From an uncultured Prevotellaceae bacterium (GTDB taxonomy: Bacteria > Bacteroidota > Bacteroidia > Bacteroidales > Bacteroidaceae): a stretch of 34,922 bases of DNA. Below the pieces are notes generated by a model that did no database searches, was not told where the DNA came from, and saw only the letters and a program-made list of their open reading frames with translations. The stretch is from positions 1 through 34,922 of the forward strand of contig ONDJ01000023.1 in NCBI GenBank assembly GCA_900316575.1, written 5' to 3'. Each line of letters begins with the position of its first letter. The first letter of the stretch is position 1. Shown here in pieces: positions 1 to 34,922 of the stretch. The position numbers and the translations under genes are program-made.

Positions 1-330
1 TGAACACGCTCTTCTATCAACACTCATAAGAATATTAAAAAAGAACTTGCTCTAAGGAGAAGTAACGTTTCTTGTACTACTCTAACTGTTGGTATGAAAT
101 TTTTTCTAAGAACGTTTGTTGCTTTGCGTCTTATTTTTAGCGCGAAAGCGAATGCAAAAATACAGCGGGATTTTTATCTTCCAAATTTTTTCGCGCTTTT
201 TTTGCGTTTTTTTTGATTTTAGCGTTGGATTTTGGAGCCATTTGTTGTGTATGGGATGGCTTTGGGGGTTATTTTTATAGAAAGAAATGTAAGTTTGGTT
301 TTGGGTTTGGGGGCCAAATTATCGGCAGGC
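1..330. other. Intergenic left edge with outward promoter
   Basis: No convincing gene is seen here. The stretch lies downstream of the minus-strand gene at 331-1332. Its only clear content is a minus-strand promoter (155-185) pointing out of the window. The part from about 160 to 240 is very T-rich on the plus strand. Confidence 0.6.
155..185 (-). promoter_or_regulatory. Bacteroidetes-type promoter for an off-window gene
   Basis: On the minus strand the sequence reads TTTG (182-185), a 19-base gap, then TATTTTTG (155-162). This matches the Bacteroidetes housekeeping promoter pattern (-33 TTTG, -7 TAnnTTTG). Transcription would run leftwards from about 148 towards a gene outside the window. 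Confidence 0.6.
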
Positions 331-1332
331 TTATTGGGGTTGTGTGGAGGGATTTTGCTTGCCTGAAAGGAATACATCGCGCAGAATGTTGATGGACTCG
401 GGATTCTGTTGTACGAAGGTGTCGATATGTCGCATTCGTTTTTGTTCGAGTATCTCATCGAAAGCGATGAGAATACCTGTTTCTTCGACATTTCCAAATT
501 GATGATTAACGGCTGTTCCAAAGACGCGCATGGTGGGACTGAGACCCATATAGGCGTTGATGAGTGGCGGAATGTTGTATCCGAGTTTGCGTACTTGGGT
601 GTTGAGTGTGTGGTAATCTTCTTTGAAGGTTGGTTTGTCAAATAGTTCTTCAAGTTGGCATCGTGGTGTGTCGATGGGTGCAGGATGAATGGGTGTGACA
701 AGTTGTTGTTTGTCGCCGAAGTGTTTGTTGAGGAAGTGGAGTATCATGTCTCTTGAGCGTCGGTTGAAGCTTGGATACATGGTCATTTTGCCGAAGAAGT
801 ATTTGATGGACGGCATGATGACGGTGAGTGCTCCAAGTCCGTCCCAAAGGTTGTCTAGTGCGAAGAGGCTTTTATAGGATTTTCGGGTACTTTGGTATTC
901 GAGTGTGACGAACGAGCGTCCGAGTTCGACGGTTGTGCTGAGGTAATCGCGTATGAATTCTTGTGAGAAGTGGAACATGTGGCTCGTGGCGAGATGTGGC
1001 TGCCCGTCTGGGGTGAAGGCACATTGTCGTCCAGGCAGAAAGCGGTATCCGCCGAGGATTTCTTGACTTTCGGGGCACCACACGATGAGTTGGTAGTAGG
1101 GATTGGGACCGAGGTCGAATTGGTCGAGATCGAGTGGCTCTCCTGTTCCTCCTCCTGCAGTGCGAAAGGCTATTTCGCGCAGGCGACCAATTTCGCGTAG
1201 TACGTTGGGGGCATTGTCGTTGGTGACGATGTAGATTTCGTTATTGGATTTGTTGGTGGAGCGTAGTTTGCGTGCGGGTGTAAGTTCTTGTTGGAGGGCT
1301 TGGCGTGAGACGGGGGGTATGATATTTTGCAT
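331..1332 (-). CDS. glsB: GlsB-like N-acyltransferase (glycine lipid synthesis)
   Basis: This 333-residue protein has a GNAT-type N-acyltransferase fold of the OlsB/hemolysin-related kind (roughly residues 50-240, including LGGYRFLPG and the ELGRSFV motif). In Bacteroides thetaiotaomicron the homologous GlsB attaches a 3-hydroxy fatty acid to the amino group of glycine, the first step of glycine lipid synthesis at the inner membrane. The next gene upstream in the transcript (1377-2213) is the O-acyltransferase expected to add the second acyl chain. The two are 44 bp apart with no promoter between them, so they are probably one transcript. The ATG at 1332 was chosen because the N-terminus is uninterrupted and there is no room for a longer start. 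Use of glycine rather than ornithine is inferred from the phylum, not seen in the sequence. Confidence 0.8.
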   Translation of the reverse strand: MQNIIPPVSRQALQQELTPARKLRSTNKSNNEIYIVTNDNAPNVLREIGRLREIAFRTAGGGTGEPLDLDQFDLGPNPYYQLIVWCPESQEILGGYRFLPGRQCAFTPDGQPHLATSHMFHFSQEFIRDYLSTTVELGRSFVTLEYQSTRKSYKSLFALDNLWDGLGALTVIMPSIKYFFGKMTMYPSFNRRSRDMILHFLNKHFGDKQQLVTPIHPAPIDTPRCQLEELFDKPTFKEDYHTLNTQVRKLGYNIPPLINAYMGLSPTMRVFGTAVNHQFGNVEETGILIAFDEILEQKRMRHIDTFVQQNPESINILRDVFLSGKQNPSTQPQ

Positions 1333-1376
1333 TTCTGTGGGTGATTTCTATATATAATACTGTGTGGTGGGTGGTG

Positions 1377-2213
1377 TTATTTATATTGTTGTGGAAGGGC
1401 ATAGACTTGGTCGTAAACGTATTGCGCCCACTGTTGTGGTGTGCGTGTTTTGTTGAAGGTTTGGTATGGTATGGGCTTGCCGAAAGTGATGGTAAATGTT
1501 TTTCCGCGATTTTTGAAGGTTTCGTCTGCAAGGTAGAGCATGGCGATATTGAATTTTATGTGGAGTGCTTTTGAGATGTTTGCGAGACGGTAGAAGAAGT
1601 TTGAGTTTTGTCCTTGGAAGTGTATGGGTACGATGTCGCGCTGTGTTTGTATGCTTTTTTGAATGAAGGTTTTTTTCCAGGGTATGTCTCGTATGATGCC
1701 GTTTTGTTTGCGTGAGCAGAGGTCGGCTGGAAACATGATGATATGGTTTTGTGATTGGAAGGCTTCGTTGACTTTATGTGCGAAGTCGTGTCCTTGGCTC
1801 CCGAATTTGTTGACGCCTACACAGAGAGGTGCTAATCCTTTGAGGTTCATGAGTAGGTCGTTGACGAGGTAGCGTATTTGTCCGTTATAGGTGTGTCCGA
1901 GAATTTTACCGATGCTGATGCCATCGATACCTCCGAGTGGGTGGTTGGAGACGAAGGTGTAGTGTTTTCCGTCGGTGGGACTGGGAAGGTTTTCTTGTCC
2001 TTTGGTTTGGATATTGACGCCTACGTAATTGACGGCTGCATCGAGCCAGGGTACTCCTTGTATATCGCCGATAGTTTGGAAAAATAGGTTGAGTTCGTCT
2101 TGGTGGGCTATGCGGCGCAGGTAGTTGATGATGAAGCGGGGTACGTAGTTTGCTTTGCGACCTGCTTTGTCGCGTAGGATTTGCTCAACATCGAGGAGTG
2201 GTTGGTGGGCCAT
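1377..2213 (-). CDS. glsA: GlsA-like O-acyltransferase (glycine lipid synthesis)
   Basis: This 278-residue protein is a PlsC/LPLAT-type acyltransferase. The catalytic box is NHPLGGIDG, an HX5D variant of the usual HX4D seen in the hemolysin/OlsA-like branch. A second conserved block, FPADLCSRK, probably belongs to the acyl-acceptor site. In Bacteroides the homologous GlsA esterifies the 3-hydroxyl of N-acyl-glycine to give mature glycine lipid. It is the promoter-proximal gene of the pair with glsB (331-1332). A TACCTTTG box on the minus strand at 2252-2259 gives a short leader. No signal peptide is seen; the protein is probably peripheral on the inner face of the cytoplasmic membrane. The family call is firm; the substrate is inferred from the gene pair. 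Confidence 0.8.
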   Translation of the reverse strand: MAHQPLLDVEQILRDKAGRKANYVPRFIINYLRRIAHQDELNLFFQTIGDIQGVPWLDAAVNYVGVNIQTKGQENLPSPTDGKHYTFVSNHPLGGIDGISIGKILGHTYNGQIRYLVNDLLMNLKGLAPLCVGVNKFGSQGHDFAHKVNEAFQSQNHIIMFPADLCSRKQNGIIRDIPWKKTFIQKSIQTQRDIVPIHFQGQNSNFFYRLANISKALHIKFNIAMLYLADETFKNRGKTFTITFGKPIPYQTFNKTRTPQQWAQYVYDQVYALPQQYK

Positions 2214-2251
2214 GTTGTATTGTATTGGGTGTTAGTGTTGTTTGCGAGGTG

Positions 2252-2259
2252 CAAAGGTA
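2252..2259 (-). promoter_or_regulatory. -7 box upstream of glsA
   Basis: TACCTTTG on the minus strand, 39 bp upstream of the glsA start, fits TAnnTTTG. No clear -33 TTG lies at the right distance, so this is a partial promoter match. Confidence 0.45.
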
Positions 2260-2293
2260 GGTATTTTTTGTGTGCTTGTTGGTTTTTGTGGTA

Positions 2294-2341
2294 TAAAAAA
2301 AGAGGGGCGACTTTCCTGGTATTGCCAGGGGGCGCCTCTCT
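2294..2341 (-). terminator. Terminator of rplS
   Basis: On the minus strand a GC-rich stem (GAGAGGCG pairing with CGCCCCTC around an inner CCTGG/CCAGG stem) is followed by seven T residues. It lies just after the L19 stop codon at 2375 and separates that gene from glsA. Confidence 0.85.
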
Positions 2342-2374
2342 CGTTTTGTTTGTAGAGATTGACTATAGGTGTAT

Positions 2375-2743
2375 TTAGTCTTCTTTCTTTGTTTGAACGC
2401 GGCGTTCTTTGATACGTGCTTTTTTGCCAGTGAGTGCTCGTAGGTAGTAGAGCTTGGCGCGACGTACTTTGCCTCGTTTGTTGACTTCAATACTTTCGAT
2501 GGCTGGGCTGTTCAGTGGGAAGATACGTTCTACACCTACGGTGCCAGACATTTTGCGCACGGTAAAGCGTTTTTGATTACCATGGCCTACAATTTTGATG
2601 ACTACGCCGCGGTAGAGCTGTACGCGTTCTTTGTTACCTTCGATGATTTTGTAGGCTACTGTTACGGTGTCTCCGGCGCGGAAGTCAATTTCGCGATTGG
2701 TGGTAGCGAAGGCTTCCTGGGCTGCTTTCAATAGGTCTTCCAT
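2375..2743 (-). CDS. rplS: 50S ribosomal protein L19
   Basis: This 122-residue protein matches bacterial L19 along its length: the FRAGDTVTV start of the beta domain, the [10 protein letters not shown] core, the [21 protein letters not shown] block and the basic tail with [20 protein letters not shown]19 sits at the 30S-50S interface of the large subunit. The frame is open further upstream to 2794, but those residues are low-complexity (Lys, Gln, Asn) and L19 proteins start with an MEDLL-like segment, so the ATG at 2743 was chosen. It is a single-gene unit with its own terminator at 2294-2341. The 264 bp between it and the symporter at 3008 contain no clear promoter match. Confidence 0.97.
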
Positions 2744-3007
2744 TGTGTTGTTGGAATTGTGTTTTGTTTGGTTTTGTTTTGCTTTGTGGTACACAACGTT
2801 CGCAGTTGTCTCTCTTTTGCGCTCCTTGCGGGAGGTGTGCTTTGCCTCAAGCGTCTCCCTACGATTGATTTGTATCTATGCTTGGCTAAACGATGTGTAA
2901 ATGCGTTTTAGCGGCTTTTCGCGGGCGCATCTGCCAGTGGTTGTGCTGAAAGCGGGTGCAAAAGTGGGGAATGTTTTTTGTTTGGCAAAGACTTTGTGGT
3001 TTTTTTA

Positions 3008-4324
3008 TTATTCTTGAGGTTGATTGGGGGTTGTTTTTGTTGTTTTTGATTTTTGTTTTTGTGTTCTCAGGGCGTAGATAGTGATGACAATGAAGCTTAG
3101 TAGTGGGAGTGTATAGGAGATATTGACGGCTGGTTGGCCAAGAATGGTACCATAGTCGATGATGTGCCCTTGGAGTGGTGGCATGAGTGCTCCACCAACG
3201 ATAGCCATGACGAGGAAAGCTGCTCCAAGTGTGGTGTCGGCGGGTTGTACGTTTTCGAGTGCTATGCCGTAGATGGTGGGGAACATGAGTGACATGAAGG
3301 CGCTGATAGCTACGAGGCAGTAGAGTCCTATGGTTCCTTGGATGAGAATAGTACCGAGTGTAGCGAGGATGGCTCCTGTACCAAAAAGGGCGAGCATGTG
3401 TTGTGGACTTGTGTAGCGCATAAAAAGTGTACTGAGGAAGCGACTTGTAAGGAAGAGTGCCATAGCGAGGATGTTATAGCGCTGGGCGGTGGCTTTCTCG
3501 ATGCCGAGATTGTCGGCATATTGTATAATAAAAGTCCAAGTCATGATTTGTGCTGCTACGTAGAAGACTTGTGCGATGACGCCTTCGCGGTAGATGGGGT
3601 TGTGGAGGAGTCGTTGGAGGGTTTGTCGCAGGGGTGGTGCTTGGTTGGTGGCAAAGGATGTTTTGGGCATGGGTTTGAGGGCTATAATGACGAGCATGAT
3701 GAGGACAACGATGCCCAGGACTACGTAGGGGTCGCGTATGATAGCGAGGTCGTGTAGTCGAATGCTTTGTTTTTCTGCTTCTGTGAGTGTATGGAAGATG
3801 ATTTGCCCTGCGTCGTCGCGTCGGTCTGAGAGAAGCTGTGGAAGTACGATTTGCGAGGCTACTGCCATGCCCAGGAGTGAGCCCAAAGGGTTGAATGCTT
3901 GTGCGAGGTTGAGGCGTCGAGTGGCGTTTTCTCGGTTGCCGAGTGAGAGAATGAAGGGATTGGCTGTTGTTTCGAGGAAGGCGAGGCCGAAGGTGAGTAT
4001 GTAGAGGGAGAGGCAGAAGAAAGTGAAACTCTGCATATGGGCTGCGGGTATAAAGAGGAAAGCTCCTATGGCATAAAGGCCGAGTCCAAGGAGGATACTA
4101 CTTTTGTAGCTATAGCGGCGTATAAAGAGCGCTGCTGGTATGGCCATGGTGGCATATCCGCCATAGAAGGCGAATTGTATGAGCGAGGCTTTGGCAGCGG
4201 TTATTTCCATGAGTGTTTGGAAGGCTGCTACCATGGGGTTGGTGATGTCGTTGGCAAAGCCCCAGAGGGCGAAGAGTGTTGTGATGAGGCAGAAGGTGAG
4301 GAGGTGCTTGCGGGGTACTAACAT
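3008..4324 (-). CDS. fucP: FucP-type L-fucose:H+ symporter (MFS)
   Basis: This 438-residue protein has about 12 hydrophobic segments and belongs to the FucP branch of the major facilitator superfamily. The first helix carries the family hallmark FALWGFANDITNPMV; FucP relatives have an LWGFANxxxD pattern there. LETTANPFILSLG and NLAQAFNPLGSLLGM in helices 4-5 are also typical. FucP proteins import L-fucose, and some relatives other hexoses, with protons across the inner membrane. No fucose catabolic genes are adjacent, so the true sugar is uncertain. A well-formed promoter lies about 110 bp upstream (4432-4462), giving a leader of about 100 nt. The coding strand is strongly A/C-biased, like the neighbouring receptor. 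Confidence 0.85.
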   Translation of the reverse strand: MLVPRKHLLTFCLITTLFALWGFANDITNPMVAAFQTLMEITAAKASLIQFAFYGGYATMAIPAALFIRRYSYKSSILLGLGLYAIGAFLFIPAAHMQSFTFFCLSLYILTFGLAFLETTANPFILSLGNRENATRRLNLAQAFNPLGSLLGMAVASQIVLPQLLSDRRDDAGQIIFHTLTEAEKQSIRLHDLAIIRDPYVVLGIVVLIMLVIIALKPMPKTSFATNQAPPLRQTLQRLLHNPIYREGVIAQVFYVAAQIMTWTFIIQYADNLGIEKATAQRYNILAMALFLTSRFLSTLFMRYTSPQHMLALFGTGAILATLGTILIQGTIGLYCLVAISAFMSLMFPTIYGIALENVQPADTTLGAAFLVMAIVGGALMPPLQGHIIDYGTILGQPAVNISYTLPLLSFIVITIYALRTQKQKSKTTKTTPNQPQE

Positions 4325-4431
4325 AATTGCCTATTATTAATATTGTAAACTTTGTATTTGACAAATGATTTTGTTCGCTGGCTCTTTCGCGATGTGCAAA
4401 GGCAGCCTTACGCAGTTTTGTCAAGAAATCA

Positions 4432-4462
4432 CAAAAGTACTATTCTTTTTCTGCATACCAAA
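4432..4462 (-). promoter_or_regulatory. fucP promoter
   Basis: On the minus strand TTTG (4459-4462), 19 bases, then TACTTTTG (4432-4439) is an exact match to the Bacteroidetes promoter pattern. The start point is predicted near 4425. Confidence 0.75.
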
Positions 4463-4699
4463 GGCTCAGGCCCATAATTTGTTTTTTCGCTGCTTGTGTC
4501 ATTGTTTCGTGAGTCTCAACTATGGGTGGTGTGAGAGGAAACAAATTTACAGCCGTATTCTTTCAGTACGTGTAAAAGCTGTAAGTAAGACACAAGGCCT
4601 ACATAACATTCGCCATTCACCGCACATAATACAAAAAGCATCAAAGAAGCGGCCCAGCCACACACACCGCCACCTGCTTTATTTCCTAAAAAATAAGGA

Positions 4700-4730
4700 T
4701 TGCCCAAACCACACATCCACCCTACCTTTG
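4700..4730 (+). promoter_or_regulatory. Promoter of the TonB-dependent receptor
   Basis: TTG (4700-4702), a 20-base gap and TACCTTTG (4723-4730) fit the Bacteroidetes promoter. The predicted start near 4737 leaves a leader of only about 20 nt before the ATG at 4759. Confidence 0.7.
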
Positions 4731-4758
4731 CACCCAAAAATAAAAAGAGCCAAAACAA

Positions 4759-7170
4759 ATGAAAAACCTACTACTCACCTCCCTGCTAAGTCTCCTCATA
4801 GCAACGCCCATCTGCGCGGACATACTCCCTCAAGACAACACTACAGTGCCCCCCGACACCACACGCACCACACAACTCTCCCCAGCCCTCATTACCGTGT
4901 CCCAAAAAGAACACACTCCCCTGCGCTCAGCACCCATCAGTGCCACCACCATCAGTGCCCAAACACTTAGCGAGCAAAGCTTACACAACATCAAAAGCGC
5001 AGCCACACTCGTCCCTAGCCTCTACATGCCAGCCTACGGTTCCCATCTCACAGCTGCCACTTACATACGTGGCGTGGGCTCACGCAGCGGCTCACCAGCA
5101 GTAGGCCTCTACGTAGATGGCATACCCTATCTTGACAAAACAGCCTACGACTTCGGCTTCCTGGGCATACAAAGCATCGACATCCTGCGCGGACCACAAG
5201 CCACACTCTACGGACGAGGAGCAATGGGAGGTCTCATCCACATCCACAAAGCCGACCCACTCACCACACACGGTACCGAACTATCACTTCATGGCATATC
5301 ACGCACAGCTGGCTATCGCCTCGCAGCACAAACCTACCTACACCCAGCAAAAAACTTTGCCATCTCTCTCGGCGCATTCCACGAAAGTCAACGTGGTTTC
5401 TTCCAGAACACCACACTCCAACACAAAGCCGATCGAGGAGCCAACACGGGACTCCAAGCCCAGATTGCTTATAAACCCACACAAGCCTGGCGCTTAGGTC
5501 TCGACATCAACTACCAATACACCGACGAGAACTGCAACCCCTACCAAATAGACCAAGACCCCATCACAAACCTACCCCAAGGACAAATCACACAAAACTA
5601 CCAAAGCAACTACCGCCGAAACCTCCTCACCACAGGTCTCACCATAGCCCACACAGGCAAGTACCTCGACCTCACAAGCATCACATCACACCAATACCTC
5701 GACGACAACCTACAACTCGACAACGACTTCATCCAGCAAGATCTCTTCACGCTCCATCAACACCAAAGCACCAACACCCTCACCGAAGAAATCATCCTCA
5801 AAAGTAAATCCCATCGCAAGTGGCAACACACCACAGGCCTCTTCGCAGCATACCAAGACAGCCGCACCACATGCCCCGTCTTATTCAATCAAGACGGCAT
5901 CAGCTTTCTTAACGACCAAATGCAAAGCATCTTCCAAAACGTGCCTCACTCTATGAGCCTCACATTCGACGATGCCACATTGCCCTTCAACGCCAACTTC
6001 CGAACACCATCGTGGAACGTAGCCCTCTACCACCAAAGCACCCTGAAAGACCTCCTCATACAAGGTCTCTCACTCACACTCGGGCTACGCCTTGACTACG
6101 ACCGACAAAAACTCAACCTCAACAGCACCACCTCGCAGCCCGTCAACTACACCTACACCATGCCCCAATATCGCGTAGTCGCAAACCTACAAGCAACGCC
6201 ACAAGTCAGTGGAACCGTAGCCGAAGACACCTGGCAACTCCTCCCCAAGGCAGCCTTGCAATACAACCTCCCAGAGAACCAAGGCAACATCTACATCAGC
6301 GCAGCAAAAGGCTATCGCAGCGGCGGATACAACATCCAAAACTATTCCGACCTCGCACAACAACAACTCCGTCGCAACATGATGCTCGGCGTACAAGACT
6401 ACATCGCTCAACTCTTCCAACGCTTGCCTATACCCGAAGCCATGAAGGAGCAACACACCCAAATGATAAACTCACTCATTGAACCCCAAATACCCGCCCA
6501 ACCACAACCCAGTGCACTCTACTACAAACCCGAAACCTCTTGGAGCTACGAACTCGGCACACACCTCAACTTCCTCCAAAACAAATTACAAATTGATGCC
6601 TCCATCTACCTCATACAAACACACAACTTACAGCTCTCACGCTTCACCGAAAGCGGATTCGGACGCATCCTCGTCAACGCTGGTCGTAGCCAAAATATAG
6701 GAGGAGAAATCGAAGCCCGAGCAAGCCTACTCAAAGACCGACTCAGCATCACAGCAGCCTACGGCTACACCCACGCAAAGTTCACACGTTACGACCTCGG
6801 ACAGTCCAACGGACAAACCATAGACTACACCGACAACCGCGTACCCTTCATGCCCGAACACACTCTCGCAGCCACCGTAGCCTATCGACAACCCATCCAA
6901 AGCTTCATCACAGCCATCACCCTCGCAGCAAACCTACAAGCCACAGGACGCATCTACTGGGATGAAGCCAACACCATGCACGAGCCCTTCAACCTCCAAA
7001 CAGGTGCTCGCATCAGCATCGAAACAGAAGCAGGCATCAGTCTCACCCTCTGGGGCAAAAACCTCACCGACAGCGACACACGCATTTTCCAGTTCACCAA
7101 CATGGGACGCAAACTATCACAAAGCGGGCTGCCACGCCACTTCGGAATCGATCTCAGCGTGAAGCTCTGA
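4759..7170 (+). CDS. TonB-dependent outer membrane receptor
   Basis: This 803-residue protein has an N-terminal signal peptide (MKNLLLTSLLSLLIATPICA), a plug domain (about residues 45-170, with TYIRGVGSR, YVDGIPY and DILRGPQATLYGRGAMGG) and a long C-terminal beta-barrel ending in an aromatic/hydrophobic strand (GIDLSVKL). Such receptors use TonB/ExbBD energy to import large or scarce substrates such as iron chelates, cobalamin or glycans. No SusD-like partner and no N-terminal carboxypeptidase-like repeat are present, so it is not a typical SusC; a FecA/CirA-like metal-complex receptor is more likely. The substrate cannot be told. The coding strand is strikingly A+C rich. It has its own promoter (4700-4730) and a likely terminator at 7315-7349. 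Confidence 0.88.
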   Translation: MKNLLLTSLLSLLIATPICADILPQDNTTVPPDTTRTTQLSPALITVSQKEHTPLRSAPISATTISAQTLSEQSLHNIKSAATLVPSLYMPAYGSHLTAATYIRGVGSRSGSPAVGLYVDGIPYLDKTAYDFGFLGIQSIDILRGPQATLYGRGAMGGLIHIHKADPLTTHGTELSLHGISRTAGYRLAAQTYLHPAKNFAISLGAFHESQRGFFQNTTLQHKADRGANTGLQAQIAYKPTQAWRLGLDINYQYTDENCNPYQIDQDPITNLPQGQITQNYQSNYRRNLLTTGLTIAHTGKYLDLTSITSHQYLDDNLQLDNDFIQQDLFTLHQHQSTNTLTEEIILKSKSHRKWQHTTGLFAAYQDSRTTCPVLFNQDGISFLNDQMQSIFQNVPHSMSLTFDDATLPFNANFRTPSWNVALYHQSTLKDLLIQGLSLTLGLRLDYDRQKLNLNSTTSQPVNYTYTMPQYRVVANLQATPQVSGTVAEDTWQLLPKAALQYNLPENQGNIYISAAKGYRSGGYNIQNYSDLAQQQLRRNMMLGVQDYIAQLFQRLPIPEAMKEQHTQMINSLIEPQIPAQPQPSALYYKPETSWSYELGTHLNFLQNKLQIDASIYLIQTHNLQLSRFTESGFGRILVNAGRSQNIGGEIEARASLLKDRLSITAAYGYTHAKFTRYDLGQSNGQTIDYTDNRVPFMPEHTLAATVAYRQPIQSFITAITLAANLQATGRIYWDEANTMHEPFNLQTGARISIETEAGISLTLWGKNLTDSDTRIFQFTNMGRKLSQSGLPRHFGIDLSVKL

Positions 7171-7207
7171 GACAATAAGTTAGAGTTTAGGGCTTAATGT
7201 TTAGAGA

Positions 7208-7236
7208 CACGGGAGCGCAGGTCTCTCACTCGCAAT
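7208..7236. repeat. Degenerate half-copy of a dispersed GC-rich repeat
   Basis: CACGGGAGCGCAGGTCTCTC followed by ACTCGCAA resembles the start of the dispersed element at 10137-10226 (GGGAGCGCAGGCATCCTCGC) but is diverged and lacks the second half. Confidence 0.35.
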
Positions 7237-7314
7237 AAGAAAAAGCCGGAATCTTCGGAAAATCCAAAACCGCCGCAAACTTTAACCCTCAAAAACGCTC
7301 AACTCCAAAAACAA

Positions 7315-7349
7315 CCCTCGCAAGACCAAGCCTCGCGAGGGTGTTTTTT
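7315..7349 (+). terminator. Rho-independent terminator
   Basis: CCCTCGC and GCGAGGG form a 7-bp stem around a short loop, followed by TGTTTTTT on the plus strand. It lies between the plus-strand receptor and the convergent small peptide gene, and probably ends the receptor transcript. Confidence 0.75.
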
Positions 7350-7379
7350 CAACTTGCATATGTACAAAGCGCATAAACA

Positions 7380-7555
7380 CTAATTCTCCTCAGCCCACGA
7401 ACGGCCACGCGTGCGAGCACCACCGCTGCTAGCGCCGCCATAGCCTATACCACTATTGCCGCCAACGCCCGAAACCTCATTGCTACCCGTCAGCAAAGAC
7501 CCTGACACCAACGCAGATAACACAACCGAGGAGTAACATAAAACTTCTTATTCAT
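7380..7555 (-). pseudogene. Small Gly/Ser-rich peptide gene, frame-disrupted
   Basis: Reading leftwards from an ATG at 7553-7555, the frame starts MNKKFYVTP and then shifts. In a second frame the sequence continues VVLSALVSGSLLTGSNEVSG, GVGGNSGIGYGG and ends RTRGRSWAEEN before a TAG at 7380-7382. The region is 176 bases, one short of a 58-residue gene, so a single base is missing near the tenth codon. The layout (short basic start with a YxTP motif, hydrophobic patch ending in GSLLTGS, Gly-rich stretch, Trp near the C-terminus) resembles small uncharacterised peptides I recall from Prevotella and relatives; that is memory, not a search. A good promoter stands just upstream (7595-7626). It could be a real one-base deletion, a sequencing error or programmed slippage. 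Confidence 0.5.
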
Positions 7556-7594
7556 AGCAAATAAACAACAAATAAAAACATATAAACACAGCCG

Positions 7595-7626
7595 CAAAAA
7601 TAAAAACAAACCACCTACCAATCCAA
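7595..7626 (-). promoter_or_regulatory. Promoter of the small peptide gene
   Basis: On the minus strand TTG (7624-7626), 21 bases and TATTTTTG (7595-7602). The predicted start near 7588 gives a leader of about 33 nt to the ATG at 7555. Confidence 0.55.
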
Positions 7627-7675
7627 GAAAACACACATTTTCCAAAGAAAAAGACCATAATAAAAAATAAAAGCA

Positions 7676-7683
7676 TACCTTTG
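7676..7683 (+). promoter_or_regulatory. -7 box of the GH25 lysozyme gene
   Basis: TACCTTTG matches TAnnTTTG. No TTG lies at the right -33 distance. Its position shows that a TTG codon at 7681, inside the box, cannot be the translation start and supports the ATG at 7744. Confidence 0.55.
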
Positions 7684-7743
7684 CCACGCAAACATGTGGG
7701 CAACCAGCAACTTTCTCCCAGCTACCCACTCAAACCCAAGCCT

Positions 7744-8586
7744 ATGACTTTCCAACTACGAACCACACTGCTCTGCACACTTGCCGCAGCATTTCTCCTA
7801 ATGCCATCACAAGCAAGCGCACAACGACGTACGAAAGCCAGCCAAAACGGACTACCCACACCCGTGGTCAACTCCACCCCCGACACACCTGCCCGCCAAG
7901 CACCTACCGACCACCCAACAACCGACAGCAGGCTCATCACCATCAACGATCAAGCCCCCACCAACCAACACACACGTGGCAACATCAACAACCTCTATGC
8001 TGAGGGCATTGACATCTCACACCACCAGCACCACATCGACTGGGACCAAGTAGCCACAGAGCCCATTTCCTACGTATATATCAAAGCTACAGAAGGACGC
8101 ACTTTCGTTGACGACCGCTACGCACGCAACATCAGCGAAGCACGACGCGTAGGCCTCAGCGTAGGCAGCTACCATTTCTACCGGCCTAACACCCCTTGGC
8201 AAGAACAATTTGCCAATATGACCAACATCGTCAAAGTTGAAGAGCAAGACCTCGTCCCACTCATTGACGTAGAAGTAAGAGGCAACGTCAGCGAAAGCAA
8301 ATTCATCGCCGATCTCAAACTCTTCATTCAAGCCGTAGAAAGCCACTACGGCAAACGCCCACTCATCTATTCAGGCCAGCACTTCTACAATAAGCACCTT
8401 GCAGGCCACTTCCCACAACACCAATTCATGATAGCACGCTACAATGCCGATCGCCCACTACTCTCCGACGGCAAAGACTACATCATGTGGCAATACTCCG
8501 AGCGCGGACGTGTATCAGGCATCAGCACCAACGTTGACCGAAGCCGCATCATCGGCGACTTCTCACTGCGCGAACTCGGCATGTAG
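7744..8586 (+). CDS. Secreted GH25 lysozyme (muramidase)
   Basis: This 280-residue protein has a signal peptide (MTFQLRTTLLCTLAAAFLLM ending near SQASA), a short low-complexity linker and a GH25 domain from about residue 85 to the end. Family motifs are EGIDISHHQ (Asp90), YIKATEG, SVGSYHFYRP, the catalytic DVE pair (Asp175, Glu177) and the late MWQYSERG block. GH25 enzymes cut the beta-1,4 bond between N-acetylmuramic acid and N-acetylglucosamine. With a signal peptide it would act in the periplasm or outside the cell, in wall turnover or against competitors. No holin or phage gene is adjacent, so a phage lysin is unlikely. The start was chosen for the signal peptide and because an in-frame upstream start would lie in the -7 box. 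Confidence 0.9.
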   Translation: MTFQLRTTLLCTLAAAFLLMPSQASAQRRTKASQNGLPTPVVNSTPDTPARQAPTDHPTTDSRLITINDQAPTNQHTRGNINNLYAEGIDISHHQHHIDWDQVATEPISYVYIKATEGRTFVDDRYARNISEARRVGLSVGSYHFYRPNTPWQEQFANMTNIVKVEEQDLVPLIDVEVRGNVSESKFIADLKLFIQAVESHYGKRPLIYSGQHFYNKHLAGHFPQHQFMIARYNADRPLLSDGKDYIMWQYSERGRVSGISTNVDRSRIIGDFSLRELGM

Positions 8587-8662
8587 TACACACAAACCTT
8601 TCTCCCAAACCTACACCCTAAGAAAACAAATCACACACATCATACTCCCCACACACGACACA

Positions 8663-8726
8663 AACGCAAAGGCGAGCATCGTTTCCCACCGGCACAACGC
8701 AAAAACGACGAGCACACCTTTGCGTT
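8663..8726. other. Imperfect inverted repeat between lysozyme and pseudouridine synthase genes
   Basis: AACGCAAAGG at 8663-8672 pairs with CCTTTGCGTT at 8717-8726, and the pairing continues imperfectly inwards (GAGCATCGTTT against AAAACGACGAGC). The right arm contains CACCTTTG, one base off a -7 box, so this may be a terminator, a structured leader or a promoter of the downstream gene. Confidence 0.45.
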
Positions 8727-8775
8727 AATTGTATGCCCACTACCAACAGCCGCACAGTTTCCCCAAGAATAGAAA

Positions 8776-9447
8776 ATGACCATCCTCTTCGAAGACAACC
8801 ACCTGCTCATCGTCAGCAAACAGCCAGGCGAAATCACTCAAGGCGACAAAACAGGCGACACCACCCTGCTCGACACCGCCAAAGCCTACATCAAAGAAAA
8901 ATACCACAAGCCAGGCGAAGTATTCCTCGGACTGCCCCATCGACTCGACCGCCCCACAAGCGGCATCGTCGTACTCTGTCGCACCAGCAAAGCACTCACG
9001 CGTATGAGTGCCCTCTTTCGCGAAGGAAAAGTCAGCAAAACCTATCACGCCATTGTACCTCGAATACACACCACCGACAACCAGTGGCACCAACTAACCC
9101 ACTATCTCATCCGCAACGAAAAACAAAACAAAAGCTACGCCTATCCCACTCAACGCCAGGGTAGCAAACAAGCCCAACTCAAGTATCACATCATCAGCCA
9201 CAACGACCGCTACACCCTACTTGAAATCCAACTACTCACAGGACGCCACCACCAAATACGCAGCCAACTCGCAGCCATTGGCCTCACCATACGCGGCGAC
9301 CTCAAATACGGCGCACCACGCTCCAATCCCGACGGAAGCATCTGCCTACATGCACGCACCATCTCCTTCACCCATCCCGTTACCCAACAACCCATCAGCC
9401 TCACAGCACCCTATCCTACCCTCCCCCTTTGGCACACCTTCAAATAA
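8776..9447 (+). CDS. RluA-family RNA pseudouridine synthase
   Basis: This 223-residue protein is a single-domain RluA-family pseudouridine synthase without an S4 domain. The catalytic motif is HRLDRPTSGIVVL with Asp58 as the nucleophile. Other family blocks are LFEDNHLLIVSKQPG at the start, TGRHHQIRSQLA (residues about 154-165) and the KYG/LHA blocks near the end. It converts uridine to pseudouridine in rRNA or tRNA. The short S4-less form resembles RluA, RluE/TruC-like and other small members, so the target site cannot be named. It stands alone, with the dispersed-repeat region directly after it. Confidence 0.9.
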   Translation: MTILFEDNHLLIVSKQPGEITQGDKTGDTTLLDTAKAYIKEKYHKPGEVFLGLPHRLDRPTSGIVVLCRTSKALTRMSALFREGKVSKTYHAIVPRIHTTDNQWHQLTHYLIRNEKQNKSYAYPTQRQGSKQAQLKYHIISHNDRYTLLEIQLLTGRHHQIRSQLAAIGLTIRGDLKYGAPRSNPDGSICLHARTISFTHPVTQQPISLTAPYPTLPLWHTFK

Positions 9448-9488
9448 AGAGGTGCTCCATAAATACACGCTCTGCAAATTGCACAAGT

Positions 9489-9563
9489 TGGAAGTGCGGG
9501 CGTCCTCGCCCGCAAGAACACCACCGATGCGACTATTGCAGGTGGGATGTTCGCACCCCACAC
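9489..9563. repeat. Dispersed GC-rich repeat, partial copy
   Basis: GAAGTGCGGGCGTCCTCGCC then CGCAAGAACACCACCGATGC closely matches the first half of the element at 10137-10226, with the GCGGGC/GCCCGC hairpin kept. The second half is replaced by another inverted segment (GGTGGGATGTTCGCACCCC). Confidence 0.65.
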
Positions 9564-9587
9564 GTAAAGGTTCCTGTCGCAGTGCCT

Positions 9588-9615
9588 TAAGAGCGCAGGC
9601 ATCCCGTCTGCTACA
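9588..9615. repeat. Dispersed GC-rich repeat, fragment
   Basis: TTAAGAGCGCAGGCATCCCG followed by TCTGCTACAAG matches the hairpin arm of the neighbouring copies with a few changes. Confidence 0.45.
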
Positions 9616-9693
9616 AGCATTTTATAAAGGTTTTAAATCGCACGCACTAGCACAAAAAGCACGCCTCTTTGTGGATGGTTGCAATCAAACAAT

Positions 9694-9718
9694 CCTATCG
9701 TTGCGGAAACACGATAGG
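9694..9718. other. Perfect 8-bp hairpin
   Basis: CCTATCGT and ACGATAGG are separated by 9 bases. The plus-strand tail CTTCTTTC is only weakly T-rich, so it may or may not be a terminator. Confidence 0.4.
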
Positions 9719-9727
9719 CTTCTTTCG

Positions 9728-9767
9728 CGTGAACACCGTACGAAAATTACGTGAACACCGTACGGTG
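9728..9767. repeat. 22-bp-spaced direct repeat with palindrome
   Basis: CGTGAACACCGTACG occurs at 9728-9742 and again at 9750-9764. The second copy extends into a perfect 12-bp palindrome CACCGTACGGTG (9756-9767). The 22-bp spacing is about two helical turns, as expected for a regulator binding one face, but no target gene is close. Confidence 0.5.
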
Positions 9768-10136
9768 CGCAGCGAAAACATAGGCAACTTCAAGCAAAGA
9801 GGTAACGTTTTTCAAGCGAAAGCCTCTTACTGAACAATAATGCAGCTCCTTTCGGAAAGGTTACGCTTTTGGGATAGGATGAAGTTGACTATGAAGGGGA
9901 ATCATCGTACGCCCCTTATGCTATGCGCTATACCTGCTCACACACAGTAGCCTTGATATACAGAGTCGGTCAGTTTCCTTCTCGGTCTGCCCAACACAGC
10001 ATCTCAAAATCTCTTTGAAACCTCCCTGGCTCTTGTCTAGGCCTTCACAACACTGACGATATCCGTCCCTATATTCTTCTTGCGTAGGAACATGTCGCAA
10101 AAGTTTGCTGAAAACCTAAGTCTCGCTCTGCTTATT

Positions 10137-10226
10137 GCCAAAACTGGGAGCGCAGGCATCCTCGCCTGCAAGAATACCACAGATGCGACTAATGCGGGAG
10201 AAGACGCCCGCTCTCCCAACTTTGGC
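10137..10226. mobile_element. 90-bp MITE-like palindromic element
   Basis: The ends GCCAAAACTGGGAGCG (10137-10152) and CGCTCTCCCAACTTTGGC (10209-10226) are imperfect inverted repeats. Inside are two hairpins: GCAGGC/GCCTGC, and GCGGG/CCCGC. Related pieces occur at 9489, 9588, 24336 and weakly 7208, so this is a dispersed non-coding family. Open frames through these copies are products of the GC-rich repeat, not genes. Confidence 0.6.
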
Positions 10227-10429
10227 GGCGATGGAGTTAAAAAAATACCCCCAAATCATAGTGCTGATTTAGAGGCTAAAGTATAAGTATAAAAAAACAC
10301 TGCTTATCGGAATTTCAGGAGATTGATCATGCTAAATCGCCCAAGTCAAGAAATTCGTCGGACATAACCTCTCGTTGCATCCAACAAACCATATCACACC
10401 AACATAGGTCAGTCCCTATAAACAAGTCC

Positions 10430-11044
10430 TCAACGAATAAAATGCATCGGCTGCCAAGGCTCATACGAAGGTTCTTGAGCAGTTCCCGTACGCAATTGCT
10501 TCAACAAGTAAGCCATGTTCAGACCCAGTGTGCGCATCGTTTGCATACCCTCAGTGTCCAGCGCAGCCTGACCAGGTTCACGCCCATACACAATGTTCCA
10601 ATATTGCGACGTCAGCACAGGCATATTCATCATCTGAAAAGGCATTAGCAGCGATTGCAACGCAGCCGTAGCACCCCCACGACGACAAACCGCCACACCA
10701 GCCGCAGGCTTGCCAGCAAAAGCACTTCCACCGCTAAAAAACATACGCTGCAAGAGCGAAAGCACCGTACCATTCGGTTGACCATAATACACTGGCGTGC
10801 CCACTATCAAACCATCGCATTGACGCATCAACTCCACGGTCTCATTGCAAATATCGTCATTAAACACACATTGCCCTTTCGTCATGCATTGAACACAAGC
10901 AATGCAACCACGAACAGGCTTAGCACCTATCTGAACCAATTCCGTTTCAATTTCAGCAGCTTCAAGCACCTTAGCCACCTCCTTCAGAGCCACAAACGTG
11001 TTGCCCGCCTTGCGCGGACTACCATTGACAAGAAGAACTTTCAT
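10430..11044 (-). CDS. Iron-sulfur flavoprotein / NAD(P)H-dependent FMN reductase family
   Basis: This 204-residue flavodoxin-fold protein has an FMN phosphate-binding loop GSPRKAGNT (residues 8-16) and the TPVYYGQPNG segment contacting the flavin ring. Cysteines 47, 50, 53 and 59 (CIACVQC then GQC) form the compact CX2CX2CX5C pattern of Isf-type iron-sulfur flavoproteins, where it binds a 4Fe-4S cluster. Such proteins move electrons between ferredoxin-like donors and acceptors such as oxygen or peroxide in anaerobes; the exact partner here is unknown. It is monocistronic, with its own promoter about 35 bp upstream (11078-11109). The family call is strong; the cluster is inferred from cysteine spacing. 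Confidence 0.82.
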   Translation of the reverse strand: MKVLLVNGSPRKAGNTFVALKEVAKVLEAAEIETELVQIGAKPVRGCIACVQCMTKGQCVFNDDICNETVELMRQCDGLIVGTPVYYGQPNGTVLSLLQRMFFSGGSAFAGKPAAGVAVCRRGGATAALQSLLMPFQMMNMPVLTSQYWNIVYGREPGQAALDTEGMQTMRTLGLNMAYLLKQLRTGTAQEPSYEPWQPMHFIR

Positions 11045-11077
11045 CGTAAAAAATAATTACCTATAAAACTTTAAAAA

Positions 11078-11109
11078 CAAAAATACAAGGCAAAAATACG
11101 CGTTTCAAA
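11078..11109 (-). promoter_or_regulatory. Promoter of the iron-sulfur flavoprotein gene
   Basis: On the minus strand TTTG (11106-11109), 20 bases, TATTTTTG (11078-11085). A second TATTTTTG box at 11092-11099 overlaps the gap but lacks a well-spaced -33 element. Confidence 0.65.
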
Positions 11110-11168
11110 CCACCAAAAATCCACACAACGCAAAAAAAACAACAAAAACGAAAAAAAAATACAGAAAA

Positions 11169-11200
11169 TTTGCTTGTATTAACAAAACACTCTACTTTTG
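11169..11200 (+). promoter_or_regulatory. Promoter of the glycogen operon
   Basis: TTTG (11169-11172), a 20-base gap and TACTTTTG (11193-11200). The start would be near 11207, giving a long leader of about 184 nt. Confidence 0.7.
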
Positions 11201-11206
11201 AGTTTT

Positions 11207-11390
11207 GAAAAGTGGAGTTGGCAAACACCGTAGCCTAAACTTCACGAAGCTGTCGAAGAAGAAAAAAAACTTAAAGCAAAGATAGTCAGCGACATTAAGA
11301 ACCATTCGCTGACAACATTGCTGCAACCTGCAAACAAGATAACACACAAACAATAAATATCTATTAACACAAACAACATCAATACAGGCT
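11207..11390 (+). other. Long 5' leader of the glycogen operon with hairpin
   Basis: The predicted leader contains a perfect 8-bp hairpin, GTCAGCGA (11285-11292) with TCGCTGAC (11306-11313). No T-run follows, so it is not a simple terminator. The length leaves room for post-transcriptional control, but no known riboswitch is recognisable. Confidence 0.4.
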
Positions 11391-13352
11391 ATGCCCTACT
11401 TACATTTTGACAAGATGCAGATGACCAACCTGCAAGACAGCCTCTTCAAAGAGCTGCTCATCACCAACAGGCAAGGCGCATACTGCTCAACGACACTTGT
11501 AGGATGCAACATCCGCAAGTACCACGGCCTACTTGTCGTGCCGGCACCTGAGATTGACGACGAGCGCCACGTATTGCTCTCCTCGCTCGACGAAACAGTA
11601 ATACAACACGGCGCAGAGTTCAACCTTGGGCTTCATCGCTACCAAGGCGGCCACTACAGCCCAAAGGGCCACAAGTACATCACAGCATTCACCTGGGACA
11701 AAGTACCCACTTGGACCTATCGCATAGGCGGTGTAACCCTGCAAAAAGAAATCGTATTTCGCCGCAAAGGAGGCTTCCAACTACTCGTGCGCTACACCGT
11801 TATAGATGCCCATTCATTAACCACACTACGCCTCCGCCCCATGCTCTCCTTCCGCAGCGTGCGCCATTGGACACACCAAAACAACGTAGCCAACACCGGC
11901 TACGAATCCGTTGACCAAGGCATACGCATGAAGATGTATGCAGGCTACCCCAACCTCTACATGCAAACAAACCAACCCGCCCGCTTCGTTTATGAAGGCG
12001 ACTGGTATCGTGGGTTGGAATATCCCAAAGAAGCCGAGCGCGGCTACTTCGACGTAGAAGACGCCTTCGTACCAGGTTATTTTGAAGTAGAACTCAAAAA
12101 AGGCGAAAGCATCGTATTTAGTGCCGGCACTCAAGAAGCCAAAGCAGCCAAGCTCGAAATGAGCATGGAAGCCGAAAAAGTAGGCCGCGACAGCCGCGAT
12201 AGTTTCTTCCACTGCCTCGTCAACGCTGCCCACCAATTCCGCGTAGAAAAAGACAACGACCTATACATGTTAGCCGGCTTCCACTGGTTCAAAGCACGCG
12301 CACGCGACACCTTTGCAGCATTGCCAGGACTCACACTGGCCATCGGCGAAAAAGAACGCTTCGAACAATACATGGCAACAGCCGAAAAAGCCCTGCGTGA
12401 CTATATCGTAGGCCGTCCCATCAGTGTTGACATCGCAGAAATGGAACAGCCCGATGTATTGCTATGGGCAGTGTGGTGCCTACAACAATACGGGAAATAC
12501 ATCAGTCGCAAAGAATGCTACGAGCGTTACGGCAAGTTGCTCACAGCCATGGTGGACTACATTTGGGAAGGCCGCCACGAAAGTCTCTTCGTACACGACA
12601 ACGGCCTACTCTATGCCAGTGGCGGTCGCGAAAAGCCCATCACATGGATGAACAGCACAGCAGGCGGCAGGCCTATCGTGCCACGTAGCGGCTATATCGT
12701 AGAATTCAACGCCCTATGGTACAACGCCCTCAAATTCTACGAACAAATCCTCACCGAGTTTGGCACAGAAGACGAAAAGATAAAGGCCCGCCAAGCTGGA
12801 AAAGATGCTGAAAAAGTAGGTCAATCCTTCCGCGAAACCTTCCTTAACGAACACGGCTACCTCTTCGACTACGTTGATGGTCAACTTGCCGATTGGAGCG
12901 TACGCCCCAACCAACTCCTGGGCATAGCACTTGACTTCTGCCCCTTAGACCTCCGTCAACGCAAAAGTGTACTCGACATTTGCACCAAAGAACTCGTCAC
13001 CCCCAAGGGCATACGCAGCCTCTCGCCCAAGAGCGGGGGCTACAACCCACTCTACACAGGCTCACAACCACAGCGCGACCAAGCCTACCACCAAGGCACA
13101 GCCTGGCCGTGGCTCACAGGTTTTTACCTTGAAGCCTATCTGCGCGTATATAAAATGAGCGGAGTGAACTACATTGAGCGCCAGCTCATCGGATTTGAAG
13201 AAGAACTCTTCTACCACAGCTTGGGCACCATACCCGAACTCTTCGACGGCAACCCGCCATTCCATGGCCGAGGCGCAGTTTCATTGGCCATGAACGTAAG
13301 CGGCATATTGCGAGCTATACGAATGTTGGAAAAATACCAACGCGAAGAATAA
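11391..13352 (+). CDS. Glycogen debranching enzyme (amylo-alpha-1,6-glucosidase)
   Basis: This 653-residue protein matches the bacterial/archaeal-type debranching enzymes. The N-terminal domain (about 1-230) starts with the family signature NRQGAYCSTTLVGCNIRKYH followed by GLLV. The C-terminal alpha/alpha-toroid domain (about 290-650) includes RPNQLLGIALDF and YHQGTAWPWLTGFYLEAYLR, the usual catalytic-domain blocks. It hydrolyses alpha-1,6 branch points of glycogen in the cytoplasm. It is the first gene of a three-gene unit with a glycosyltransferase (88 bp downstream) and a GH57 protein, all probably read from the promoter at 11169-11200. Length is normal and there is no signal peptide, in keeping with internal glycogen storage. 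Confidence 0.9.
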   Translation: MPYLHFDKMQMTNLQDSLFKELLITNRQGAYCSTTLVGCNIRKYHGLLVVPAPEIDDERHVLLSSLDETVIQHGAEFNLGLHRYQGGHYSPKGHKYITAFTWDKVPTWTYRIGGVTLQKEIVFRRKGGFQLLVRYTVIDAHSLTTLRLRPMLSFRSVRHWTHQNNVANTGYESVDQGIRMKMYAGYPNLYMQTNQPARFVYEGDWYRGLEYPKEAERGYFDVEDAFVPGYFEVELKKGESIVFSAGTQEAKAAKLEMSMEAEKVGRDSRDSFFHCLVNAAHQFRVEKDNDLYMLAGFHWFKARARDTFAALPGLTLAIGEKERFEQYMATAEKALRDYIVGRPISVDIAEMEQPDVLLWAVWCLQQYGKYISRKECYERYGKLLTAMVDYIWEGRHESLFVHDNGLLYASGGREKPITWMNSTAGGRPIVPRSGYIVEFNALWYNALKFYEQILTEFGTEDEKIKARQAGKDAEKVGQSFRETFLNEHGYLFDYVDGQLADWSVRPNQLLGIALDFCPLDLRQRKSVLDICTKELVTPKGIRSLSPKSGGYNPLYTGSQPQRDQAYHQGTAWPWLTGFYLEAYLRVYKMSGVNYIERQLIGFEEELFYHSLGTIPELFDGNPPFHGRGAVSLAMNVSGILRAIRMLEKYQREE

Positions 13353-13440
13353 ACAGCCACCAGCGCCCTTTACTAAAAAAGAATAGCAATAGGCGCACAG
13401 GCCAATCAAGCAACCAAAGAGACACACATAGACCCTACTT

Positions 13441-14718
13441 ATGAAAGTTTTAATGTTCGGGTGGGAGTTTCCACCTCATATCCTCGGCGGTCTGGGCACA
13501 GCCAGCTACGGCATCACAAAAGGCCTTGCAGCCATTCCCGACATGGACATCACATTCTGCATCCCCGCGCCATGGGGAGACGAAGACAAAAGCTTCATGA
13601 ACATCATCGGGATGAGCCAAGTGCCCATCGTATGGAAAGACGTAGACTACCAATACGTGCAAGAACGCATCGGCGACAAAATGACACCAGAGCAATACTT
13701 TGCACTGCGCGACCACATCTACGCCGACTTTAACTATCGGCAGACCGATGACCTCGGCTGCATACAGTTCTCGGGCAAATATCCCGACAACCTCCAAGAC
13801 GAAATCAACAACTATTCCATCGTAGCAGGTGTCATAGCTCGTCAACAAGAATACGACATCATCCACGCCCACGACTGGCTCACCTATCCCGCAGGTATCC
13901 ATGCCAAGCAAGTCAGTGGCAAACCACTCGTCATCCACGTCCATGCCACCGACTTCGACCGTTCACGAGGCAAAGTAAATCCCACCGTCTATGGCATCGA
14001 AAAAGACGGCATGGACCACGCCGACTGTATCATGTGCGTCAGCGAACTCACACGCCAAACAGTCATCAACCACTACCACCAAGACCCCGCCAAGTGCATC
14101 GCCATGCACAACGCCGTCTATCCGCTCGACCCCGAAATCAAAGAATTCGTTGACATCCCCATCGAAAACGAAGCCGAGCGCGACAAAGTAGTAACCTTCC
14201 TCGGACGCATCACCATGCAGAAAGGACCAGAGTACTTCGTTGAAGCAGCAGCCAAAGTTCTCAATCGCACCAAAGGCATCCGTTTCTGCATGGCAGGCAG
14301 CGGCGACAAGATGAACGAGATGATTGACCTAGTTGCCAAGAAAGGCATTGCCGACAAGTTCCACTTCCCAGGCTTCATGAAAGGCCATCAAGTCTTCGAA
14401 GCTTTCCGCGAAAGCTATGTGTACGTCATGCCCAGCGTGAGCGAACCATTTGGTATCAGTCCGCTCGAAGCCATGCAATGCGGCGTACCCAGCATCATCA
14501 GCAAACAAAGCGGATGCGCCGAAATCCTCACCAATTGCGTCAAGACCGACTATTGGGACATTGACGCCATGGCGGATGCCATCTATGCCCTTTGCACTTA
14601 TCACAGCTACCACCACTATCTCAAAGAAGAAGGTCGCAAAGAAGTAGATCAAATCACCTGGGAAAAAGTAGGCGAGCGCATCTACGAAGCCTATAAGCGT
14701 GCACTCGGCTGGCAATAA
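13441..14718 (+). CDS. GT-B glycosyltransferase (glycogen synthase-like)
   Basis: This 425-residue GT-B enzyme starts MKVLMFGWEFPPHILGGLGT, the glycine-rich donor-binding loop of starch/glycogen synthase relatives. The middle has HAHDWLTYPAG and HVHATDFDRSRG, and the C-terminal Rossmann domain has FLGRITMQKGPEYFVEAA and the EX7E motif (Glu335 and Glu343 in SEPFGISPLEAMQCGVPSI). Its size and position between a debranching enzyme and a GH57 protein suggest glycogen elongation or priming from a nucleotide sugar. The same trio occurs in Bacteroides. The donor (UDP- or ADP-glucose) cannot be told. It is 88 bp after the debranching gene and 71 bp before the GH57 gene with no terminator between. Confidence 0.85.
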   Translation: MKVLMFGWEFPPHILGGLGTASYGITKGLAAIPDMDITFCIPAPWGDEDKSFMNIIGMSQVPIVWKDVDYQYVQERIGDKMTPEQYFALRDHIYADFNYRQTDDLGCIQFSGKYPDNLQDEINNYSIVAGVIARQQEYDIIHAHDWLTYPAGIHAKQVSGKPLVIHVHATDFDRSRGKVNPTVYGIEKDGMDHADCIMCVSELTRQTVINHYHQDPAKCIAMHNAVYPLDPEIKEFVDIPIENEAERDKVVTFLGRITMQKGPEYFVEAAAKVLNRTKGIRFCMAGSGDKMNEMIDLVAKKGIADKFHFPGFMKGHQVFEAFRESYVYVMPSVSEPFGISPLEAMQCGVPSIISKQSGCAEILTNCVKTDYWDIDAMADAIYALCTYHSYHHYLKEEGRKEVDQITWEKVGERIYEAYKRALGWQ

Positions 14719-14789
14719 ACCCACACCTCATTTATAGATACCAATTAAAGAATACACAAAAACTCACACATAAGACAACGACAAGAACC

Positions 14790-16319
14790 ATGAAAACCGT
14801 TTGCTTATACTTTGAAATCCATCAGAATATCCATCTGAAACGCTATCGCTTCTTCGACATCGGCACCGACCACTACTACTACGACGACTACGAAAACGAG
14901 CGAAGCATTCAGGAAACAGCCGAGCGTAGCTATGTCCCCGCACTGCAAGCCCTGCTCGAAATGTCGGAACGCTATGGCAGCTATTTCAAGTGCGCCATCA
15001 GTCTCAGCGGAAGTGCCATTGAGCTCCTCGAACGCTATGCGCCCCAAGTGCTTGACCTACTCACCCAACTCAACGAAACAGGTTGTGTAGAATTTCTCGC
15101 CGAACCCTACAGCCACGGTTTCTCGTCAATGACCAACCGCGAAACTTTCCGCGAAGAAGTAAAGCGCCTCTGCAAAAAAATCAAAACCCTCTTCGGCAAA
15201 GAGCCCAAAATCTTCCGCAACAGCTGCCTAATCTACAGCGACGAAATCGGTGCCGAGGTAGCCGACATGGGCTTCAAAGGCATGTTGGCAGAAGGAGCAA
15301 AACACGTATTGGGCTGGAAATCACCCCACTTCGTTTACCACTGCGCACGCAACCCCAAACTCAAGCTACTCCTGCGCGACCACAGCCTCAGTGAAGACAT
15401 CAGTTTCCGCTTCAACGACAGTTCGTGGAGCGAATACCCCCTCTTCGCCGATACCTATGCCAAGTGGATAGCCGACCTGCCCGAAGAGGACCAAGTTGTA
15501 AACATCTTCATGGAGCTTTGCGCCTTAGGCATATTCCAACCCCTTTCAAGCAACATCCTCGAATTCATGAAGTCACTGCCCGAACAGCTCAAAGAACGCG
15601 GCGTAGTCTTCAGCACACCCAGCGAAATTTGCTCCAAGATGAAGAGCACCGGCGAACTCAACGTGCCCTACCCCACGTCATGGGTGGACGAAGAGCGCGA
15701 CCTCTCGCCATGGCTTGGCAACGACATGCAACGCGAAGCTTTAGAAAAGCTCTATAGCGTAGCCGATCGTGTGCGCATCTGCAACGACAAGCGACTCAAA
15801 CAAGACTACGACTACCTCCAGGCCTCCAACAACTTCCGCTTCATGAGCACCAAGGCCAATAGCTATGGCGGTTATCGCGGCATCTACGACTCGCCCTACG
15901 ATGCCTTCACCAACTTCATGAACATTCTCGGCGACTTCAACAGCCGTATCAACAACCTCTATCCCGAGTTCGACAACGAAGAGCTCAACTCCCTACTCAC
16001 CACCATCAAGAACCAAGACGAAGAGCTCGAACGCAAGGATAAGGAAATAGAAAAACTCCAACACCTGCTCGGTCAACTCGAAGAGATGGAAGGCGGATTT
16101 GCAAAAGCCGAAACACCCGCAGCACCAAAGCCTGCAGCAAAAAAAGCCGCGCCAAAGGCAAAGGCAGAACCCAAGGCAAAAGCCGAACCCGCCAAGAAAC
16201 CAGCAGCAAAGAAAGCCGCGCCAAAGGCAAAGGCAGAACCCAAGGCAAAAGCCGAACCCGCCAAGAAACCCGCAGCAAAAAAGACAGCGGCTAAGAAAGC
16301 CACATCAAAAAAGAAATAA
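14790..16319 (+). CDS. GH57 alpha-amylase-like protein with altered catalytic motif and Lys-rich tail
   Basis: This 509-residue protein has a GH57 (beta/alpha)7 domain (about 1-400), starting VCLYFEIHQNIHLKRYRFFD with SHGFSSM and FRNSCLIYSDEIG blocks. The expected nucleophile region is kept (MLAEGAKHVLGW, Glu168). The acid/base motif, which I expect as MDYETFG in the active alpha-amylase group, reads MELCALG here with Glu242 in place of Asp and its neighbours changed. Loss of catalytic residues is reported for Bacteroidetes alpha-amylase-like GH57 proteins, so this may be inactive or altered. After a short coiled coil (about 400-430, DEELERKDKEIEKLQHLLGQ) comes a tail of about 70 residues rich in Lys, Ala and Pro, including two identical 23-residue repeats. 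It is the last gene of the glycogen unit and presumably acts on or binds glycogen. Confidence 0.82.
   Translation: MKTVCLYFEIHQNIHLKRYRFFDIGTDHYYYDDYENERSIQETAERSYVPALQALLEMSERYGSYFKCAISLSGSAIELLERYAPQVLDLLTQLNETGCVEFLAEPYSHGFSSMTNRETFREEVKRLCKKIKTLFGKEPKIFRNSCLIYSDEIGAEVADMGFKGMLAEGAKHVLGWKSPHFVYHCARNPKLKLLLRDHSLSEDISFRFNDSSWSEYPLFADTYAKWIADLPEEDQVVNIFMELCALGIFQPLSSNILEFMKSLPEQLKERGVVFSTPSEICSKMKSTGELNVPYPTSWVDEERDLSPWLGNDMQREALEKLYSVADRVRICNDKRLKQDYDYLQASNNFRFMSTKANSYGGYRGIYDSPYDAFTNFMNILGDFNSRINNLYPEFDNEELNSLLTTIKNQDEELERKDKEIEKLQHLLGQLEEMEGGFAKAETPAAPKPAAKKAAPKAKAEPKAKAEPAKKPAAKKAAPKAKAEPKAKAEPAKKPAAKKTAAKKATSKKK
16143..16280 (+). repeat. Tandem 69-bp repeat in the GH57 tail
   Basis: Two nearly identical 69-bp units encode the 23-residue repeat containing APKAKAEPKAKAEPAKKPAA. 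The period is seen in GCCGCGCCAAAGG at 16146 and again at 16215. In-frame repeats of this kind can expand or contract by slippage. Confidence 0.85.
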
Positions 16320-16358
16320 CACCATTAACAACCTAATCTAATATTCATGGAAGAGGAA

Positions 16359-16396
16359 GGGGCGGCACCGTCAAACAAGGCAGTGTCGTCCCCTTT
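16359..16396 (+). terminator. Probable terminator of the glycogen operon
   Basis: GGGGCGGCAC pairs with GTGTCGTCCCC across a 14-base loop and is followed by TTTC. The T-run is short, so termination may be weak and the endonuclease gene could receive read-through. Confidence 0.6.
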
Positions 16397-16434
16397 CAAA
16401 ACTTTTACACATATAGTCTTATAACAACATTTTT

Positions 16435-18162
16435 ATGAAACGACTCTCACTCCCCATTGCACTGTTCCTCTTACCGTTCTTACTCCTTGCACAAGCACCA
16501 GCGGGCTATTACACCCGCGCCAACGGCAAATCGGGCAGCGCACTGAAAACAGCACTCTGTGCTATCATCACCAGCGGACACGTCGAACTGGGGTATGACA
16601 ACCTCTGGAACGCATACAAAACCACTGACGTACGCCCCGATGGAAAGCTTTGGGACATGTATAGCGACATGACCAACTACGACCCCAACAAACCCAGTGG
16701 TAGCTACCATCAAGAAGGCGACGTGCCCAATAGAGAGCATTCGTTTCCAAAGAGTTGGTGGGGAGGCAACAAGAACATAGCCTACTGCGACATCTTCCAT
16801 GTCGTGCCCGCCGACGGTTATATCAACAACATCCGTGGCAATCTGCCCTTCGGCGAAACAAGCAATCCCAACTTCAGTTCACACGGCGGCTTTAGCAAAC
16901 GTGGCCCCTGCGATGCCTCAATAGGCTATAGCGGCACAGTTTTTGAGCCCAACGACGAGTACAAAGGCGACTTCGCCCGCATCTATTTCTATATGTGCAC
17001 ACGTTACGAAGAAAGTTTTGCCACATGGAATAGTCCCATGCTTGCCGGTAACAAGTATCCAGGCTATACCAACTGGGCCATCACCATGCTCCTACGTTGG
17101 GCAGCCGAAGACCCCGTCAGTCAAAAAGAAATTGATCGCAACAACGCCATCTTCACACTCCAGAAAAACCGTAACCCCTACGTAGATTTCCCTGGATTGG
17201 AACAATACGTTTGGGGCAGTAAGAAAAACGTAGCATTAGACATCAACGACTACGAAGGAAGTGGCCATGGCAGTAGTACAGGAAGCAAACCCGCAGCACC
17301 CACATTCTCGCCAGAGAGTGGAGAGCTTTCACAAAACACCACAGTTACCATCACCGCAGCAGAAGGATGCACCATCTACTATCGCATCACGGGCGGCGAA
17401 CTGCAAAGCGGAGCATCTCCCGTCAGCATCACCATCACCGAAGAAACCAGCATCACCGCTTTCTGCTCCAACGAATATGGCGACAGCCCTACAGCCACAG
17501 CCCACTACACCGTCACCGAAGCACAAGAGCCTGAACCTACACCCACCGAAGGCATCTTCAAACTCATCACCTCAGCAAGCGAACTACAAGTAGGCGATAA
17601 TTACTTAATCGTTTGGGAAAGTGGTCCACGCGCTATGGCAGAGGCAAACGGAAAAGTGCGCTCATACGTTGACATCGTGCTTACAGACCACACCTTCGAC
17701 CTCAGCAAAGCAGACAAGCAGCCAACAATCCTACGTTTAGGACAGACCGACGGGTACTACACCTTCTACATCCCCGCCGAAACTGCTTATCTCGCACTTT
17801 CATCCGACGCCAACAATCTTGGAACCGAAGCAACATTAACAACTGGCGCACAATGGACCATTAGCTTCACGAGCAATAATGCCACCATTACCAATAGGCA
17901 GTACGATGAACGCTCCATCTATTACAACAGCTCATCCCCACGCTTCGCCGCTTACAAAAGTAGCAGCAGCCAGCGCCCCGTACAGCTCTATCGCGAAGTA
18001 AGCACATCAACCGGCATCTCATCGCCCATGGTAAACACCGCCTCAAGCCTCTTGCAAAGCTCTGCTCCCATCTACACACTCCAAGGCCGCCTTGTCGCAC
18101 CAGGCACAAAACTCCGTCCAGGAATCTACATCCAAAACGGTAGGAAGTACATCGTGAGATAA
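16435..18162 (+). CDS. Secreted endonuclease I (EndA family) with accessory C-terminal domains
   Basis: This 575-residue protein begins with a signal peptide (MKRLSLPIALFLLPFLLLAQ). Residues about 25-270 are an endonuclease I domain with NREHSFPKSWWGG (His102) and DIFHVVPADGYINNIRGNLP (Asp119, His122), the beta-beta-alpha metal site. It is followed by a Ser/Gly linker, a chitobiase/Fn3-like domain (about 285-360, TFSPESG and CTIYYRITGG), a further beta-rich domain (about 375-525) and a C-terminal block (IYTLQGRLVAPGTKLRPGIY) resembling the type IX sorting tail of Bacteroidetes. It would degrade external DNA or RNA for nucleotide scavenging, biofilm turnover or escape from DNA traps. It converges on the tracrRNA gene across a bidirectional terminator. 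No clear promoter is seen in the 115 bp upstream. Confidence 0.88.
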   Translation: MKRLSLPIALFLLPFLLLAQAPAGYYTRANGKSGSALKTALCAIITSGHVELGYDNLWNAYKTTDVRPDGKLWDMYSDMTNYDPNKPSGSYHQEGDVPNREHSFPKSWWGGNKNIAYCDIFHVVPADGYINNIRGNLPFGETSNPNFSSHGGFSKRGPCDASIGYSGTVFEPNDEYKGDFARIYFYMCTRYEESFATWNSPMLAGNKYPGYTNWAITMLLRWAAEDPVSQKEIDRNNAIFTLQKNRNPYVDFPGLEQYVWGSKKNVALDINDYEGSGHGSSTGSKPAAPTFSPESGELSQNTTVTITAAEGCTIYYRITGGELQSGASPVSITITEETSITAFCSNEYGDSPTATAHYTVTEAQEPEPTPTEGIFKLITSASELQVGDNYLIVWESGPRAMAEANGKVRSYVDIVLTDHTFDLSKADKQPTILRLGQTDGYYTFYIPAETAYLALSSDANNLGTEATLTTGAQWTISFTSNNATITNRQYDERSIYYNSSSPRFAAYKSSSSQRPVQLYREVSTSTGISSPMVNTASSLLQSSAPIYTLQGRLVAPGTKLRPGIYIQNGRKYIVR

Positions 18163-18180
18163 CACACTACCCCATACATT

Positions 18181-18221
18181 TACAAAAGCACTGAGGACCT
18201 TAATTCTTCAGTGCTTTTGTA
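18181..18221. terminator. Bidirectional terminator between endonuclease gene and CRISPR locus
   Basis: TACAAAAGCACTGA and TCAGTGCTTTTGTA form an almost perfect stem with T-rich ends on both strands. It closes the endonuclease transcript and backs up termination of the tracrRNA coming from the other side. Confidence 0.85.
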
Positions 18222-18260
18222 TCTTATTGAAGCACATGTAACAAAGCTTTTGGAGCAATA

Positions 18261-18298
18261 TAAAAGAAAAGAAAATGCCCCCGAAGAAGGTCGAGGGC
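18261..18298 (-). terminator. tracrRNA terminator hairpin
   Basis: On the minus strand GCCCTCGA pairs with TTCGGGGGC (one GU pair) around CCTTC, followed by ATTTTCTTTTCTTTT. This is the usual 3' hairpin and U-rich end of a tracrRNA. Confidence 0.85.
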
Positions 18299-18354
18299 TA
18301 CCTAAATGTTTTCACAACGGAATAATCCTTATTGTGAATTGCTACAAAATTAGC
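18262..18354 (-). ncRNA. tracrRNA of the type II-C CRISPR system
   Basis: The anti-repeat (18330-18354 read leftwards, CTAATTTTGTAGCAATTCAC then AAT) pairs with the first 23 nt of the crRNA repeat: one G-U, 11 pairs (GCAATTCACAA), a one-base bulge, 6 pairs (TTTGTA), another bulge and 4 pairs (CTAA). It is followed by AAGGATTATTCC, a likely nexus hairpin, a linker containing GTTGTGAAAAC, and the terminator hairpin at 18277-18298. The RNA would be about 93 nt. It guides RNase III processing of pre-crRNA and loads Cas9. It is divergent from cas9 and starts some 90 bp upstream of the cas9 ATG. GTTGTGAA in the linker copies the first 8 nt of the repeat and could pair with the anti-repeat itself. 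The match to the repeat stops just before the promoter box inside the repeat. Confidence 0.88.
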
Positions 18355-18358
18355 ACTG

Positions 18359-18389
18359 CAAAAGTGGCAAAACATTTTGACTGCAGCAA
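18359..18389 (-). promoter_or_regulatory. Probable tracrRNA promoter
   Basis: On the minus strand TTG (18387-18389), a 20-base gap and CACTTTTG (18359-18366), one base off TAnnTTTG. The predicted start (about 18353) coincides with the 5' edge of the anti-repeat, which supports it. Confidence 0.5.
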
Positions 18390-18408
18390 TTCTTTTACAG
18401 AAAATCTT

Positions 18409-18416
18409 TACATTTG
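18409..18416 (+). promoter_or_regulatory. -7 box of the cas operon
   Basis: TACATTTG matches TAnnTTTG, 30 bp before the cas9 ATG at 18446. No TTG stands at the expected -33 distance, so the promoter may be weak. Confidence 0.5.
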
Positions 18417-18445
18417 TGCGCAAAAAAACAAACAAAACGAATACC

Positions 18446-21400
18446 ATGAAGAATATTTTAGGACTTGATCTCGGGCCCAACAGCATTGGCTGGGCTGTTG
18501 TACAAGTAGAGAAAGAAAGTACCGAAGAAACGCTTTTTGCTAACGGCAAAATACTGATGGCAGGTAGTCGCATCATTCCGATGTCACAAGATACCTTGAA
18601 CAACTACGAAAAGGGTGCTTCAACTTCGCAAACAGATAAGCGTACTGGATATCGCCAAGTGCGCCGCCAGTACGACCGCTTCCATCAACGTCGCGAACGG
18701 CTCAACCGCGTTTTGCTCACGTTGGATTACCTCCCCGAGCACTATGCTGAGCAACTCGACCGTTATGGCAAACTTCCCAAAGACGGCGAACCTAAATTGG
18801 CTTGGCGACAAACAACAGATGGAAAGAGCGAATTTATCTTCCGAGAGGCTTTCCTTGAGATGGTGGCGGAGCTTCGGAAAGTGCATCCCGATTTAAAACG
18901 TATTCCCTACGACTGGACACTCTATTATCTACGCACCAAAGCACTTAGCAAGAAACTTCAGCCCGAAGAATTATCCTGGGTGCTCCACAGCTTCAACCAG
19001 AAGCGTGGTTACAATGCAGTGCGCGGCAAGGACGATGACGAAACAAGCAACCCCGACAAATTACAAGAATATCATTGTTCACGGCTCATCAATATCGAAG
19101 ACACAGGCGAAAAACTACGCGGGAACACCAACTACAAACTTACCTTTGAAGGAGGTACAGTGTTTGAAGTACCTTTGCGTCGTCTTACTATCTCAATCGG
19201 CGAAGAAATTGAATACATCGTTACCACAAAGCTTGACGAAGACGGACAGCCAAAGTTGAACAAACAAGGAAAACCTGATATTTCCTATAGAATACCAAAT
19301 GCCGATGACGCTTGGACGCTCAACAAACTGCGAGCTGAATTTACCATCGACCAAAGCCATTCTACCGTTGGTCAATATATTTTCAACGCCATCCTGCGCA
19401 ACCCTCAGCAGAAGATACGCGGCGAGTTGGTACGCACGGTTGATAGACGTTTCTATCGCGATGAGCTACGTCGTATCCTCGAAGTGCAGATACCACTACA
19501 TCCAGCTTTGCAAGATAGAGAAAAACTTGAAGAATGCCTACTTGCTCTTTATCCAAGCAACGAGGCCCATCGAAATTCCATGCAGGGACGCGACTTCAAG
19601 GCATTGCTCATGGACGATGTCATTCTCTACCAGCGTCCGCTGAAGAGCAAGAAGTCGCTTATCGGCGAATGTAAGTATGAAACACATACCTATATAAATA
19701 AGGAAGGCAAACGCGAGCCCATAGGCTTGAAATGCGCTTCACGTTCCAATCCCTTGTTCCAAGAATATCGGCTCTGGCAATTCCTTGAAAACCTGCGCAT
19801 ACTCAAACGCAAGACACTCGACGGCAACCACTACCGCACAGATGTTGACGTAACAACGCTGTTTTTACGCACAAACGAAAGCTACACCAGCTTGTTCGAC
19901 TATCTTCGCTCTCGTGCAGAGATAGACCAAAAGACATTGCTCAAGTTCTTTAAGCTGAAGGAAGAAGACTATCGGTGGAACTACGTTGAAGAACGCAAGT
20001 ATCCCACTTCAGAGACGCGCGCCGAAATGCTCAAACGATTGAAAAAAGCAGGTGTGCCAACCGAATTCCTCACCCACGAGCTCGAAATGGCACTTTGGGA
20101 AATACTCTATAGCGTAAGTGGGCAAAGCGAATTAGAAAAAGCCTTGCGGAAATTTGCCGAGAAAAACAACCTTGACCAAGAGACCTTCTATCAGTGTTTT
20201 CGAACCATCAAACCCTACTCTGCCGACTATTGTGCTTTCTCCACAAAAGCCCTGCGTCGTTTACTTCCCCTCATGCGACGAGGTCATTATTGGAACTACA
20301 ATGCTATAGACCCGCAGACGCAACAACGCATAGAGAGACTTATCAACGGTGAAGAGGACACTACCATCAGCAACCGCGTCCGCGAAAAAGCCGAAACATT
20401 GCGAACCGAAACCGACTACCAAGGATTGCCAATTTGGCTGGCAAGCTACGTAGTTTATGGTCGCCATAGCGAAGCCTCAGAGATTAAAAAGTGGGCTTCG
20501 CCTGAAGAAATGGACCGAGACATTCGCTGTTTCCGCCAGCACTCCTTGCGCAACCCTATTGTGGAGCAAGTTTGCCTTGAAGCCCTGCGCACCGTTCGCG
20601 ACATTTGGAAAGAAATCGGAAGCATCGACGAAATCCACGTAGAGTTGGGACGCGAAATGCGTGCCACTGCCAAGGAGCGCGAGTCGCGCCACAACCGACA
20701 GTTGGAAAACGAACAGACCAACCTACGCATCAAAGCCCTCCTGCAAGAGTTTATGAATCCTGAGTTCGGCATAGAGGACGTACGCCCCTACTCGCCCAAT
20801 CAGCAAGAGCTCTTGCGCATATACGAAGACACTGTCTTGTCGCAAGAAGCAGGTCGCATAGACGAGCCCATCCGCGAAATCATACGAAAATTCTCACAGA
20901 CCGATGCCGCTAAGCGACCCACCACAGCCGAGGTGCTTCGCTACAAACTTTGGCTTGAGCAGAAATATCGCTCTCCCTACACTGGCGAACCAATCTCTCT
21001 CAGCAAACTCTTCACCTCAGCCTATCAGATAGAACACGTCATTCCACAGTCAGTCTATTACGACAATTCGTATAGCAACAAAGTCATTTGCGAAGCCGAA
21101 GTAAACCTCCTCAAGGGCAATATGCTCGGAATGCCCTTCATTATGCAACATGCAGGCGAAAAGGTGCAATGCTCCGTGGGCAACATTGTCACAATCTCTA
21201 CGCCCGAAGCCTATCGCGCCTTTGTAGAAGAACACTATAAAGGAAAGAAGCAAAAGATATTGCTCAGTGAAGAAATCCCTACAAACTTCACAGCAAGGCA
21301 GATGAACGACACACGCTACATTTCGCGCTTCATCATCGGCGAACTCTCCAAACTGGTACGCGAGCATAACCCCGATGGAACCCTGGAACAAGAGGCAGTG

Positions 21401-22936
21401 TCAAAAAATATCCTCATACTCAATGGCGCAGTGACCGACAAACTAAAGAAAGACTGGGGACTTGTAGATGTTTGGAACGGCATCATTGCTCCACGTTTCC
21501 GGCGGCTCAATGCGATGGAAGGCAGTCAGCGTTTTGGCCACGAAGCCATGAAAGATGGCAAGCGATACTTCCAAATAGAAATGCCGCTTGAACTCCAACG
21601 CGGATTCCAGCGCAAGCGCATTGACCATCGCCACCATGCCATGGATGCCATAGCCATAGCCTGTGCCACACGCACCGTCGTGAACTATCTCAACAACGAC
21701 CATTCCCACGAAGGAGCAGGACGCGAAGACATCAAACGCGCCGTAAGCAGTAAACGCAGTGGGCAGTGGCTTGTTAACAAACCGTGGAACACCTTCACAC
21801 AAGAGGCACGAAAGCAGCTTCAACAAATCGTTGTCAGCTTCAAACAAAACCTCCGCGTCATCAATAAGACCAGCAATCGCTACGTACGCTACAACCCTCA
21901 GACCAGAAAGAAAGTAATCTTCGTGCAACAAAAGGGCGACAGCTGGGCCATTCGCAAACCACTCCACAAAGAGAGCGTCTTTGGCCGCGTCAATCTGCGC
22001 ACCCAGAAAGCCGTTAACTTCAAAACAGCTTATGCCAACATTGAGCGCATCGTTGATAAGCGCTTCAAACATGCCGTGCTCGCTGCCATAAAACGCTACG
22101 GCGGAAAATGCACCGACAAGCAAGTTCTGAAGTATATGCAAGGAATGCCCCAGTGGAAAGACTTTGACTTCAAGAAAGTGCAGATCTATGTGTTCTCGAA
22201 CGACGATGTAAAGACACAAACAAGCGCCATTCGCAAACGCCTTGACGACAGCTTTGACAAAAAGAAAATTCTGACCATCACCGACACAGGCATTCAGCGC
22301 ATCCTCTTGCGCCATTTGGAGCAAAACGGCAACAATCCCAAAGAAGCTTTCTCGCCCGAAGGCATTGTGCGCCTCAATGAAAGCATGCTTGAGCTAAACG
22401 GCGGTAAACCCCATCTGCCTATCTTTGCTGTTCGCATTTCAGAGCCTTTGGGAAACAAGTTTTCCGTTGGAATGCGTGGCAATCGAAGTAAGAAATTTGT
22501 TGAAGCAGCTAAAGGAACGAACCTTTTCTTTGCTATCTACCAGCAAGAAGATGGCAGACGCCTCTACCGTTCCGTGCCGCTCAACGAAGTCATTGAGCGC
22601 CAAAAGCAAGGACTTTCCTCAGCGCCCGAACACGACGAGAATGGAAATGCATTGCTCTTTGTCCTATCACCAGGCGATTTGGTTTATTTGCCAACCAAAG
22701 AAGAGCGCAATAGCAGAATAGACGTTCAAGCCATTGATAAGACACGCATATATAAGATGGTGTCGTGTTCAAATAATAGAGCTTCGTTCATACAGCATAA
22801 CATCGCAACTGCTATTGTAGATAAGAAAGAATACACAGCTGCTAACAAAATCGAAATCTCTGATGAAGGCATTTCTATCAAGCAATACTGCCTTCCCCTT
22901 GAGGTTGACCGTCTTGGCCGATACCGGCTGAAATAA
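18446..22936 (+). CDS. cas9: CRISPR-associated endonuclease Cas9 (type II-C)
   Basis: This 1,496-residue protein has all Cas9 landmarks in order: RuvC-I (NILGLDLGPNSIGWAVV, Asp8), an arginine-rich bridge helix (RRQYDRFHQRRERLNRVLLT), the recognition lobe, RuvC-II (EIHVELGRE, Glu733), the HNH nickase (IEHVIPQSVYYDNSYSNKV, His864), RuvC-III (RIDHRHHAMDAIAIA, His1063/His1064 and Asp1067) and a long PAM-interacting C-terminus. With crRNA and tracrRNA it cuts both strands of matching DNA. It is at the large end for II-C enzymes, as in other Bacteroidetes. The frame is open upstream to an ATG at 18377, but that lies before the -7 box at 18409 and adds 23 residues absent from the family, so the ATG at 18446 is preferred. 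cas1 and cas2 follow; there is no csn2 or cas4, which defines II-C. Confidence 0.98.
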   Translation: MKNILGLDLGPNSIGWAVVQVEKESTEETLFANGKILMAGSRIIPMSQDTLNNYEKGASTSQTDKRTGYRQVRRQYDRFHQRRERLNRVLLTLDYLPEHYAEQLDRYGKLPKDGEPKLAWRQTTDGKSEFIFREAFLEMVAELRKVHPDLKRIPYDWTLYYLRTKALSKKLQPEELSWVLHSFNQKRGYNAVRGKDDDETSNPDKLQEYHCSRLINIEDTGEKLRGNTNYKLTFEGGTVFEVPLRRLTISIGEEIEYIVTTKLDEDGQPKLNKQGKPDISYRIPNADDAWTLNKLRAEFTIDQSHSTVGQYIFNAILRNPQQKIRGELVRTVDRRFYRDELRRILEVQIPLHPALQDREKLEECLLALYPSNEAHRNSMQGRDFKALLMDDVILYQRPLKSKKSLIGECKYETHTYINKEGKREPIGLKCASRSNPLFQEYRLWQFLENLRILKRKTLDGNHYRTDVDVTTLFLRTNESYTSLFDYLRSRAEIDQKTLLKFFKLKEEDYRWNYVEERKYPTSETRAEMLKRLKKAGVPTEFLTHELEMALWEILYSVSGQSELEKALRKFAEKNNLDQETFYQCFRTIKPYSADYCAFSTKALRRLLPLMRRGHYWNYNAIDPQTQQRIERLINGEEDTTISNRVREKAETLRTETDYQGLPIWLASYVVYGRHSEASEIKKWASPEEMDRDIRCFRQHSLRNPIVEQVCLEALRTVRDIWKEIGSIDEIHVELGREMRATAKERESRHNRQLENEQTNLRIKALLQEFMNPEFGIEDVRPYSPNQQELLRIYEDTVLSQEAGRIDEPIREIIRKFSQTDAAKRPTTAEVLRYKLWLEQKYRSPYTGEPISLSKLFTSAYQIEHVIPQSVYYDNSYSNKVICEAEVNLLKGNMLGMPFIMQHAGEKVQCSVGNIVTISTPEAYRAFVEEHYKGKKQKILLSEEIPTNFTARQMNDTRYISRFIIGELSKLVREHNPDGTLEQEAVSKNILILNGAVTDKLKKDWGLVDVWNGIIAPRFRRLNAMEGSQRFGHEAMKDGKRYFQIEMPLELQRGFQRKRIDHRHHAMDAIAIACATRTVVNYLNNDHSHEGAGREDIKRAVSSKRSGQWLVNKPWNTFTQEARKQLQQIVVSFKQNLRVINKTSNRYVRYNPQTRKKVIFVQQKGDSWAIRKPLHKESVFGRVNLRTQKAVNFKTAYANIERIVDKRFKHAVLAAIKRYGGKCTDKQVLKYMQGMPQWKDFDFKKVQIYVFSNDDVKTQTSAIRKRLDDSFDKKKILTITDTGIQRILLRHLEQNGNNPKEAFSPEGIVRLNESMLELNGGKPHLPIFAVRISEPLGNKFSVGMRGNRSKKFVEAAKGTNLFFAIYQQEDGRRLYRSVPLNEVIERQKQGLSSAPEHDENGNALLFVLSPGDLVYLPTKEERNSRIDVQAIDKTRIYKMVSCSNNRASFIQHNIATAIVDKKEYTAANKIEISDEGISIKQYCLPLEVDRLGRYRLK

Positions 22937-22951
22937 ACCAAATGTTCCACT

Positions 22952-22986
22952 GCGCAGAGAGCTACGTGCTTTTCTGCGCTTTTTTA
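22952..22986 (+). terminator. Terminator-like hairpin between cas9 and cas1
   Basis: GCGCAGA pairs with TCTGCGC with an inner AGC/GCT stem, followed directly by six T residues. It would reduce read-through from cas9 into cas1 and cas2. Confidence 0.75.
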
Positions 22987-23001
22987 TAGCCTTTTACTAC
23001 C

Positions 23002-23937
23002 ATGATAAAACGCACTCTCTATTTTGGTACACCTGCCTATCTCTCTCTGCGCAACAATCAGCTCGTTTGGCAAAAACCCGAGACCAAAGGAGAAAAAAAC
23101 TTTTCCGAGGGAGAAAAAGCTGATTCAGTCCGAACAGTTCCGATTGAAGATATCGGCGTAGTGGTATTAGACAACAAGCAACTCACCATTACGCAAGGAC
23201 TACTTGAAGCACTCGTTGAAAACAACTGCGCAGTCGTTACGTGCAACTCCCGATGTATGCCCGTAGGACTCTTGCTTCCCCTTGACGGCAACTACACACA
23301 GCGCGAACGCTTCACCCACCAAATTGAAGCATCCCTACCCCTTCGCAAACAACTTTGGCAACAAACCGTGCGCCAAAAAATCTTAAACCAAGAGGCCATA
23401 CTGCGAAAAAACACCTCGGTTGAAACACGCTGTATGCGACGTTGGGCAGAAGATGTGCGAAGCGGCGATCCCGACAACGTAGAAGCACGCGCGGCAGCCT
23501 ACTACTGGAAGAACTTGTTTTTCCCCCAAATCGACAGTTTCGTTCGAGGACGCGAAGAAGCCCCACCAAACAATCTGCTCAACTACGGCTATGCCATACT
23601 TCGCGCCGTTGTGGCTCGAGCTTTGGTTTCAAGCGGTTTGTTGCCAACACTGGGCATTCACCACCATAATCGCTACAACGCCTACTGCCTGGCCGACGAC
23701 ATCATGGAACCTTATCGGCCATACGTTGATGAACTTGTACTCAAGCTTCTATGCACCGAACCATGTGAAGAACTCACGCGCGAACTGAAAGCACGTTTGC
23801 TCCAAATTCCAGTGATCGATGTCGTCATTGGCGGACAGCGAAGTCCGCTCATGGTGGCAGCCACAACTACGACAGCCTCACTCGCTAAATGCTTTGCTGG
23901 CGAAATGCGCAAAATCACTTATCCCGAAATACAATAG
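23002..23937 (+). CDS. cas1: CRISPR-associated integrase Cas1 (type II)
   Basis: This 311-residue protein is a type II Cas1. The N-terminal beta domain (about 1-95) is followed by the catalytic alpha domain with the metal ligand Glu161 in NVEARAAAYYW, His220 in LGIHHHNRYNAYCLADDIME and the acidic LADDIMEP stretch (230-237). With Cas2 it integrates new spacers at the array end. It is 65 bp after cas9 across a terminator-like hairpin (22952-22986) and 12 bp before cas2. No promoter of its own is visible in the gap, so adaptation genes probably depend on read-through from the cas9 promoter. Length and motifs are complete. Confidence 0.97.
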   Translation: MIKRTLYFGTPAYLSLRNNQLVWQKPETKGEKNFSEGEKADSVRTVPIEDIGVVVLDNKQLTITQGLLEALVENNCAVVTCNSRCMPVGLLLPLDGNYTQRERFTHQIEASLPLRKQLWQQTVRQKILNQEAILRKNTSVETRCMRRWAEDVRSGDPDNVEARAAAYYWKNLFFPQIDSFVRGREEAPPNNLLNYGYAILRAVVARALVSSGLLPTLGIHHHNRYNAYCLADDIMEPYRPYVDELVLKLLCTEPCEELTRELKARLLQIPVIDVVIGGQRSPLMVAATTTTASLAKCFAGEMRKITYPEIQ

Positions 23938-23949
23938 GCAGGCTTTTTT

Positions 23950-24282
23950 ATGGAACGTTTTAGCGAATATAGAATTATGTGGGTACTTATATTCTTTGAT
24001 TTGCCTACCACGACCAAAAAGGAGCGTAAAGCAGCCGCTCGCTTTCGCAAAAACATCATGGGCGATGGTTTCACAATGTTCCAGTTCTCCATCTACGTGC
24101 GCCACTGTGCCAGCAGCGAAAACGCAGCCGTCCACGTACGCCGTGTCAAAGCCTTTATGCCCGAATATGGTAAAATAGGTATTCTAACCATTACCGACAA
24201 ACAATTCGCCAGCATCCAACTCTTCTATGGCCAAAAATCTGTAGCCCCAAAAGCCGCCGGCCAACAGTTAGAACTATTCTGA
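23950..24282 (+). CDS. cas2: CRISPR-associated protein Cas2 (type II)
   Basis: This 110-residue protein has the Cas2 ferredoxin-like fold: first strand RIMWVLIFFDLPTTTKKERK with Asp17, FQFSIYVRHCAS and GKIGILTITDKQF. It bridges two Cas1 dimers in the spacer-integration complex. The ATG is 12 bp after the cas1 stop, so the two are translated from one message. The C-terminal end (GQQLELF) is like that of other type II Cas2 proteins. It is the last cas gene; the array starts 228 bp downstream. Confidence 0.95.
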   Translation: MERFSEYRIMWVLIFFDLPTTTKKERKAAARFRKNIMGDGFTMFQFSIYVRHCASSENAAVHVRRVKAFMPEYGKIGILTITDKQFASIQLFYGQKSVAPKAAGQQLELF

Positions 24283-24335
24283 GGTACGCCCCTTTCCGCA
24301 TTGTCCAGAGAGAGCCCCGCATCCCATAACGCATC

Positions 24336-24366
24336 AATTGGGAGCGCGGGCGTCCTCGTCCGCAAA
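24336..24366. repeat. Dispersed GC-rich repeat, half copy next to cas2
   Basis: ATTGGGAGCGCGGGCGTCCT then CGTCCGCAAAG matches the left half of the element at 10137-10226 and the copy at 9489. It ends abruptly before the adjacent palindrome. Confidence 0.6.
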
Positions 24367-24380
24367 GAGTAACCACTATA

Positions 24381-24434
24381 AGTCAAATTTGACTAAGACA
24401 GACGGACTGAAACTGAGTTCAATCCGTCTGTCTT
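24381..24434. other. Adjacent palindrome and strong hairpin
   Basis: AGTCAAATTTGACT is a perfect 14-bp palindrome. It is followed at once by AAGACAGACGGA, a 16-base loop with its own TGAA/TTCA pairing, and TCCGTCTGTCTT, a perfect 12-bp stem. Neither side ends in a T-run, so it is not a classic terminator. Confidence 0.65.
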
Positions 24435-24556
24435 GGTTAGAAACAACCTTGATTTTTCTTTTCTAAGTAGCCTCTTTACTCATTGATTAACAAATCTTTG
24501 TAAATAATGAGCTGTTTCTAAGGGTCAAAGATACTAATTTGTAAGCAATTCACAAC

Positions 24557-24574
24557 TATTAAGCAATTCACAAC
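24557..24574. repeat. 18-bp duplication in the cas2-side spacer
   Basis: AAGCAATTCACAACTATT is present twice in a row: the last 14 bases of the first repeat plus the first 4 of the spacer. A normal 30-bp spacer (24575-24604) follows. It looks like slippage or a faulty integration event. Confidence 0.85.
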
Positions 24575-26740
24575 TATTAAAGAAAATTAAATGGATTCCA
24601 TTTAGCTGTTTCTAAGGGTCAAAGATACTAATTTGTAAGCAATTCACAACACAACGACTTCGCCAATTACGCCCTCTGCAGCTGTTTCTAAGGGTCAAAG
24701 ATACTAATTTGTAAGCAATTCACAACTATTAAATGAACCTTGATTTAGGTTCATTTGCTGTTTCTAAGGGTCAAAGATACTAATTTGTAAGCAATTCACA
24801 ACTACCACCACGCGCGCCCGAAACGCCAAACCGCTGTTTCTAAGGGTCAAAGATACTAATTTGTAAGCAATTCACAACTACACCCTTGCAGATGCTCTTT
24901 CGTTTCGGCTGTTTCTAAGGGTCAAAGATACTAATTTGTAAGCAATTCACAACTTTTGCCATTATATTCAATAAATAGCTTGGCTGTTTCTAAGGGTCAA
25001 AGATACTAATTTGTAAGCAATTCACAACTACGAAAAGAAACAAGCGCGTGAAATTCTCGCTGTTTCTAAGGGTCAAAGATACTAATTTGTAAGCAATTCA
25101 CAACATATGCGCAGGATATGCGTTTAACAGCGGGGCTGTTTCTAAGGGTCAAAGATACTAATTTGTAAGCAATTCACAACTATCTTCCTACGTATTACTC
25201 GTTCGTGACCGCTGTTTCTAAGGGTCAAAGATACTAATTTGTAAGCAATTCACAACATCACAGACGTGCTAACAGCGTTTGTAAAAGCTGTTTCTAAGGG
25301 TCAAAGATACTAATTTGTAAGCAATTCACAACAAAATTGTTCTTCACTATATTCATGAGGTTGCTGTTTCTAAGGGTCAAAGATACTAATTTGTAAGCAA
25401 TTCACAACCAGAGGGCAGATCTACAGTAATGCGAAGAGCTGTTTCTAAGGGTCAAAGATACTAATTTGTAAGCAATTCACAACCTTCACTGCGAAGTTCA
25501 GCTTCAAAGGCGGCTGTTTCTAAGGGTCAAAGATACTAATTTGTAAGCAATTCACAACTAACTATGTAAATCAGAATGATGATAGGGAGCTGTTTCTAAG
25601 GGTCAAAGATACTAATTTGTAAGCAATTCACAACACAAACATGGAAAATAATTGGCTAAATTCGCTGTTTCTAAGGGTCAAAGATACTAATTTGTAAGCA
25701 ATTCACAACGACGGCTCTTTGCATTCGCCGCCGTTAAGTGCTGTTTCTAAGGGTCAAAGATACTAATTTGTAAGCAATTCACAACGCAAGCAGCACTCGC
25801 AAAGGCTCAAGCATGCTGTTTCTAAGGGTCAAAGATACTAATTTGTAAGCAATTCACAACTAAGTCTTTGTTTTTGCCCAACGCTCAAAGGCTGTTTCTA
25901 AGGGTCAAAGATACTAATTTGTAAGCAATTCACAACCACGGCTTATGCCTAATTTCGCGGCAATAGGCTGTTTCTAAGGGTCAAAGATACTAATTTGTAA
26001 GCAATTCACAACAGACCCATGCTCGTCACCGTACTCGGTATGCTGTTTCTAAGGGTCAAAGATACTAATTTGTAAGCAATTCACAACATTGCTTGAAATA
26101 CAACGAGAGCGCGAAATGCTGTTTCTAAGGGTCAAAGATACTAATTTGTAAGCAATTCACAACAATCAACGCGAAGCCATGAAGACGCAGTTGCTGTTTC
26201 TAAGGGTCAAAGATACTAATTTGTAAGCAATTCACAACTCTTTAGTAGTATAGGAATTAGGGTATTCGGCTGTTTCTAAGGGTCAAAGATACTAATTTGT
26301 AAGCAATTCACAACTCTTGAAGCAAGCGAAGCTCAACGCGGCAAGCTGTTTCTAAGGGTCAAAGATACTAATTTGTAAGCAATTCACAACCTTTGCCACG
26401 TCTATTATAGGCATGACGCGGCTGTTTCTAAGGGTCAAAGATACTAATTTGTAAGCAATTCACAACTACATTAAATTTTGTCACTTTTCAAGGTTAGCTG
26501 TTTCTAAGGGTCAAAGATACTAATTTGTAAGCAATTCACAACCTATTGGCCGCTAATGCCGTCAACCAATGAGCTGTTTCTAAGGGTCAAAGATACTAAT
26601 TTGTAAGCAATTCACAACCAAAGAATGGTTATGATCAAACAACTATTCGCTGTTTCTAAGGGTCAAAGATACTAATTTGTAAGCAATTCACAACTTGCAT
26701 TTTCAGGCGTGTGTTTATAGACTCCGCTGTTTCTAAGGGT

Positions 26741-26770
26741 CAAAGATACTAATTTGTAAGCAATTCACAA
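26741..26770 (-). promoter_or_regulatory. Repeat-embedded promoter (first of 30 in transcription order)
   Basis: In the repeat at 26726-26771, read on the minus strand, TTG (26768-26770), 19 bases and TATCTTTG (26741-26748) fit the Bacteroidetes promoter. The start would fall about 10 nt before the spacer. The other 29 repeats carry the same motif at the same place. Confidence 0.65.
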
Positions 26771-26803
26771 CCCTTTAAGCCAAAATACTCCACATATTAC
26801 TCC

Positions 26804-28972
26804 CTAAGTTTTCCGACTTTCGAGAACCAGACGCAAGTAACCCCAATCTAAATCGCCAGGTATTCGAGCCTTCACATCGGCAAGCGGAGCGTCATCGCCC
26901 AAAAGATCAAAAGCGGCATTTATGATTTGTAGCAGTTGAGGCGGAAGAATTTCTTTGATCTTGATATCGCCAGAAGCCACAAACCGCTGCAAGTGATTAC
27001 AAATCGTGCCAACCGTAAAACCACGACTCTTAGCGATCTCGCCTATTGAAAGTCCATTTACAAACAAATCATAGGAAATATCCCACGTCTTGGGCTTTGG
27101 TTCCTTTGCCTTTGTTGCCTTTTTAGCACGCTTTCGGCTAAGGCGTCCTTCATCTAAAGCATCGAGCATAGCCGTCTGTTTTGCCTTGAGGAATGTCGTG
27201 GGGTCAAAACCTTTTTCAGCAATAGTGTTGAGCAAATAGAGACGCGCCAGCCATTGTTGACGCAAATCTGGCAAACGACTTTGCAGAAGTTTCATAGCCT
27301 GTTTGTTTTCGCTTTTTACATCCTTGGTCAAGCGTATTGGATCTGAGAGAATTTCTTCTAATTTATTCTTAAAATAATCAGCAGCAGCCACCACACGCTT
27401 TCGAAAATCCTCCTGCTGAATCATTGATATGGCCAACTCTGCAATTTTTTTCTCCCATTTACGAGCCACTTCCACCACTTCCAAGCGAAGCCGCTCCGTC
27501 GCCTGCAGGTGTCGCTGGTACAACGGTGCAAATTTGCGAGAGAGGTATTCAGAAAACACACGCACCACACCCTCCTCTGCTTGCCATATCGGCTGCATAT
27601 CAAAAAGTTCTGTGAGCAAATGACGCTCGTATTCCTGTTTCAAGATAGGAAGCTGTGTCATCATTGCTGCCGACGGATCTTGCTGCCCAAGCATATAACG
27701 ATCCACACGCCCGTCGTTAATGATAGCGCTCAGAGGTATCGGCTCTGAAAGCACCAATCCATCGAGCGAACGCAAACGGCTCAAAGCCACATAGGCCTGC
27801 CCAGGAGCAAATGAATGGCCAGCGTCAACAATAGCACGGTCAAATGTAAGTCCCTGACTCTTGTGAATAGTAACAGACCACGCCAAGCGCAACGGATATT
27901 GGCTGAACGTACCTAGCACCTCCGACTCAATCTCACGCGTCTTCTCATTCAAAGCATAGCGCGTATTCTCCCATTGCACAACATCTACCTCAATCAACGA
28001 GTCACTTCCTTGAGGAGTCACCACAATACGATCTTCAGAAAGCTCTGTTACACACCCAATCAAACCATTATAGTACGCACCATTATTCGTATCGTTCTTG
28101 ATAAACATCACCTGCGCACCCTCCTTCAAACAAAGCGTCGCTTCTGTAGGAAAAGAAGTTTCAGGAAAAGTGCCCTCCACTTTCGCCTTAAACTCAACCA
28201 TACGCGACGGAAGACGCATCAACTCCTGTTCATTGAAGCGAGAAGCCATATGATTGTGCGTAGTCAAACGAATATAGCCTTCTCCAGGCTTAGGGATAAA
28301 ACCTGGCTTATACCGCGAATTTAACAGAGATAAATCAGATTCCGAAAGATGTCCCGTGCGAACATGATTTAGCAATTCTACAAACTGCAACTCTTGTTGA
28401 CGATAAACATGCGAAAGCTCTACCGTCACATATTGAATCTGCCGCAAAGCATTCGAACTAAAAAAGTATGGCGTTTCGTAATAACACTTGATAAGCCCCT
28501 CCTCTTCAGGAGTAACAACAGGCGTAAGCTGAGCTAAGTCACCTATCATCAGCAACTGCACACCGCCAAAAGGCCTATGATGGTCGCGATAACGACGCAA
28601 CACATAGTCAATCGCATCAAGCAAATCACAGCGCACCATCGAAATCTCATCAATAATCAGCAAATCAAGCGAAGCAATAATCTTGCGTTTATCCCTACCA
28701 AAGTCATATTTACTCTTCAATTCAGCCCCAGGAACAAACGGCGAAAGCGAAAGTTGAAAAAAAGAATGTATCGTCACACCCCCAGCATTTATCGCAGCAA
28801 CGCCCGTCGGCGCAACAACAACTACACGTTTCCGAGTCCTCGCCACCAAGTCGTGCAAAAATGTAGTTTTACCCGTACCCGCCTTGCCTGTTAGAAAAAC
28901 ACTAATACCCGTATATTCCACAAACTCCCACGCTACGCGGCGCTCCTTGTTGATATCTACAACTTTTTCCAT
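26804..28972 (-). CDS. Pif1/RecD-like helicase with C-terminal helix-turn-helix
   Basis: This 722-residue protein has a superfamily 1B helicase core: Walker A TGKAGTGKTTF (residues 28-38), VAPTGVAAINAGG, Walker B LLIIDEIS (about 104-111), GDLAQLTPVV, and late motifs SVTIHKSQGLTFDRAIVDAG and YVALSRLRSLDGLVLS. The last 100 residues (WDISYDLFVNGLSIGEIAKS, TVGTICNHLQRF) look like the helix-turn-helix domain also found at RecQ C-termini. Such enzymes unwind DNA 5' to 3' in genome maintenance, including G-quadruplex and fork processing. The ATG at 28972 was chosen over an upstream TTG for its normal N-terminus. It is read towards the CRISPR array and its stop lies 32 bp from the first repeat, with no terminator between, so read-through could feed the array. 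There is no sign that it is a Cas protein. Confidence 0.9.
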   Translation of the reverse strand: MEKVVDINKERRVAWEFVEYTGISVFLTGKAGTGKTTFLHDLVARTRKRVVVVAPTGVAAINAGGVTIHSFFQLSLSPFVPGAELKSKYDFGRDKRKIIASLDLLIIDEISMVRCDLLDAIDYVLRRYRDHHRPFGGVQLLMIGDLAQLTPVVTPEEEGLIKCYYETPYFFSSNALRQIQYVTVELSHVYRQQELQFVELLNHVRTGHLSESDLSLLNSRYKPGFIPKPGEGYIRLTTHNHMASRFNEQELMRLPSRMVEFKAKVEGTFPETSFPTEATLCLKEGAQVMFIKNDTNNGAYYNGLIGCVTELSEDRIVVTPQGSDSLIEVDVVQWENTRYALNEKTREIESEVLGTFSQYPLRLAWSVTIHKSQGLTFDRAIVDAGHSFAPGQAYVALSRLRSLDGLVLSEPIPLSAIINDGRVDRYMLGQQDPSAAMMTQLPILKQEYERHLLTELFDMQPIWQAEEGVVRVFSEYLSRKFAPLYQRHLQATERLRLEVVEVARKWEKKIAELAISMIQQEDFRKRVVAAADYFKNKLEEILSDPIRLTKDVKSENKQAMKLLQSRLPDLRQQWLARLYLLNTIAEKGFDPTTFLKAKQTAMLDALDEGRLSRKRAKKATKAKEPKPKTWDISYDLFVNGLSIGEIAKSRGFTVGTICNHLQRFVASGDIKIKEILPPQLLQIINAAFDLLGDDAPLADVKARIPGDLDWGYLRLVLESRKT

Positions 28973-28991
28973 AGCCTTCAATCTTTGTAAA

Positions 28992-29025
28992 CAAAAAAAC
29001 ACGGATAGTAAAACGCTACCCGTGT
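28992..29025 (-). terminator. Terminator after tRNA-Thr
   Basis: On the minus strand ACACGGGTAG and CTATCCGTGT form a stem with one mismatch, followed by seven T residues. It lies between tRNA-Thr and the helicase start. Confidence 0.8.
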
Positions 29026-29039
29026 CAACATTTCTTGAG

Positions 29040-29113
29040 AGCCTCTTGTCGGATTCGAACCAACGACCCCGAGATTACAAATCACGTGCTCTGGCCAACT
29101 GAGCTAAAGAGGC
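29040..29113 (-). tRNA. tRNA-Thr (anticodon UGU)
   Basis: A full cloverleaf can be drawn on the minus strand: acceptor GCCTCTT/AAGAGGC, D-arm GCTCAGTTGGCCAGAGC, anticodon loop TTTGTAA giving anticodon TGT, and T-arm GTTGGTTCGAATCCGAC. The anticodon stem has one U-U mismatch in the middle. CCA is not encoded. Confidence 0.95.
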
Positions 29114-29233
29114 GGGTGGGTAAGCTCTCTGCATCGCGCCGCTACAACCAACTACCTTTGCTGCGGTCAAGCCCTGGAGGATTTGAAGGGAGCTGGCCGT
29201 GCAGCACTTACCCGTTTTGTCGTTTTGACGATG

Positions 29234-29265
29234 CAAAAGTATGTCAAGAAATCCATCCAAACAAA
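29234..29265 (-). promoter_or_regulatory. tRNA-Thr promoter
   Basis: On the minus strand TTTG (29262-29265), 20 bases and TACTTTTG (29234-29241). The start near 29227 leaves a precursor leader of about 110 nt before the tRNA. Confidence 0.65.
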
Positions 29266-29293
29266 TTTTTAAGCAGAAAAAAAACTCTTTTTA

Positions 29294-29324
29294 TTTGCAC
29301 GTAAGCAATTTTAGTCTAACTTTG
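29294..29324 (+). promoter_or_regulatory. tRNA-Lys promoter
   Basis: TTTG (29294-29297), 19 bases and TAACTTTG (29317-29324), an exact consensus match about 46 bp before the tRNA. Confidence 0.8.
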
Positions 29325-29369
29325 CACCCGCAAAAAGCAATACAAAAGCTTTTTCAAACAACATACAGA

Positions 29370-29442
29370 GATCCGCTAGCTCAGTTGGTAGAGCACAACA
29401 CTTTTAATGTTGGGGTCTTGGGTTCGAGCCCCAAGCGGATCA
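29370..29442 (+). tRNA. tRNA-Lys (anticodon UUU)
   Basis: Acceptor GATCCGC/GCGGATC, D-arm GCTCAGTTGGTAGAGC, anticodon stem CAACA/TGTTG with loop CTTTTAA giving anticodon TTT, and T-arm TTGGGTTCGAGCCCCAA. Discriminator base A; CCA is not encoded. Confidence 0.97.
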
Positions 29443-29476
29443 CAAAGTGATGCCAACGGAATCACGAAAACACTTC

Positions 29477-29522
29477 AAAGCAAAACAAGAACAAAGCACT
29501 ATCTTGTTTTGCTTTTCCTTTA
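29477..29522 (+). terminator. tRNA-Lys terminator
   Basis: AAAGCAAAACAAGA pairs perfectly (14 bp) with TCTTGTTTTGCTTT, followed by TCCTTT. Confidence 0.8.
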
Positions 29523-29560
29523 TAAATCAAGGACATACACTGCAACTTCTTGAAAATTGG

Positions 29561-29622
29561 GGGTCAGCGGCTAAAGTCGGTTGGTAAGGTGCGCCTTACC
29601 AACCGACTTTAGCCGCTGACCC
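29561..29622. repeat. 62-bp palindrome made of two IS ends
   Basis: Two perfect 29-bp arms surround a 4-base loop (TGCG). The right 35 bp (29588-29622) are identical to the IS right end at 31451-31485. It looks like an IS that lost its whole interior, leaving both inverted repeats. Confidence 0.85.
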
Positions 29623-29721
29623 GGAACTCACCCCTGCGCAACTTGCCTATATCTACCAACTCCTCGGCAATGGCATAGCGATGGACAATACTATCTTCTA
29701 TGCCTTTATGTACTGCGCCCG
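29623..29721 (+). repeat. 99-bp direct repeat, copy A
   Basis: GGAACTCACCCCTGCGCAAC onwards is identical to 30976-31074. It begins exactly at the end of the IS palindrome. Confidence 0.9.
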
Positions 29722-29935
29722 TCTGCATATCATTAAGGCGCAAGACGAAGAAGTGGTCATTGTCAGCCACTGGCGCAAAGCATATCCCGTGAAGCGTAAC
29801 GACCTACTCCTTGCTGCACAGACGATGGACTTCATCGACAACTTGCCCACGTATAAATCTTCGTCTAAATACGAAGCCGACCAGTTTAAAGCCTATGAAA
29901 ATAAACGCGACGACAGCTGCTATTTCTTTGGATAG
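29624..29935 (+). pseudogene. 3' part of a broken gene of unknown function
   Basis: The frame reads ELTPAQLAYIYQLLGNGIAM and DNTIFYAFMYCARLHIIKAQ onwards, through an acidic/basic middle (EEVVIVSHWRKAYPVKRND) to a stop at 29935 after DDSCYFFG. It has no start of its own: the sequence begins at the IS palindrome. Its first 33 residues are duplicated in the fusion at 30851-31447, which supplies a possible 5' half. Together they would make a protein of about 145 residues. I do not recognise the family, though short proteins with a SWxELTxxQL start occur in Bacteroidetes. An internal ATG at 29681 could give an 84-residue product, but this is more likely a fragment. Confidence 0.6.
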
Positions 29936-29996
29936 TTTGTAAATTTGCAGGCGAAATCCTATTCGTTAAATCGGAATTTGGCAAACATTTATATTT

Positions 29997-30851
29997 ATGA
30001 AAGATATTATCATTTATACCTCAGAACGGCTACGTATATCACCAAAAACAGCAAGTGTAGCAGAATCTATTTCTGCCGCTCTATCCAAGTTGAACGTAGA
30101 ACACCGAGAGTTATCTAATAATCAAAATTATTGGTGTCGGGATTATATGCCTGTAATGATTTTCAGTGATGGCACTTACTCTAAATTCAGATATAATCCA
30201 GATTATTTAGTTGAATGCAAGACGTACCATAAGACTATAGTCAATCAGGATGAAGTTTGTAAGGGTCTGCATCTATTTACTCCAACTAATATGAATATCA
30301 TATTTGATGGAGGAAACTATGTGAGATGTGGCAATAAGGTTATTATGACGGATAAGATTTTCAGCGAAAATCCCCAATGGTCGGCTCTTGAACTTTTGCA
30401 GCATCTAAAAGATTCCTTGTGTGCTGAAGAAATAATACTTTTACCCTGGGACATGAAAGACTTCTGCGGACACTCAGATGGAATGGTTGCACCTCTGGAT
30501 GATAATCGAATACTTTTGAATGGATGTTGGAAAAACAAAGCCAAAAAATTTCATAACAGACTCTTAAAAATCCTTGAAGCTAAATTCGATGTTGTTCAAC
30601 TCGATTTAGACTGTAAAGAAGATAAGGATTCATGGTGCTATCTGAATTTTTTAAGAGTGAGCAATGGTATATTACTTCCATGTCTTTCTGAAAATAAAGA
30701 TAGCGAGAGCGATATTGCAGCTTTGAATTTTTTTAAAAAACTTTTCCCAGATTTGAAGATTATCCCCATTTATGCAAAACCTTTGATAAAAGAAGGCGGT
30801 GCACTGCATTGTGTAACATGGGAATATATTGCAAAAAAGAAGGAGATTTAA
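29997..30851 (+). CDS. Agmatine deiminase / peptidylarginine deiminase family protein
   Basis: This 284-residue protein has the full guanidine-modifying active site: WCRDYMPV (Trp46, Arg48, Asp49), FDGGNYV (Asp104, Gly105, Gly106, Asn107), CGHSDGMV (His159, Asp161) and GGALHCVTWE with the nucleophile Cys272. Agmatine deiminases turn agmatine into N-carbamoylputrescine plus ammonia; PPAD relatives act on peptidyl-arginine. There is no signal peptide and it is shorter than usual (agmatine deiminases are about 340-370 residues), so the substrate is open. No carbamoylputrescine amidase gene is nearby. The gene is clearly AT-richer than its neighbours (30% GC in a 60-base sample at 30541) and lies between IS relics, which suggests transfer. 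Its stop overlaps the next ATG (TAATG), preceded by AAGGAG, an SD-like site unusual for this phylum. Confidence 0.83.
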   Translation: MKDIIIYTSERLRISPKTASVAESISAALSKLNVEHRELSNNQNYWCRDYMPVMIFSDGTYSKFRYNPDYLVECKTYHKTIVNQDEVCKGLHLFTPTNMNIIFDGGNYVRCGNKVIMTDKIFSENPQWSALELLQHLKDSLCAEEIILLPWDMKDFCGHSDGMVAPLDDNRILLNGCWKNKAKKFHNRLLKILEAKFDVVQLDLDCKEDKDSWCYLNFLRVSNGILLPCLSENKDSESDIAALNFFKKLFPDLKIIPIYAKPLIKEGGALHCVTWEYIAKKKEI

Positions 30852-30909
30852 TGAAAAGTAAATTCCAATTTTTAGCACATCGTCCTGCACGTGTCTTTTT
30901 ATACCCATC

Positions 30910-30948
30910 AATGCTTCCGTACTTTCGCAGTATGGAAGCATTTTCTTT
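30910..30948 (+). terminator. Possible terminator after the deiminase gene
   Basis: AATGCTTCC and GGAAGCATT form a 9-bp stem with an inner ACT/AGT, followed by TTCTTTAT. It sits inside the chimeric frame and suggests the deiminase transcript ends here. Confidence 0.55.
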
Positions 30949-30975
30949 ATCTATAAACGTGCCCACGAGTTGGCA

Positions 30976-31074
30976 GGAACTCACCCCTGCGCAACTTGCC
31001 TATATCTACCAACTCCTCGGCAATGGCATAGCGATGGACAATACTATCTTCTATGCCTTTATGTACTGCGCCCG
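30976..31074 (+). repeat. 99-bp direct repeat, copy B
   Basis: Identical to 29623-29721. It ends exactly where the transposase-derived sequence begins. Confidence 0.9.
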
Positions 31075-31450
31075 CAAGACGAAATGGAATGAGCAGCAGC
31101 GGGCAAGGGCTAAAATCCTGTTTCGTATGTTTCCTTGCTTAGAACAAGCCTATAACATCTACCTTGAACTCATTGATATTTTTAACAAAAAGTCCATACC
31201 ATCCGCAGCAAGGTTGAACTTGGCAAGATGGTACAACAAAGTTGAGCTGTTCAACGATGAAGGCTTCAGTAAAGTAACAGAAACCTTCGAGAACCACAAC
31301 GAAACCATAATCAACTACTTTGAGGACAGACTCACAAACGCATCAGCAGAATCGTTCAACGCCAAAATCAAAGCACTCAGAAGTCAGTTCAGAGGCGTCG
31401 GAGATATAAAATTCTTTATGTTTAGATTAGCCACTCTTTATTCCTGATAG

Positions 31451-31485
31451 GGTGCGCCTTACCAACCGACTTTAGCCGCTGACCC
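31451..31485. repeat. IS right inverted repeat
   Basis: A 35-bp stretch ending TTTAGCCGCTGACCC is identical to 29588-29622. It follows the transposase stop codon, as expected for an IS right end. Confidence 0.85.
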
Positions 31486-31519
31486 TGATTTATTGCCGTA
31501 TGTTGCTCACTTTGAGGTA

Positions 31520-31546
31520 CAAAAAAACGGAACGTTGAAATTCCGT
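31520..31546 (-). terminator. tRNA-Glu terminator
   Basis: On the minus strand ACGGAA, an 8-base loop and TTCCGT are followed by seven T residues. Confidence 0.75.
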
Positions 31547-31562
31547 CTAATTGTCCTTTTTG

Positions 31563-31634
31563 TAGCGCCTACGGGAATCGAACCCGTGTTCCATGCGTGA
31601 GAGGCATGTGTCCTAGCCGCTAGACGAAAGCGCC
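31563..31634 (-). tRNA. tRNA-Glu (anticodon CUC)
   Basis: On the minus strand: acceptor GGCGCTT/AGGCGCT (with two G-U pairs, one at position 1-72), anticodon stem CATGC/GCATG with loop CTCTCAC giving anticodon CTC, and T-arm ACGGGTTCGATTCCCGT. CCA is not encoded. The wobble pair at the top of the acceptor is slightly unusual. Confidence 0.93.
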
Positions 31635-31687
31635 GTTTTGGTTTTATTATAAATGATTGGCCGTTTTGGTTTTATTATAAATGATTG
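31632..31687. repeat. Tandem 28-bp duplication at the 5' edge of tRNA-Glu
   Basis: GCCGTTTTGGTTTTATTATA followed by AATGATTG is present twice head to tail. The first copy includes the first three bases of the tRNA gene, so the precursor leader carries a second copy of that edge. Confidence 0.9.
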
Positions 31688-31706
31688 TCAATGCTTTTTC
31701 ATTGAC
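31687..31706 (-). other. Hairpin at the predicted 5' end of the tRNA-Glu precursor
   Basis: GTCAATG and CATTGAC (7 bp) surround a 6-base loop, at or just after the start predicted from the promoter at 31711-31741. Confidence 0.5.
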
Positions 31707-31710
31707 GATG

Positions 31711-31741
31711 CAAAAGTATATAAAAGTTTGAACGCGCCAAA
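31711..31741 (-). promoter_or_regulatory. tRNA-Glu promoter
   Basis: On the minus strand TTTG (31738-31741), 19 bases and TACTTTTG (31711-31718), an exact consensus match. Confidence 0.8.
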
Positions 31742-31823
31742 GTTTTGTTCTTCTTTTTTAAGTAATGGAAAGGAATTCTTTTAATATAGGCGTATCTTGA
31801 TGCTTAGGGTTACCAAGAGAACT

Positions 31824-32366
31824 TTATTCTGCCGCAATAATTTCCATTCCTTTTAGGACTGCCTGTTCATTAGTGGGAAGTAAATGCCAGTGGCGCTCAG
31901 GCAGGGTTTTCTTGAGTGCTTTAATAACGGTTTCCACCTTAACAATAGGATGAAGTTTCAACAAACCTCCAAGGACGAACATATTGAAACATTTCATCAT
32001 TTGTAGCTCAGCGGCTGTCTCCATCGCTGGAATGTGAAAGGAATGGATATCGTTTCTTGTTGGTTTGTCTTGAATACCAAAACTATCGTAAATTAGATCT
32101 CCTCCTGCCTTGACGCGAGGCTGGAATTTGTCTAATGAAGGTTGGTTCAAGCAGATTGCTGTATCGTATTTACTGAGAACAGGTGAAGAGATGGGATCAT
32201 CGCTCAGAATTACTGTAACATTAGCCGTTCCTCCTCGTTGTTCAGGACCATAGGCGGGCATCCAGGAAACTTCTTTTCCTTCCATCAGTCCTGCATACGC
32301 TAAAATCTTGCCCATTGAAAGGACACCTTGTCCGCCAAAACCGGCTATAATAATTTCGTGCTTCAT
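31824..32366 (-). CDS. 2-oxoacid:acceptor oxidoreductase gamma subunit
   Basis: This 180-residue protein matches the gamma subunit of pyruvate/2-oxoacid:ferredoxin oxidoreductases (PorG/KorC/VorC). Hallmarks are the start EIIIAGFGGQGVLSMGKILA, the WMPAYGPEQRGGTANVTVIL block and the CFNMFVLGGLLKL helix. In the complex it works with the alpha and beta subunits in CoA-dependent oxidative decarboxylation, passing electrons to ferredoxin. Usually the alpha and beta genes lie directly upstream in one operon; here neither is present and this gene has its own consensus promoter (32405-32435), so it is split off or unpartnered. The ATG at 32366 was preferred to an upstream in-frame start because family members begin at this MKHEIIIAG-like segment. 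Confidence 0.88.
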   Translation of the reverse strand: MKHEIIIAGFGGQGVLSMGKILAYAGLMEGKEVSWMPAYGPEQRGGTANVTVILSDDPISSPVLSKYDTAICLNQPSLDKFQPRVKAGGDLIYDSFGIQDKPTRNDIHSFHIPAMETAAELQMMKCFNMFVLGGLLKLHPIVKVETVIKALKKTLPERHWHLLPTNEQAVLKGMEIIAAE

Positions 32367-32404
32367 GAGAAAACTAATTAATGTGTGTTTCTTCAAACCA
32401 AAGG

Positions 32405-32435
32405 CAAAGGTAACAAGAAACTCTTGGCAACCAAA
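32405..32435 (-). promoter_or_regulatory. Promoter of the gamma-subunit gene
   Basis: On the minus strand TTTG (32432-32435), 19 bases and TACCTTTG (32405-32412). The start near 32398 gives a leader of about 32 nt. Confidence 0.78.
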
Positions 32436-32537
32436 TCTCTCTCGTACAAATTTAGTATGGTTAATCTTTTATATAATGATTGTTGTAAAAGCTGTAAGAC
32501 TTTCCTGGCGCAATGAGTTACAAATTCTCGCTTTCTA

Positions 32538-32568
32538 TTTGGCTTTTCATAGGGATTGACTACTTTTG
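32538..32568 (+). promoter_or_regulatory. Promoter of the holin-like operon
   Basis: TTTG (32538-32541), 19 bases and TACTTTTG (32561-32568). The predicted start near 32575 gives a leader of about 16 nt before the ATG at 32591. Confidence 0.78.
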
Positions 32569-32590
32569 CGAGTGAAAAACGTTTTTACAA

Positions 32591-32977
32591 ATGCTATCAA
32601 GTGAGAAAAACATTGAGCGCATTGTGCATATATTGCAAGAGAGTAAGCAATATGCTGAATTGCAGTTAGAGTATGCCAAGTTGGATGCAACGGGAAAGAT
32701 TGCCGCAGCGCTTTCGGCCACCATTCTTTTTGTCGTTTTGTTTGTCATCGGAGCTATATTCGTTGTACTCCTTTCCTGCACAGCGGCTTTTTTGCTCAAT
32801 CAATACGTGACGCACAATTCTGCCGTCTCCTTTGCAATTATTTCGGCTATGTATCTCGTAGTCGCAATTCTTGTATATATGCGCCGCAAACAGTGGATAA
32901 TCGACCCGGTTTCGCGCATGTTAGGACGTCTGTTGCTTTCAAGCGATAAAGAAACTTCAAAAACGGAAGAGCTATGA
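32591..32977 (+). CDS. Phage-holin-family small membrane protein
   Basis: This 128-residue protein has an amphipathic N-terminus (about 1-36) and two hydrophobic hairpin segments (about 40-68, ATILFVVLFVIGAIFVVLLS; and 77-97, FAIISAMYLVVAILVYM) followed by a basic, charged C-terminus. The layout matches the 'putative holin superfamily' (Phage_holin_3_6) found in many non-phage Bacteroidetes loci, where the function is unknown; true holin activity is not implied. Its stop overlaps the start of the next gene by 4 bp (ATGA), so the two are translationally coupled and share the promoter at 32538-32568. Confidence 0.75.
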   Translation: MLSSEKNIERIVHILQESKQYAELQLEYAKLDATGKIAAALSATILFVVLFVIGAIFVVLLSCTAAFLLNQYVTHNSAVSFAIISAMYLVVAILVYMRRKQWIIDPVSRMLGRLLLSSDKETSKTEEL

Positions 32978-33231
32978 TACAGCAAGATTATACGCCAGAG
33001 GCTTTGGCTGTGCAAAAAGCGCAACTTCGTGAGCAAATTTCGGCTAAGCGTGATGAGATTTCGCGTATGGTAGATGAGCTTATCACACCCGATCCGGCAA
33101 CAACACGTGCAGAACAATTTGCCACCACCTTCAGCCGCGCCATTGCTATTGCTGACGGTGCTTTGACAGGCTATCGATTGGTAAAGCGACTTGGATGGCT
33201 TGTTCCTAAACGCAAGAAGCGGCGCAAGTAA
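32974..33231 (+). CDS. Small basic protein coupled to the holin-like gene, unknown function
   Basis: This 85-residue protein has a charged helical N-terminus (KAQLREQISAKRDEISRMVD), a short alanine-rich middle and a very basic C-terminus (KRLGWLVPKRKKRRK). It has no signal peptide and no clear membrane segment. It overlaps the holin-like gene by 4 bp, and the pair is commonly found together in Bacteroidetes as far as I recall. It may bind the membrane protein or the membrane surface. A strong terminator follows at 33326-33380. Confidence 0.75.
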   Translation: MIQQDYTPEALAVQKAQLREQISAKRDEISRMVDELITPDPATTRAEQFATTFSRAIAIADGALTGYRLVKRLGWLVPKRKKRRK

Positions 33232-33325
33232 ACTATTGTTTTTTTGTGTTTTGGATTTTCATTTTGAGTTTGTTTTAAGCTTTTCTTGGCTTGCTTACAG
33301 TTAACGATGAGTTTGGGATTGTGAC

Positions 33326-33380
33326 AAACTCCACGCCCTGTTTTTGTATGAGGACTAGCAAAAACAGGGCGTGGAGTTTT
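33326..33380 (+). terminator. Strong terminator of the holin-like operon
   Basis: A perfect 21-bp stem (AAACTCCACGCCCTGTTTTT with its complement) around a 12-base loop, with a T-rich tail. The symmetric A/T ends could stop transcripts from both sides. Confidence 0.85.
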
Positions 33381-34136
33381 ATAGAGTTCTTTGATTGAGC
33401 GGGAAAGTCGCTGCTCTGAAGGAAATAGACTTTTACGGCTCTAATCAAGTTCATATATAAATGCTGAATTAGAGTAATACTAATAAACTTTCATAGGGTC
33501 TCCACAAGTGTTTCTTATCGACACCTATAAATAGAGAGATATACACGTGCAAATCTATTAACTTTCGGACATCTGTTAAAGACTTTTTGCCAATAAACAC
33601 AATCGAACGTTTACCCCCCATTTTGCAAAACTCTACTTATCAAAAACAGCACTCTTGACAAGTTCTAGTTGCTACTTAACGGTTGTGTATTCTGAACAAA
33701 CAAAGTGTTTACTCCATTCAAACAAAGTGTTTACACGCTTCAAACACTTGCCACCTCGTACATATTTGCTTTACAATCAAATAATAAGCCTTCTCAAATC
33801 AAAGATATGCAAAAACACGGCTATCGTTCTCGTTTGCCATCGTTACTTTTTCGGCAAAGGAATAACAGAAACTTGGCAAAAAAGACCCTGCTCGCTTTAT
33901 TAGGACAAGGCAATATACTCAGAAATGGAAGACTATCTGCACCTCTTGAGGGAACATACACGCTTATGAGGTGCCTTAAGTGTCCAAACAAGTTGCAAAT
34001 CATAAAATCGTTACATAGCACGGCACTACTCACATGTTTGCCATGCATAAAAACAGGAATGTGACTATTATGACACACCCCTATATTAATAGAATACTCC
34101 TTAAGAATGTCAGGAACCAAACAGACTTATCGGCGA
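33381..34136. other. Gene-free region with short tandem repeats
   Basis: No gene can be supported. Two overlapping open frames on opposite strands (33705-34064 and 33821-34120) have no recognisable domains, no promoter and unusual composition. The one clear structure is the 22-bp-period repeat at 33697-33745. Confidence 0.5.
33697..33745. repeat. Tandem 22-bp-period repeat
   Basis: CAAACAAAGTGTTTAC at 33697-33712 and 33719-33734, then a partial third copy (CAAAC) at 33741. The unit is itself nearly palindromic (AAACaaaGTGTTT). Confidence 0.7.
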
Positions 34137-34739
34137 TTATTTTGTTGGTAACGATTGTATCTTTTCTTCTAACCAACGACAGAGATAATCTACTTGTTTT
34201 TTTGTATTTCCCATAAAAACGGCACACTCCTTGTGCCCCTCGAACTGTGGTTTTACGCCTTCCATTGCACTGAGAGCTGAAACCGTTAGGAGTTCACGCT
34301 CGGCAGGAGTAAACTGGTCGCAAGCGTAAATATCCCCAAAAAGGTGTGACTTCATGTAATAGTCATCCTGCGGACAAAAGGTATAGTTCCATGGTGTGCC
34401 ACCTTCGTCACGTGTTTGCATTTCTGTACCCTTCTGCAAAGCCATAGCAGCATCATCCCAAACGGCAGGTCGTTGGAACGGTTTTCCTTCGTTATCCTCA
34501 ACACCCTTGGCTTTACGCTCAGAAAGCACGCGCTCTAAAGTATTCAGGGCATTCAACGAGCGAGGAAAACCCGTGTAAGCATAGAGTTGTGCAAAGGCAT
34601 CCTTCATTTGGTTTATACTAACACCAGCGTCAAGTGCTTCATGAACGGCAGAAGAAAGGTTCTGCAAGTCGCCACGTGCTTCCAATGCTGCACATGCACA
34701 AAGTAAAAGCATTGGTTTCGGTAGTAATGCGGTTTCCAT
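34137..34739 (-). CDS. Carboxymuconolactone decarboxylase (AhpD-like) family protein
   Basis: This 200-residue protein has two CMD-type helical segments: residues about 10-70 (LSSAVHEALDAGVSINQMKD, FAQLYAYTGFPRSLNALNTL) and about 130-195 (FGDIYACDQFTPAERELLTV, SALSAMEGVKPQFEGH). The AhpD-type CxxC redox pair is missing, so it is not a classic alkylhydroperoxidase partner. Members without the pair are often annotated as lactone decarboxylases or carboxymuconolactone-like proteins of unknown substrate. No catabolic cluster is adjacent. No consensus promoter was found in the 183 bp to the window end. Confidence 0.75.
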   Translation of the reverse strand: METALLPKPMLLLCACAALEARGDLQNLSSAVHEALDAGVSINQMKDAFAQLYAYTGFPRSLNALNTLERVLSERKAKGVEDNEGKPFQRPAVWDDAAMALQKGTEMQTRDEGGTPWNYTFCPQDDYYMKSHLFGDIYACDQFTPAERELLTVSALSAMEGVKPQFEGHKECAVFMGNTKKQVDYLCRWLEEKIQSLPTK

Positions 34740-34922
34740 ATTATAATTGTTTTTTGCTTTCGTGTGCTAACGACTCATTGTAGCAAGAAAGCTTTACTGC
34801 ACCAGTTTCCTACTTTGCATTAAGGGGTGTTCTATAAATTAGGCTTGAATGATTTTTGAGCTATCATGATGCAGATTTTGAATTAAGTTCGCAGCCGCGT
34901 AGCGGGCTACGTGCTGGGAAGT
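34740..34922. other. Right edge, possible start of an insertion element
   Basis: TTAAGGGGTGTTCTATAAAT at about 34818 resembles the terminal sequence of Bacteroidetes insertion sequences, and a near-perfect inverted repeat (CAGCCGCGTAGC with GCTACGTGCTG) follows at 34890-34916. The element itself would lie outside the window. Confidence 0.3.

Follow-up and report, generated by a model that had tools for sequence, protein, structure and literature searches.

A proposed -7 promoter box in the repeats of type II-C CRISPR arrays of Bacteroidales

Here, we propose that the repeats of a type II-C CRISPR array from an uncultured Prevotellaceae bacterium do two jobs, each supplying the crRNA handle and carrying a -7 promoter box, with each spacer transcribed from the repeat that precedes it and no need for a leader promoter. 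We consider this reading of the sequence likely. It is based on the box itself, its conservation among related repeats, tracrRNA pairing that ends where the box begins, the polarity of the arrays, and a preference of the host genomes for the same box and spacing; from these we infer the start site, transcription itself and processing. The array lies in what we call the window, the whole stretch of 34,922 nucleotides that was analysed (contig ONDJ01000023.1, assembly GCA_900316575.1).

Under this proposal, the crRNA handle, which pairs with tracrRNA, would derive from repeat positions 1-23, and positions 24-31 (TATCTTTG) would serve the ordinary Bacteroidales sigma factor as its -7 box. Transcription by RNA polymerase would start about 4 nt past the box, within the last ~11 bases of the repeat, and continue across the entire spacer and on into the following repeat, the first half of which would pair with tracrRNA and then be cut, presumably by RNase III. 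The newest spacer, beside cas2, would likewise be transcribed from the repeat preceding it. In Bacteroidales the box very probably works as a promoter element, and the gut-type bacterium of the window, like most relatives in the survey, could probably read out each spacer separately. We are evenly divided over a fuller reading, in which the extra 10-11 bp of these repeats (46-48 bp versus 36 bp) would hold the start, the repeat would consist of an RNA half (1-23) and a DNA half (24-46, with the sigma-ABfr -7 box and the start), the anti-repeat would end at the seam between them, and the primary crRNA would comprise ~11 nt of repeat followed by the 30-nt spacer in full. Such a layout of repeat promoter would be the third, distinct from those of Campylobacter and Neisseria; it would use the promoter consensus of the host itself and fade outside Bacteroidales.

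The array, its neighbours and the host promoter consensus

The CRISPR array (24511..26771, minus strand; Rfam CRISPR-DR49) holds 29 spacers of 29-31 nt between 30 identical 46-bp repeats, the unit GTTGTGAATTGCTTACAAATTAGTATCTTTGACCCTTAGAAACAGC occurring as 30 exact copies on the minus strand. An earlier note had described the repeat letters and the spacing of the two promoter elements, and both are exact: read on the crRNA strand, all 30 repeats have TTG at positions 2-4 and TATCTTTG at positions 24-31, separated by 19 bases, and in all 30 the latter matches TAnnTTTG, the -7 box of sigma-ABfr in the Bacteroides -33/-7 promoter. Each repeat thus contains a host promoter consensus in the crRNA direction, the mark of a repeat promoter. 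In the first (crRNA-upstream) repeat, for example, the proposed promoter TTG-N19-TATCTTTG spans 26741..26770 (minus), and, counting from -7, the position that the consensus gives the box, the start should fall ~4 nt past the box and ~11 nt ahead of the spacer.

Between spacer 29 and the last repeat on the cas2 side, which it adjoins, stands an 18-bp partial repeat without a -7 box (24557..24574, minus) that the earlier note had overlooked. It consists of the first 14 bases of the full repeat followed by AATA (GTTGTGAATTGCTT + AATA) and resembles the product of an insertion that was aborted or slipped at the growing end. Two spacers near that end hold inverted repeats, which is odd for captured DNA: spacer 27 (24756-24727, minus) contains AAATGAACC...GGTTCATTT, called as terminator-like on the plus strand, and spacer 29 (24604-24575, minus) contains TAAATGGAATCCATTTA. 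A comparison of the array spacers with 50,697 phage records gave zero matches.

The genes cas9 (18446..22936, plus; 1496 aa; TIGR01865, with HNH and RuvC III), type II cas1 (23002..23937, plus; TIGR03639) and cas2 (23950..24282, plus; TIGR01573) are adjacent at 18446-24282, with no other gene between them or ahead of the array. Because this set of cas9, cas1 and cas2 includes neither csn2 nor cas4, the system is type II-C; a marker of that type, a tracrRNA with its anti-repeat close to cas9, is also present. The tracrRNA gene, upstream of cas9, is placed at 18262..18356 (minus, ends inferred) and has an anti-repeat at 18353-18331 (minus), followed by a hairpin, a terminator hairpin and a T-rich stretch. 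Its proposed promoter (18359..18389, minus) reads TTG-N20-CACTTTTG, one base off TAnnTTTG, and a -7 box for cas9 (TACATTTG) is proposed at 18409..18416 (plus), with TTG absent at 17-23 bp. The segment 24283..24510, on the cas2 side, is the presumed leader, at which new spacers would enter, a role assigned from the polarity of the arrays and from acquisition in Riemerella; it has zero exact TAnnTTTG on either strand. A perfect 12-bp inverted repeat at 24395-24433, between cas2 and the array end (AAGACAGACGGA / TCCGTCTGTCTT), could be a two-way terminator separating converging cas and crRNA transcripts.

Box and spacing also belong to the host. Outside the array, the window contains 7 TTG-N19-TAnnTTTG sites, of which 5 lie upstream of a same-strand gene or tRNA: tRNA-Lys (TTTG at 29294), tRNA-Glu (31741, minus), a holin-family gene (32538), and minus-strand genes starting at 32396 and 4324. 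The first three bear out the earlier remark that the repeats share their spacing with these promoters; the remaining two sites are one at the window edge and one antisense within a gene. The whole 2.35-Mb genome has 137 such sites, 30 in the array and 107 elsewhere, the latter against 33 for the pattern read backwards (~3.2 times the control, genome-wide). Its small SRP RNA family and the kinship of the window with named loci place this genome in Bacteroidales. In the 100 long-repeat loci, TAnnTTTG is 3.3 times as dense in intergenic DNA as in genes (1.225 versus 0.369 per kb per strand). Upstream of 598 TAnnTTTG sites, TTG is in excess at gaps of 19 (64) and 20 (81), with ~13 at each other gap; the gap of 19 is the one used by the repeats in 50 of 66, and the commonest nn is TC in host sites and repeats alike. 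TAnnTTTG is also sense-biased in the tandem intergenic DNA of Bacteroidales (119:74). In other classes the bias is slight (16:13), and the repeats there mostly lack the box too. These counts support the view that the repeat box has a spacing that these genomes prefer. In Bacteroides thetaiotaomicron, 81% of primary TSSs are reported to be preceded by the -7/-33 motif, and no CRISPR is annotated (PMC7366714).

Elsewhere in the window, a short peptidyl-arginine-deiminase-like gene (29997-30848, plus) overlaps an ISL3-type transposase fragment (30809-31447, plus), with which a short ORF at 29681-29935 has a stretch of its start in common.

Conservation of the box and the reach of tracrRNA pairing

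However many copies it has, one repeat sequence counts as one observation, and related repeats were therefore surveyed at Cas9 loci taken from the genus of the window and from a sample of the phylum, together with 7 viral contigs and with added named loci, the best 80 of 587 Cas1 relatives, which were picked by similarity and so form a non-random set that favours relatives of the window. Our own script detected 141 arrays: 101 with repeats of 44-48 bp, 38 with repeats of ~36 bp, and 2 of odd length that were dropped, as were loci with no array detected (21 of the 88 loci L069-L156 and 17 of the 87 loci L157-L243). This gave 96 unique long repeats (44-48 bp) and 30 unique short ones (~36 bp). 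By Bacteroidales-type we mean the window's family and the 80 named loci, five of which have titles other than Bacteroidales (three Bacteroidia, one Eubacteriales and one Firmicutes).

An exact TAnnTTTG occurs in 67/96 unique long repeats. Controls on the same 96 gave 0 matches for the reverse complement, 3 for reversed and 2 for complemented repeats, and shuffles of the repeat interior gave a mean of 3.3 with a maximum of 9. Among the Bacteroidales-type long repeats the box is exact in 62/69, or 59/66 without the five differently titled loci (the grouped counts of 9/10 and 55/61 include two repeats twice). Outside Bacteroidales it is found in 2/14 repeats of other Bacteroidia families and 1/10 of other classes (by family, f6 0/6, f4 1/4, f5 1/2, f7 0/1 and f10 0/1), and in short 36-bp repeats in 4/30, with 0/5 in the window's own family. 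Thus, the motif put forward earlier for Bacteroidetes holds for Bacteroidales, and the wider name claims too much. Type I-C arrays have the box in 0/19, a weak control given their GC-rich short repeats. Repeat length is 46-48 bp across the 73 Bacteroidales-type loci and 47 bp in 62 of them.

The survey also turned up repeats of other kinds. One genome of the window's genus (G404) has two Cas9 loci (L145 and L147), with a 36-bp repeat that lacks the box and a 47-bp repeat that contains TACCTTTG, allowing a side-by-side comparison of both repeat types within one host. In three loci of other classes (L117, L119 and L120), 36-bp repeats have TAnnTTTG at position 21 in a different repeat backbone.

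How the box has changed was followed on a Cas1 tree of 72 of the 73 Bacteroidales-type loci (one duplicate dropped), a quick FastTree run without support checks, so that all counts of change are rough. All six fixed bases of the box are matched in 65/72 of these loci, which have repeats of 44-48 bp, and permuted patterns of the same letters are matched in at most 3 of 72. Alignment of the repeats by their best box, which favours the box by construction, gave 1, 2, 1, 1, 2 and 2 changes at the fixed bases T, A, T, T, T and G, 13 and 7 at nn, and 15-29 at each of the nine positions past the box. A plain alignment does not track shifted boxes; in it the fixed bases changed 1, 7, 2, 7, 2 and 8 times, nn 11 and 9 times, the two bases ahead of the box 13 and 17 times, and the six past it 16-32 times. 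The box block stands out in both alignments, and its freer positions are those left free by the published TAnnTTTG. In 16/66 exact cases the box is displaced, lying between -1 and +3 bp from its usual place. Without an exact box are 7/72 loci, including L139 in the window's genus (G396) and L211; these two (TATCCCTC, TATCGAAC) are otherwise typical Bacteroidales repeats and would be useful natural mutants.

Family f6 has TAnnTTTA in 4/6 repeats. We considered the idea that its repeats follow a dialect of the host, with a TTTA-type promoter, and intergenic rates had seemed to fit this (2.08 versus 1.03 per kb), but strand bias does not support it for f6 as a whole (TTTG 21:9, TTTA 33:38 in the f6 loci). 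Genome by genome, G198 gave TTTG 18:6 and TTTA 15:20, the counts for G304 (15:11 and 16:11) decided for neither motif, and in G107 both motifs showed a lean (11:4 and 20:9). The f6 repeat box therefore looks off-consensus, since host strand bias favours TTTG and the repeats are mostly TTTA.

Could the box be maintained by pairing with tracrRNA? An anti-repeat with a conserved tracrRNA body was recognised in 69/100 long-repeat loci and none was recognised in 31; the pairing profile was drawn from 48 of those 69, with exact-box repeats only. Complementarity to the locus's own tracrRNA is at least 0.83 at all positions ahead of the box except one (0.48), eleven bases before it. The first two box bases have 0.79 and 0.56 and the other six 0.17-0.65, and past the box complementarity climbs again to 0.44-0.79. 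We put this last rise down to gapped alignment with free ends, and take the comparison of own with foreign tracrRNA as the fair reading: 0.86 versus 0.69 ahead of the box, and 0.48 versus 0.55 at TTTG. Because own-tracrRNA pairing ends where the box begins, that pairing is unlikely to maintain the box. The earlier note had asked for conservation of TTG-N19-TAnnTTTG to be set against the needs of tracrRNA pairing, and within Bacteroidales the data support a -7 box conserved in II-C repeats beyond those needs.

The TTG fares differently. It is not independent evidence, being part of the tracrRNA-pairing GTTGTG, and with its bases so shared it is weak evidence for a -33 element in the repeat; in half-eroded first repeats (see below) a TTG occurs at 18-21 bp in 4/19. 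The tracrRNA genes themselves have an exact TAnnTTTG of their own in 50/69 loci, 36 of these lying 12-15 bp ahead of the anti-repeat core, and a TTG at 19 or 20 bp from these boxes gave 35 counts.

Array polarity and rival explanations

Of 81 arrays readable at both ends, 42 have the more degenerate repeat at the crRNA-upstream end and 1 on the cas2 side; in 38 the ends are equal, the window array, with both ends intact, being among the last. Because decay sits at the crRNA-upstream end, the arrays grow on the cas2 side, and acquisition at that end has been shown by experiment in Riemerella, in the part of the study available to us (PMC6008519). Since transcription would run towards the growing end, a promoter in a cas2-side leader would read the wrong strand. 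The leader-driven mode usual in type II-A, with a promoter at the acquiring end reading into the array, is thus at odds with the pattern of repeat decay. An upstream leader promoter was also considered and set aside: TAnnTTTG occurs within 100 bp upstream of 64 arrays in 10 cases, near the ~8 (12%) expected by chance, and the window flank has one-off matches only. A scan of the array for E. coli-type promoters gave 3 promoter-like sites, fewer than shuffles.

Decay of the first repeat has a direction of its own. The first unit retains the stretch from the box up to the spacer and has lost its tracrRNA half in 19/58 arrays, the reverse is seen in 1, and at the cas2 end there are such remnants in 0/86; as the search for half-units selects the kept halves by threshold, only the asymmetry of 19 to 1 counts. 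In a first repeat, no spacer depends on the tracrRNA half, whereas the first spacer would depend on the box half. An exact TAnnTTTG is present in 13/19 eroded units; five come from arrays whose own repeat lacks the box, and one (L216) has lost it. In another (L188, Bacteroides faecis MAJ27) the unit reads TAAATTTG, altered at the free positions and unaltered at the fixed ones. Erosion alone does not single out TAnnTTTG, because box-less 36-bp repeats erode in the same direction (8/31 arrays by our reading of the script output, the script's 10/31 less one with an intact head and one that is N-masked).

The main rival to our proposal is a single long pre-crRNA made by read-through from the upstream PIF1-like helicase gene or from an outside promoter and cut by RNase III, with the box irrelevant or a minor start. 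Such read-through is possible in the window, where the helicase gene is the upstream neighbour of the array, points at it on the same strand and ends with a stop codon 32 bp short of repeat 1, and where a simple scan of the minus strand at 24200-26900 gave zero terminator-like sites. We nevertheless hold it to be unlikely: it leaves the conservation of the box outside the tracrRNA duplex unexplained, the 64 upstream flanks have no clear excess of TAnnTTTG (10 versus ~8), and it would leave the newest spacers in the most distal place. Somewhat less probable still is that TATCTTTG is kept because the Cas1-Cas2 integrase, or a host factor that gauges the repeat during spacer insertion, contacts the DNA there, and that it resembles a promoter as a by-product. 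The constant length of 46-48 bp in 73 loci (62 at 47) is ruler-like while other positions vary, as such a contact would have it, but the box is 1-3 bp displaced in 16/66 exact cases, its changeable positions coincide with those of the promoter consensus, and the oldest repeat, presumably past receiving insertions, keeps the box half in 19 arrays versus 1. A protein footprint equal to the host -7 consensus and spacing would, moreover, be a coincidence.

It is very improbable that TATCTTTG merely arose by chance in an AT-rich repeat and was inherited by close relatives. The loci are indeed related by descent, so that repeat counts are not independent, and the Cas1 tree is a quick one without support checks, but on that tree the bases past the box changed 15-32 times and the fixed bases 1-2 or 1-8 times depending on the alignment, and the reverse-strand, reversed and shuffled controls are low.

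Relation to known systems

If the promoter reading of the repeats holds, gut and oral Bacteroidales would express the spacers of most of their long-repeat II-C arrays singly, the newest as strongly as the oldest. For crRNA design and array engineering in these hosts, the 47-bp repeat alone would be needed and the leader would be dispensable. The reading would also make sense of array growth at the end towards which transcription would run, and would give a simple account of first-repeat decay, in which the tracrRNA half is lost and the start box retained.

In Neisseria meningitidis II-C, Zhang et al. (2013) reportedly found a functional promoter in each repeat and identified no leader promoter. 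The Neisseria repeat is 36 bp long and has an E. coli-type box at its end; the window array differs in its sigma-factor consensus. The earlier note saw convergent design in this difference, a claim that goes beyond the data, since Campylobacter jejuni and Neisseria are also II-C and the systems may share the habit by descent. The C. jejuni II-C system has an individual promoter per repeat according to the passages available of Dugar et al. 2013 (PMC3656092). It resembles the window system in being a minimal type II, with a tracrRNA and three cas proteins, and in starting each crRNA from the box of the preceding repeat, as proposed here. In C. jejuni, however, those passages locate the -10 box in the 3' portion of the repeat, with transcription beginning inside the spacer (PMC3656092), whereas in the window array TAnnTTTG is mid-repeat (24-31 of 46) and the predicted start lies in the repeat, ~11 nt before the spacer.

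Closer relatives are described within the order and phylum. The type II-C system of Bacteroides fragilis, from the same order and with the same gene set, is treated in an account whose available part describes leader transcription in general, leaves the II-C leader unassigned and, unlike our description of the window array, includes no repeat promoter (PMC5704556). For Riemerella, the authors report, in the passages available, that no promoter was found in the repeats (PMC5006608). In Flavobacterium columnare, according to the excerpts at hand, a TTG 33 bp upstream of each spacer has been proposed as promoter, and RNA-seq gave eight array reads, directed towards the leader (PMC8092290). The corresponding excerpts for F. 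psychrophilum have 46-bp repeats with the same TTG proposal, an array split by IS256 with both parts transcribed, and TAnnTTTG named for cas9 and not for the repeat (PMC10309648).

The window array is thus like these Flavobacterium II-C arrays in phylum, in a proposed repeat promoter, and in transcription towards the variable end. The passages available name TTG at -33/-35 alone and contain no comparative test that we could find; the present work adds the -7 box. Repeat promoters in this phylum had already been proposed, from the TTG alone (PMC8092290, PMC10309648, as excerpted). In the literature searched, which covers few subscription papers and others in part, we found no description of TAnnTTTG in II-C repeats. 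Repeat promoters as a kind are already known; what appears to be new, judged from the sequence, is a -7 box in the middle of the repeat, a start placed ~11 nt before the spacer, and a seam with the tracrRNA duplex.
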